A DNA stretch of 49,630 bases from Actinomycetota bacterium. Lineage in GTDB: Bacteria; Actinomycetota; Actinomycetes; S36-B12. A program made the position numbers and the translations under genes. How positions within the stretch are numbered: position 1 is the first letter of the stretch; every line of letters begins with the position of its first letter. Of the stretch, positions 1 through 49,630 are shown piece by piece. The stretch is taken from the NCBI GenBank assembly GCA_947449035.1, contig CANFQC010000014.1, forward strand, positions 1-49,630, in the 5' to 3' direction. The notes below the pieces were generated by a model, which had not been told where the DNA came from, did not search any database, and was given only the letters and a program-made list of their open reading frames with translations.

Positions 1-720
1 CCCGGCCCGTACGGCGATCTCGGCTCGCGCAAGTACATCCTCGCGAGCCTGGACCAGAGCCTCGATCGCCTCGGACTCGACTACGTCGACATCTTCTACC
101 ACCACCGCCCTGATGAGGAGACTCCACTTGAGGAGTCGATGGGTGCACTCGCGACCGCTGTTGCCTCGGGCAAGGCCCTCTACGTGGGCATCTCGTCGTA
201 CTCGCCGAGCCGCACGCGCGAGGCCGCTGCGATCTTGCGCGAGATGGGTGTTCCGCTGCTCATCCACCAGCCCTCGTACTCCATGTTCAACCGCTGGATC
301 GAAGGCGGCCTGCTCGATGCACTCGAGGAGGTTGGCGCCGGCGCGATCACGTTCAGCCCGCTCGCACAGGGTGTGCTGACCGACCGCTACCTCAACGGCA
401 TCCCTGCAGATTCACGTGCAGCTCAGCACAAGAGCCTCTTCGGTGATCATCTCTCCGACGAGAACATCGATCGCGTGCGCTCGCTCGCGGCAATCGCAGC
501 CGAGCGCGGTCAGACGATGGCTCAGCTGGCTGTGGCCTGGACTCTTCGCGATCCGCGAGTTACCTCCACCCTTCTTGGCGCGAGCAGCGTCAAGCAGTTG
601 GAAGACACGGCGGCAGCGGTCAACAACCTGTCGTTCACTGCCGATGAGCTCGCGCACATCGATCAGTTTGCCGTTGACGGCGACCTCAACCTGTGGGGAG
701 CGCAGTCGCTCATCCCGTAG
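1..720 (+). CDS. Aldo/keto reductase, YghZ/Gpr-like (5' end outside window)
   Basis: The reading frame is open from the first base, so the N-terminus lies outside the window and about 239 residues are visible. The sequence closely follows the E. coli YghZ (L-glyceraldehyde 3-phosphate reductase) branch of the NADP(H)-dependent aldo/keto reductases. Visible features are GPYGDLGSRKYI, then DYVDIFYHHRPDEETP, which carries the conserved catalytic-pocket His, then GKALYVGISSY and the FSPLAQGVLTDRYLNGIP segment of barrel strand 7. The C-terminal LLGASSVKQLED contributes to the cofactor-phosphate site. The likely role is reduction of small aldehydes in the cytoplasm; the physiological substrate cannot be read from sequence. 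The next gene begins 3 nt after the stop, so the two are probably cotranscribed. Confidence 0.9.
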   Translation, partial: PGPYGDLGSRKYILASLDQSLDRLGLDYVDIFYHHRPDEETPLEESMGALATAVASGKALYVGISSYSPSRTREAAAILREMGVPLLIHQPSYSMFNRWIEGGLLDALEEVGAGAITFSPLAQGVLTDRYLNGIPADSRAAQHKSLFGDHLSDENIDRVRSLAAIAAERGQTMAQLAVAWTLRDPRVTSTLLGASSVKQLEDTAAAVNNLSFTADELAHIDQFAVDGDLNLWGAQSLIP

Positions 721-722
721 GG

Positions 723-1211
723 ATGACGGCGCGCTACTTCACCTTCATGGGCGCAACCCGGATACGCCTGCTCGTCGCTCTCGCAGCAATTGCCGCAGTG
801 CTCGGCTATGCCGTCGTCACGATCGTGGCAGGGCAGAGCGGTCAGGTTCTCCAGGTGCCGTGGCTGGCTGCCGCGACCTTGTGGGTGCTGGCGCTCGCAC
901 TATTGATGTGGGCGGTGCTGAGTCGTCCGCGACTACAGCGCAAGCCCGGGGCGAAGCTGATGCCACCGTTGATGGCTGCACGCACTGCTGCCCTCGCAAT
1001 GGCCGCCTCCCGAGCCGGTTCGCTCGTGTTGGGGTTCTACGCAGGTGTCGCGCTCGCCTCAATGCCCCATCGCGATGCACCGGCTGGCATGACCACGACC
1101 TGGGCAAGTGCTGCCTCCGCGGTGGGTGCACTGGCCCTCGCGGCCGCGGCCCTATGGCTGGAATATCTCTGCCGGCTGCCTCTCGATGATGATCGGGCCA
1201 CCCCCGCCTAG
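723..1211 (+). CDS. DUF3180-family membrane protein
   Basis: A 162-residue hydrophobic protein with about four predicted membrane segments: two near residues 10-30 and 38-60, then a basic loop (SRPRLQRKPG), then two near residues 90-112 and 118-143. The pattern TRIRLLVALAAIAAVLGY ... VPWLAAATLWVLALALLMW ... ARTAALAMAASRAGSLVLGFYAG matches the actinobacterial DUF3180 family. That family usually sits between folate genes and the panC cluster; here an aldo/keto reductase lies upstream instead. Function is unknown. I chose the ATG at 723, just after the upstream stop; a GTG at 693 and an ATG at 747 are in-frame alternatives and none has a clear ribosome-binding site. Its TAG stop forms part of the -10 box of the next gene. 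Confidence 0.75.
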   Translation: MTARYFTFMGATRIRLLVALAAIAAVLGYAVVTIVAGQSGQVLQVPWLAAATLWVLALALLMWAVLSRPRLQRKPGAKLMPPLMAARTAALAMAASRAGSLVLGFYAGVALASMPHRDAPAGMTTTWASAASAVGALALAAAALWLEYLCRLPLDDDRATPA

Positions 1212-1214
1212 ACT
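1209..1214 (+). promoter_or_regulatory. Leaderless -10 box for the gene at 1221
   Basis: TAGACT is followed by 6 nt and then the ATG, the spacing expected if transcription begins at the start codon. The first three bases are the stop codon of the upstream gene. No -35 consensus or Shine-Dalgarno is visible. Inferred from pattern only. Confidence 0.5.
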
Positions 1215-1220
1215 TCTGCC

Positions 1221-1511
1221 ATGACCGAGACCCCGCTTGAAGACCTGCCGTTCTCCGAACTGCGTCACCGCGCCTTCCACCTCGCGGAAAAGCGCGTCGA
1301 CATCGGCTTCTTCACCGAGCTCTTCACCCACATGCCAGGCATGGTTGCGGTCGAGACCGAAGGTGGCGACCTCGGTTCCATCGGTGGTTCGTTCATCGAG
1401 ACCGTCAAGGCCGTCCGCGAGATGCTCGGCGACGACGACATCGACCCGACCACCGAGGCGCTGCTGCGTGCGCGCTTCGCGACCTACATTCGCGAGCACG
1501 AGAAGGCCTAG
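1221..1511 (+). CDS. Conserved small actinobacterial protein of unknown function
   Basis: A 96-residue acidic, soluble, probably helical protein starting TETPLEDLPFSELRHRAFHLAE. There is no signal peptide, membrane segment or Cys. Proteins with this same opening (xxTPLEELPFxELRxRAFxLAExRxDxGFF) occur widely in actinobacteria as conserved hypotheticals, as far as I recall. I cannot name a function. It sits between the DUF3180 gene and a convergent NuoD-like gene. Its stop codon overlaps the stop of that gene in the tetramer CTAG. The start is supported by a -10 box 6 nt upstream. Confidence 0.7.
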   Translation: MTETPLEDLPFSELRHRAFHLAEKRVDIGFFTELFTHMPGMVAVETEGGDLGSIGGSFIETVKAVREMLGDDDIDPTTEALLRARFATYIREHEKA

Positions 1512-2626
1512 CGGTCGATATCCCCGGTCACCAGGAAGATCGACATCAGCGCATCCTCAAGCTGATCAACCGGGCAGCCCACTAGGGCAGTAGGCAGTGC
1601 TTGCGCATGTGCGAATGATGGCGTGCGCAACTTGAATCGCCACGGTGCCTTCTCTGCGGTGCTCACCAGTAGATAGCCACTGATTCCCGTAGGTGAGTCA
1701 AGGCGCCCGTAGTACGTGCCTTCGGGTGCCTTCACCACCTTCGGCAGCGAGACATTCACCGGTGCATCGCCAAGGGCCTCAACGTGATCCGCACACACCT
1801 CGACCATCGCGAGACTCGGCTCGATCTCGGCGAGCAGCGCGAGGTAGCGGCCCGCTAGATCGCCGGTGCTCTCGGCATGAGCCGGAATTAGTTCGGTGAG
1901 TTCGCCGTAGGCGAGGTAAGGCTGCTGGATTCGAAGATCGACGTGCACGCCACTGGCGTGGCCCACCGGTCCGGTTGCGCCAAAACTCAGCGCATCCTCA
2001 TGTGAGAGAACGGCGAGTCCGCTTCGCGGTTGGGCATAGGCGTTCACCAGATCGGTGACTCGAGTCAGGTGTTGACGAGTAGTGGCGCTCACTTCGCGCA
2101 CACGTGCAAGCCAGTCGAGTGAGACGGGCTGCGCGATACCGCCGATACGGGCGAACATCGGGTGCACGCGATTGCCGGTGGCGAGTTCTTGTAGATCGAC
2201 ATACGACTCACGCAGGGTGAGCATGGCGTCATCACTGATCGCTGAGCCGAGGAAGAGAAGTGCGGCGCTAATGCGCGTGAGCTCGAGCAGCAGTGTTCGT
2301 GTCCAGGTAGCGCACTCCGGTGGAGTGATGCCCATAGCGTCCTCGAGGGTCAGGGCAACGCCAACCTCCGAGGCAAAAGGCGAGACCCAGTCGTGCCGGT
2401 TGGCCAGCATCATCAGCTGCCGATAGTCGCGCGCTTCGAACAGCTTCTCAACACTGCGATTGAGGAGACCGATCTGCGGATCGGCGGCAGTGATGATCTC
2501 GCCGTCGAGTTCGAGCCGAAGTTGCATCGGTGCGTGGGCAAGGGGGTGACGGGGGTCGAGCTGGGCCACGCGGTCGTGGGGCAGATGGCGCGCTGCGCCG
2601 ATCGCCACAAGCACGCTTTCCGTCAC
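1508..2626 (-). CDS. Stand-alone NuoD-like protein (complex I 49-kDa subunit paralogue)
   Basis: A 372-residue protein related to NADH-quinone oxidoreductase subunit D but encoded far from the nuo operon, which begins at 47932. The N-terminal HPLAHAPMQLRLELDGE corresponds to the HPSTHGVLRL segment of true NuoD and keeps both His residues (27 and 31). The Tyr that contacts the quinone head group in true NuoD, in an Asp-Tyr pair, is Trp here (NRHDW, residue 80). A similar orphan NuoD-like gene beside DUF2520/panC is known in other actinobacteria, and its role is not established. The GTG at 2626 has a GGGAGG ribosome-binding site 8 nt upstream; an ATG at 2665 would overlap the divergent gene's promoter. 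It probably does not function as the canonical D subunit. Confidence 0.8.
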   Translation of the reverse strand: MTESVLVAIGAARHLPHDRVAQLDPRHPLAHAPMQLRLELDGEIITAADPQIGLLNRSVEKLFEARDYRQLMMLANRHDWVSPFASEVGVALTLEDAMGITPPECATWTRTLLLELTRISAALLFLGSAISDDAMLTLRESYVDLQELATGNRVHPMFARIGGIAQPVSLDWLARVREVSATTRQHLTRVTDLVNAYAQPRSGLAVLSHEDALSFGATGPVGHASGVHVDLRIQQPYLAYGELTELIPAHAESTGDLAGRYLALLAEIEPSLAMVEVCADHVEALGDAPVNVSLPKVVKAPEGTYYGRLDSPTGISGYLLVSTAEKAPWRFKLRTPSFAHAQALPTALVGCPVDQLEDALMSIFLVTGDIDR

Positions 2627-2679
2627 GTGCGCATCCTCCCATCCATGGCACGGGTGGCGCGCCACCGGTCGATGCGGTC

Positions 2680-2685
2680 TACGCT
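2680..2685 (+). promoter_or_regulatory. Leaderless -10 box for the DUF2520 gene
   Basis: TACGCT with 7 nt to the GTG at 2693. This spacing decides the start over the upstream ATGs at 2645 and 2672, which lack ribosome-binding sites. It would be the promoter of the panC-nadB-nadC-coaX operon. Confidence 0.5.
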
Positions 2686-2692
2686 CAACGGC

Positions 2693-3592
2693 GTGACGGA
2701 GTCAGGGCCCCCGCGCCTGCGGGTCGGCATCATCGGCGCAGGCCGCGTGGGTGCGGTGCTGGGTGCCGCACTGCGCCGAGCCGGCCACCATGTCACCGGA
2801 GTCTCAGCTGTCTCTGATCTCTCGCGACTTCGCGCGGAAGCGCTGCTGCCCGGCGTGCCGATCGTCGACATTCCGGCTGTCACCGCGAATGCAGATCTCG
2901 TCCTTATCGCGATCCCCGATGATGCGCTTGCGCCGGTTGTTGCTGGCTTAGCGGGGACGGGCCACGTGCACCCGGGTCAGTTCTGGTGTCACCCCAGCGG
3001 CGGTCACGGCATCGAGATCTTTGAACCGGCGACGCGAGTGGGCGCACTACCGCTGGCACTTCACCCGGTGATGACCTTTACCGGCACGAGTGTTGACCTG
3101 GCCAGGCTCGAAGAATGCCCGTTCGGTGTCACGGCTCCCGACGTGCTGCGCCCCGTTGCCGAGGCACTCGTGGTGGAAATGGGCGGTGATCCGATCTGGG
3201 TGCCGGAGGAGAACCGCGCTCTGTACCACGCAGCTCTCTCGTACGGCGCGAACTACTTGATCACTCTCGTTGCCCAGTCACTCGAGCTGCTCACCACCGC
3301 CGGTATCGAGCATCCGCAGCGGATCATCGCTCCGTTGCTGAGTGCATCACTCGACAATGCGCTGCGCCTTGGCGATCACGCGCTTACTGGGCCTGTTGCT
3401 CGCGGGGACTCTGAGTCGGTTGCACGTCAACTCGCCGCAATCGCGCGCGTTTCCGAGCAGGCGGCGGTCGGCTATCAAGCGCTCGCGCGCGTCACTGCCG
3501 ATCGCGCGGTTGCCGCAGGCACTCTCGCGCCGCATCAGGCAGCAGAACTTCTAGGCGTGCTTGGGATGACACTCGGATCGGGCGAGGCCTGA
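2693..3592 (+). CDS. DUF2520 Rossmann-fold oxidoreductase-like protein
   Basis: A 299-residue protein. The N-terminal NAD(P)-binding fold has the glycine motif VGIIGAGRVGAVLGAAL (about residues 11-27). A C-terminal all-helical domain contains LYHAALSYGANYLITLVAQS and LTGPVARGD, typical of DUF2520 proteins, which resemble F420-dependent NADP reductases and ketopantoate/6-phosphogluconate-type dehydrogenases. In actinobacteria this gene almost always precedes panC, so a role in pantothenate metabolism, for example ketopantoate reduction, is plausible but unproven. It opens the operon. Its TGA overlaps the panC ATG (TGATG), implying translational coupling. The GTG start is chosen from the leaderless -10 box 7 nt upstream. 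Confidence 0.8.
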   Translation: MTESGPPRLRVGIIGAGRVGAVLGAALRRAGHHVTGVSAVSDLSRLRAEALLPGVPIVDIPAVTANADLVLIAIPDDALAPVVAGLAGTGHVHPGQFWCHPSGGHGIEIFEPATRVGALPLALHPVMTFTGTSVDLARLEECPFGVTAPDVLRPVAEALVVEMGGDPIWVPEENRALYHAALSYGANYLITLVAQSLELLTTAGIEHPQRIIAPLLSASLDNALRLGDHALTGPVARGDSESVARQLAAIARVSEQAAVGYQALARVTADRAVAAGTLAPHQAAELLGVLGMTLGSGEA

Positions 3593-4455
3593 TGTCAGTA
3601 GTGCTCGCTTCCTCCCGCGATGAGCTCGCGGCTTCGTGTGCAGATCGCCGGCTCACCGCAGTGGTGATGACCATGGGCGCTCTTCACGATGGCCATGCCG
3701 AGCTGATTCGCGCTGCCCGTCGCCGAGTCGGTTCGGAGGGTCGCATCATCGTCACTGACTTCGTGAACCCCACCCAGTTCGCTCCCGGTGAGGATTTCGA
3801 TCGCTACCCGCGCACCCTCGATGCTGATATCGACGTGTGTGCCGCGGCAGGTGCCGACATCGTGTTCGCGCCGAGTGTCGAGGAGGTCTACGGCACGAGT
3901 GATCTCAGCACTTTGGGCACGCAGGTGCAGATTGAGCCGAGTCCGCTCGGATTCGAACTCGAAGGAGCCTCCCGCCCTGGTCACTTCCGCGGAGTCCTGA
4001 CAGTCGTGGCCAAGTTAATGCATCTCACCGCGCCCGATCTCGCGTTCTTCGGCGAGAAGGATTACCAGCAGCTGACCCTCATCACTCAGATGGTGCGCGA
4101 CCTTCGCTTTCCGATTGAGATCGTCGGTGTCGAGACCGTGCGTGAGTCCGACGGCCTGGCCCTGAGCAGCCGCAATCGTTATCTCAGTGAGTCAGAGCGC
4201 GCTTCGGCTTCGCTGATTCCGCAGGCACTGCGTGCAGTTCTTGCTGCAGGAGCGCAAGGGGAGCAGGCCGCACTCTTCGCCGGTCTCGCGATCGTGTCGC
4301 AGGATTCCTCGATCGATCTCGACTATCTGGTGATCCGCGATCTCGATCTCTCAGCTGCGCCTGAGCGTGGATCAGCCCGCGTCTTGATAGCCGCCCGAGT
4401 GGGCTCGACTCGCTTACTCGACAATATGGCGATGGAACTCGGTGGCACTCGATGA
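3592..4455 (+). CDS. panC: Pantoate--beta-alanine ligase
   Basis: A 287-residue cytoplasmic enzyme that condenses pantoate and beta-alanine with ATP to give pantothenate, the vitamin B5 step before CoA. All signature motifs are present in order: MGALHDGH (residues 28-35, nucleotide HxGH), FVNPTQF (57-63), DFDRYPRT (68-75), HFRGVLTVVAKL (about 131-142), GEKDYQQL (154-161) and RESDGLALSSRN (184-195, KMSKS-like). Length is normal. The ATG overlaps the upstream stop by one base, and the TGA overlaps the nadB start (ATGA), so the genes are tightly coupled. panB and panD are not in this window. Confidence 0.97.
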   Translation: MSVVLASSRDELAASCADRRLTAVVMTMGALHDGHAELIRAARRRVGSEGRIIVTDFVNPTQFAPGEDFDRYPRTLDADIDVCAAAGADIVFAPSVEEVYGTSDLSTLGTQVQIEPSPLGFELEGASRPGHFRGVLTVVAKLMHLTAPDLAFFGEKDYQQLTLITQMVRDLRFPIEIVGVETVRESDGLALSSRNRYLSESERASASLIPQALRAVLAAGAQGEQAALFAGLAIVSQDSSIDLDYLVIRDLDLSAAPERGSARVLIAARVGSTRLLDNMAMELGGTR

Positions 4456-6143
4456 GCGATCACGCACACGGCTCGTCCGCGGGCGTCGCGCATTCCCACC
4501 ACCTGGCCTCACGACTAACCGCCGAGGCCCCGGGCTGGGAGGCTCGCGCTGATGTCATCGTGGTCGGCTCCGGCGTGGCAGGTCTCACCACTGCCCTTCA
4601 TGCGCGTTCGGCCGGCCTGACCGTCCTGCTCGTCACCAAGGCGCAGGTCAACGAGGGCTCCACGCGTTGGGCGCAGGGCGGAATTGCTGCCGCACTCGCC
4701 GAGGACGATTCCCCCGAGGAGCACCTACACGACACTCTCGTTGCCGGTGTCGGTCTTTGTGACGAGGAAGCCGTGCGGATCCTCGTGACCCAGGGGCCAG
4801 AGGCGGTTCGCGAGCTGATCTCGCTGGGCGCGCACTTCGACACCGATTCTTCCGGCGAGATTTCACTTACCCGTGAAGGTGGGCACCACCGCGATCGCAT
4901 TGCTCATGCTGGTGGTGACGCGACCGGTGCTGAGATCTCTCGGGCACTCGTCGCAGCAGTCGCTCGCGACGCCGGCATCGAACTCGTCGAGAACGCACTC
5001 GTGCTCGATCTCCTTGTCGATGCCACCGGCGCCACCCAGGGCGTGACCTTGCACGTGATGGGCTCAGGTCGTCGTGGTGGTACTGGTGCCGCACTTGCCC
5101 CGCATGTCGTACTAGCGACAGGTGGCTTCGGCCAGGTTTACGGCCAAACCACGAACCCTTATGTCGCAACCGGTGACGGCGTGGCGCTTGCGTTGCGTGC
5201 CGGCGCGAAGATCGCCGATCTCGAGTTCGTGCAATTCCATCCCACGGTGATGTGGCTGGGACCGTTGGCTCAGGGCCAGCAGCCGCTGGTCTCCGAAGCA
5301 GTGCGCGGTGAGGGTGCCTTCCTACTCGACTCGCGTGGCCAGCGCTTCATGACCGGTGAGCATGAGCTCGCTGATCTCGCGCCGCGTGATGTCGTGGCGA
5401 AGGCGATCATGCGTCGCATGCGCGAGACCGAGGAAGCGCACGTGTGGCTCGACGGTCGCCATCTCGGCGCCGATACCTGGCTGCAGCGCTTTCCGACAAT
5501 CCTCGAGTCGTGCCGCAGCCGCGGCATCGACCCGGTCACCGATCTCATTCCGGTCGCACCGGCACAGCACTACGCCTCGGGTGGCGTGCTGACTGATCAC
5601 TTCGGTCGTGCCTCGATTCCCGGGCTCTATGCCTGCGGTGAGGTCGCTTGCACCGGTGTGCACGGCGCTAACCGACTTGCCTCGAACTCACTGCTCGAGG
5701 GCCTGGTGTTCTCCAAGCGCATCGCCCAGGCAATAACGTCCGCCCCGGCTACCGTGCGCGAACCAGTCGCCCCATCAGGCACCGAGGGCCTGCTTCCGCA
5801 CCGAGTGCGCCGCACCATGCAGCAGGCAATGGATCGTGATGCGGGCGTGCTGCGCAGTGCGATGTCACTTGCTGATGCGACGCGGGAGTTGCACTCGGTC
5901 AGTCACGCCGATGACGCCCATCCGTGTACCGAAGACTGGGAGACCACGAACATCCACATGCTCGCCACGACGTTGGTGCAGCATGCGCGCCTGCGCGAGG
6001 AGACCCGTGGTTCGCACTGGCGCGACGACTACCCCGAACGTGATGACGACCATTGGCGGGTGCGACTCGTGTCGACACTGAGCCACGATGGAGAATTGCG
6101 CACACGAACCGAACCACTCGTGCATGGCGACAGCGCGAAGTAA
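4452..6143 (+). CDS. nadB: L-aspartate oxidase
   Basis: A 563-residue flavoprotein that oxidises L-aspartate to iminoaspartate, the first step of de novo NAD synthesis. The FAD-binding DVIVVGSGVAGLTTAL lies at about residues 34-49, followed by STRWAQGGIAAAL (70-82), EFVQFHPTVMW, SEAVRGEGAFLLD with the active-site Arg, HYASGGVLTD, and the C-terminal flavin clamp ANRLASNSLLEGLVF. A short His/Ala-rich N-terminal extension of about 30 residues precedes the Rossmann fold. The gene overlaps panC by 4 nt and is followed 11 nt later by nadC with an AAGGA ribosome-binding site between them. nadA (quinolinate synthase), the partner enzyme, is not in this window. Confidence 0.97.
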   Translation: MSDHAHGSSAGVAHSHHLASRLTAEAPGWEARADVIVVGSGVAGLTTALHARSAGLTVLLVTKAQVNEGSTRWAQGGIAAALAEDDSPEEHLHDTLVAGVGLCDEEAVRILVTQGPEAVRELISLGAHFDTDSSGEISLTREGGHHRDRIAHAGGDATGAEISRALVAAVARDAGIELVENALVLDLLVDATGATQGVTLHVMGSGRRGGTGAALAPHVVLATGGFGQVYGQTTNPYVATGDGVALALRAGAKIADLEFVQFHPTVMWLGPLAQGQQPLVSEAVRGEGAFLLDSRGQRFMTGEHELADLAPRDVVAKAIMRRMRETEEAHVWLDGRHLGADTWLQRFPTILESCRSRGIDPVTDLIPVAPAQHYASGGVLTDHFGRASIPGLYACGEVACTGVHGANRLASNSLLEGLVFSKRIAQAITSAPATVREPVAPSGTEGLLPHRVRRTMQQAMDRDAGVLRSAMSLADATRELHSVSHADDAHPCTEDWETTNIHMLATTLVQHARLREETRGSHWRDDYPERDDDHWRVRLVSTLSHDGELRTRTEPLVHGDSAK

Positions 6144-6154
6144 GGACGACGTAG

Positions 6155-7054
6155 ATGAGCACTGCAGGCACCATTGATCCGCAGATCGAGCAGCAGCTCG
6201 TCGCTGCCGGCCTTGACGTCGATGACGTCCTCTGGCTCATTCGCCGCGCCATCGACGAGGATCTCGACGGCGGTGTTGATGTCACGACCGTTGCGACCGT
6301 GCCCCTTGAGCAGCGCGCGACCTTGGATCTCGTGGCACGTCGGCCGGGCATTGCTGCCGGTATTCCGGTGGCGGCGGCTGTCTTCTCGGTGATGAGCGGG
6401 AATGCCGTCACGATTCGCTACGGCAAATCCGATGGCGACATGGTGCAGATCGGCGACGTGCTTATCTCAGTGACCGGGCCGACTCATGAACTGCTGCGCG
6501 CCGAGCGACCGGCACTGAATCTGCTCGGCCGCCTCGGCGGCATTGCGACCATGACGCGTGTCTGGGTTGAAGCAGTGGCGGGCACCGATGCCCGCATTCG
6601 TGATACTCGCAAGACCACACCGGGCATGCGCAAGTTGGAGAAGTACGCGGTGCGCTGCGGCGGCGGTACCAATCACCGCATGTCGCTCTCCGATGCGGCA
6701 CTCGTCAAGGACAACCACGTGGTCGCCGCAGGCGGAGTGGCCGAGGCGTTCGCACTCGTCCGTGCGAAGTTCCCCGATGTGCCGGTCGAGGTGGAGGTTG
6801 ATTCACTCGAGCAGCTTGATGAAGTTCTCGACGCGGGCGCGGACCTCGTGCTCATCGATAACTTCACAACTGAGGAGATGGTCGAGGCGGTGCGTCGAAA
6901 TGCCGGACGCGCGAAGCTCGAGGCGTCGGGCGGCCTCACCCTCACCGTGGCGCGGGCGGTAGCGGCGACAGGTGTTGACTACCTCGCCATCGGAGCGCTT
7001 ACTCACTCTGCGCCAGTATTGGACATCGGCGCTGACCTTCGGCAGGAGACATAA
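6155..7054 (+). CDS. nadC: Nicotinate-nucleotide pyrophosphorylase (quinolinate phosphoribosyltransferase)
   Basis: A 299-residue enzyme converting quinolinate and PRPP to nicotinate mononucleotide, releasing CO2. The N-terminal DEDLDGGVDVTT sits near residues 35-45. The catalytic TRKTTPGMR (151-159) and the NHR (173-175) and KDNH (185-188) motifs form the quinolinate/PRPP site. The barrel end EASGGLTLTVARAVAATGVDYLAIGALTHSAP carries the phosphate-binding loop. Length and order are normal. It lies between nadB and coaX in the same orientation, so it is part of one NAD/CoA cofactor operon. Confidence 0.97.
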   Translation: MSTAGTIDPQIEQQLVAAGLDVDDVLWLIRRAIDEDLDGGVDVTTVATVPLEQRATLDLVARRPGIAAGIPVAAAVFSVMSGNAVTIRYGKSDGDMVQIGDVLISVTGPTHELLRAERPALNLLGRLGGIATMTRVWVEAVAGTDARIRDTRKTTPGMRKLEKYAVRCGGGTNHRMSLSDAALVKDNHVVAAGGVAEAFALVRAKFPDVPVEVEVDSLEQLDEVLDAGADLVLIDNFTTEEMVEAVRRNAGRAKLEASGGLTLTVARAVAATGVDYLAIGALTHSAPVLDIGADLRQET

Positions 7055-7056
7055 CC

Positions 7057-7815
7057 ATGCTTCTAGCAATCGACGTGGGCAATACGAACACGGTTATCGG
7101 CCTCTTCGAGGGCGAACGCATGTCGCGTTCATGGCGCACCAAGACTGATGCGCGCACCACCGCCGATGAGATCGCCCTGACCTTCCGCGGCCTGCTCGAG
7201 GGTGCTGGTGAAATCACCGGCATCGCACTGTGCTCTACCGTGCCTGCCGTTCTGCGCGAGATGCGTCTGATGCTCGAGCGCTACTTCGCCGACACCCCCA
7301 AGGTCATCATCGAGCCGGGCATCAAGACCGGCGTGCCAGTTCTCACAGATAACCCGAAGGAAGTCGGCGCTGATCGCATCGTCAACACGATCGCGGCACA
7401 CCATCTTTTCGGTGGCCCCTGCATCGTCGTCGACTTCGGCACGTCCACCAATCTCGATGTCGTCTCGGCCAAGGGTGAGTTCCTCGGCGGAGCATTGGCC
7501 CCCGGCATCGAGATTTCCCTCGATGCCCTCGCTCAGCGCGCAGCCCAGCTGCGCAAGGTCGAGCTCGTGCGTCCGCGTTCGGCGATCGGCAAGAACACCG
7601 TTGAGGCCCTTCAATCCGGTGCGCTCTACGGCTTCGCCGGTCAGGTCGATGGCCTGGTCGACCGCATCTGCGAGGAACTCGGCGAGGTGACGGCGGTCGT
7701 GGCCACAGGTGGCCTCGCCCCGATCGTGGTGCCCGAATCCCGCACGATCACCCATTACGAGCCAGATCTCACGCTCATTGGCCTTCGTCTGGTCTTCGAG
7801 AAGAACGCGGTCTAG
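7057..7815 (+). CDS. coaX: Type III pantothenate kinase
   Basis: A 252-residue ASKHA-fold kinase that phosphorylates pantothenate, the first committed step of CoA synthesis. The motifs are [10 protein letters not shown] (6-15, phosphate-1 loop with the catalytic Asp), GADR (104-107, pantothenate site), [10 protein letters not shown] (about 125-134, phosphate-2) and ATGGLA near residue 225. It starts 2 nt after nadC with AGGAG 8 nt upstream. Together with panC at the head of the operon it links vitamin B5 synthesis to CoA. Type III kinases are not feedback-inhibited by CoA, as known for the family. Confidence 0.96.
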
Positions 7816-7834
7816 GCCAAAGTCCTCCGCCCGA

Positions 7835-7840
7835 TATCTT
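7835..7840 (+). promoter_or_regulatory. Leaderless -10 box for lysS
   Basis: TATCTT followed by 6 nt and the GTG at 7847. No Shine-Dalgarno is present. This sets the lysS start and suggests that lysS-argA-amidase is transcribed from its own promoter just after coaX. Confidence 0.5.
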
Positions 7841-7846
7841 TCTCTC

Positions 7847-9370
7847 GTGACGAACGAGACCACGGCCGCGGCCGACCAGGCGCATGACCCCGAGGACGAT
7901 CTGCCCGAGCAGATGCGGATCCGCCGGGATAAGCGTGAGCGCCTGGCCGAGATCGGGATGGAGCCGTACCCGGTCGGCGTTCCGGTCACCACCACGATTC
8001 AGGCCATTCGTGCCGAACACGGTCATCACGAGCCCGACCACTCCACCGGTCAGTTCGTGGGCATCGCCGGTCGCATTCTCTTCTCGCGCAATACGGGCAA
8101 GCTCTGCTTCGCCACCTTGCGCGCCGGTGACGGCACTGAGATCCAGGCAATGCTGTCGCTGGCCAATGTCGGCGAGGAAGCACTCGAGCAGTGGAAGGAA
8201 CTCGTCGACATCGGCGACACCGTCTTCGTGCACGGCGAGGTGATCACCTCCAAGCGCGGTGAGCTCTCGGTCATGGCCGACTCGTGGCAGATGGCATCGA
8301 AGGCGCTGCGCCCGCTGCCAGTCGCCCACAAGGATCTCAACGAGGAAACTCGCATTCGCCAGCGCTACGTCGATCTCATCATGCGCCCCGAGGCTCGCCA
8401 GATGGCGCGCACTCGCATGGCCGTGGTCTCCCAGCTGCGCCGCAGCTTCGAGGCCCGTGACTACGTTGAGATCGAAACGCCGATGCTGCAGACCATGCAC
8501 GGCGGTGCCGCGGCACGTCCGTTCGTCACGACCTCCAATGCCTTCGACATTGAGCTCTTCTTGCGCATCGCGCCTGAGCTCTTCCTCAAGCGCGCCGTCG
8601 TCGGTGGAATCGAGCGGGTCTTCGAGATCAACCGCAACTTCCGGAATGAAGGTGCTGACTCCACCCATTCACCCGAATTCGCAATGCTCGAGTTCTACGA
8701 GGCCTATGCCGACTACCGTGACATGGCGCGTACGACGCGTGAGCTGATTCAGGAAGCAGCAGTTGCCGCGACCGGCTCGATGGTCGTTACTCACTTCGAC
8801 GGCACTCAGCTTGATCTCACGGGTGAGTGGGATGAGATTTCGCTCTATGAGGCTACGTCGGCAGCAGTCGGCGTTGAGCTCACCCCTGAGACCTCCGTCG
8901 CTGACCTGCGCGCACTGTGCGACAAGGCCGGTGTCGACTACGCACCTGGCTGGATCGCGGGCAAGCTGCTCGAAGAGCTCTTCGAGCATTACGTCATTCC
9001 GACCTTCACTGGTCCGACCTTCGTCATGGATTACCCGCTCGACACCTCGCCGTTGGTGCGCGAGCACCGCACCAAGCCCGGTCGCGTCGAAAAGTGGGAT
9101 CTCTACGTCAACGGCTATGAGCAGGCCACCGGCTACTCCGAGCTCGTCGACCCGGTCATCCAGCGCCAGCGACTCGTGGAACAGGCCGAGCTCGGTGCCA
9201 AGGGTGACGCAGAGGCGATGAAGCTCGACGAGGATTTCCTGCGCGCACTCGAGTACGGCATGCCGCCGTCCGGCGGTGTCGGAGTCGGCATCGATCGACT
9301 GCTGATGTCGCTGACCGGCCTCGGCATTCGCGAGACCATCCTCTTTCCGCTCGTGAAGCCGGAACGCTGA
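7847..9370 (+). CDS. lysS: Lysyl-tRNA synthetase, class II
   Basis: A 507-residue enzyme that charges tRNA-Lys. An N-terminal OB-fold anticodon-binding domain covers roughly residues 60-165 ([22 protein letters not shown]). The class II catalytic domain follows, with motif 2 [26 protein letters not shown] and motif 3 [13 protein letters not shown] near the C-terminus. The GTG start comes from the promoter spacing; the frame continues upstream inside coaX, but that part has no lysS similarity. argA follows after one base. A lysS-argA pair is usual in actinobacteria. Confidence 0.96.
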
Positions 9371-9371
9371 C

Positions 9372-9875
9372 ATGAGCGAGTTGGTCGTGCGTCGCGCGAC
9401 GACCGCTGACGTCAAGGCCATCCGCGAGTTGGTCGATACCTACGCAGGTGATGGCCAAAAATTGCTGCGCAAGGCGACTGTCACGCTGTACGAGAGCGTG
9501 CAGGAGTTCGTCGTGGCCGAAGCTGACGGCCAGGTCATCGGCTGCGGTGCCCTGCATGTGCTTTGGGAAGATCTCGCCGAGGTGCGCACAGTTGCCGTGC
9601 AGCCGGGCTTGGTTCGCACCGGAGTCGGCTCGGCAATCCTCGGCAGCCTGCTCGAACGCGGGCGCGAGCTCGGTATTAAGCGGGTGTTCTGCCTGACCTT
9701 TGCCATGGATTTCTTCGCGCGCCACGGATTCGTGGAGATTGATGGCACCCCGGTGGAGCCGGCTGTTTTCGACCAGTTGCTCGAGTCGTATGACGAGGGT
9801 GTGGCGGAATTCCTCGAGCTCGAATGGGTCAAGCCCAACACCCTCGGCAATAACCGGATGCTGCTGGTGCTCTGA
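9372..9875 (+). CDS. argA: Amino-acid N-acetyltransferase (short N-acetylglutamate synthase)
   Basis: A 167-residue GNAT-fold protein very close in pattern to mycobacterial ArgA (Rv2747). Shared segments are LVDTYAGDGQKLL, TLYESVQEFVVAE, VIGCGALHVLWEDLAEVRTVAV, FFARHGFVEIDGTPV and the C-terminal VKPNTLGNNRMLLVL. It would acetylate L-glutamate with acetyl-CoA to start arginine synthesis. Unlike E. coli ArgA it lacks the N-terminal kinase-like domain, as is normal for the actinobacterial form. The acetyl-CoA loop is near VRTGVGSAIL. It lies one base after lysS, and its stop overlaps the amidase start (TGATG). Confidence 0.9.
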   Translation: MSELVVRRATTADVKAIRELVDTYAGDGQKLLRKATVTLYESVQEFVVAEADGQVIGCGALHVLWEDLAEVRTVAVQPGLVRTGVGSAILGSLLERGRELGIKRVFCLTFAMDFFARHGFVEIDGTPVEPAVFDQLLESYDEGVAEFLELEWVKPNTLGNNRMLLVL

Positions 9876-10615
9876 TGCGCCGCGCGCTCATCGCCCTTCT
9901 CGCACTGCCCCTGCTCGCTCTCGCCGCGCCAGTACACGCCGCTGAGGGTCCACTCGCGGGCAAGGTCATCGTGCTCGATCCCGGTCACCAGCTGGGTAAC
10001 TCGAATCCGAAGTTCCGCAAGCAGATTGCGCAGACGCGCTTCAATGGCTCGATCATCAAGAACTGCAACACCACCGGTACTGCAACCAATGCGGGCTTCC
10101 CCGAGGCGACCTTTACCTGGAAGGTGGCGAATCGACTCAAACCCTTGCTGGAAGCGCAGGGCGCGACCGTGCTCATGACCCGTAGTTCGAACACGCGCGA
10201 TGCCTATGGTCCGTGCGTGTGGGATCGCGCAGGATTCGCGAATGAGCACAAGGCCGACGCGATGATCGCGATTCACGCTGACGGAGCACCGGCGAGTGCT
10301 CACGGATTCTTCGCGATCGCGCCTACCCGCATCAAGGGCTGGACGACCGACACCTACAAGGTCGATCGCCGCCTGTCGAAGGCAATGCTCGCGGGGATGA
10401 CAGCAGCAGGCGGAATTCCCTCGAACTACATCGCGAATCATCTGCAGATTCGCGGTGATCAGTCGACCATCAACTTCAGCAAGGTTCCGACCACGATCAT
10501 CGAGGTCGGCAACATGCGCAATGCGAAGGATGCTGCACGGATGTCGTCGAGAGACGGCCAGCAGCAGTACGCGCAGTGGCTGGCTGCAGGTATCGAGAAG
10601 TTCTTCTCTCGCTGA
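9875..10615 (+). CDS. Secreted N-acetylmuramoyl-L-alanine amidase (Amidase_3)
   Basis: A 246-residue protein with a clear Sec signal peptide (residues 1-22, RRALIALLALPLLALAAPVHAAEG, with probable cleavage after AHA/AAE). The zinc amidase domain follows: VIVLDPGHQLG supplies the first zinc-binding His, then a conserved Glu in GFPEATFTWKVA, then AMIAIHADGAP with the second His, and TTIIEVGNMRN with the catalytic Glu. It should cut the bond between MurNAc and the stem peptide during cell-wall remodelling. No SPOR or LysM binding domain is present. The stop is directly followed by the ppc stop on the other strand (TGATCA), leaving no gap. Confidence 0.92.
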   Translation: MRRALIALLALPLLALAAPVHAAEGPLAGKVIVLDPGHQLGNSNPKFRKQIAQTRFNGSIIKNCNTTGTATNAGFPEATFTWKVANRLKPLLEAQGATVLMTRSSNTRDAYGPCVWDRAGFANEHKADAMIAIHADGAPASAHGFFAIAPTRIKGWTTDTYKVDRRLSKAMLAGMTAAGGIPSNYIANHLQIRGDQSTINFSKVPTTIIEVGNMRNAKDAARMSSRDGQQQYAQWLAAGIEKFFSR

Positions 10616-13345
10616 TCAGCCGGTGTTGCGCAAGCCGGTCGCAATGCCGTTGACCGTCACCGAGAGTGCACGCCTGAGTTCCTGATCGGGCTCTGCGCCG
10701 CTCTCGCGCACCGCACGCACGCGCTCGAGCAGCGATACCTGCAGGGTGTGCAGCGGAAGCAGGTAGGTATCGCGAATCTCGAGGGTGCGCGCCAGGCTCG
10801 GATTGTGCTCGAGCAAGCCCGCCTCACCGGTGATCTGCAGGATCTCGCTGACAGTGTTCGCGTACTCATCCGTGATGACCTGGAAGAGACGGCGGTGACT
10901 CTCAGGCACAAGGCCATTGACGTATTGCTCCGCCACGCGCAGGTCGGTCTTCGCGAGGGTCATCTCGACATTGGAGATGAAGTTACGGAAGAAGTGCCAC
11001 TCTCGGTACATCGTGCGCAGTTCTTCGCCATGACCAGCGGCGCGTGCAGCAGCCAGGCCGGCGCCCACGCCGAACCAGCCGGGTACCACCTGGCGTGACT
11101 GGGTCCAGCCGAAGACCCACGGGATCGCACGCAGGCCGGAGATGCCCGCCGCCGTGTCGGGGCGGCGCGACGGACGCGAGCCCAGGTGCATCGCGCCGAA
11201 CTCCTCGACGGGAGTCGACTGTGCGAAGTACGAGGGCAGTTGCGGATCATCGATCAGGCCGCGGTAGGCGCGCTGGGCCGAGGCCGAGGCAAGATCCATG
11301 ACGTCGTCCCACTTGGCGCGGGTGTCGATGGGCGAACGCGCATCACGATGCAGCAACGAGGCATCGATCACAGCCGCGAGCATCTGCTCGAGGTTGTCGC
11401 GCGCGAGGGTCGGCAGCAGGTACTTATCGGAGATGACCTCGCCCTGCTCGGTCACCTTGATCTCGCCGTCGAGCACTCCCGCCGGCTGGGCCAAGATCGC
11501 GTCGTAGGTCGGGCCGCCGCCGCGACCAACCGTGCCGCCGCGACCATGGAAGAGGCGCAGGCGCACTCCGTGCTTGGCCGCAACATCGCGCAGTCGTCGC
11601 TGGGCGAGGTGAATTTCCCACTGCGAGGTGGTGATGCCGGCGTCCTTATTGGAATCGGAGTAGCCGAGCATGACCTCTTGCACATCGCCACGTGAGGTGA
11701 CGAGGGCGCGATAAGCGGGAGTACTGAGCACGGTGTCGAGAATGTCGCCTGCGCTGCGAAGCTCGTCGCAGGTCTCAAGTAGTGGCACGAAATCAACGCG
11801 GCTTCGCCCGGCAACCGTGTCGACTAGGCCCGCTTCACGGCCGATGAGTACTGCTGCGAGAACGTCGTCAGCGCCGGTGGTCATCGAGATGATGCACTGC
11901 TGGATCGCACGTGCCCCGAAGCGATCGAGGGCCTCGCGTACTGCCACATAGGTGCGGTAGGTGGTGAGCCCGTCTGCATCGAGTGGCGGGGGCGTCGGGG
12001 CGAGCGGGCGAAGTGAGTGAAGTTCAGCGGTGATCGCGTGCATGCGCGCCTCGCGCGGCATGTCGGCATAGGCCGAGCTGTGCTCGCCGAGTCGATCAAT
12101 GAGCTGCCCAACCGCGTGGTGGTACTTCGCTGCATGCTCACGGACATCAAGGGTGGCGAGCGGGAGACCGATAGCGGCGACTGTGCGAATGGCCGAGTCG
12201 AGAACTCCATGGGCGGCAAGGCCGCCCTTGTTCACGAGCAGGTCTGCGCGAATCAGCATGAGGTCGTCGAGAAGTTCGTTCGTCGAGGCGTAATCGCGTC
12301 CCGCGACATGCGGGCCGCCGGCAAGCAGCCGCTCGCGGGTCAAGCGCAGGCGCATGCGAATGATCGTGAGCTTCAGTCGCACAGGCTCCTCGGCGTTGAT
12401 GCGCAAGAATCGCGAGTCGAGATCGGGCAGCGCCGTGAGATCGAACGCAACCGAATCTCGAAGTGACTGACTCGCGCCAGCGATGCGCTCGGAGATCGAG
12501 AGATCTTCGAGCAGGCCGTCGATGATCGGCATGAGATCGAGCACCGCATGGTCGCGCTGGAACACGAGGACGTCTTCGGTGACCTCGGGAGTGACGAATG
12601 GATTGCCGTCACGATCACCGCCGATCCAAGAGCCGAAGGTCAGTGGCCGCGATGTGGGATCAAGCTCGACGCCGAGTGCGGCGAAGGTCGCAGCCAGGTC
12701 GCCGAGTACGGCAGTGATTGGGCCGCGAGTGAGATCGTCGAGGTAGTAGAGCGCATTGCGTGCCTCATCGAGCACCTGCGGCTGCTCGAGGCGCAGTTCG
12801 TCGGTCTGCCACAGCAGGTCAACGAGCTCGGCAAGACGCTGATCGCGATCGGGGTTGTCGGACTGCAGGAGCACGTCGGCAATGCGACGGAGCTTGACCA
12901 GCACGGAGCGGCGAGCGGCCTCGGTCGGATGAGCGGTGAAGACCGGACGCACGGCCAAGGTTTCGGCCAGGTGGCGCACTGCCTGCTTGTCGACTCCCTC
13001 GGCGGCCACGGCGCGGGTGACCATGCTCAGTGGCCCGCCCTGGCTGCGCCGACGCGCTTCAACATCGCGGGAGCGCTCGACCTGCTCGGCGATGTTGGCG
13101 AGGTCGAAGTAGATAGAGAAGGCGCGGGCCAAGGTCGTGGCGCGGGCCAGGTCGACCGAATTGATGAGAGTTGCCGCCGCTGTCGGGTCCTCACGCACCA
13201 GGTGACGTACCTGCTCGACGAGTTCGAGGGTGTCGGGGCCCACCTGGCGGGTGATGGTCTCGCCGAGCAGCTGGCCGAGCTCACGGATCTGGGCACGCAG
13301 ATCGGCAGCTGAATGAGCACCGGGAATGGAAGCGTTTACGGTCAC
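10616..13345 (-). CDS. ppc: Phosphoenolpyruvate carboxylase
   Basis: A 909-residue enzyme that fixes bicarbonate onto phosphoenolpyruvate to make oxaloacetate (anaplerosis). The catalytic His is in VFTAHPTEAARRS (His139). Further motifs are GGDRDGNPFVTPEVT, GYSDSNKDAGITTSQW, and the mobile glycine loop FHGRGGTVGRGGGPTYDAI. The C-terminus ends in RNTG, matching the usual C-terminal NTG that helps bind the effector aspartate. The start is a GTG at 13345 with AGGA 8 nt upstream. It is divergent from clpC across a 189-nt region and convergent, with zero gap, to the amidase gene. Confidence 0.97.
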   Translation of the reverse strand: MTVNASIPGAHSAADLRAQIRELGQLLGETITRQVGPDTLELVEQVRHLVREDPTAAATLINSVDLARATTLARAFSIYFDLANIAEQVERSRDVEARRRSQGGPLSMVTRAVAAEGVDKQAVRHLAETLAVRPVFTAHPTEAARRSVLVKLRRIADVLLQSDNPDRDQRLAELVDLLWQTDELRLEQPQVLDEARNALYYLDDLTRGPITAVLGDLAATFAALGVELDPTSRPLTFGSWIGGDRDGNPFVTPEVTEDVLVFQRDHAVLDLMPIIDGLLEDLSISERIAGASQSLRDSVAFDLTALPDLDSRFLRINAEEPVRLKLTIIRMRLRLTRERLLAGGPHVAGRDYASTNELLDDLMLIRADLLVNKGGLAAHGVLDSAIRTVAAIGLPLATLDVREHAAKYHHAVGQLIDRLGEHSSAYADMPREARMHAITAELHSLRPLAPTPPPLDADGLTTYRTYVAVREALDRFGARAIQQCIISMTTGADDVLAAVLIGREAGLVDTVAGRSRVDFVPLLETCDELRSAGDILDTVLSTPAYRALVTSRGDVQEVMLGYSDSNKDAGITTSQWEIHLAQRRLRDVAAKHGVRLRLFHGRGGTVGRGGGPTYDAILAQPAGVLDGEIKVTEQGEVISDKYLLPTLARDNLEQMLAAVIDASLLHRDARSPIDTRAKWDDVMDLASASAQRAYRGLIDDPQLPSYFAQSTPVEEFGAMHLGSRPSRRPDTAAGISGLRAIPWVFGWTQSRQVVPGWFGVGAGLAAARAAGHGEELRTMYREWHFFRNFISNVEMTLAKTDLRVAEQYVNGLVPESHRRLFQVITDEYANTVSEILQITGEAGLLEHNPSLARTLEIRDTYLLPLHTLQVSLLERVRAVRESGAEPDQELRRALSVTVNGIATGLRNTG

Positions 13346-13400
13346 GGGAGCAATCCTGACGCATGCCGTATTTCCGCCGGATTACAGGAAGTCCAACAGT

Positions 13401-13414
13401 GTTCGCGGTGGGCG
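13401..13414 (+). promoter_or_regulatory. Candidate ClgR operator upstream of clpC
   Basis: GTTCGC, then 5 nt, then GCG, matching the CGC-N5-GCG core described for the actinobacterial Clp activator ClgR. A weaker relative, CGC-N4-GCG, lies at 13471-13480 just before a possible clpC -10 box (TACCAT, 13483-13488). GC-rich DNA makes chance matches likely. The rest of the 189-nt ppc-clpC gap holds no gene. Confidence 0.35.
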
Positions 13415-13534
13415 TATCTCCACGGGAAGATTCACCCCCTGGGGCGTGGTTGTATCGACTGAGCGGGGTTCGCCCTGGCGGATACCATGGATGTCATTAC
13501 CTGAGCCATGGCACAGTGAGATGGAGTGTGAGCG

Positions 13535-16024
13535 ATGTTCGAGCGGTTTACTGACCGGGCCCGTCGAGTGGTCGTGCTGGCGCAGGAAGAAGCGCGCATG
13601 CTCAACCACAACTACATCGGCACCGAGCACATCCTTCTGGGCCTGATTCACGAGGGCGAGGGCGTTGCCGCCAAGGCCCTCGAGTCCCTTGGCATCTCGC
13701 TCGAGGCCGTGCGCCAGCAGGTCGAAGAGATCATCGGCCAGGGCCAGCAGGCGCCGTCGGGCCACATTCCCTTCACCCCGCGCGCAAAGAAGGTGCTTGA
13801 GCTCTCACTGCGTGAGGCCCTTCAGCTCGGCCATAACTACATCGGCACCGAGCACATCCTGCTCGGGCTCATTCGCGAGGGCGAAGGCGTGGCCGCTCAG
13901 GTACTCGTCAAGCTCGGCGCCGATCTCAACCGCGTGCGCCAGCAGGTCATCCAGTTGCTCAGCGGCTACCAGGGCAAGGAGCCCGCAGCGGCCGGCCCGG
14001 CCGAGGGCACTCCGTCGACCTCTCTCGTGCTCGATCAGTTCGGCCGTAATCTCACCGCCGCTGCCCGCGAGGGCAAGCTCGATCCCGTCATCGGGCGCGA
14101 GAAGGAAATTGAGCGGGTGATGCAGGTGCTGTCGCGTCGCACCAAGAACAACCCGGTTCTCATCGGTGAGCCCGGTGTCGGCAAGACCGCCATCGTCGAG
14201 GGCCTCGCACAAGACATCGTCCGCGGTGATGTCCCCGAGACCCTCAAGGACAAGCAGATCTACTCCCTCGACCTCGGTGCACTTGTCGCCGGCAGTCGTT
14301 ACCGCGGTGATTTCGAGGAGCGCCTGAAGAAGGTGCTCAAGGAGATCCGCACCCGCGGCGACATCGTCTTGTTCATCGACGAGATGCATACCCTCGTCGG
14401 TGCAGGCGCCGCAGAAGGCGCGATCGATGCCGCGAGCATCCTCAAGCCGATGCTCGCGCGCGGTGAACTCCAGACCATCGGTGCCACCACTCTCGACGAG
14501 TACCGCAAGCACATCGAGAAGGATGCAGCGCTCGAGCGCCGTTTCGCTCCGATCCAGGTTGCGGCACCTGATGTCGTGCACACCGTGCTCATCCTCAAGG
14601 GCCTGCGCGATCGTTACGAGTCGCATCACCGCGTCTCGATCACCGACGGCGCACTCGAGGCTGCAGCTCGCCTCTCTGATCGCTACATCTCCGATCGCCA
14701 GCTGCCCGATAAGGCCATCGATCTCATCGACGAGGCCGGCTCGCGACTGCGCATCCGTCGCATGACCGCACCGCCGGATCTCCGCGAGTTCGACGACCGC
14801 ATTGCTGCAGTGCGTCGCGAGAAGGAGTCCGCCATTGACGGCCAGGACTTCGAGAAGGCCGCATCACTGCGCGATGACGAAAAGAACCTCATCGCCGAGA
14901 AGGCCACTCGCGAGAAGGAATGGAAGGCCGGAGATCTCGACGTCGTTGCTGAGGTCGATGAGCGCCTGATCGGCGAGGTACTCGCACTCATGACCGGCAT
15001 CCCGGTTTCCGACCTGACCGAAGACGACCTCGAGCGCCTCAAGCGCATGGAAGATCACCTGCACAAGCGCGTGATCGGCCAGGAGCAGGCCATCAAGGCA
15101 CTGTCGAAGTCGATCCGTCGTACTCGCGCAGGCCTGAAGGATCCCAAGCGTCCGTCGGGCTCCTTCATCTTCGCCGGTCCGTCAGGTGTCGGAAAGACAG
15201 AGCTCAGCAAGACCCTTGCCGAGTTCTTGTTCGGTGACGAGAACGCGCTCATCTCACTCGATATGAGTGAGTACTCCGAGCGTCACACAGCGTCGCGCCT
15301 GTTCGGCTCGCCCCCCGGCTTCGTCGGTTACGAAGAGGGTGGCCAGCTCACCGAGAAGGTGCGTCGCAAGCCGTTCTCTGTCGTGCTGTTCGACGAGGTT
15401 GAGAAGGCGCACCCCGACATCTTCAACTCCCTGCTGCAGGTTCTTGAAGAAGGACGTCTGACCGACGCCCAGGGCCGTGAGGTCGACTTCAAGAACACCG
15501 TCATCATCATGACCACGAACCTTGGTTCACGCGATGTGTCCAAGGGCCTGAACCTGGGCTTCGCACCCGATGACAATGACGGCAATGCGTACGAGCAGAT
15601 GAAGGTCAAGGTTCAGACCGAGCTGAAGCAGCACTTCCGCCCGGAGTTCTTGAACCGCATCGACGATGTCATCGTCTTCCATCAGCTCAGCGAGCCGGAG
15701 ATCTTCCAGATCGTCGATCTCATGATCGCCGGTCTTGAAAAGCGCCTTGCCGAGCAAGACATGGCCATCGAGCTCACGCCTGCGGCAAAGAAGTTGCTGT
15801 CCGAGCGCGGCTATGACCCCGCACTCGGTGCTCGCCCGCTGCGCCGCGTAATCCAGCGCGATATCGAGGATTCCCTGTCCGAGAAGCTGCTGTTCGGCGA
15901 TCTCAACCCGGGCTCGATTGTCGTCGTTGACGTCACTGGCGAGGGCAAGGAGCGCGAGTTCAGCTTCAATGCGTTCCCGCGCGAAGAGGCACCTGACGCT
16001 CCGCCCGTCGAGAGCGTCAACTAG
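13535..16024 (+). CDS. clpC: ATP-dependent Clp protease ATP-binding subunit ClpC
   Basis: An 829-residue Hsp100 unfoldase that feeds proteins to ClpP. Two N-terminal Clp repeats (about residues 1-70 and 80-145, each with [14 protein letters not shown]) are followed by AAA+ domain 1 with Walker [16 protein letters not shown]/middle region then runs to about residue 475 ([21 protein letters not shown]). AAA+ domain 2 has Walker [12 protein letters not shown] and the LGF-type ClpP loop region near [12 protein letters not shown]. The ATG has GGAG 8 nt upstream. In Streptomyces, Lsr2 lies upstream of clpC; here ppc is divergent instead. The candidate ClgR operator fits known regulation of clp genes. 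Confidence 0.97.
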
Positions 16025-16034
16025 TCACGCATTC

Positions 16035-16074
16035 GATACGGCCTTCTCGCGCTACTGCGCGGGGAGGCCGTATC
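16035..16074 (+). terminator. Hairpin terminator between clpC and mutY
   Basis: A perfect 10-bp stem, GATACGGCCT (16035-16044) with AGGCCGTATC (16065-16074), and an inner CGCG/CGCG pairing. It is followed by a weak T-stretch (TGTTTC) for clpC. The mutY stop codon (16052-16054) lies inside the loop region, so the hairpin includes the end of the mutY coding sequence. On the mutY side there is no T-run. Confidence 0.65.
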
Positions 16075-16933
16075 TGTTTCGGGGCAGTTTTTCGATCATG
16101 CCATCGGCGATCAGAGAGGTCAGGGCGCGTTCGCGCTGCAGGGCATCGGCCCACGCCGCCTCGAGTGCGCTCTGCGGAACCGACGATGAGGCCTCGCGGA
16201 GCACGCTCATGATGGCGCCACGTGCCTGGCGGTCACTTCCCTCGAACCTCGCCTGACGGCGCACGGTGCCCGTGTACTCAGGTCGATCATCGGCGAGCCA
16301 GCGGCACTGTGCGGCCAGTGGGCACTGTTCGCACTTCGGTGCTCGCGCCGTGCAGATGAGTGCTCCGAACTCCATGATCGCGGCATTCCAGGTAACTGAG
16401 GCCTTCGCGGATCGCGGAGTGAGGTCATCGGCGAGAAGTCGCTCCGCAGTGGTCACGTGCGGAAGCGGAAGCGCCTGTCCGCTGACGGCGCGTGCAATCA
16501 CTCGTCGAATATTCGTGTCGAGCACTATTGATCTCTCGCCAAATGCGAATGACTGGATCGCCGCTGCGGTGTAATCGCCGATGCCGGGCAAGGAGATTAG
16601 GCTCTCTCGATCAGCGGGTACCTCCCCGCCGAATTCCGTGACGATCAAGCGCGCGGCTTCGTGCAGTCGGCGGGCACGGCGCGGGTAACCCAGACGCCCC
16701 CACATGCGCACCGGCTGGTCGGCTGGCGCCGCCGCACAATCTGCAGGAGTCGGCCACCGCTCAATCCACGCCTGCCAGGCGGGGAGCACGCGATCAACTG
16801 GGGTCTGCTGCAGCATGTACTCGCTGACCATCACCTGCCACGGCGTGCGATCGGCCGAGCGCCACGGCAGGTCGCGTGCATGCCGGGCGAACCAGCGGGC
16901 GAGCGGACGCTCGAGCGGATTCTTGGGGGGCAT
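16052..16933 (-). CDS. mutY: A/G-specific adenine glycosylase
   Basis: A 293-residue base-excision repair enzyme that removes adenine mispaired with 8-oxoguanine. Catalytic Glu lies in MVSEYMLQQTPVDRV, the helix-hairpin-helix in LPGIGDYTAAAIQSFAFG, and the catalytic Asp in SIVLDTNIRRV. The [4Fe-4S] cluster Cys pattern is C-x6-C-x2-C-x5-C (TARAPKCEQCPLAAQC). The C-terminal part is short and shows no obvious complete Nudix-like 8-oxoG reader, as in other actinobacterial MutY. The ATG at 16933 begins MPPKNPLERPLARWF. A longer frame to 17017 would cover the divergent gene's promoter and start and has no family similarity. Confidence 0.95.
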   Translation of the reverse strand: MPPKNPLERPLARWFARHARDLPWRSADRTPWQVMVSEYMLQQTPVDRVLPAWQAWIERWPTPADCAAAPADQPVRMWGRLGYPRRARRLHEAARLIVTEFGGEVPADRESLISLPGIGDYTAAAIQSFAFGERSIVLDTNIRRVIARAVSGQALPLPHVTTAERLLADDLTPRSAKASVTWNAAIMEFGALICTARAPKCEQCPLAAQCRWLADDRPEYTGTVRRQARFEGSDRQARGAIMSVLREASSSVPQSALEAAWADALQRERALTSLIADGMIEKLPRNRYGLPAQ

Positions 16934-16970
16934 GGCGCCTGATGGTCTCAGAACTTGCGGCCGGGCGCAG

Positions 16971-16976
16971 TACCGT
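16971..16976 (+). promoter_or_regulatory. Leaderless -10 box for the gene at 16983
   Basis: TACCGT with 6 nt to the GTG at 16983. It decides this start over the internal ATG at 17016. Confidence 0.5.
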
Positions 16977-16982
16977 GGGGGA

Positions 16983-17666
16983 GTGCCCCTGACACCTGTT
17001 GGTCCCGAGCCGCCCATGGTCTATTGGCTCCGCCGAGGCTCCATCGCAATCGTTGCTCTGGTTGTCGTGGTCGGGCTGTGGTGGCTGCTGGGCTCTCGTG
17101 GCTCCTCCGACACCCCTGCCCCCGTGGCATCCGCAAGTGCACTGGCATCTGCGGTGCCGTCAGCGCCGACCTCCCTGGCTCCGATGCCGACTCCTACGGC
17201 CAGTGGTGATGCCGTCGTCAGTGATCCGGCCTCCGCTGACCCTGGTGCAGGTGACGTTGTCGCCACGGGTGAGATCCTCGACTGCAAGAACGCCGATATC
17301 GCGGTCGCGGCTACGACCGACAAGGACACCTACAAGGTGGGCGCTAAGCCGCAGCTGACCATGACCATTCAGAACATCGGTGATGTGGCGTGCAAGCGTG
17401 ACGTAGGCCCGAAGGCGAACTCACTCGAGATCACCTCAGGTGGATATCACGTGTGGTCGAGTGATGACTGCGGGGCGAGTGACCAGAGCAAGATCATCAC
17501 TCTGAAGCCGGGTAAGAAGGTCGGAACGAGCATCGAGTGGAATGGCAAGGTCACCACGAAGGGTTGCCCGACTAAGGGAACGCCGGCGAAGGCAGGCCGT
17601 TACCAAGTGACCGGCAAGAACCTGAAGGCCAAGAGTCCTGCTTCGACCTTCTTGCTGACGAAGTAG
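16983..17666 (+). CDS. Membrane-anchored extracellular protein with Ig-like C-terminal domain, function unknown
   Basis: A 227-residue protein. One hydrophobic segment (about residues 20-37, SIAIVALVVVVGLWWLLG) follows a short cytoplasmic VYWLRR stretch. Next comes a low-complexity Ser/Pro/Ala/Thr-rich stalk of about 60 residues, then a compact beta-rich domain with four Cys (DCKN, VACKRD, DDCGA, KGCP) that could form two disulfides. The pattern LTMTIQNIGDVAC ... VWSSDDC ... ITLKPGKKV ... EWNG ... GRYQVTGKN resembles Ig-like BsuPI-type domains. I do not recognise the family with confidence. It lies between mutY (divergent) and disA (convergent, zero gap: TAGTTA). Confidence 0.75.
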   Translation: MPLTPVGPEPPMVYWLRRGSIAIVALVVVVGLWWLLGSRGSSDTPAPVASASALASAVPSAPTSLAPMPTPTASGDAVVSDPASADPGAGDVVATGEILDCKNADIAVAATTDKDTYKVGAKPQLTMTIQNIGDVACKRDVGPKANSLEITSGGYHVWSSDDCGASDQSKIITLKPGKKVGTSIEWNGKVTTKGCPTKGTPAKAGRYQVTGKNLKAKSPASTFLLTK

Positions 17667-18758
17667 TTACATGAACCTCTCGAGGATGCTGGACTCAGCG
17701 ATTCTCGAGAGCCCCTCGCGCACTGAGCGCGCCCTGGCCTCGCCCACGCCCTCGACCTGCTGAAGATCGTCGATGCCTGCCGCGAGCAGTCGTTGCACGC
17801 CACCGAAGTAAGCGACAAGACGGTCGGTGATGACCTCGGAGAGCCGTGGCACGCGCGCCAGGATGCGATAGCCGCGTGCCTGTACTGACTGATCGAGCAG
17901 ATCTGCTCCGCCTGCGAATCCGTAGGCGCCAGCTATCGAGCCGAGATCAAGTAGTTCGTTGGCACTCAACGACTCGAGCTGACCAAGTGCGATCTCGATG
18001 CCCTTGCGCTTCTTATTCGAAGCAAGAGACAGGTAATCACGCACGAGAAGTGTTCGATCGTGATCGACGCCGGCCACGAGCTCATTGAGCTGCAGGCTCA
18101 GCAGGCGACCTTCGACACCGAGCTCGACCACGTAATTCTCGATCTCGCTGGCAATGCGTCGAACCATCTCAAGCCGCTGCGAGGTGGTGGCGATATCGCG
18201 CACCGTGACCAGGTTCTCGATTTCAAGTGCGAAGAGGGAGGAGTTCACTTCATCAAGACGTGACTTGTAGCGCTCGAGGGTTGCGAGAGCCTGGTTCGCG
18301 CGAGTGAGGATCTCGGAGGTGTCGTCGAGTACGTATCGACGGCCGTCGACGTACAGCGCAATGATGTTCATTGACTTGCTGACGCTGATGACGGGGTAGC
18401 CGGTCTGTCGCGAGACTCGGTCGGCGGTGCGGTGACGAGTGCCAGTCTCATCAGTGGCGAGCGATGAGTCGGGCACGAGCTGCACTGCGGCGCGCACGAT
18501 CGTGGCACCTGCCGTATCGAGAATCACTGCACCGTCCATCTTCGATAGTTCGCGAAGACGGGTGGCCGAGAAGGGAACGTCGAGGGTGAAGCCGCCGTTG
18601 GCGATCTGCTCGACTGAGCGATCGAAGCCCAGCACAATCAAGGCGCCAGTGCGACCGCGCAGAATGCGCTCGAGGCCGTCGTGCAGTTCAGTTCCGGGGG
18701 CGACCCGCGCGAGGATTTCCTTCAGGCGCGCATCAAAGGATGTCTCAGCGGAGGTCAC
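17667..18758 (-). CDS. disA: DNA integrity scanning diadenylate cyclase
   Basis: A 363-residue protein that makes c-di-AMP from two ATP and pauses on damaged or branched DNA. The N-terminal DAC domain has KMDGAVILDTAGATIVRAAVQL (DGA motif) and TGTRHRTADRVS (RHR motif). A helical spine covers about residues 150-280. The C-terminal helix-hairpin-helix DNA-binding domain is LQQVEGVGEARARSVREGLSRIAE. It lies 16 nt after radA, a pairing common in Firmicutes and actinobacteria, but has its own leaderless -10 box. Start codon GTG. Confidence 0.96.
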   Translation of the reverse strand: MTSAETSFDARLKEILARVAPGTELHDGLERILRGRTGALIVLGFDRSVEQIANGGFTLDVPFSATRLRELSKMDGAVILDTAGATIVRAAVQLVPDSSLATDETGTRHRTADRVSRQTGYPVISVSKSMNIIALYVDGRRYVLDDTSEILTRANQALATLERYKSRLDEVNSSLFALEIENLVTVRDIATTSQRLEMVRRIASEIENYVVELGVEGRLLSLQLNELVAGVDHDRTLLVRDYLSLASNKKRKGIEIALGQLESLSANELLDLGSIAGAYGFAGGADLLDQSVQARGYRILARVPRLSEVITDRLVAYFGGVQRLLAAGIDDLQQVEGVGEARARSVREGLSRIAESSILERFM

Positions 18759-18764
18759 AGTCTG

Positions 18765-18770
18765 ACTCTA
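18765..18770 (-). promoter_or_regulatory. Leaderless -10 box for disA
   Basis: TAGAGT on the minus strand with 6 nt to the disA GTG, placed in the 16-nt radA-disA gap. It would let disA be expressed independently of radA. Confidence 0.45.
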
Positions 18771-18774
18771 ATAG

Positions 18775-20148
18775 TCAGCGAGAGTTCAAAGCTGCACTGA
18801 GTGTGCCGACCTCGATGATGCCGCTGACCTTCGAGTCGAGTCGCTCGCGCGTACCCTGCGGCACCAGGATCCGGCTGTAACCCAGGCGGCTCGCCTCGGC
18901 AATGCGCTGGGTGATCATCGGCACGGCGCGAATATCTCCGGAGAGCGTGACCTCGCCGATGGCGGTCATGTCGGCCGGGAGTGCCTGATCGCGTGCGCCG
19001 GAGGCGATGGCGAGGCAGATGGCCAGATCAGAGCCCGGGTCGGAGAGCTTCATGCCGCCAACCGTGGCGACGTAGACGTCCTTGTCATACAGCTTGAGAC
19101 CGGCTGCTCGTTCTGTCACCGCAGTCAGCATCGCAACGCGCGAAGTGTCGAGGCCGGAGACTCCTCGCCGCGGATTCGGGTTGGTGGTCGGAGCAATGAG
19201 CGCCTGGATCTCGGCGAGCAGCGGGCGACGGCCCTCAATGGTGACAGTGACGCAGGTACCCGGCACGGGTGCATCGCGATGACCACGGAAGAGCGCACTG
19301 GGATCGGGAACCTCGCGCATGCCCGTATCGGTCTGCTCGAAGCAGGCCACCTCATCGGCCGGACCGTAGCGATTCTTGATCGCTCGAAGCAGGCGAAGTG
19401 ACGTGTGTCGATCGCCATCGAGCGACAGTGTGGTGTCGACGATGTGCTCGAGGGAGCGCGGTCCGGCGATAGTCGAGTCCTTGGTGACCTGGCCGACGAG
19501 GCAGATAGCGATGCCCCGCGACTTGGCCACTCGAGTGAGCGCTTGCGCGACTTCCATGACCTGCGTGACGCCACCGGCACGGCCTTCAATGTCGGCGGAG
19601 GCCACGGTCTGTACGGAGTCGATGATCACGAGAGGGATGTCAGGGCCATGATGATCGAGGTGGCCGATCACGACCGCGAGGTCATTGTCATCGGCAAGGA
19701 GTAGATGCTCACTCGAGGCGCCGATGCGGCGCGCGCGTACGGCAATCTGCTCGACGGACTCTTCGGCGGAGATGTACAAGGTGGGCTTGCCGGTGCGCTG
19801 CGCGATGGAATCAGCGACGGTGAGAAGGAGCGTGCTCTTGCCGGCACCGGGCTCACCGGCGAGCAGGAGAACCTGACCGCGCACCAGGCCGCCGCCGACA
19901 ACGCGATCGAACTCAGCGATACCTGACTGCATGCGCGGGGGAGAGGCGCTGGCGGTGACCTCGGATACCTGGCGTGCGCCCTTGCTCGGCGCGCGACCGG
20001 TGGTTGACGACTTCAGGCCGACACTCGGTGCAGCCTCAGGAATTTCGGTGACAGTGCCGAACTCACCGCACTTCGTGCAGCGACCCTCCCAGCGCAGTGC
20101 CGTGGCACCGCATGCGCTGCAGGAGTACTTCGGCCCGGCTTTCGCCAT
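18775..20148 (-). CDS. radA: DNA repair protein RadA
   Basis: A 457-residue RecA-related DnaB-type helicase acting in recombination. The N-terminal zinc finger is SCSACGATALRWEGRCTKCGE (two CxxC pairs). Walker A is GEPGAGKSTLLLT. The RadA-specific KNRFG motif appears as KNRYGPADE. The C-terminal Lon-protease-like domain begins near TNPNPRRGVSGLD. It starts 2 nt after the Cys-rich gene upstream, so the order of transcription is Cys-rich protein, radA, disA. Confidence 0.96.
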   Translation of the reverse strand: MAKAGPKYSCSACGATALRWEGRCTKCGEFGTVTEIPEAAPSVGLKSSTTGRAPSKGARQVSEVTASASPPRMQSGIAEFDRVVGGGLVRGQVLLLAGEPGAGKSTLLLTVADSIAQRTGKPTLYISAEESVEQIAVRARRIGASSEHLLLADDNDLAVVIGHLDHHGPDIPLVIIDSVQTVASADIEGRAGGVTQVMEVAQALTRVAKSRGIAICLVGQVTKDSTIAGPRSLEHIVDTTLSLDGDRHTSLRLLRAIKNRYGPADEVACFEQTDTGMREVPDPSALFRGHRDAPVPGTCVTVTIEGRRPLLAEIQALIAPTTNPNPRRGVSGLDTSRVAMLTAVTERAAGLKLYDKDVYVATVGGMKLSDPGSDLAICLAIASGARDQALPADMTAIGEVTLSGDIRAVPMITQRIAEASRLGYSRILVPQGTRERLDSKVSGIIEVGTLSAALNSR

Positions 20149-20150
20149 GG

Positions 20151-20909
20151 CTACTTCGGGTCCGCCGGATGCAGCATGAGCGAGAGATTGCCGGGCGCGG
20201 CCTTCATCAGTGCCATCCGCTCATCGCAGATACGAACCAATTCTTCATAGGCCTTTTCGCCGATAAGGGCAGTGAGTTCGTCCTTGGCATAGATGTAGAC
20301 GGGGTTCACGCCATTGTGCGCCTCGGTATTGCCGCTGCAGTACCAGTCGAAATCGTGGCCGCCCTCGCCCCAGCCGCGACGGTCGTACTCGCTGATCACG
20401 ACGACCAGGCGCTCCTTGCCGTCTTCGTACTCGAGGTTTTCGTAACTACGGCGCATCGGAAGCTGCCAGCACACCTCGGGCTTGGTCTCGACGAAAGAGA
20501 CGCCCTCCTTCTCGGCGAGGTGATGAAGCGCGCAACCAAACTGGCCGTCGAAGTTCTTGCGGTTATGGAAGATGCAGGCGCCGTCGACCACGCGAGTCTT
20601 GCGATCGCCGTCTTCAGTCTCGATCCAGCCCTTCTTCTCGCCGATGTCGTAGAACTGCCACATATCGGGAGTGAGCTTCTCGACCCAGCGCTTGACGCGC
20701 TTCTCGTCCTTCTTCTCGGAGAAGTGCGCACCATGGCTGCAGCAACCGTTGTCGGGGCCGTCCTTGTAGATGCCCTTGCAACCACTTCCGAAGATGCAAT
20801 TCCAGCGAGAGGTGAGCCAGGTGAGATCGGCACGGATCATCTGCTCGTCGTCATTGGGGTCAACGAACTCGACCCACTGGCGCGGAAAGTCAAGGGATAC
20901 CTCAGGCAT
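20151..20909 (-). CDS. YkgJ/UPF0153-like Cys-rich putative metal-binding protein
   Basis: A 252-residue soluble protein with Cys at about 38, 44, 56, 57, 112, 126 and 147. The arrangement CC ... GACIFHNR ... GCALHHLA ... KPEVCWQLP recalls the YkgJ/UPF0153 (and DUF3109) pattern C-x-F-L ... C-x-I-H ... RP-x-x-C-x-x-FP, thought to bind zinc or an iron-sulfur cluster. Many Trp, Lys and Glu residues surround the Cys. Function is unknown. It leads a tight operon with radA and disA, so a role linked to DNA damage or redox state is a guess. The ATG at 20909 is chosen because a TAGGCT -10 lies 6 nt upstream; a GTG at 20915 is two codons earlier. Confidence 0.75.
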   Translation of the reverse strand: MPEVSLDFPRQWVEFVDPNDDEQMIRADLTWLTSRWNCIFGSGCKGIYKDGPDNGCCSHGAHFSEKKDEKRVKRWVEKLTPDMWQFYDIGEKKGWIETEDGDRKTRVVDGACIFHNRKNFDGQFGCALHHLAEKEGVSFVETKPEVCWQLPMRRSYENLEYEDGKERLVVVISEYDRRGWGEGGHDFDWYCSGNTEAHNGVNPVYIYAKDELTALIGEKAYEELVRICDERMALMKAAPGNLSLMLHPADPK

Positions 20910-20915
20910 CTGCAC

Positions 20916-20921
20916 AGCCTA
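20916..20921 (-). promoter_or_regulatory. Leaderless -10 box for the Cys-rich/radA operon
   Basis: TAGGCT on the minus strand, 6 nt before the ATG at 20909. No ribosome-binding site is visible. Confidence 0.5.
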
Positions 20922-20981
20922 TGTCCCGTGACTGACAGGCGAATTGATGCCCTCATGAATGCACGATGAACATCGAGCCGA

Positions 20982-20987
20982 TACCGT
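20982..20987 (+). promoter_or_regulatory. Leaderless -10 box for ppx
   Basis: TACCGT, 6 nt before the ATG at 20994; the same hexamer and spacing occur before the gene at 16983. Confidence 0.5.
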
Positions 20988-20993
20988 CGGGCC

Positions 20994-21923
20994 ATGCGCA
21001 TGGGAGTGCTCGATATCGGGTCCAACACTGTCCACCTCCTCCTTGTCGATGCCCACCACGGCGCGGCTCCCATTCCCGCCTCGAAGCTCAAGATTCCGCT
21101 GCGCCTGGCCGAGCACCTGACTCCGGAAGGCGATGTCGACGAAGCAGCCGTGAGCGAGCTGATCGAGTTCATCCGCAAGGGGCAGACCATGGTCGAGGAC
21201 ATGGGAGCCACCGAGCTCATGGCCTTCGCGACTTCGGCCATCCGTGACGCCCGCAATGGTGATCAGGTACTCGAGCGCATTCATGCTGAGACCGGCCTGA
21301 CCATTGAAGTGCTCTCCGGCGAGGACGAAGCACGCATGACCTTCCTCGCCGTGCGCCGGTGGTTCGGCTGGTCGGCCGGCCGCCTCATGGTGATGGACAT
21401 CGGTGGCGGTTCGCTGGAGCTCGCCTCAGGCACTGATGAAGAGCCCGATGTCGCCGTTTCGGTGCCCCTAGGTGCCGGTCGGCTCACCCGCTCGCATCTG
21501 ATCGGCGACCCACCCACGTCCGATTCCCTGCGCGAGGCGCGCAAGTACGCCCGCGCCACGATCGCCGAGGTGGCAGGTCGGCTGCGCCGGGTGGGTGAGC
21601 CGCGCATTGCCGTGGCCAGTTCGAAGACCTTCAAGCAGCTCGCGCGCATGGCTGGCGCTGCTCCCTCGACCGAGGGCATGTACGCCCCCCGCGCGCTGAC
21701 CCTCGCCAACCTTCAGGACTGGGTCCCGCGACTGGCCGCTATGTCTGCTGCGGAGCGCACCCGGTTGCCTGGCGTCTCCGAGGGTCGTGCTGAGCAGCTG
21801 GTCGCCGGCGCCCTCGTGGCAGAGGCAGCGATGGACATCCTCGATATTCGCGAACTCGTCATCTGCCCGTGGGCACTCCGGGAAGGCGTGATCCTGCATC
21901 GCATGGATACCCTGCCTACATGA
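20994..21923 (+). CDS. ppx: Exopolyphosphatase / Ppx-GppA phosphatase family protein
   Basis: A 309-residue ASKHA-fold phosphatase. The phosphate-1 motif is GVLDIGSNTVHLLLVD (residues 4-19). FATSAIRDARNGD and VLSGEDEARMTFL carry the catalytic Glu. The phosphate-2 motif is MDIGGGSLELASG. It would release phosphate from polyphosphate or pppGpp. It has only the two-domain core, like mycobacterial Ppx1, without the C-terminal HD domain of E. coli Ppx. The stop overlaps the ctpE start (ATGA). Confidence 0.9.
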   Translation: MRMGVLDIGSNTVHLLLVDAHHGAAPIPASKLKIPLRLAEHLTPEGDVDEAAVSELIEFIRKGQTMVEDMGATELMAFATSAIRDARNGDQVLERIHAETGLTIEVLSGEDEARMTFLAVRRWFGWSAGRLMVMDIGGGSLELASGTDEEPDVAVSVPLGAGRLTRSHLIGDPPTSDSLREARKYARATIAEVAGRLRRVGEPRIAVASSKTFKQLARMAGAAPSTEGMYAPRALTLANLQDWVPRLAAMSAAERTRLPGVSEGRAEQLVAGALVAEAAMDILDIRELVICPWALREGVILHRMDTLPT

Positions 21924-24238
21924 CCGATCCGGCGCTCGGCCTGACCTCAGCAGAGGTTGCCGAACGTATTGCCGCGGGCCAGGTCAATGAGGCGCCGGAG
22001 GCATACAGCCGAAGCATCGGCAGCATCATCCGGGCCAACACCCTCACCTGGTTCAACGGCCTGATCGGCTCGCTGTGGGTGATAATGATCCTCGTAGCGC
22101 CGTTGCAGGACTCCATGTTCGGTTTTGTGATCATCGCGAACTCCGCGATTGGCGTGATCCAGGAGTACCGGGCCTCGCGCACGCTGGCCAAGCTCGCCGT
22201 GCTCGGTGAGTCCAAGCCCACGGTGCGCCGCGATGGTGTCGACGTAGAGGTCAGTCCCGCCGAGATCGTTCTCGACGACGTCATCGTGCTCTCCACCGGT
22301 GACCAACTCGTCGTGGATGGAGTGCTGCTGAGCTCTGACGGCCTGGAAATCGACGAGAGCCTGCTCACCGGTGAGGCCGATCCTGTCGACAAGGTCATCG
22401 GTGATCAGGCGATGTCTGGTTCATTCGTGGTGGCCGGCTCAGGTACCTATCAGGCCACCCGCATCGGCAAGGATTCCTTCGCAGCCGGGCTGACCGAGCA
22501 GGCGAAGCAGTTCCATCTCACCAACTCCGAACTGCGCGATGCGATCAATCGCTTCATCAAGATCATCTCGTACCTGCTTCTACCCGTCGGTCTCCTGCTG
22601 TTCGTCTCGCAGGTCTTCCGCGCGCAGATTCCCTTCAACGATGCGATTCGCGGAACGATCGCCGGCATCGTCACGATGGTGCCCGAAGGTCTCGTGCTGC
22701 TGACCAGCATCGCCATGGCTATTGCCGTGATCAGGCTCGCGGCGAAGAAAGTCCTGGTTCAGGACATGCCCGCGGTCGAGGTGCTGGCGCGCGTTGACAC
22801 GATCTGCGTCGATAAGACCGGAACGCTCACTGAGCCGGGAATGCGTGTGCGCGAGGTAGTCGCACTTGATCAGGCAGCACCGATCGATGCGGCCCTGAGC
22901 TCACTCGCAGCAGCCGAGGTGAATCCGAACCCGACCTTGCAGGCGATAGCCGATCATTACCCCGTTGTCGGCTGGACCTGCACCGCCAATGTGCCGTTCT
23001 CCAGTGCACGCAAGTGGTCCTCGGCCACCTTCGCTGATCAGGGAGCCTGGGTCATTGGTGCGCCGGAGATGCTTCTCCCTGACACTGATCCACTTCGTGC
23101 ACGTGCTGATGCCATTGCCTCCGACGGTGCTCGCGTGCTCCTACTCGCTCGCGCACACGGTGAGCCGACACCCGAGACCGGTCCAGGATCTCTTGCGCCC
23201 GCGGCACTTGTCGTCATCGACCAGCGACTGCGCTCAGATGCCGCCGAGACAGTGGCGTACTTCCTCGCCCAGGGCGTGCACGTCAACGTGATCTCCGGTG
23301 ACAATGCCGCCACAGTGGGCGCGATCGCGCGTGAGGCGGGCGTTCCGGGCGCCGATCATCCCTATGACGCGCGACAGATGCCTGATGACATCGAGGGCAT
23401 GGCCAAGATCATGGAGACACAGTCGGTCTTCGGTCGGGTGACCCCGTTGCAGAAGCAGGCCATGGTCGATGCCCTGCACTCTCGTGGCTCGACGGTCGCG
23501 ATGACCGGCGATGGCGTGAACGATGTACTCGCCCTGAAGAACGCTGATCTCGGAATCGCGATGGGTTCGGGCAGTGATGCCACCCGCGCCGTCGCACAGC
23601 TCGTACTGCTCGAGGATCGCTGGTCGGTCATGCCGAGCGTGGTGGCGGAAGGGCGCCGCGTACTCGGAAATATCGAACGCGTCTCGGACGTCTTCCTGAC
23701 AAAGTCGTTCTACGCAATGATCATCTCGATCATGGTCGGCATCTTTGCCGTCGAATTCCCGTTCCTGCCGCGCCATCTTTCTCTCATCGGTGCATTGACA
23801 ATCGGAATCCCGGGCTTCTTCCTCGCCTTGATGCCGAACACCGAACGTTTCCGGCCGGGCTTCTTCCGCCGAGTTCTGCTCTTCGCGGCTCCGGCTGGCG
23901 CGATCGCCGCTGCCGCGTCACTGGTGAGCTACTCCTGGGCAATGCGGCTCGGCGAGCCCACAGGAAGTGCGCAGAGTGCGGCCACGGTCACCTTGTTCAT
24001 CGTCACGACGGCAGTACTCATTCAGTCAGCGCGGCCGCTCAATTGGATCCGCATCGGCATCGTGGCGCTGATGATCGCGATGTTCCTAGGCGTGCTGTTC
24101 ATTCCGTGGTTCTCGAACTTCTTCGCGTTGAGCCTTGCGCCAGAGAAGTACTCGTTCGTCGCGATCATCTGCGGCGTGGTCGGTGCTCTGCTCGTCTGGG
24201 TAGCAGTCATCGTGACCGATCGGTGGCGCAAGGCGTGA
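21920..24238 (+). CDS. ctpE: Cation-transporting P-type ATPase, CtpE-like
   Basis: A 772-residue membrane pump. The actuator domain has [11 protein letters not shown] (TGE motif). The phosphorylation motif is DKTGTLT (Asp298). The hinge is [33 protein letters not shown]. About ten membrane helices flank these, with PEG in [13 protein letters not shown] (helix 4). The pattern closely follows mycobacterial CtpE, reported as a calcium exporter/importer needed for envelope integrity; substrate here is inferred from that similarity. No N-terminal heavy-metal domain or CPC motif is present, which argues against copper or zinc. The ATG at 21920 is chosen since earlier codons fall inside ppx. Confidence 0.9.
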
Positions 24239-25026
24239 TGAACCGGCCCTTAGTTGGTCTGTCGACCTCGTCGGTTTACCCGAAGTCGACTGCTGCTGCA
24301 TTCGAGATTGCTGCGGGGCTTGGATACAACGGTGTCGAGATCATGGTCGGTACCGATGCGACATCGCAGGATTCGACGGCTCTGCGGGCACTCGTCGACC
24401 ACTATCAAGTTCCGGTCATCTCGATCCATGCTCCGTGCCTACTCGTGACGCAACGGGTGTGGGGCACTGAGCCCTGGGGAAAGCTGCAGCGCGCTAAGGA
24501 TGTCGCGGAGCTACTCGGAGCGAGCACCGTTGTCGTGCACCCGCCGTTTAGGTGGCAGCGCGGCTATGCGCGTGAGTTCGTGAACGGATTGCAGCGAATG
24601 TCCGATGAAACCGACGTGCACTTCGCAGTGGAGAACATGTATCCGTGGCGGGCCGCCAACCGGGAGCTCGCGGCCTACTCGCCGAGCTGGGATGTCCGCG
24701 ACGACGACTACCCACACACCACCCTCGACTTCTCGCATACTGCGGTGTCACGCACTGACCCCTTGCTCATGGCACACGATCTCGGAAGTCGTCTTTCGCA
24801 CATTCACCTGGCCGACGGCACGGATTCCGCCCGCGATGAGCATCTGGTGCCCGGTCGTGGCACTCAACCAGTTGCTGAGGTACTTGGGTACCTCGCAACC
24901 GAGAACTTCACGGGAGCGATCATCGTCGAGGTCTCGACTCGGGGCTGCGCCACTCGGGAAGAACGCGTGGCCGACCTCGCGGAGGCCTTGGCGTTCGCGC
25001 GCCAGCCTTTCGAGGCCCTTCGTTAG
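24238..25026 (+). CDS. Sugar phosphate isomerase/epimerase-like TIM barrel protein (AP endonuclease 2 family)
   Basis: A 262-residue protein of the xylose-isomerase-like TIM barrel family. Candidate metal ligands appear in order: GVEIMVG (Glu), VVVHPPF (His), AVENMYP (Glu), [10 protein letters not shown] (Asp and His), SHIHLADG (His), LVPGRGTQP and IIVEVSTRG (Glu). These families include endonuclease IV and sugar epimerases, and the substrate cannot be told from sequence. The TGATG junction couples it to ctpE. Its stop directly abuts the -10 box of the tetR gene. Confidence 0.8.
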
Positions 25027-25032
25027 TACGCT
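25027..25032 (+). promoter_or_regulatory. Leaderless -10 box for the TetR gene
   Basis: TACGCT immediately after the upstream TAG stop, 6 nt before the ATG at 25039. Confidence 0.5.
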
Positions 25033-25038
25033 GCAGAC

Positions 25039-25617
25039 ATGGTCAAGGATCCGCGCGGCTCGATACTCGATGCCGCACGTCTTGCCTTCGCGTCGCGCGG
25101 TTACGCCTCAACCACGGTGAAGTCAGTCGCCGTAGCCGCTGGTGTTGCACCAGCCGTGGTCAAGTCGCTCTATGACAACAAGGAGCAGCTGTTCGCCGCT
25201 GCGATGCAGTTACCCGTGAATCCGAGCCACGCAATCCCTGCCCTCTTCGCTCAGGGCCTCGACGGTATGGGTGAGCGCATTGTTCGCCTGGCGCTGACGA
25301 TGATGTCTGAGGATCGCGTACGTGGCGATGTCACCGGAGTGGTGCAGGCCTCCCCGCGCATCGAGAAGAGTGCACGCGCGGTTGCCGAGTTCATGCACCT
25401 GTCGCTGGTCGACTCACTCGTGTCTGCCATTGGCGTGCCTGATGCCCGCATGCGCGTCTCACTGATCTCCTCGCATCTGGCCGGTCTTGCCGCTACTCGG
25501 TACGTGATTCGGCTCGAGCCGCTTGCCTCGGCATCCGATGACGAAATCGTGCGCATCTTCGGCCCGCTGATTCAAGATCTCCTTGATCCCACGTGCCCGC
25601 TGACCGGGCGCCGTTAA
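25039..25617 (+). CDS. TetR-family transcriptional regulator
   Basis: A 192-residue regulator. The N-terminal helix-turn-helix reads ILDAARLAFASRGYASTTVKSVAVAAGVAPAVVKSLYDNKEQLFAAAM (about residues 8-55), standard TetR spacing. The C-terminal ligand domain resembles TetR_C_17-like domains (RIVRLALTMMSEDRVRGDVTGVVQASPR). The ligand is unknown. The next gene begins at the base after its TAA, so it is cotranscribed with the proline-dehydrogenase-like gene and proC. Confidence 0.9.
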   Translation: MVKDPRGSILDAARLAFASRGYASTTVKSVAVAAGVAPAVVKSLYDNKEQLFAAAMQLPVNPSHAIPALFAQGLDGMGERIVRLALTMMSEDRVRGDVTGVVQASPRIEKSARAVAEFMHLSLVDSLVSAIGVPDARMRVSLISSHLAGLAATRYVIRLEPLASASDDEIVRIFGPLIQDLLDPTCPLTGRR

Positions 25618-26313
25618 GTGGGCGTGCTCGATTTCCTGACTCGCACTCGCTCACTTGAGCAGGCCTGTGAGCTCGCCATGGCCTTGGCTGACGAGGGCTT
25701 TTGGATTTCGCTGAGAAGTGACGACGTCCTCAACGCAGATCAGCTGCATCGCGCGAGCATTGCCCTGCAGGCAGCCGGGGTCGAGGGAGTGAGCCAGATC
25801 AGCCTGCCAATCGAATCGCTCGCTGATGCATCGTGGGCGATGACCCCTGATCTCGGCTGGGTGTTCACCGGTGCCGAGAGTTCTCCGCTCGACACGAGCA
25901 TGCTTTCGCGGCTCACAAGTTTTCACGGCCTTGCGGCCGTCCGCCGTTACGCGTCACTGCGGCAGACAGAGTCCGAATGCCGCACTGCCGCCGACCTACG
26001 CGTCCAACTGGCCGCGGGCGAGCCCGCTCGAGGCGAGCGAGAGTTCTATCCATCCTCCCTCGAAGTCGATAAGGCGTATGTGCGGTGCGCTAAAGCGTTG
26101 CTGCGTGATGCGCCGGCACCGGCCTTCGCGACCTCCGATGACCGACTGATTGAGATCCTTCAGGCCCTGGCCCTTCGACTCGGCCGCGCGCCGGGCGAGT
26201 ATGAGTTCTGCCTGGCGCATGGCCGCGGGGAGAATAGACAGCGTGCCCTGCGTGATGCGGGGGAGAAAGTGCGCATTGCCATTGCGTTCGAGATGAGGGA
26301 GTTCAATGACTGA
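25618..26313 (+). CDS. Degenerate proline-dehydrogenase-like protein
   Basis: A 231-residue protein whose C-terminal half resembles proline dehydrogenase: YVRCAKALLRDAPAPAFATSDDRLIEIL ... EYEFCLAHGRGENRQRALRDAGEKVRIAIAF corresponds to the family's PAIATHD and FEFQMLYGIR ... L...G..VRVYVPYG segments. Key residues look lost. There is no RLVKGAY lysine motif, and the protein ends before the RRxAER helix that binds proline carboxylate. It is also about 70 residues shorter than typical monofunctional enzymes. It overlaps proC by 8 nt. It may be a non-catalytic relative or regulator. The start is GTG, next to the tetR stop. Confidence 0.6.
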   Translation: MGVLDFLTRTRSLEQACELAMALADEGFWISLRSDDVLNADQLHRASIALQAAGVEGVSQISLPIESLADASWAMTPDLGWVFTGAESSPLDTSMLSRLTSFHGLAAVRRYASLRQTESECRTAADLRVQLAAGEPARGEREFYPSSLEVDKAYVRCAKALLRDAPAPAFATSDDRLIEILQALALRLGRAPGEYEFCLAHGRGENRQRALRDAGEKVRIAIAFEMREFND

Positions 26314-27115
26314 CACCGCACTTCGCATCGCAATCCTCGGCGGCGGCGTCATGGGCGAGACCCTGGCGGCCGGCTTCCTCGCTCGCCTGGATCCCACCCC
26401 GACCGTCACGATCGCTGAGAAGCGTCCTGAGCGTGCCACCGAGCTCTCCGATCGCTTGAGCGTGCGCATTGCCTCGATGGCTGATGCCGTGAGCGATGCC
26501 GATGTCGTCGTGCTCGCCGTGAAGCCGCAGGACTTCAGGGCGATGCTGGCCGACGTGGCCCCTTCACTTCGAGCTGGAGCCCTCGTGATCTCGATCGCCG
26601 CTGGGATTCCCACATCAGTCATGGAGGAACTGCTCCCCGGCGCTGCCGTCGTGCGCGTGATGCCGAATACGCCGGCGCGCATCAACCGCGGGGTGGCCGG
26701 CATCAGTGCGGGCTCGGCCTGCACGGCCGCTGACCTCGATCTGGCAGCGCGCCTCATGGAGGCTGTCGGGGTAGTGGTGCGGGTGCCTGAGGGCCTGCAG
26801 GACGCCGTCACGGCTGTCTCCGGAAGTGGGCCCGCGTACGTGTTCTACCTCGCCGAGGCGATGATCGCTGCGGGCGTTCAGATGGGGCTGTCGGCTGCCG
26901 ATGCTCGACTCATGGCCGTGAACACGATTCTTGGTGCCGGTGAGTTGATGACTGCCGGCGATGAGGATCCGGCCGTACTTCGTGCGAATGTGACATCGCC
27001 GAATGGCACGACTGCTGCGGCAATTGCGAGCATGGATTCATCCGGCATTCGCGACGCAGTAATTGCGGCAATGACGGCCGCACGTGATCGCAGTATTGAG
27101 CTGTCGGGTAGCTAG
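26306..27115 (+). CDS. proC: Pyrroline-5-carboxylate reductase
   Basis: A 269-residue enzyme that reduces 1-pyrroline-5-carboxylate to L-proline. The Rossmann motif is AILGGGVMGETLAAGFL (residues 9-25), followed by VVLAVKPQDF and VRVMPNTPARINRGVAGIS. The C-terminal signature is AVSGSGPAYVFYLAEAM, then TSPNGTTAAAIASM. Length is normal. GGGAG lies about 5 nt upstream of the ATG. A 169-nt gap follows before the next gene. Confidence 0.96.
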   Translation: MTDTALRIAILGGGVMGETLAAGFLARLDPTPTVTIAEKRPERATELSDRLSVRIASMADAVSDADVVVLAVKPQDFRAMLADVAPSLRAGALVISIAAGIPTSVMEELLPGAAVVRVMPNTPARINRGVAGISAGSACTAADLDLAARLMEAVGVVVRVPEGLQDAVTAVSGSGPAYVFYLAEAMIAAGVQMGLSAADARLMAVNTILGAGELMTAGDEDPAVLRANVTSPNGTTAAAIASMDSSGIRDAVIAAMTAARDRSIELSGS

Positions 27116-27123
27116 CGGCAGCG

Positions 27124-27177
27124 AATTACGTCACTGTAATTAACTTTGCCCACGTGGGAAACATCATCAATTTCCCA
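27124..27177. promoter_or_regulatory. AT-rich palindromes between proC and the HTH gene
   Basis: Two perfect inverted repeats lie in an AT-rich gap: AATTAC-N6-GTAATT (27124-27141) and TGGGAAA-N9-TTTCCCA (27155-27177). A third short one, AAGAC-N4-GTCTT, is at 27201-27214. They may be operator sites for the HTH gene or a terminator for proC; no long T-run follows. The rest of 27116-27284 shows no gene. Confidence 0.4.
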
Positions 27178-27284
27178 ATCAACTTTCACAGTCGCACCAC
27201 AAGACACTAGTCTTCCGCCACGTCATTGAATTGTTGTTCACCGGATGGGACCTGGTGCGATTCGATGCAGAGAGTTCGGTGAAT

Positions 27285-27491
27285 ATGTCCACGACCCCCG
27301 AGCGCGCCTTCTCCGAGGTTCGCTTCTTGACCGTTGCCGAGGTTGCCTCGGTTATGCGCGTGTCGAAGATGACCGTGTACCGACTGGTTCATGGGGGAGA
27401 CCTGCCTGCAGTCCGCGTCGGACGCTCGTTCCGCGTCCCGGAGCAGGCCGTGCACGATTACCTGCGCGATTCCTTCATCGAGACGGCCTAG
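27285..27491 (+). CDS. BldC/excisionase-type helix-turn-helix DNA-binding protein
   Basis: A 68-residue protein that is almost entirely one MerR-like winged helix: FLTVAEVASVMRVSKMTVYRLVHGGDLPAVRVGRSFRVPEQAVHDYLRDSF. This is the form found beside proC and the bS22 gene in many actinobacteria. It probably binds DNA as a multimer, as BldC does; targets are unknown. The ATG at 27285 has a GAGAG-like site about 10 nt upstream. An in-frame GTG lies at 27279, and a TTG at 27231 would extend it by 18 codons. Confidence 0.85.
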   Translation: MSTTPERAFSEVRFLTVAEVASVMRVSKMTVYRLVHGGDLPAVRVGRSFRVPEQAVHDYLRDSFIETA

Positions 27492-27509
27492 TTCAAGGCT
27501 TCGTTAGAA

Positions 27510-27527
27510 CCCAGATAGGCTTCTGGG
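27510..27527 (+). terminator. Hairpin after the HTH gene
   Basis: Perfect 6-bp stem CCCAGA/TCTGGG with loop TAGGCT. It could be a weak terminator, but the loop also matches the -10 hexamer used elsewhere, so it may instead be a promoter for bS22. No T-run follows. Confidence 0.35.
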
Positions 27528-27536
27528 ACGAACACA

Positions 27537-27556
27537 GGCGATGACATCTCATCGCC
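27537..27556 (+). promoter_or_regulatory. Hairpin in the probable 5' leader of the bS22 gene
   Basis: Perfect 8-bp stem GGCGATGA (27537-27544) with TCATCGCC (27549-27556) and tetraloop CATC, ending 12 nt before the GAGGA ribosome-binding site. Ribosomal protein leaders often carry autoregulatory structures; that role is inference here. Confidence 0.45.
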
Positions 27557-27579
27557 CGATATACATGTGAGGATTGTTC

Positions 27580-27678
27580 ATGGGCTCAGTGATCAAGAAG
27601 CGCCGCAAGCGGATGGCTAAGAAGAAGCATCGCAAGCTGCTGCGCCGCACTCGAGTCCAGCGCCGCAACAAGAAGTAG
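27580..27678 (+). CDS. Small ribosomal protein bS22 (AURKAIP1/COX24 domain)
   Basis: A 32-residue, extremely basic peptide ([16 protein letters not shown], then [15 protein letters not shown]) matching the actinobacterial bS22 protein seen in the mycobacterial small subunit near the decoding centre. It has GAGGA 6 nt before the ATG. It is too short for most ORF callers. Neighbours (HTH gene upstream, SDR/acyltransferase/HAD genes downstream) are the usual ones for this gene. Confidence 0.92.
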
Positions 27679-27697
27679 GCACTACCGGGGAGGTCTC

Positions 27698-28672
27698 ATG
27701 GGGCGAATAGTCCTGGTGACCGGTGTCTCCCGGTACCTCGGCGGCAAGCTGGCCGCCCATCTCGCCGCCGATCCCGGTGTTGACCGGGTTATCGGCGTCG
27801 ATGTTGTTGCCCCCACGATGACTCTTGACGGCGTGGATTTCGTGCGCGCCGATATTCGCAGCCCCGTCATCGCCAAGGTCCTCGGCGAGGCCGAGGTCGA
27901 CACAGTCGTGCACATGGGGGTGCTGGCCACCCCACGCCAGGCCGGCGGCCGCTCGGCGATGAAGGAAATCAACGTCATCGGCACCATGCAGCTTCTCGCT
28001 GCCTGCCAGAAGACACCCAGCATCGAATCCTTCATCGTGAAGTCGACCTCCTCGGTGTACGGCTGTGGTCCGAAGGACCCCGCGATGTTCACCGAGGAAA
28101 CCGAGCCGCGTCATACACCGACCTCCGGCTGGGCGAAGGACTCCGTCGAGGTCGAGGGCTACGTGCGCGGCTTCTCCAGGCGGCGTCCCGACGTCTGCGT
28201 CACCACTTTCCGGTTCGCGAACTTCATTGGTCCGGTTGTCCGTACTCCGATGACTGCCTATTACGGACTTCCGGTCGTGCCGACTGTGATGGGCTTCGAT
28301 GCCCGCCTGCAATTCGTGCACGAAGACGACGGTCTCGAGTCCTTGCGTCATGCAGTGCACGCTCGCAAGCCGGGAACCTTCAATGTCGCCGGTGATGGGG
28401 TCATCACGCTGTCGCAGTCGATCCGGCGAATGGGCAAGAAGCAGCTGTCGGTTCCGCAGTTCATGTTCTCCACCATTGGCCGCAATCTCAGTCGCACAGG
28501 TGTCGTCGATTTCTCCCCCGAGCAGATTCGTTTCATGACTTACGGACGCGTACTCGACACGAGCGACTACACCGCGACCTTCGACCATCGCCTGCGGTAC
28601 TCCACCCCTGACGCCTTCGCTGATTTCGCGCATCGTGATGAGTCCGCGCTCTCGGAGGTGCCCAATGCCTGA
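27698..28672 (+). CDS. NAD-dependent epimerase/dehydratase family protein (extended SDR)
   Basis: A 324-residue Rossmann-fold protein. The nucleotide motif is VTGVSRYLGGKLAAHLA (residues 7-23). VDTVVHMGVLATPR and SFIVKSTSSVYGCGP correspond to the SDR core with its conserved Ser. The usual Tyr-x3-Lys is missing: at the expected place is SGWAKDSVE (about 143-151), with Trp for Tyr. It may therefore bind NAD(P) without classical SDR chemistry. Substrate is unknown. A GGGGAGG site lies 5 nt before the ATG, and it overlaps the acyltransferase gene by 8 nt. The pair plus a convergent HAD phosphatase is a conserved actinobacterial group. Confidence 0.85.
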   Translation: MGRIVLVTGVSRYLGGKLAAHLAADPGVDRVIGVDVVAPTMTLDGVDFVRADIRSPVIAKVLGEAEVDTVVHMGVLATPRQAGGRSAMKEINVIGTMQLLAACQKTPSIESFIVKSTSSVYGCGPKDPAMFTEETEPRHTPTSGWAKDSVEVEGYVRGFSRRRPDVCVTTFRFANFIGPVVRTPMTAYYGLPVVPTVMGFDARLQFVHEDDGLESLRHAVHARKPGTFNVAGDGVITLSQSIRRMGKKQLSVPQFMFSTIGRNLSRTGVVDFSPEQIRFMTYGRVLDTSDYTATFDHRLRYSTPDAFADFAHRDESALSEVPNA

Positions 28673-29585
28673 CGATTCCCTGACACCGTCGAAGGCGGCA
28701 CGACTGGTCGGAAACACTGGACCACAGCCTCATGAGGTCATCCCTGATGAGCAGATCATCGACGACCGCGACCTCAGTCAGTTCATCTCGGATCGACTCG
28801 CAGGCAAGTACGAAGTTGACGACTTCGGCTTCGACCCCGAACTCACCGACAAAGTGCTGATGCAGGCGCTACGGCCGATGTACCGCAAGTGGTTCAGAGT
28901 CGAAACGAGTGGCCTCGACAACGTTCCCGATGTCGGCGGTGCACTCGTGGTCGGCAATCACTCGGGCACGATCGCACTCGATGCGCTCATGACTCAGGTC
29001 GCACTTCTCGATGATCATCCGGCTCGAAGGCACCTGCGCATGCTCGCGGCGAACCTCGTGTTCGAGACTCCGTTCGTGGGCGAGCTCGCGCGCAAAGCCG
29101 GTCACACCCTGGCGTGCCAACCTGATGCCGAACGGCTGCTCAACTCCGGCGAGATCGTCGGCGTGTGGCCCGAGGGATTCAAGGGCACGGGCAAGCCATT
29201 TAGTGAGCGCTACAAGCTGCAGCGCTTCGGTCGAGGCGGCTTCGTGGCCGCCGCCTTGCGCACGCGCACTCCGATCATCCCGACAGCTGTGATCGGCGCC
29301 GAGGAGACCTACCCGATGATCGGCAATGCAAAGGGCCTGGCTCGCCTTCTCGGATTCCCGTACTTCCCGATCACTCCCACCTTCCCGTGGCTGGGGCCGC
29401 TGGGTCTCGTGCCGCTGCCGAGCAAGTGGATGATCCACTTCTGCGAGCCGATTCCGACAGACGGCTACCCCGAGAATGCTGCCGATGATCCGATGCTCGT
29501 GTTCAACCTGACCGACCAGGTGCGCGAGACGATTCAGACGACTATCTACGACTTGTTGGTGAAGAGGAATTCCGTCTTCGGCTGA
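28665..29585 (+). CDS. Lysophospholipid/glycerophosphate acyltransferase family protein
   Basis: A 306-residue PlsC-like protein. The catalytic box reads GNHSGTIALDAL, giving His99-x6-Asp106 rather than the classical His-x4-Asp; this form is seen in an actinobacterial branch of the family. The glycerophosphate-binding motif is WPEGFKGTGKPF. Further motifs are ARLLGFPYFPITPTFPWLGPLG and PLPSKWMIHFCEPI. It probably acylates a lysophospholipid or related lipid at the membrane. GGAGG lies 7 nt before the ATG. Its last three residues and stop (VFG*) are encoded by the first copy of the tandem repeat that follows. Confidence 0.85.
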   Translation: MPDDSLTPSKAARLVGNTGPQPHEVIPDEQIIDDRDLSQFISDRLAGKYEVDDFGFDPELTDKVLMQALRPMYRKWFRVETSGLDNVPDVGGALVVGNHSGTIALDALMTQVALLDDHPARRHLRMLAANLVFETPFVGELARKAGHTLACQPDAERLLNSGEIVGVWPEGFKGTGKPFSERYKLQRFGRGGFVAAALRTRTPIIPTAVIGAEETYPMIGNAKGLARLLGFPYFPITPTFPWLGPLGLVPLPSKWMIHFCEPIPTDGYPENAADDPMLVFNLTDQVRETIQTTIYDLLVKRNSVFG

Positions 29586-29695
29586 GGAGTGAGCGACGCG
29601 AGCCCCGGAAGACTAAGACCATAGTCACGTCTTCGGCTGAGGAGTCAGCGACGCGAGCCCCGGAAGACTAAGACCATAGTCACGTCTTCGGCTGA
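29574..29695. repeat. 55-bp tandem repeat, 2.2 copies, with hairpins
   Basis: Copies lie at 29574-29628 and 29629-29683, plus a 12-nt partial copy at 29684-29695 (GTCTTCGGCTGA). They differ at one base (29591 G, 29646 C). In each unit GTCTTC/GAAGAC and GACTA/TAGTC can form stems that share the bases GAC and so compete. The repeat begins in the last codons of the acyltransferase and ends at the stop of the convergent HAD gene. The gap between the two stops is 110 nt, exactly two periods. It may act as a two-way terminator. Confidence 0.9.
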
Positions 29696-30577
29696 TTAGC
29701 GCCGGCGAGATCGACCGATGAGATAGCCGAGTACGAGGCCTGCACCCACGCCGGCTGCGTAGCCGCCGACACCTGACACGGCGGGGATCACGAACTGCTT
29801 GAACTGCTCGCGCTTGCGGAAGTCGCGAATCGGCCATTGGTTCTCACGTGCGTGATCGCGCAGCGTGGAATCAGGATTCACGGCGACCGGATTGCCGACT
29901 GAGCTGAGCATCGGGATGTCATTCGATGAGTCTGAGTACGCCGAGCATGCGGCGAGATCGAAGCCTTCGCTCTGCGCAAGTGCTCGAATGGCCTCTGCTT
30001 TGGCAAGCCCGTGCAACGGTGCGCCGTCGAGGTGGCCGGTGTAGATGCCATCCTTGACCTCGGAGACCGTGCCGAGTGCACCGGTCAGGCCGAGGCGCGA
30101 AGCGATGAGGGTGGCGAGCTCAACAGGGGTCGCGGTGACCAGCCAGACCTGCTGGCCGGCATCGAGATGTGCCTGCGCGAGAGCCAATGTGCCGGGGATC
30201 AGCTTGTCGATCAGGATCTCGTCGAAGATTTCCTCGCCGAGTGCTACGAGTTCGTCAACGCTGCGCCCCTCGATGAACGACAGGCCTGCCTCGGTTGCTG
30301 AGGCCATGTCCTCGAGGTCCTCGGAGCCTGTCATCACGAACTTGACCTGCTTGACCGCGAAGCCGGCGATCTCGGATGCACTGAAGTAGTTGCGACGTGC
30401 CAGGCCGAGGGCAATGTGAAACAGGCTCGAGCCGCGCATGATCGTGTTGTCGACGTCGAAGAATGCGGCGGACTTGGCGTCGGGTGCGCTCAGATGCGCG
30501 GATTCGACATTCGCCGCCGCGGCCGAAGCCTGCCCGGCTCGGCGGTAGGAGCCGAGGACTCCACCATCGCTGGTCAT
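29696..30577 (-). CDS. HAD-superfamily (IB) phosphatase with C-terminal membrane anchor
   Basis: A 293-residue SerB-like hydrolase. The nucleophile motif is FFDVDNTIMRGS (Asp41, Asp43). Motif II is WLVTATPVEL, and motifs III/IV are KAEAIRALA and YSDSSNDIPMLSSVGNPVAVNPD. The C-terminus has a glycine-rich hydrophobic helix (GVGGYAAGVGAGLVLGYLIG) ending in RSRRR, which suggests a membrane tether. Relatives beside PlsC-like genes are thought to act on phospholipid intermediates, but the substrate is not known. The ATG at 30577 is chosen from a TAGCCT -10 box 7 nt upstream; the frame runs further up with no family similarity. Confidence 0.85.
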   Translation of the reverse strand: MTSDGGVLGSYRRAGQASAAAANVESAHLSAPDAKSAAFFDVDNTIMRGSSLFHIALGLARRNYFSASEIAGFAVKQVKFVMTGSEDLEDMASATEAGLSFIEGRSVDELVALGEEIFDEILIDKLIPGTLALAQAHLDAGQQVWLVTATPVELATLIASRLGLTGALGTVSEVKDGIYTGHLDGAPLHGLAKAEAIRALAQSEGFDLAACSAYSDSSNDIPMLSSVGNPVAVNPDSTLRDHARENQWPIRDFRKREQFKQFVIPAVSGVGGYAAGVGAGLVLGYLIGRSRRR

Positions 30578-30584
30578 GTTGTCC

Positions 30585-30590
30585 AGGCTA
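30585..30590 (-). promoter_or_regulatory. Leaderless -10 box for the HAD gene
   Basis: TAGCCT on the minus strand, 7 nt before the ATG at 30577. Confidence 0.45.
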
Positions 30591-30684
30591 CCGAGTGAAG
30601 CCCGCATCGGCTCAGGCGACTGTGACAAACTGATGCGGGGGACAGCAGTTCCTCTGTGATTGATGTCGGAACGAGGGAGGCACC

Positions 30685-32208
30685 GTGCTCGGACAGCCCC
30701 GCGGCAACGCGAATATCTCCGAGTACCTGCGCGAATCAGCGAATCGCGACCCGCAGGGCTGTGCACTTGTCGATGGCACCCTTCGCCTCTCCTGGGCCGA
30801 ACTTGATTCGCAGGTGAATCACTTCGCGGCAGGCCTCGTACGCCATGGCCTTCATGCGGGTGACCGCGTGGGGCTTCTGCTGGGTAATTCCGCTGACTAC
30901 GTGATCGCGTTTTATGGAGCGCTACGTGCGGGGCTGTGCGTCGTGCCTATGAATCCTGCCTACACGGCTCCGGAGGTTGCCGTCCTGGTCTCCGATGCCG
31001 GAGTCCGCTTAATCATCGCTTCTGCGGCTACTTCATCGGTAGCCACCGAAGTCGCCGACGCGGTTCACTCGTGCGAGGTCGTCCGTGTCGGCACATCTGC
31101 GTGGGAGTCACTCTTTGACGCGTCCTCACTTCTCGCTGAAGTCTCGACATCGGGTGATGCGCTCGCACTATTGCTCTTCACTGCCGGTACCAGCGGACGA
31201 CCGAAGGGGGCGATGCTGACTCATGGTGCTCTGCGTGCGAACACCGAGTCGCTGCTGTCATTGAATTCGCCCTCGGCTGTCCAGGCCGGTGATGTCGTGC
31301 TTGCCGTGCTCCCGATGTTCCACGTCTACGGCCTCAACACGGTTCTGAATCTTTCTGTCGCCGCAGGCGCAACGTCGGTGATCGTCGATCGATTCGATCC
31401 GGTCGACTCACTTCGCCTAGTGACGTCCGAGTCGATAACCACCATCGCGGGAGCACCGGCGATGTACCAGGCGTGGTTGCGTGTGCCCGGGCTTCGTAAG
31501 GCCATTGCGGGCGTTCGTTTGCTCTCCAGCGGTGGTGCCCCGCTTCCGCCTGCAGTATTCGAGTCCTTCGCCGAGTTCAGCGGCAAGCAGGTGTTCGAGG
31601 GCTATGGCATGACCGAGTGCGCGCCGGTTGTGGCGACCACTCTTGTTGATGGTCATCCGAGCGCAGGATCAGTCGGCAAGACGATCCCCGGAGTTGAAGT
31701 ACGTCTTGTTGATGAGTCCGGTCACGATGTTGATGACGGTGATCCCGGCGAGGTGTGGGTGCGCGGTGCTTCGGTCTTCCGCGGGTACTGGCCTGATGGT
31801 GCTGGTGGCCCCGATGCACATGGCTGGTTCCGCTCGGGTGACATTGCGTATGCAGATGAAGATGGCGCGTTGCATCTCGTTGATCGACGCCGCGAGGTGA
31901 TTCTCGTCAACGGCTTCAACGTCTACCCGCGCGAGATCGAAGTCGTCATCGAGTCGATGCCGCAGGTCGCGGAGGTTGCCGTTCTCGGTATCCCCGACGA
32001 CGTCACGGGTGAGGGTGTGCTCGCGTTGGTCGTGCCGCGCGGCTCGGTGACGTCCGATGACGTGCTCTCCTTCTGCTCGACCCGTCTCGCGCGATTCAAG
32101 ACACCGTCAGTCATTCGGATCGTCGAATCCCTGCCGCACTCAGCAGCGGGGAAGGTAGCCAAGGGCCGCCTTCGCGATGTCTACGGTGACGGCGGAGCCG
32201 AGGCCTGA
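30685..32208 (+). CDS. Acyl-CoA synthetase (AMP-binding, long-chain fatty acid-CoA ligase type)
   Basis: A 507-residue adenylate-forming enzyme. The ATP/AMP P-loop is LLFTAGTSGRPKGAML. A5 is FEGYGMTECAPVV, A7 is GWFRSGDIAYADEDGALHLVDRRREVILVNGFNVYPREIE, and the catalytic Lys is near HSAAGKVAKGRLRD. It would activate a carboxylic acid, probably a fatty acid, as its CoA thioester. It starts with GTG, with GGGAGG 4 nt upstream, and is divergent from the HAD gene. The glutaredoxin-like gene begins directly after its stop. Confidence 0.9.
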   Translation: MLGQPRGNANISEYLRESANRDPQGCALVDGTLRLSWAELDSQVNHFAAGLVRHGLHAGDRVGLLLGNSADYVIAFYGALRAGLCVVPMNPAYTAPEVAVLVSDAGVRLIIASAATSSVATEVADAVHSCEVVRVGTSAWESLFDASSLLAEVSTSGDALALLLFTAGTSGRPKGAMLTHGALRANTESLLSLNSPSAVQAGDVVLAVLPMFHVYGLNTVLNLSVAAGATSVIVDRFDPVDSLRLVTSESITTIAGAPAMYQAWLRVPGLRKAIAGVRLLSSGGAPLPPAVFESFAEFSGKQVFEGYGMTECAPVVATTLVDGHPSAGSVGKTIPGVEVRLVDESGHDVDDGDPGEVWVRGASVFRGYWPDGAGGPDAHGWFRSGDIAYADEDGALHLVDRRREVILVNGFNVYPREIEVVIESMPQVAEVAVLGIPDDVTGEGVLALVVPRGSVTSDDVLSFCSTRLARFKTPSVIRIVESLPHSAAGKVAKGRLRDVYGDGGAEA

Positions 32209-32451
32209 GTGCGCATCACCGTGATCGGCAAGCCTGACTGCCATCTGTGCCATGACGCGCAGGCGGTCGTGGCCCGGGTGTGCGATGACCTGGGGCTCAC
32301 CTGGGAGAACATCTCGATCCTCGATGACCCGGCCCTCTATGACGAGTTCTGGGAGAAGATCCCCGTCGTGCAGGTGGAAGGGCGCACGGTGGATTTCTGG
32401 ACCATCGATGAGGAGCGGCTCCGCCGCGTAATATCCGATAATCGGACGTAA
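32209..32451 (+). CDS. Glutaredoxin-family protein
   Basis: An 80-residue thioredoxin-fold protein with redox motif CHLC (Cys11, Cys14) in GKPDCHLCHDAQ and the cis-Pro segment KIPVVQVEGR. It belongs to the DUF836/glutaredoxin group often located just upstream of rex in actinobacteria. Its role is probably thiol-disulfide exchange; the partner is unknown. GTG start immediately after the upstream TGA. Confidence 0.88.
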   Translation: MRITVIGKPDCHLCHDAQAVVARVCDDLGLTWENISILDDPALYDEFWEKIPVVQVEGRTVDFWTIDEERLRRVISDNRT

Positions 32452-32465
32452 TCGACCGCTCAACT

Positions 32466-32494
32466 TTGTGCCTTCGTGCACATCTCTCTAACCT
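32466..32494 (+). promoter_or_regulatory. rex promoter with overlapping Rex operator
   Basis: A -35 TTGTGC (32466-32471), 17-nt spacer and -10 TAACCT (32489-32494). The Rex-like operator TGTG-N8-CACA (32467-32482) overlaps the -35, with symmetric arms TGTGC/GCACA. The known consensus is TGTGAA-N4-TTCACA, so the inner bases deviate. Autoregulation of rex is known in Streptomyces. Confidence 0.55.
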
Positions 32495-32548
32495 TGGGTA
32501 TCGAGCTTCCCCAATACCAGGCGCTCATCCCTTCCGCACTGGAGCCCC

Positions 32549-33304
32549 GTGTCGACTTCCGCCTCGTCGCTGTCCGCAGCCCGGACGCGCGGTATTCCCG
32601 ATGCCACGGTCGCGCGGTTGCCGATTTATCACCGTGTCCTGAAGTCACTGAGTGACTCAGGCATCACGACGGTGTCATCCGATGAGCTCGCTCGCAATTG
32701 CGGTGTCACCCCCGCAAAGCTGCGCAAGGATCTCTCACACCTTGGTTCGTACGGCACCCGCGGTGTCGGATACGACGTTGCCTTCCTGAGCTACCACATC
32801 AGCCGTGAACTTGGCCTCAGCACTCCGTGGGGCGTAGTCATCGTCGGTCTCGGCAATCTGGGTAATGCGCTCGTGGCCTATCGAGGTTTCGCATCGCGTG
32901 GTTTTGAGGTTGTCGGAATCGTCGACACTCATCCTGATGTCGTCGGCACATCGATTCGAGTCGGCGAGCACACACTGCGCGTGTCGCCGCTGGCTGATCT
33001 CGAGGCCGTCGTGAGCGATCGCAATGCAGCCATTGGCGTCATCGCGACTCCGGGCGAAGTTGCTCAGGATGTCTGCGATCGACTCGTGGCCTCCGGCATC
33101 CGCAGCATCTTGAACTTCGCGCCTGTTGTGCTCGTCGTTCCCGACGACGTCGAGGTGCGCAAAGTCGACCTCGCTGTCGAGCTGCAGATCCTTGCCTTTC
33201 ATGAGCAACGTCGCGGCGAGGAGCCGCCTGTCATCGCACAGGCACATCCGCCGGCCGCCTATCAGCATTCGCCGCGAGGCTACGAGGAAGCAATGCACGC
33301 ATGA
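32549..33304 (+). CDS. rex: Redox-sensing transcriptional repressor Rex
   Basis: A 251-residue repressor that senses the NADH/NAD+ ratio. The N-terminal winged helix (about residues 21-85) includes VSSDELARNCGVTPAKLRKDLSHLGSYGTRGVGYDV. The Rossmann fold has VVIVGLGNLGNALVAY (97-111) and VGIVDTHPD. The C-terminal part has IRSILNFAPVVLVVPDDVEVRKVDLAVELQIL, which includes the dimer-swapping helix region. GTG start with GGAG 4 nt upstream. Binding sites like its own operator lie before rex and nuoA. hemA and hemC, which usually follow rex, are missing here; cobA-hemD follows directly. Confidence 0.96.
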   Translation: MSTSASSLSAARTRGIPDATVARLPIYHRVLKSLSDSGITTVSSDELARNCGVTPAKLRKDLSHLGSYGTRGVGYDVAFLSYHISRELGLSTPWGVVIVGLGNLGNALVAYRGFASRGFEVVGIVDTHPDVVGTSIRVGEHTLRVSPLADLEAVVSDRNAAIGVIATPGEVAQDVCDRLVASGIRSILNFAPVVLVVPDDVEVRKVDLAVELQILAFHEQRRGEEPPVIAQAHPPAAYQHSPRGYEEAMHA

Positions 33305-33348
33305 GCCCACGAATCACTCAGAAGACATCAACTTCAGGAGACACCACC

Positions 33349-34953
33349 GTGACCACCACGAAGGCCCGCAAGAAGCCCAACGGACCAGTTGCGCTCGTTG
33401 CCGCCGGCCCGGGCGACCCCGATCTGCTCACCCTGCGCGCCGCAGCTCTGCTGCGCGATGCCGAGTACATCGTTGTCGACGCCGATGCCGCTGAGGTTGC
33501 TGCAGTTCATGCCTCACCCGACGCCGAGGTCATCATTGCTGTCAGCGCGAGCGGTCTGCCGCTCGAGCATGCCGAGCGTGCCAAGCTCGTGATCGACGCC
33601 GCCAAGGAAGGCAAGCGCACCGTTCGCCTTATCGCTGGCGATCCCGTTGTTGACGGCACCTTGCTGCACGAGGCCGGCGCCCTGCGCAAGGCCAAGGTGG
33701 TCTTCGAGGTTGCACCCGGAGTCAGTGACATCACCGGCGTCCCGGCCTACGCAGGCTTTGGGCTCACCGGTGGCCGCACTCGCCAGATCCGCATCATTGA
33801 TGCCAACGACACTGACCTCGTCTGGTCGGAGTTCATCAATCCGCGCGTCACGCACGTGTTCCTCGAAGGTGCCGATCAGGCTGTCGAGATCGCAGCGAAG
33901 CTGCTCGGCGCTGAGGCTGATCCCCGCACGCCGATCGCGATCACTCGTCGCGGGACCACTGTCGACCAGCGAACAATCGTCGGAACCCTCGGCGACATCG
34001 CGTCCATCGTGAAGTCTGCCAAGCAGGCCGGCTCCGGCGTCGTTGTCGTGGGCGAGGTGGTTTCACAGCGCGAGAAGCTCGACTGGTTCGAGGTCAAGGC
34101 CCTGTTCGGCTGGCGCGTGCTCATTCCTCGCACGCAGGAGAACGCTTCTCCGATCATGTCGATGCTTCGCCGTCACGGTGCCGTGCCGATGGAGGTCGCC
34201 ACGATCTCGGTCGAGCCGCCGCGCACCCCGCAGCAGATCGACCGCGCGATTCACGGCCTGGTGTCCGGTCGTTTCGAGTGGATCGGCTTCACCTCGGTCA
34301 ACGCCGTCCGTGCAATTCGCGAGAAGCTGCAGGAGTACGGCCTGGATGCACGCAGCTTCGCCGGACTGCGAGTCGCCGCGGTCGGCGATGCCACCGTCGA
34401 GGCACTGATCGAGTTCGGTGTTCGCCCTGATCTCGTGCCCCCGACCGACCAGACCACGAGCGCACTGCTCGAAGAATGGCCGCCATACGACTCGCTCACT
34501 GATCCGATCAACCGCGTCTTCCTGCCGCGCGCTGATATCGCCACCGACACACTGGTGGCCGGTCTCAGTGAACTCGGCTGGGAGGTCGAAGACGTCACGG
34601 CGTACCGCACCGTTCGCGCTGCGCCGCCGCCCGCCGAGACCCGCGAGGCCATCAAGACCGGTGGTTTCGATGCAGTGCTGTTCACCTCGAGCAGCACCGT
34701 CCGCAACCTGGTCGGCATTGCCGGCAAGCCGCATCACTCGACTGTGGTCGCGTGCATCGGTCCGCAGACGGCAAAGACCGCTGAGGAGCACGGCCTTCGC
34801 GTTGATGTCATGGCTGACACCAGCACGACTCACGCACTCGTCGAGGCGCTTGCTGCACACGGCGAGGTGCTGCGCGCGGCTGCGCTCGAGACAGGTGAGG
34901 GAACGTGGCGTCCGAGTCGTCGTCGTCCGGCGGCACGTCGCAAGGTCACCTAA
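33349..34953 (+). CDS. hemD: Bifunctional uroporphyrinogen-III methyltransferase/synthase (CobA-HemD fusion)
   Basis: A 534-residue fusion. The N-terminal SUMT-like domain (about residues 10-255) has VAAGPGDPDLLTLRAAALLRDAEYIVVD, GDPVVDG and EVAPGVSDITGVPAYAG. The C-terminal uroporphyrinogen-III synthase domain has RVLIPRTQENASP, WIGFTSVNAV, RVAAVGDATVEAL and AVLFTSSSTVRNLVGIAGKP. It closes the tetrapyrrole ring, and the N-terminal part may methylate it toward sirohaem or B12. The GTG at 33349 has AGGAG 8 nt upstream; the ATG at 33301, overlapping the rex stop, is an alternative. hemA, hemC, hemB and hemL are not in the window. Confidence 0.92.
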   Translation: MTTTKARKKPNGPVALVAAGPGDPDLLTLRAAALLRDAEYIVVDADAAEVAAVHASPDAEVIIAVSASGLPLEHAERAKLVIDAAKEGKRTVRLIAGDPVVDGTLLHEAGALRKAKVVFEVAPGVSDITGVPAYAGFGLTGGRTRQIRIIDANDTDLVWSEFINPRVTHVFLEGADQAVEIAAKLLGAEADPRTPIAITRRGTTVDQRTIVGTLGDIASIVKSAKQAGSGVVVVGEVVSQREKLDWFEVKALFGWRVLIPRTQENASPIMSMLRRHGAVPMEVATISVEPPRTPQQIDRAIHGLVSGRFEWIGFTSVNAVRAIREKLQEYGLDARSFAGLRVAAVGDATVEALIEFGVRPDLVPPTDQTTSALLEEWPPYDSLTDPINRVFLPRADIATDTLVAGLSELGWEVEDVTAYRTVRAAPPPAETREAIKTGGFDAVLFTSSSTVRNLVGIAGKPHHSTVVACIGPQTAKTAEEHGLRVDVMADTSTTHALVEALAAHGEVLRAAALETGEGTWRPSRRRPAARRKVT

Positions 34954-35591
34954 TGACCCGCACTGTCGTGCACCTGCTGCGTCACGGAGAAGTCTTCAAT
35001 CCCGAAGGTTTGCTCTACGGTCGCCTGCCCGGCTACGTGCTCTCTGATCTCGGTCACGAAATGGCCGGGCGTGCAGCCACGGCACTCGCGGGTAATGACA
35101 TCACCGCGGTGATCTCCTCACCGATGGAGCGTGCCCAGCAGACAGCAGCACCTATGGCAGCTGCGCACGGGCTCGAGATCGGCATCGATGAGAACCTCAT
35201 CGAAGCCGAGAACATCTTCGAGGGGCAGCGAGTCAGCGTCGGCGACGGTGTACTCAAGCAGCCGCGTACCTGGCGTCACCTCTGGAATCCGTTCAAGCCG
35301 TCGTGGGGTGAGCCCTACGACGTCGTGGCAGCTCGCATGCACTGTGGCATCGATGCCGCACGTGAGCAGGCACGTGGTCATGAGGCCGTTCTCGTCAGCC
35401 ACCAGCTGCCGATCTGGATCGCCCGACTCGCTGCCGAGAAGCGCCGACTCTGGCACGACCCGCGAAGTCGTCAATGCACGCTCGCCTCAATCACCTCTCT
35501 CGAGTACTCCGGTGATGACCTGGTCGCGATCTCCTACACGGAGCCCTCGCGGGACCTGCTCATCAAGGCAAGCAAGATCGCCGGGGCGTAA
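34953..35591 (+). CDS. Histidine phosphatase family protein
   Basis: A 212-residue phosphoglycerate-mutase-like protein. The catalytic motif LLRHGEVFNPEG replaces the classical RHGET with RHGEV. The second His is in VLVSHQLPIWIARLA. Actinobacterial members with this form sit between haem genes and the resA-ccdA genes, as here; the substrate is unknown. The start overlaps the upstream stop (TAATG), and the stop overlaps the resA start in the same way, showing tight coupling. Confidence 0.88.
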   Translation: MTRTVVHLLRHGEVFNPEGLLYGRLPGYVLSDLGHEMAGRAATALAGNDITAVISSPMERAQQTAAPMAAAHGLEIGIDENLIEAENIFEGQRVSVGDGVLKQPRTWRHLWNPFKPSWGEPYDVVAARMHCGIDAAREQARGHEAVLVSHQLPIWIARLAAEKRRLWHDPRSRQCTLASITSLEYSGDDLVAISYTEPSRDLLIKASKIAGA

Positions 35592-36175
35592 TGTCTCGCG
35601 GCCGCGCACTGCCCGTCATCGCGGCGGGCATTGCCCTGCTTGCACTGACGGCGTGCGGAAGTAAGGAGCCTGCGGTGGGTTCAGGATTCGTGGCAGGCGA
35701 TGGCTCACTCGTGGTGATCGACCAGTCGCAGCGTCAGCCGGCGCCCGACATCACGGGCACGACCCTTGACGGCAAACCCTTTAGTCTCGCCGCACTTCGC
35801 GGCAAGATCACGGTGCTCAATGTCTGGGCTTCCTGGTGCTCACCATGTCGCGCTGAGGCGCCGGTTCTCGAAAAGGTGTGGCAGGAACAGCAGGGCAAAG
35901 ACGTGCAGTTCATCGGCCTCGATACCCGTGACTCCGATACTTCGGCACTTACTTTCATCAAGAAGTTCGGCATCACGTACCCGAACGTGATCGATCGCGA
36001 TGGCAGCCTGCAGCTTCGCTTCAGCGGAACGCTGCCGCCGCAGGCCATTCCCTCAACTTTGGTCGTCGACGCCAATGGCAAGGTTGCGGCGCGGGCGCTG
36101 GGCAAGGTGAGTGAGTCGACCCTGCTCGGCATGATCGAGGCGGCGCGCAAGACCACTGCGAGTTCCGGTGACTGA
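35591..36175 (+). CDS. resA: Thiol-disulfide reductase ResA/TlpA-type lipoprotein
   Basis: A 194-residue lipoprotein. The signal peptide ends in lipobox LTAC (Cys22), so it is anchored on the outer face of the membrane. The thioredoxin-like domain has WASWCSPCRAEAP (Cys83, Cys86) and cis-Pro in QAIPSTLVVD. In System II it reduces the haem-binding CxxCH of apocytochrome c, receiving electrons from CcdA, which is encoded next and overlaps it by 8 nt. Confidence 0.92.
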   Translation: MSRGRALPVIAAGIALLALTACGSKEPAVGSGFVAGDGSLVVIDQSQRQPAPDITGTTLDGKPFSLAALRGKITVLNVWASWCSPCRAEAPVLEKVWQEQQGKDVQFIGLDTRDSDTSALTFIKKFGITYPNVIDRDGSLQLRFSGTLPPQAIPSTLVVDANGKVAARALGKVSESTLLGMIEAARKTTASSGD

Positions 36176-36908
36176 CGTCATCACTTCGGGCTCGTTGCTG
36201 TTCGCGCTGCCGATTGCCTTTCTCGCGGGCATCATCGCTTTTGTGAGCCCTTGCGTACTGCCACTCGCGCCTGGCTATATCTCCTATGTCACCGGTCTCA
36301 CGGGCGCTGAGCTAGGGGAGCAGGGCCGCAGCCGCAGTCGCGTCCTGCTCGGCAGCGTTCTCTTCGTGCTGGGCTTCAGCGTTGTCTTTGTCTCATACGG
36401 CGTGCTGTTCGGCAGCATCGGTGCTCGGCTTCTCGAGTATCAGTCGGTCATCGACCGAGTCCTCGGTGTGCTGCTCATCGCGATGGGCCTGGCCTTCATG
36501 GGGCTGATCCCCGCACTTCAACGCGAACGTCGCTTTCACATGATCCCCAAGTGGGGTGTTGCAGGTGCACCGTTGCTTGGCCTGCTCTTCGGCCTGGGCT
36601 GGAGTCCGTGCATCGGGCCGACGCTCGCCGCCGTGCAGAGTCTTGCGTTTACTGAAGCAAGTGCCGCGCGCGGCGCCCTGCTCTCATTTGTCTATTGCCT
36701 TGGCCTCGGTCTGCCTTTTGTGTTGCTCGCACTCGCCTTCAGCCGCTCGATGCGCGCAATCGGGTGGGTTAAGTCTCACTATGCGCTGGTGATGCGCGTC
36801 GGTGGCGCAATGCTGCTTATCCTGGGCGTACTCATGCTGACCGGGCTCTGGAACGACTTCACCATCTGGCTGCGCGTGAGCATTCCCGGATTCGAGACTG
36901 CGCTATGA
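36168..36908 (+). CDS. ccdA: Cytochrome c biogenesis protein CcdA
   Basis: A 246-residue, six-helix membrane protein that carries reducing equivalents from cytoplasmic thioredoxin to ResA. The two redox Cys are in FVSPCVLPLAPGYISYVTG (helix 1) and GWSPCIGPTLAAVQ (helix 4), each in the expected Pro-Cys setting. GTG start. It overlaps resB by ATGA. Confidence 0.94.
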   Translation: MTDVITSGSLLFALPIAFLAGIIAFVSPCVLPLAPGYISYVTGLTGAELGEQGRSRSRVLLGSVLFVLGFSVVFVSYGVLFGSIGARLLEYQSVIDRVLGVLLIAMGLAFMGLIPALQRERRFHMIPKWGVAGAPLLGLLFGLGWSPCIGPTLAAVQSLAFTEASAARGALLSFVYCLGLGLPFVLLALAFSRSMRAIGWVKSHYALVMRVGGAMLLILGVLMLTGLWNDFTIWLRVSIPGFETAL

Positions 36909-38416
36909 GTGAGCAGCTGCCTCCGCTGAGCACCGGTGGCTGGTTCCGCTGGATCTGGCGGCAGTTCACCAGCATGCGCACAGCGCTGATCCTGCTCTTT
37001 CTTCTGGCTATCGCGAGTATCCCCGGCTCAATTTTCCCGCAACGCGGCACGAACCCGCTGAAGGCGAAGGAATGGATCACCGGCTCACCTACCTGGGGTC
37101 CGATCCTCGATCGACTCGGCTTCTTCGAGGTCTACTCGTCGCCGTGGTTCTCCGCGATCTATCTCCTGCTGTTTATTTCGCTGATCGGCTGCGTGCTGCC
37201 GCGCGCTGCCACTCACTGGCGCGCGATGCGCACAACTCCACCGGCAGCCCCGCGAAATCTCTCGCGGATGAAGTCGCACGCGGTGCTCGAGGGGGCCGAC
37301 TCGACCGCCGTTGACCGAGCTGCCGAGTTCCTGAAGGCGCATCGCTGGCATGTTCTGCGCGGCGAAACCGACGGTGCCACGTGGGTGAGCGCCGAGAAGG
37401 GTTACCTCCGCGAAACCGGAAACCTGATCTTTCATCTCGCCTTGATCCTGATCCTCGTCGGCGTCGCGATTGGCGGGCTTTTCGGCTGGAAGGGCAACGT
37501 CATCGTCAAGACCGGTGATGGCTTCTCCGACACCTTGACCCAGTACGACGCCTGGGGCGGCGGTCGATTTGCTGATCCCGCGAAGCTTCCCCCTTTCAGC
37601 TTCACGATGACCGACTTCCGGGTCGAGTTCGATCGCGCTGTCGCGCAGCATGGATCGCCCAAGCTCTTCCAGGCCGATGTTGATGTCAAGGCCAACCCCG
37701 ATGCTGCACTCACCAGCTCGACGATCGAGGTGAACCACCCGCTCGAGGTCGACGGCGCGAAGGTCTTCTTGGTCGGTCACGGATATGCGCCGCACTTCGT
37801 CGTGCGCGATTCGACGGGCGAGATCGTCTACGACGACACCGTCGTCACCTTGCCCCAGGACGGTAACTTCACATCGACCGGTGTCATCAAGCTTCCTGAT
37901 TCAAGCCCGCAGCTCGGCTTCGATGTCGTGTTCTACCCCACACTTCAGCCGGGCTCGATTGTGTCGGGATTCCCTGCGCCTGATTTCCCGGCAACCTACC
38001 TCGCTGCCTGGACCGGAGATCCAGGTCTCGATACCGGTATCCCGCAAAGTGTCTACAAGCTCGACAAGACGAACATGACCCAGATCGGGCGAGTCCCCTC
38101 CTTGCTGCCGGGCCAAACCTGGACTCTGCCGAACAACGCGGGCTCGATTTCCCTGGTGGGTTACGAGCGCTGGGCCTCATTCCAGATCGCTTACGACCCC
38201 GGCAAGGAGTTCGCTCTCGTCGCTGCTGTGCTCGCGCTGAGCGGCTTGATGCTCTCGCTCTTCGTGCGTCGCAGGCGCGTGTGGGTCAAGATGAGCGAAG
38301 GCCCGAATGGCACTACGGTTGTCGAGATAGCTGGGCTCAATCGCGCCGAAGGCGGCGACGTCAGTGCGGATATCGAGATCATCACCGAGGCAATAACCGG
38401 CAAGGAGACGTCATGA
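36905..38416 (+). CDS. resB: Cytochrome c biogenesis protein ResB (Ccs1)
   Basis: A 503-residue membrane protein. Three N-terminal helices include TSMRTALILLFLLAIASIPGSIFPQ and FSAIYLLLFISLIGCVLPR. A fourth follows at LIFHLALILILVGVAIGG, then a large extracytoplasmic domain (about residues 195-430) and a final helix FALVAAVLALSGLMLSLFV. With CcsB it moves haem across the membrane and attaches it to cytochrome c. The stop overlaps the ccsB start. Confidence 0.95.
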   Translation: MSEQLPPLSTGGWFRWIWRQFTSMRTALILLFLLAIASIPGSIFPQRGTNPLKAKEWITGSPTWGPILDRLGFFEVYSSPWFSAIYLLLFISLIGCVLPRAATHWRAMRTTPPAAPRNLSRMKSHAVLEGADSTAVDRAAEFLKAHRWHVLRGETDGATWVSAEKGYLRETGNLIFHLALILILVGVAIGGLFGWKGNVIVKTGDGFSDTLTQYDAWGGGRFADPAKLPPFSFTMTDFRVEFDRAVAQHGSPKLFQADVDVKANPDAALTSSTIEVNHPLEVDGAKVFLVGHGYAPHFVVRDSTGEIVYDDTVVTLPQDGNFTSTGVIKLPDSSPQLGFDVVFYPTLQPGSIVSGFPAPDFPATYLAAWTGDPGLDTGIPQSVYKLDKTNMTQIGRVPSLLPGQTWTLPNNAGSISLVGYERWASFQIAYDPGKEFALVAAVLALSGLMLSLFVRRRRVWVKMSEGPNGTTVVEIAGLNRAEGGDVSADIEIITEAITGKETS

Positions 38417-39369
38417 CCCCCGCAGAGCTCGCCCAGGCAAGCAACAGCGCGATCTACGCGTCGATGCTCGTGCTGACTCTTGCGATGGTCTTCTTCGCCT
38501 TCTCCTTCGCCGCCGGACGACGCAAGCCGGCCGTGGTCGCGGCAGCGGAGATCGTCGAAAGCGAGGGCAGCACCGCTGTCATCACGCGCACCGAGGTCAT
38601 CGACCCCTTCGTGCCTGGCCGTCGTTCCGCGAATATCGCGATGTCCCTCACCTGGCTCGGCACCGCACTCCTGCTGCTCGGAGTCGTGCTTCGCGGGCTC
38701 TGGGCCGGTCGCGTGCCGTGGGGCAACATGTACGAGTTCTCCATCACCGCGGCACTCGGCATCTTGGTGGTGTTCCTCGGTTTCTCGATCAAGCGGGATG
38801 TGCGTTGGCTTGGCATCTTCATTGTCATTCCCGCGCTGCTCACCCTCGGACTCGCTGTCACCGTGCTGTACACCGAAGCCGCGCAGTTGGTTCCCGCGCT
38901 CAAGTCGTACTGGCTCGTCATTCACGTGTCTGCGGCGATCATCTGCTCGGGTGCCTTCACGCTCTCTGCCGCTGTCTCCGCCCTCGCCCTTGTGCAAGGT
39001 CACGCCGAGCGCAAGGCGGCTGGCGCCCCTGTCACCGGCCTAACCGCCCGCATGCCCTCGCAGGAGCGGCTGCAGGTGATGGCTAATCGCATCATCGCGT
39101 TCACCTTCCCGCTCTGGACCTTCGCGGTTATCGCCGGCGCGATCTGGGCCGAGAATGCCTGGGGTCGTTACTGGGGCTGGGATCCCAAGGAGACCTGGGC
39201 CTTCATCACCTGGGTGGTGTTCGCGGCTTACCTGCATGCGCGCAGCACTGTCGGCTGGCGCGGCAATCGTGCATCGTGGATCGCCATCATCGGTTGGTCG
39301 ACCTTCTTGGCCAATTACTTCGGCGTGAACCTGTTCATCAACAGCCTGCATTCGTATTCAGGCGTCTAA
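38413..39369 (+). CDS. ccsB: Cytochrome c biogenesis protein CcsB/CcsA (haem export and ligation)
   Basis: A 318-residue polytopic membrane protein with about eight helices. The Trp-rich haem-handling signature is WGRYWGWDPKETWAFITWVVFAAYLHAR, and conserved His residues flank it (VIHVSAAI, INSLHSYSG). AAGGAG lies 5 nt before the ATG. It is the last gene of the rex-to-ccsB run and ends 6 nt before a convergent gene. Confidence 0.95.
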   Translation: MTPAELAQASNSAIYASMLVLTLAMVFFAFSFAAGRRKPAVVAAAEIVESEGSTAVITRTEVIDPFVPGRRSANIAMSLTWLGTALLLLGVVLRGLWAGRVPWGNMYEFSITAALGILVVFLGFSIKRDVRWLGIFIVIPALLTLGLAVTVLYTEAAQLVPALKSYWLVIHVSAAIICSGAFTLSAAVSALALVQGHAERKAAGAPVTGLTARMPSQERLQVMANRIIAFTFPLWTFAVIAGAIWAENAWGRYWGWDPKETWAFITWVVFAAYLHARSTVGWRGNRASWIAIIGWSTFLANYFGVNLFINSLHSYSGV

Positions 39370-39375
39370 CTCGAC

Positions 39376-39696
39376 CTAGTTCGCGGCGGGCTCGGGGGAG
39401 TCGTCGTCGCCGCGGCGCTCACGCATCTTGCGCTTCCAGGCCTCGTCATCGAGTTGGCGCAAGAAGCGTGCATCGTCGTCGGGTGAGGCCACCTGCTTGC
39501 GTCCGCGCTTGCGATCGGGCCACACCCGACCGAGTACCCACCACAGCGCTCCGCCCACAACGGGTAGCACCACGACGATGATCAGCCAGACGAACACCGG
39601 AAGCTTGCGTGATTCACGCGAGGGCGTGCGAATGACGTCAATGATCGACGCGATGTACACGCCGAGCAAGACGATGATGAGCACTACCCGCAGCAT
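39376..39696 (-). CDS. PLD-nuclease N-terminal (PLDc_N) domain membrane protein
   Basis: A 106-residue protein with two membrane helices (VVLIIVLLGVYIASIIDVI and LPVFVWLIIVVVLPVVGGALWWVLG), the usual PLDc_N pair. It ends in a charged cytoplasmic tail (RKRGRKQVASPDDDARFLRQLDDEAW). No nuclease domain follows. Small proteins of this kind are common near menA in actinobacteria; function unknown. GGAGG lies 7 nt before the ATG. Confidence 0.82.
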   Translation of the reverse strand: MLRVVLIIVLLGVYIASIIDVIRTPSRESRKLPVFVWLIIVVVLPVVGGALWWVLGRVWPDRKRGRKQVASPDDDARFLRQLDDEAWKRKMRERRGDDDSPEPAAN

Positions 39697-39716
39697 GTGA
39701 GCCTCCCTGGAGTACC

Positions 39717-39740
39717 AGGATATCGGGAAACGCGTACGGT
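39717..39740. promoter_or_regulatory. Divergent promoter pair, PLDc_N gene / DUF4229 gene
   Basis: The minus-strand -10 TATCCT (39717-39722) and plus-strand -10 TACGGT (39735-39740) face outward, 12 nt apart. The plus box is 6 nt before the GTG at 39747 (leaderless); the minus box leads to a short leader with a ribosome-binding site. Confidence 0.45.
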
Positions 39741-39746
39741 ATTCCC

Positions 39747-40016
39747 GTGAGCACTCGTAGCCGTTCGGCCTGGTCCATCGTGTTCTACACGGCGCTTCGC
39801 CTGGCCATCTTCGCCTTGGCGTGGTTCCTCATCGAGTACTTCACGCCGATTCACGGTCTTTTTGCTGCGGCATTCGCGATCCTGATTTCCGGCGCCATCA
39901 GCATTGTTGCGCTCAACGGTCAGCGCGATGCAATGAGTGCGGTGCTCTACGGCTTCTTCCGTCGAATGAATGCACGCATTGATGCCTCGGCGCGTGCCGA
40001 GGATGTTGACGACTAG
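39747..40016 (+). CDS. DUF4229 membrane protein
   Basis: An 89-residue protein with two membrane helices (IVFYTALRLAIFALAWFLIEYF and GLFAAAFAILISGAISIVAL) and a soluble tail (RMNARIDASARAEDVDD). DUF4229 proteins are usually next to menA, which is true here. Function is unknown; a link to menaquinone synthesis is inferred from position. Its stop overlaps the menA stop in CTAG. Confidence 0.82.
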   Translation: MSTRSRSAWSIVFYTALRLAIFALAWFLIEYFTPIHGLFAAAFAILISGAISIVALNGQRDAMSAVLYGFFRRMNARIDASARAEDVDD

Positions 40017-40888
40017 TTCAACGCCAGGCCGATGCCGAGCACGATGCCGTAGGCGAGGACCAAGGTTCCAGTGCCCTTGAGAGCTGCGATGAGGTCGCGT
40101 CCCTTGGCTCCTGACATCACGATGCGTACCGGAGTCACGGCGAGGGCAAAAGATGCCAAGGCGAGCACTGCTGATTTCGAGTAGGTAACGGCTAAGACGA
40201 TGACGCAGATGGCGGCCGCGATCACGAGCACCAGGTAGAGCACGCGAGTGCGTGAGTCGCCAAGGCGAACGGCGAGTGTGCGCTTGCCGCTCGTGGTGTC
40301 GCCCGGAATGTCGCGCAAGTTGTTGGTGACGAGGATGGCGCAACACAAGAAGCCCACTCCGCAGGCTGCGATGACTGAGCTCACTGTCACCGTGAGCGCT
40401 TGCACGTAGAACGTGCCGACCACGGGTACGAGTCCGAAGAACACGAAGACGAAGATCTCGCCGAGCCCGAGGTATCCGTAGGGATGCTTGCCGCCGGTGT
40501 AAAGCCAGGCCGCCGCAACGCATGCGACGCCGACCAGGAGCAGCCACCACTTCTGCGTGATGAGTACCAGGCCTAGACCGGCGACCATCGCGACAGCGAA
40601 GCTCAGGAATGCCGCGCGTTTGACCTGCGAGGCCGGAGCCAGGCCTTGGCCCACGAGGCGCACCGGGCCAACTCGTGCCTCGTCAGTGCCACGAATCCCG
40701 TCGCTGTAGTCATTGGAGTAATTGACGCCGACCTGAAGTGCGACCGCGACGATCAGGGCGAGCAGTGCGGCCCAGCCGTTGAAGGACTGCACGCTGATGG
40801 CCATTCCGGTTCCCACGATGACGGGAGCAAAGGCTGCCGGGAGGGTGCGCGGACGTGATCCGCCGAGCCATTGAGAGGCGGTTGCCAT
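40013..40888 (-). CDS. menA: 1,4-dihydroxy-2-naphthoate polyprenyltransferase
   Basis: A 291-residue UbiA-family membrane enzyme that attaches the isoprenoid tail to dihydroxynaphthoate. The two Asp-rich motifs are present: NYSNDYSDGIRGTD (about residues 56-69) and NNLRDIPGDTTSGKRTLAV. About nine membrane helices are visible. The ATG overlaps the menE stop by one base (TGATG), so menE-menA form an operon. Confidence 0.95.
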   Translation of the reverse strand: MATASQWLGGSRPRTLPAAFAPVIVGTGMAISVQSFNGWAALLALIVAVALQVGVNYSNDYSDGIRGTDEARVGPVRLVGQGLAPASQVKRAAFLSFAVAMVAGLGLVLITQKWWLLLVGVACVAAAWLYTGGKHPYGYLGLGEIFVFVFFGLVPVVGTFYVQALTVTVSSVIAACGVGFLCCAILVTNNLRDIPGDTTSGKRTLAVRLGDSRTRVLYLVLVIAAAICVIVLAVTYSKSAVLALASFALAVTPVRIVMSGAKGRDLIAALKGTGTLVLAYGIVLGIGLALN

Positions 40889-42063
40889 CAGTGAGTCTCC
40901 CGAGCCAGTGCGATGAGTGCCTGCCGGTCGGTCTTGCCACCGGGAAGCGTGGGCAGGTGCTCGATCGTAGTGAAGGCACGCGGTCGGGCAGCGGCACCGA
41001 GCTGCTCGGTGATCAGGTCGCCCAGTGAATCTCTATCAAGATCGTCTGTGCACACGAAGGCGATGAGTCGGCTGCCACGTTCGGGGTCATCGGTAGCGAT
41101 GACTGCACAGTCTTTGATGCTCGCGTGAGTGCGAAGCACTGCTTCGATGGCTGTCACTGAGACGTTTACGCCATTGACCGTGACCACGTCGTCGGAACGG
41201 CCGATGATGCGCAGCGTCCCATCGACGAATTCGCCAAGGTCGCTGGTCAGGAAACCGTCATCGGTGAAGTGCTGGGCGGTCAGTGCGGGCTGGTGGCGGT
41301 AACCGAGTGCGATGCTCGGTCCACCGAGGGTTACCCGAGATGCGCTGTCGATGCCTACGGTCACGCCATCGAGCGGAATGCCGTCGTAGACGCATCCACC
41401 GCAGGTCTCGGTCATGCCGTAGGTCGAGGTGAGAGTGATGTCGTGTGCGAGCGCGGCCTCGCGAAGAGCCGGATCAAGGCCTGCGCCGCCGACCAGGATG
41501 GTCGTGCATGCACGAAGCGCCGTGATCCCTGGAACATCGCCGAGCAGTCGTCGAACCTGAGCGGGCACGAGTGAGGTCCGGATGGGAAGACCATTCGCCG
41601 CTGCCGAATCGACGGCTGCCGCGAAACCCAGTGGTGAAAAAGGCCGAGCTCCACCGAGGCTATCGATTCCGACACACGTGGAGCCGGGCGCGAGTGCGCG
41701 CGTCAGCACATTGAGGCCGCCTGCGGAGGTCAGCGGGATCGCGGCGACCCACGTGGAGGGCTCATCACGCCATGGATTCAGGGCCACGAGAGCGTCGGCG
41801 GAGAGCAGCACGCCCTTGGGGTTTCCGGTTGAGCCGGATGTCGACAGCACGACTGCCGTGCGGTCATCCTCGAGTGGCTCTCCGGGCGCTGTGGCTTTCA
41901 GAAGTGAGCGCACATAGGCATCGGAGATCGTGGCACTGACCACAGGGATCGGGGTGATGGCTGGGCCGGAGCCTTCGAGCGCCGCGCGTAGTGGCCCAGC
42001 GAGTGCATCGAGTCCGGCAGGCCCCGAGGGAACGGGGATGCGCACTAGCGGGTCAGTAGCCAT
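40888..42063 (-). CDS. menE: o-Succinylbenzoate--CoA ligase
   Basis: A 391-residue adenylate-forming enzyme, shorter than most, that activates o-succinylbenzoate. Motifs are [19 protein letters not shown] (P-loop), [17 protein letters not shown] (A5), [21 protein letters not shown] (A8) and [11 protein letters not shown] with the catalytic Lys. Short menE genes of this type are normal in actinobacteria. The ATG at 42063 is chosen from a TAGGCT -10 box 7 nt upstream; the frame runs on to 42165, across menB's promoter, without family similarity. Confidence 0.93.
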
Positions 42064-42070
42064 CTCGCCG

Positions 42071-42093
42071 AGCCTAGGAGGTGACGGTAACCT
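42071..42093. promoter_or_regulatory. Divergent leaderless promoters of menE and menB
   Basis: The minus-strand -10 TAGGCT (42071-42076) lies 7 nt before the menE ATG, and plus-strand -10 TAACCT (42088-42093) 7 nt before the menB ATG. The boxes face outward, 11 nt apart; the starts are separated by only 37 nt. With normal spacers each -35 would fall on the other promoter's start region. Confidence 0.55.
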
Positions 42094-42100
42094 CGGCAGC

Positions 42101-43033
42101 ATGGATACCCGTACTCGATATGTCCTGCCGCCCGTTGCCCCCGAGGGTTCGCCGGCGCTGACCAACCCCGCGCACTCCTCGGCAACTCCTGCGTGCGAGT
42201 GGCGCTCGGCGGGCGAGTACGGCGATATTCGCTACGAGCTCTCGACCGGCGACGCCGAGGGCATCGCGAAGATCACCATCTGCCGTCCGGAGAAGCGCAA
42301 TGCATTTCGCCCGCAGACCCTGTTCGAACTTCAGGATGCCCTGAATAAGGCACGTGACGACGACTCCGTCGGCGTCATCATTCTCACCGGCGAAGGTGAC
42401 CTCGCCTTCTGCTCCGGCGGTGACCAGATGATCCGTGGCGACGATGGTTACATCGGCAACGACGAAGTCGCTCAGAAGGGCATCGGACGACTCAACGTGC
42501 TCGACCTGCAGATCCAGATCCGCCGCACCCCGAAGCCGATTGTCGCGATGATCGCGGGTTACGCGGTCGGTGGTGGCCACGTGCTGCACGTGGTGTGCGA
42601 CCTGTCGATCGCCGCAGACAATGCACGTTTCCAGCAGACCGGGCCAATGGTCGGCTCCTTCGACGGCGGTTACGGCTCCGGCCTTCTCGCGCGCACGATC
42701 GGCATGAAACGCTCGCGCGAGATCTGGTACCTGTGCCGTCAATACGGCGCTGAGCAGGCCTATGACTGGGGCCTGGTGAACTCAGTCGTGCCGATCGAGG
42801 ATCTCGAGATCGAGACCGTCGACTGGGCCAAGCGCATGCTTGAGCTCTCGCCGATGGCGCTGCGCATGCTCAAGGCATCGCACAATGCCGCTGACGATGG
42901 TCTCGCAGGCATTCAGCAGCTCGCCGGCGATGCGACCTTGCTGTTCTACATGTCCGAAGAGGCGCAGCACGGCCGCGATGCTTACAAGAACAAGCAGCGC
43001 CCCGACTTCAGTCAGTTCCCCAAGCGCCCATGA
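42101..43033 (+). CDS. menB: 1,4-dihydroxy-2-naphthoyl-CoA synthase
   Basis: A 310-residue crotonase-fold enzyme that cyclises o-succinylbenzoyl-CoA. Signature segments are [74 protein letters not shown] and [15 protein letters not shown]. The N-terminal extension of about 40 residues is usual for the actinobacterial form. Its stop overlaps the menC start (ATGA). Confidence 0.96.
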
Positions 43034-44046
43034 CCGATCGGCACCTGCAGCGGCTTCTCGATGCTGCCGTGCCTTTTGCCTTGCCTCTACGTCGCACCTT
43101 CCGTGATGTCGACGTGCGCGAGGGAATGCTGATCGAGGGGCCAGCAGGGTGGGGCGAGTTCGCTCCCTTTGCTGATTACTCGCCCGTAGCAGCATCTCGT
43201 TGGCTTGCGTCAGCAATTGAGGCCGCATTCGAGGGCTGGCCCGAGGCGGTGCGTGCAGCTGTCGAGGTCAACGCCATCATCCCCGCAGTTCCAATCGAGC
43301 AGGCTGAATCGCTTGTGCGCGAGGCTGTTGCACGCGGCTGTCGCACGATCAAGATCAAGGTGGGCGGCTCGCCAGATCTCGATATCGCTCGCGTGGCGAT
43401 GGTGCGTGAGGTTCTCGACGAAACTTTTGGCTCAGGTGCCGGGCGCATTCGACTTGATGCGAACGCGCAGTGGCAGCTCGACGAGGCGATCGCGATGCTC
43501 GAGCGCTGCGCGAGCTACGGCCTGGAGTACGCCGAGCAGCCGTGTGCCTCGCTTGATGACCTGGCTGTTGTGCGCCGGGAGACCGGCGTTCCCATTGCGG
43601 TCGACGAGGGCATTCGGACCTCGGATGATCCGAGTTCACTTCGTCTTGCTGATGTGGCCGACATCGCGATCATCAAGCCAGCGACCCTCGGCGGAGTGCG
43701 CTCCTCTCTTGATCTCATCACAGCGCTCGGCTTGCCGGTCGTCGTGAGCGGGGCGATGGATTCCTCGGTTGGTCTGGGAACCGCCCTGGCCTTGGCCGGC
43801 GCACTTCCCGAGCTTCCGCTCGCATCAGGTTTGGGCACCGGTGCGCTGCTCGCAGATGACCTCGTCGTGACACCCGTCGTGCCATTCGCGGGGCAGATTC
43901 CCGTCGGCCGCATTGAGCCAGACGCGCAGGCATTGAGCCGTGCTCGGGCCCGAGTCGTCGATGACACGCAGTGGCGTTCTCGCCTGACCGCCGCCTGGCA
44001 GGCAGGTGCAACCGATCGCATGCGCGATGCCCTCGGCATAGGCTGA
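43030..44046 (+). CDS. menC: o-Succinylbenzoate synthase
   Basis: A 338-residue enolase-superfamily enzyme that dehydrates SHCHC. Catalytic Lys is in TIKIKVGG, and metal ligands are in RLDANAQW (Asp), YAEQPC (Glu) and IAVDEGIR (Asp/Glu). The second Lys is in [10 protein letters not shown]. The order and spacing fit MenC rather than muconate-type relatives, and the men context agrees. The -10 box of menD overlaps its last codons. Confidence 0.94.
44039..44044 (+). promoter_or_regulatory. Leaderless -10 box for menD
   Basis: TAGGCT, 6 nt before the GTG at 44051, lying in the last codons of menC and sharing the T of its TGA stop. Confidence 0.5.
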
Positions 44047-44050
44047 GGTC

Positions 44051-45802
44051 GTGAATCCCTCGACGGCTCAAGCGCGTGTCATCATCGATGAATTGCTGCG
44101 CTGCGGGGTCTCCGATCTCGTGCTGTCACCTGGTTCCCGCTCAGCCGGACTCGCCATCGCGGCGGCTGAGGCCGAGGCTCGAATGGAACTTCGCCTTCAT
44201 GTGCGCATCGACGAGCGCTCCGCGGGCTACCTGGCCGTCGGACTCGCGAAGATCACCGGGGTTCCTGCTGCCGTCATCACTACTTCAGGAACAGCCGCGG
44301 TCAACCTGCATCCAGCTGTAGTCGAGGCCGATATTTCCGGCATCCCAATGCTGCTTCTGACTGCAGACCGTCCGCCGGAGCTGCGCGATGTCGGCGCAAA
44401 TCAGACCATCAGGCAGCCGGGCATCTTCGGTGAGCACGCACGTGCGGCGATCGACATGTCGGTCGCTCGCGAAGCCCTCGGGCAGGTGCGTTACTGGCGC
44501 TCGACAATCGCTCGCGCGGTCGCACTCGCAACTGATGCCGTGCGTCCTGGCCCTGTCCAGGTCAACATTCCTTTCGCCGAGCCGCTCGTGCCTGATGCCG
44601 GCGACAGTGAGTGGATCGAGTCGCTTGACGGACGCGACGACGGTCGCCCCTGGACAGCCGATGCACGCTTGATTGCCGGCATGAGCACACCGCTCGATGA
44701 CATTCTCGAGTCCTTGATTGAGGGTGCAGAGATTCCGCCGCGCGGCCTAATCATCGTGGGCGATCACGATGGTGATGACGCTGTTGAACTGATTGACGAT
44801 CTCGCGGATACAGCCGGCTGGCCGATCATCGGCGAGCCCACCGCGAATGTTGCCGGCTGTGACACGGTTCTCGCACACGGTGCATTGCTCCTTGCCGACT
44901 CGGCGTTCTGCGAAGAGCACGTGCCCGACATCATCATTACCGTCGGTCGCGTCGGGCTCAGCCGTGGTCTGTTGCGGATGATCGCTCGCACGCCGCTGCA
45001 TATCGCTGTCGATCAGCAGCCTTCCTGGAGCGATCCCATGCGCAGCGCCGATCTAGTTGTCACCTCGGTGCCGCTTCCACCGGAAGACATGGAGATCGAC
45101 GAGACCTGGCTGGCAGAGTGGCAGCGAGCCGATGTTCTTGCTGCCGCGGCGGTCGAGACCGCTCTTGCGGGTGACGGCGAAGTTCTTACAGGTGCACACA
45201 TTGCACGCGTCATCGCGCCGATGGTGCCTGACGGCGGACTCCTCTTCAGCGGTCCTTCGTGGCCGATTCGCCATCTCCTCAATTTTGCGTCGACATCAGT
45301 CCGCGATGCCATCGTGATCGCTAATCGAGGTACCTCAGGCATTGACGGCGCAGTGTCATCCGCCTGGGGTGCGGCACGTGCGTTGCAAGACAACGGTGGT
45401 TCGGCCGCGATCGCCTTCATCGGCGATCTCACCTTCCTGTATGACAGCAACGCCCTGTCAGTTCCACAGGCTGAGGAACGCCCTGACCTCGTTTACGTGG
45501 TGGCAGATAACAGCGGCGGCGGAATCTTCTCGTCGCTCGAGCAGGGCGATGAGCGTTTCGCTCGCGTATTCGAGCGCGTGTTCGGCACTGCATCCGAAAC
45601 CGATATCGCTGCGCTGGCTACCTCGTATGGCGCTGAAGCAGTGCGAGTCGCCACCGCCGATGAACTTCGATCGAGTGTTGAGAGCGCCCTCGAGGCCGGT
45701 GGCGTGCACGTGATCGTTGCGACTACGTGCGATCGCGTACGCGAATCACGCATGCTGCGCAACGTGCAGCTTGCAATCGGCGAAGCGCTCGCTTCGGCTT
45801 AG
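44051..45802 (+). CDS. menD: 2-succinyl-5-enolpyruvyl-6-hydroxy-3-cyclohexene-1-carboxylate synthase (SEPHCHC synthase)
   Basis: A 583-residue thiamine-diphosphate enzyme joining isochorismate and 2-oxoglutarate. The N-terminal Pyr domain has DLVLSPGSRSAGLAIA and RIDERSAGYLAVGLAK with the ThDP-activating Glu. The C-terminal PP domain has AIAFIGDLTFLYDSNAL and VADNSGGGIFSSLEQ, the GDL...NSGG ThDP/Mg motif. Start GTG. Its TAG overlaps the menF TAA on the other strand (TTAG). Confidence 0.96.
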   Translation: MNPSTAQARVIIDELLRCGVSDLVLSPGSRSAGLAIAAAEAEARMELRLHVRIDERSAGYLAVGLAKITGVPAAVITTSGTAAVNLHPAVVEADISGIPMLLLTADRPPELRDVGANQTIRQPGIFGEHARAAIDMSVAREALGQVRYWRSTIARAVALATDAVRPGPVQVNIPFAEPLVPDAGDSEWIESLDGRDDGRPWTADARLIAGMSTPLDDILESLIEGAEIPPRGLIIVGDHDGDDAVELIDDLADTAGWPIIGEPTANVAGCDTVLAHGALLLADSAFCEEHVPDIIITVGRVGLSRGLLRMIARTPLHIAVDQQPSWSDPMRSADLVVTSVPLPPEDMEIDETWLAEWQRADVLAAAAVETALAGDGEVLTGAHIARVIAPMVPDGGLLFSGPSWPIRHLLNFASTSVRDAIVIANRGTSGIDGAVSSAWGAARALQDNGGSAAIAFIGDLTFLYDSNALSVPQAEERPDLVYVVADNSGGGIFSSLEQGDERFARVFERVFGTASETDIAALATSYGAEAVRVATADELRSSVESALEAGGVHVIVATTCDRVRESRMLRNVQLAIGEALASA

Positions 45803-47076
45803 TCTCCGAGTGCAGTGCGAATCGGAATGAGCTTCGCGTCTGCCTCTGCCCACTCCATTGCGGGGTTTGAGCCTGCGACGATCCCGCAGCCGGCGAATGC
45901 GCGCACGCGCTTGTTGGTGACATCAATCTCGGCGCAGCGAAGCGCGATGCCGAATTCGCCATCGCCGTGCGAGTCGAACCAGCCCACAGGGCCTGCGTAG
46001 CGACCACGATCCATGCCCTCGATATCGCGGATGAGATCGAAGGCGCGCTCAGTGGGAGTGCCGCAGACCGCGGCTGTCGGATGAAGTGATGCCGCGAGCG
46101 CAAGAACGGATGCCCCATCGGCAAGTCGGCCAGTGACATCAGTGGCGAGATGCTGGACGTTCGCGAGTGGAAGCACATGCGGAGTAGCGGGCACGTCGAG
46201 ATCGGTGCAGTGCGCGGCAAGCGCACGTGCCACTGAATTCACCGCGTACTCGTGCTCCTCAAGATCCTTGTCACTGTCGAGCAGCGCATTTGCGCGCGAT
46301 GCGTCGCGGCGTTCGTCGCCGAGCTTGCTCACGGTGCCGGCAAGTACGCGACTGGTGACGAGATCACCGGTGCGGCGTACGAGAAGTTCGGGGGTCGCGC
46401 CGATCAGGCCGTCGACACTGAAAGTCCAGGTTGAGGGATAGGCGGCTGCGAGATTGACGAGCAGATAACGCGGATCAAGCTCACCCTCGATGTCGGCGAC
46501 GATGTCACGTGCCAGTACCACCTTGTCGATTTCACCGCTGTTGATGCGGGTGATCGCATCGCTGATCGAGGATTCCCAGTCGGCACGCTCACGGCTGCCG
46601 CGCGACCAGGTAACGGAGGTCGGAGCCTCCGGGAGTGCGGTGACGGGGGAGATCTCAGCCGAGTCGGCAGCGCCGATGCCAATGGTGGTGATCCACGACT
46701 GACCGCCGCGACGACCGAGCACGACCTTGGGGACGATCACGACCGACATGTCACGCTCTGGGTCGAAGGCGAATGAGCCGAAGGCCACGGCGCCGGTGCC
46801 TGGCACCGAGACGGTGTCGTCGATCACTGCGCTCGCGCACAACTGATTCCACCAGCGCTGGGTACGGCTGAAGCGCTCGCGACCGCGGACCTCAAGTCGT
46901 GCGGCCACGCCCCAGCCGACGATTCCATCGCCATTTCTGACCCATGCCACGGGGGAATCGCGGGGGATTCGGCGCAAGAGGTCGCCGGCATCGGCAATGG
47001 GGCGGGTACTGACGCGAAGGACGCTGCTGGTGCCGGTGGCCTCCGTGGGGCCGGTCACGCGGTCGGATCCTTGCAT
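45799..47076 (-). CDS. menF: Isochorismate synthase
   Basis: A 425-residue chorismate-utilising enzyme that converts chorismate to isochorismate, the first menaquinone step. Key segments are EIDKVVLARDIV, GATPELLVRR with SRVLAGTV, KDLEEHEYAV, LHPTAAVCGTPTERA and YAGPVGWFDSHGDGEFGIALRCAEI, plus AGCGIVAGSNPAMEWAEADAK. Context supports menaquinone rather than siderophore use. The ATG at 47076 is chosen from a -10 box 6 nt upstream; a GTG at 47082 is two codons earlier. Confidence 0.94.
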   Translation of the reverse strand: MQGSDRVTGPTEATGTSSVLRVSTRPIADAGDLLRRIPRDSPVAWVRNGDGIVGWGVAARLEVRGRERFSRTQRWWNQLCASAVIDDTVSVPGTGAVAFGSFAFDPERDMSVVIVPKVVLGRRGGQSWITTIGIGAADSAEISPVTALPEAPTSVTWSRGSRERADWESSISDAITRINSGEIDKVVLARDIVADIEGELDPRYLLVNLAAAYPSTWTFSVDGLIGATPELLVRRTGDLVTSRVLAGTVSKLGDERRDASRANALLDSDKDLEEHEYAVNSVARALAAHCTDLDVPATPHVLPLANVQHLATDVTGRLADGASVLALAASLHPTAAVCGTPTERAFDLIRDIEGMDRGRYAGPVGWFDSHGDGEFGIALRCAEIDVTNKRVRAFAGCGIVAGSNPAMEWAEADAKLIPIRTALGD

Positions 47077-47082
47077 CTGCAC

Positions 47083-47105
47083 AGCGTATGGTCTCTTGCT
47101 AAGTT
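47083..47105. promoter_or_regulatory. Divergent leaderless promoters of menF and menG
   Basis: The minus-strand -10 TACGCT (47083-47088) lies 6 nt before the menF ATG, and plus-strand -10 TAAGTT (47100-47105) 6 nt before the menG ATG. The boxes face outward, 11 nt apart, the same geometry as menE/menB. Confidence 0.55.
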
Positions 47106-47111
47106 CAGCAG

Positions 47112-47807
47112 ATGCGAGCGGATCTCACCAAGGAGCCAGTAGACGTCGCGGCCATGTTCGATGGAGTGGCCAAGCGTTACGACATCACCAATGACGTGCT
47201 CGCCGCCGGGCAGACCCGTCAATGGCGCAAGGCAGTCGTGGCGGCCGTGGATCCCAAGCCAGGCGAGCGGATCCTCGATCTCGCGGCCGGCACGGGAACC
47301 TCCAGTGAGCCCTTCGTGCGGGCCGGGGCCTTCGTTGTGCCCACCGATTTCAGCCTCGGAATGCTCAATGTGGGCCGTCAGCGCCAGCCGGGCCTGCCCT
47401 TCGTGGCCGGCGACGGCCTTCATCTGCCCTTCAAGGACGCCTCCTTTGACGCGGCCACGATCTCCTTCGGCCTTCGTAATCTGGCCGATCGCCATGCCGG
47501 CCTGGCAGAACTGCGCCGGGTGGTCCGTCCCGGCGGGCGCTTGGTGGTCTGCGAGTTCTCGCACCCGACCTGGGCGCCGCTGCGCACGGTGTACACCGAG
47601 TACCTCATGAAGGCCCTGCCGCCCGTGGCCCGGGCGGTGGCCACCAACCCGGAGGCCTACGTCTACCTGGCCGAATCGATCCGAGCCTGGCCAGATCAGC
47701 GCGAGCTCGCCGGTGATCTCAGTGCAGCTGGCTGGGAGCGCGTGCAGTGGCGTGATCTGACTGGCGGAATCGTTGCGATTCATAGGGGTTTCGCCCCTAA
47801 GGCATAG
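47112..47807 (+). CDS. menG: Demethylmenaquinone methyltransferase
   Basis: A 231-residue UbiE/MenG-type SAM-dependent enzyme that performs the final methylation to menaquinone. [28 protein letters not shown] is the family start. The SAM motif is [15 protein letters not shown], then [34 protein letters not shown]. It ends in [13 protein letters not shown]. In many actinobacteria a geranylgeranyl reductase gene (menJ) separates menG from nuoA; here nuoA follows after a 124-nt regulatory gap. Confidence 0.95.
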
Positions 47808-47810
47808 GGG
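47783..47810 (+). promoter_or_regulatory. Competing hairpins at the 3' end of menG
   Basis: TAGGGG (47783-47788), CCCCTA (47794-47799) and TAGGGG (47805-47810) are each separated by 5 nt. The middle arm can pair with either neighbour but not both. The menG stop codon is the first three bases of the last arm. It may be a terminator or attenuator before nuo; no T-run follows. Confidence 0.5.
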
Positions 47811-47844
47811 TACCCGCGTGTGATTGCACGGCCTGTGCGGGCAC

Positions 47845-47875
47845 TATGCTTACGTCGGTCGTGAACCCTTTCACA
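47845..47875 (+). promoter_or_regulatory. nuo promoter with Rex operator
   Basis: A -10 TATGCT (47845-47850) is followed by CGTGAACCCTTTCACA (47860-47875), which matches the Rex consensus TGTGAA-N4-TTCACA at 11 of 12 fixed positions. The operator lies at about +3 to +18, where Rex would block transcription when NADH is low. A weak -35 (TTGCAC, 47824-47829) has a short 15-nt spacer. No gene is present in 47808-47931. Confidence 0.7.
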
Positions 47876-47931
47876 AATGCGCAAGCGGTGAAGCGATCAT
47901 TCACATTGATCGATGAGGAGTTGCGGGAGCG

Positions 47932-48291
47932 GTGAACGTCTACACCCCCATCCTGGTTCTCGGCCTTTTGGCCTTTGGCTTCGCCGCATTCTCGGTGCTC
48001 ACGGCCAGTTTCACCGGCCCCAAGCGCTACAACCGCGCGAAGTACGACGCATACGAGTGCGGCATCGAGCCCACTCCGCAGCCGGTCGGCGGCGGACGCT
48101 TCCCCGTGAAGTACTACCTCACGGCCATGCTCTTCATCGTCTTCGACATCGAGATCGTCTTCCTGTACCCGTGGGCGGTCGCTTTCGACCAGCTCGCGCT
48201 GTTCGGTCTGTTCGAAATGATCATCTTCATCGTCACCGTCCTCGTTGTGTACGCCTATGTGTGGCGTCGCCGTGGACTCGAGTGGGACTAG
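47932..48291 (+). CDS. nuoA: NADH-quinone oxidoreductase subunit A
   Basis: A 119-residue membrane subunit of complex I with three helices. Conserved segments are KRYNRAKYDAYECGIEPTP, with the Cys of the quinone-gate loop, and FPVKYYLTAMLFIVFDIEIVFLYPWAVAF. The GTG start is preceded by GAGGAG (11 nt away) and GGGAG (2 nt away), neither at ideal spacing. It is the first nuo gene; nuoB follows after 9 nt. Confidence 0.96.
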   Translation: MNVYTPILVLGLLAFGFAAFSVLTASFTGPKRYNRAKYDAYECGIEPTPQPVGGGRFPVKYYLTAMLFIVFDIEIVFLYPWAVAFDQLALFGLFEMIIFIVTVLVVYAYVWRRRGLEWD

Positions 48292-48300
48292 GGAAAACTC

Positions 48301-48855
48301 ATGGGTCTTGAAGAGGCATTGCCGTCCGGCGTTCTGCTGACGACCGTCGAGAAGTTCGCGGGCTACGCGCGCAAGGGCTCGCTCTGGCCGGCCACCTTCG
48401 GTCTGGCCTGCTGCGCCATCGAGATGATGGCCGTCGGCGGCCCGCGCTTCGACATCGCACGCTTTGGCATGGAGGTCTTTCGCGCCTCACCGCGTCAGGC
48501 AGATCTCATGATCGTCGCCGGTCGCGTGAGCCAGAAGATGGCTCCTGTTCTTCGCCAGATCTATGACCAGATGCCCGGCCCGAAGTGGGTTCTGGCCATG
48601 GGTGCCTGCTCATCCAGCGGCGGAATGTTCAATAACTACGCCATCGTTCAGGGCGTCGATCACGTCGTTCCCGTCGACATCTACCTGCCCGGCTGCCCGC
48701 CGCGCCCGGAGATGCTCATCGACGCAATCCTCAAGCTGCACGACAAGATCCAAGATACGAAGCTCGGCCCGAACCGCAAGGCGGAGATCATCGAGCTCGA
48801 GGCCGCAGCCTTGACCGCACCGTCCACCCTCGAGATGAAGGGTCTGCTGCGTTGA
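48301..48855 (+). CDS. nuoB: NADH-quinone oxidoreductase subunit B
   Basis: A 184-residue subunit that carries the terminal [4Fe-4S] cluster N2. The Cys pair is in [18 protein letters not shown], and further ligands are in [10 protein letters not shown] and [10 protein letters not shown], the full four-Cys pattern. N2 passes electrons to quinone. The TGA overlaps the nuoC start. Confidence 0.97.
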
Positions 48856-49550
48856 GCGACAACCTCATTCCCGTTATTCCTTCGGGCGTTGCTCCCCTAG
48901 ACGTCATCGCGGTGCGCGAAGGCGCATTCGGCGTGGCCGGCTCGGGTGATACCAGTGGCTTCGGCGGCCTGGTTGAGGCCATCGTGCTTCCGCCCGCATC
49001 GCAGCGCCCGTACGGCGGCGACTTTGATGAACTTGCCGATGAACTCGATCTCTCACTCGCTGCGCGTGGCATCAACGATTCAATCGAGAAGGTCGTCGTC
49101 GACCGCGGCGAGATCACGTTCTTCGTCGAACGCTCCAAGATCGTCGAGTTCGTCACCACCCTTCGCGATGAGCCGGGCCTGCGCTTCGAACTCTGCGTCG
49201 GCGTGAGCGGCGTGCACTACCCACTCGAGGCCGGTCGCGAACTGCACGCGGTCTACCACTTCCTCTCCATCACTCACAACCGTCGCGTACGCGTCGAGGT
49301 TGCCGCACCTGATGCTGACCCGCGCATTCCGTCGATCGTCGGCATCTACCCGACCTGCGACTGGCACGAGCGTGAGACCTGGGATTTCTTCGGCATCGTG
49401 TTCGAAGGCCACCCAGCACTTACCCGCATTGCGATGCCCGACGACTGGCCGGGCCATCCGCAGCGCAAGGACTACCCCCTCGGCGGAATTCCCGTCGAGT
49501 ACAAGGGCGCCACAACGCCGCCCCCGGATCAGCGGAGGTCGTACAACTGA
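48852..49550 (+). CDS. nuoC: NADH-quinone oxidoreductase subunit C
   Basis: A 232-residue peripheral-arm subunit (30-kDa family). The signature is HLLS-like [76 protein letters not shown], given here in part. An N-terminal acidic extension of about 60 residues is typical of actinobacteria. The start is TTG overlapping the nuoB stop (TTGA), which relies on translational coupling. Its stop overlaps nuoD (TGATG). Confidence 0.94.
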
Positions 49551-49630
49551 TGTCGACCGAAAACATCACCTACTCGAGTGCAGAAGCAGGCACCGATTCG
49601 TACGCAGGCTCCTACGAGACCACTGAGGGC
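49550..49630 (+). CDS. nuoD: NADH-quinone oxidoreductase subunit D (N-terminal fragment, runs off window)
   Basis: Only 27 codons are visible ([14 protein letters not shown], then TDSYAGSYETTEG). The position directly after nuoC with a TGATG junction, and the acidic leader ending in TTEG as in other actinobacterial NuoD proteins, support the call. This would be the genuine D subunit, in contrast to the orphan paralogue at 1508-2626. Confidence 0.85.
   Translation, partial: MSTENITYSSAEAGTDSYAGSYETTEG

Follow-up and report, generated by a model that had tools for sequence, protein, structure and literature searches.

A stop-codon-associated interspersed repeat with arms copied from the host gene end, in tandem between two convergent actinobacterial genes

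REP sequences and BIMEs are short, imperfect palindromic elements that are extragenic and dispersed, often lie just 3′ of genes and occur in multi-copy clusters. Nunvar et al. describe the incorporation of a gene 3′ end into the inter-REP segment of BIMEs (PMC2817692). The MIRU and MIRU-VNTR loci of Mycobacterium are intergenic tandem units of 40–100 bp whose copy number varies between strains (PMC2734929). Perfect reverse-complement repeats are known to arise by template switching (PMC8794818), and the resulting quasi-palindrome mutations are hairpin-capable copies of adjacent sequence. Intrinsic terminators that overlap stop codons likewise place a hairpin after the stop, which is often common to convergent genes.

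The repeat described here resembles REPs and BIMEs in all of the general features listed above. Unlike REPs, it is accompanied by no RAYT gene (PF01797; 0 of 13 genomes) and has no GTAG/GTGG foot (REP table in PMC2817692): its core begins GAGGAG and follows a locus-specific segment, X. The units of one array all have the same orientation, whereas BIME copies alternate, and the arms are locus-specific copies of the host gene end, which sets the element apart from both. Judged from published descriptions, the likeness to MIRUs lies in interspersed tandem units, here of 53–57 bp, whose number varies among orthologous loci. MIRUs are oriented like the genes next to them and overlap codons of these genes; we know of no description of inverted and direct host-gene-end copies in each MIRU. 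Quasi-palindrome mutations share the reverse-complement copying of adjacent sequence but are normally sporadic and have no link with a conserved core dispersed over stop codons. Unlike intrinsic terminators, the element has no U-tract, conserves the primary sequence of its core, forms tandem units and is missing from most orthologous sites. We class it as a stop-codon-associated interspersed repeat with host-copied arms, akin in kind to REP/BIME and MIRU but lacking the features that define REPs. No description of the core sequence strings was found in open-access full text, and the literature on stop-codon repeats of Actinobacteria, on Nanopelagicales repeats and on TRIT/RNIE terminators held nothing describing the element. 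Rfam 15 gave no match above the gathering score for the window or 12 other loci; the only match was a tRNA elsewhere.

Within the 49,630-nucleotide stretch of DNA analysed (the window), positions 29573–29695 form by far the top tandem array (TRF: period 55, 2.2 copies, 98% match, score 239). Two full units, 29573–29627 and 29628–29682, differ at one base and are followed by a partial third copy (29683–29695). The first-pass annotation had proposed two full copies with one mismatch and a 12-nt partial copy; the units and the partial copy stand, while the latter is 13 nt long. The coordinates bear out its further claim that the array starts within the final codons of an acyltransferase gene and reaches as far as the stop of a HAD-family hydrolase gene. 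The former (28635–29585, plus strand, predicted start; Pfam PF01553) ends with TGA at 29583–29585, and the latter, its convergent neighbour (29696–30571, minus strand, predicted start; Pfam PF12710), ends at 29696–29698, read as TTA on the plus strand. The distance between the two stops is 110 nt, exactly two periods of 55, as had been stated.

Across loci, the units follow one plan. X comprises the ~10 final bases of the host gene and precedes a 26-nt core, GAGGAGYGAGCGNAGCGAGCCCCGSA; then come X′ (an inverted X), a spacer and X″ (a direct X), after which either the next core or downstream DNA follows. The spacer often starts CATGRR and is weakly conserved, and the X′ slot between core and spacer is fairly fixed at ~10 nt. 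In the window, all parts of the array read on the plus strand. The host sequence being copied, X (CGTCTTCGGCTGA, 29573–29585), consists of the last acyltransferase codons and the stop (..VFG*). The core of unit 1 (GAGGAGTGAGCGACGCGAGCCCCGGA, 29584–29609, delimited by a 40-locus consensus) opens with two bases, GA, that also belong to the stop TGA. X′ of unit 1 (CCGGAAGAC, 29605–29613) overlaps the end of the core and is an imperfect inverted copy of GTCTTCGG; the spacer or loop (TAAGACCATAGTCA) occupies 29614–29627. X″ of unit 1 (29628–29640), again CGTCTTCGGCTGA, doubles as X of unit 2, whose core (GAGGAGTCAGCGACGCGAGCCCCGGA, 29639–29664) carries one substitution and is followed by the remaining X′ and spacer (29665–29682). 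The 13-nt partial copy at 29683–29695 is X″ of unit 2, and its final TGA abuts the HAD stop. Because genome G034 has an identical gene end, GTCTTCGGCTGA, without the element (L026), this gene end is host sequence that exists independently of the repeat.

The complementarity between X and X′ is specific to each locus. Over 40 independent loci whose host gene ends are unrelated, duplexes of X with X′ have a mean energy of −13.8 kcal/mol; exchanging X at random between loci gives −8.3 (s.d. 0.42; z −13.2). The match is exact in a Cellulomonas example (X TCGACATCT, X′ AGATGTCGA) and in a Ruania example (X ACGACCTGT, X′ ACAGGTCGT); in the window it is imperfect, with GAAGAC pairing and the remainder pairing only via a bulge. 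In 27 of the 40 loci, X″ repeats X with at least 8/9 identity, and 15 of the 40 hold two or more cores at the 53–57-bp tandem period, with one to four cores per locus. Under DNA energy parameters, the X-core-X′ segment of several loci adopts a fold in which X pairs with X′ as a stem and the core forms the cap, including a G-N-A loop; at L097, L108 and L122, the pattern GG.GY..GC-GNA-GC..GC.CC lies within the X/X′ stem. G-N-A loops and tandem G-A pairs are in general expected to add further stability. X-core-X′ and X′-spacer-X″ can thus each form a locus-specific hairpin. The usual dispersed palindromic repeats have a fixed stem; here the cap is conserved and the arms are copied from the host gene, at dozens of loci. 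Two stems sharing GAC, noted earlier in each window unit, are literally present (GAAGAC/GTCTTC and GACTA/TAGTC), but the second is not conserved: the sister species G002 has GACGA...TAGAC. Folding of single units showed no extra stability over shuffled sequence (z −1.2 to +0.6), and we dropped hairpin strength as a line of evidence, isolated units being equal to shuffles in this respect.

The core sits at the stop codons of genes in the sense orientation. Of the 35 independent loci that have sufficient upstream sequence, 27 show the stop of a sense open reading frame of at least 120 amino acids between −12 and +8 relative to the core, compared with 4.4% expected from random positions on both strands of the same loci (binomial 3e-30). 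Antisense stop codons at the core number zero among the 35 loci. The hosts are ordinary genes; by eye, their C-terminal sequences resemble those of a crp-type regulator, the SRP protein Ffh, a glutaredoxin and a succinate dehydrogenase iron-sulphur subunit. At L084, L085, L092, L124, L129, L133 and L143, the host protein ends in Glu-Glu with the core's GAGGAGTGA in frame, and the element may therefore be the source of both the stop codon and the two final residues there.

This placement raises the question of whether the element is a selected transcription-termination or mRNA 3′-end element whose X′ evolved to pair with X. The sense orientation, the position at the stop codon, the locus-specific complementarity and the convergent context in the window all fit such a role. 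So does L199, a second glutaredoxin-like gene end in G034, where a different, terminator-like hairpin likewise extends its stem into the last codons and the stop (GATTCCATAG...CTATGGAATC); gene-end copying may therefore extend beyond this core. Against selection for such a role, no G+C-rich stem followed by a T-run occurs on either strand of 28600–30800, several other loci have a strong, ordinary terminator-like hairpin downstream of the array, and most orthologous sites are without any element. Moreover, the core is conserved across unrelated loci in sequence, beyond structure, which implies spread by copying. We consider this explanation improbable. The proposal of a two-way terminator at the window site likewise finds no support, given the missing stem and T-run, the unexceptional stability of the unit and the separate hairpins that follow arrays elsewhere. 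If the element has a role, it is most likely that of a putative post-stop hairpin on the mRNA 3′ end, for end protection or as an aid to termination; it may equally be neutral or selfish. A second dispersed hairpin with a long stem (GAGTGGCCAG..CTGGCCACTC type) follows genes of the sister genus at L125, L127, L132 and L155, and this type sometimes lies directly 3′ of a repeat array.

We compared the window site with the same gene pair in relatives. The window's own genome (G000) carries the unit at this locus only. In the sister species G002, whose acyltransferase is 95% identical, the site is filled by two units, the second truncated after the core. In G001, the third genome of the genus, it is empty, with a gap of −4 and the stops overlapping as CTAG. 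More distant relatives of the family mostly have gaps of −4 to about 30 nt, including the empty sites of G059 (gap 0, TGA then TCA directly) and G061 (gap 3). These values agree with the earlier suggestion that removing both periods would leave the stops adjacent, and other convergent pairs in the window, by mechanical ORF calls, have gaps that include −4, −4, 27 and 69 nt. Beyond the window locus, precise reconstruction of empty sites is limited by diverged downstream DNA. Two genomes of the sister genus also carry the element at the window site: in G018, the contig starts within the array, and in G060 the core is a variant and the gene end that is copied, GCGTTCGG, is that of G060 itself. 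In the filled sites of G002, G018 and G060, X″ tracks the gene end of each lineage. Taken at face value, at least three lineages (G000/G002, G018 and G060) have the element here, through repeated insertion or through an ancient insertion with repeated loss. Unrelated gap sequence of the same length at orthologous loci, which the first-pass annotation had named as evidence against its reading, is not the rule, since most relatives are nearly gapless or hold the same element. The exception is G064. Here an unrelated insert of ~108 nt (L155) separates the stops of the acyltransferase and HAD genes; it contains a long near-perfect hairpin (GTGGCCAGTCGTGGGGG...CCCCCACGACTGGCCAC) and is flanked by ~15 bp that directly repeat the gene end (TCGGCCTTCGGCTAG). 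In G065 (L153), a close relative of G064, the site is empty.

Units resemble each other more closely within a species than between species. They differ at 1/55 positions within G000 and at 0/35 in the comparable part of G002, versus 5/55 between the two, where adjacent coding DNA differs at 36/300. A T/C difference in X is common to every copy within each of the two species. By sequence comparison, the pattern is one of recent amplification or homogenisation within each lineage, in keeping with the recent expansion suggested at the outset. The number of units also varies between species: at the glutaredoxin site, one unit is present in G026 and two or more in G018, G034 and G067, a remnant is left in G062 and nine genomes are empty.

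A manual count from the coordinates puts eight arrays in relatives no more than about 125 nt from a contig end: at the starts of G018:C36, G066:C168, G068:C318, G068:C607 and G062:C21 and at the ends of G064:C28, G068:C292 and G034:C36. As many draft contigs end in or near arrays, true copy numbers are probably higher than assembled, and exact copy numbers from draft assemblies are not secure. These contig ends, at which assemblers struggle, would also be expected if the array were an artefact of draft assembly. Recurrence of the element at one and the same site in independent genomes makes such an artefact extremely unlikely; tandem or near-tandem units are present in assemblies of independent species and in the isolates Actinotalea sp. 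Marseille-Q4924 and Ruania albidiflava DSM 18029.

A small palindromic repeat family had been offered as one reading of the array, with a search of the genome and its relatives as the check; the search found many loci, which supports that idea and extends it considerably. The core pattern has matches in 13 of the 14 sister-genus genomes, as many as 19 in a single genome, whereas a reversed control pattern gives 0 or 1. The sister genus has up to ~12 loci per genome, and occurrence elsewhere is sporadic. The exact core was found in only 1 of 396 genomes sampled phylum-wide, the window's own, and is thus not general to actinobacteria. A scan of 84,980 species genomes found the core in Nanopelagicales and Actinomycetales MAGs, Actinotalea, Cellulomonas, Ruania, Actinoplanes and a Nocardioidaceae MAG, and similar sequences in three alphaproteobacteria. 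We left out the pattern matches L066, L079 and L119 as chance, because they have neither X′ nor X″. The alphaproteobacterial matches (CCTGAGGAGYGAGCGNNGCGAGCCCCGAAGG; L101, L102 and L115) have short palindromic flanks and would represent a related or convergent REP-like family. Judged from these matches, the repeat is a member of a dispersed family in the window's family of aquatic actinobacteria. The single locus in the window's own genome would fit an ordinary tandem duplication, local in origin, of unrelated intergenic sequence that belongs to no wider family, but the same core at the window site and at many other loci of other genomes refutes it, and we give it almost no credence.

How, then, were the arms copied? 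The reading we lean towards is that the array consists of two tandem, non-coding, REP-like elements of a stop-codon family whose arms arose via template switching, followed by tandem amplification. A short hairpin core would spread to the 3′ ends of genes. DNA synthesis that snaps back or switches template at this hairpin would copy the adjacent gene end and so create X′. X and X″, as direct copies, would then allow slippage or unequal exchange, which would add tandem units and keep them homogeneous. The spreading part would then be the core with the spacer, and the local part X′ with X″. No template-switch intermediate was seen, and we infer this step from the anatomy. Template switching gives no account of how the core arrives at new stop codons, and the fairly fixed ~10-nt X′ slot is more regular than expected from random switching and may hint at an enzyme.

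A target-duplicating enzyme is the main rival to template switching. In its explicit form, the repeat is a true non-autonomous mobile element: an as yet hypothetical transposase inserts core and spacer at gene ends, duplicates the target as X and X″, and leaves the inverted X′ in the course of integration. The regular anatomy and slot length, the filling of the window site in at least three lineages, the recurrence in distant Actinomycetes and the different hairpin at the same site in G064, with its flanking gene-end copy, speak for such an element. However, Y1/IS200/RAYT-type transposases (PF01797) were detected in none of the 13 genomes, although positive controls were, and reverse transcriptase (PF00078) was found in only 3 of 14, being absent from the element-rich G018 and G065. 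We know of no transposition chemistry that leaves an inverted target copy inside the element, and we regard this form of the rival as unlikely. On the same distributions, we rejected a RAYT/IS200 transposase as driver (absent from 13 genomes) and retroelement-borne insertion (reverse transcriptase patchy, 3 of 14). Somewhat less speculative, though still only a tentative proposal, is a mobile repeat that reads the 3′ end of its target gene and rewrites it, inverted and direct, at sense stop codons, using non-RAYT machinery. If true, each copy of such a mobile repeat tailors its hairpin arms to the host gene.

Whether template switching or an enzyme built them, these arrays are a testable system for how hairpins are made at gene ends. 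They also serve as a warning that such arrays break draft assemblies, and they provide a natural variable-number repeat for these largely uncultured actinobacteria.
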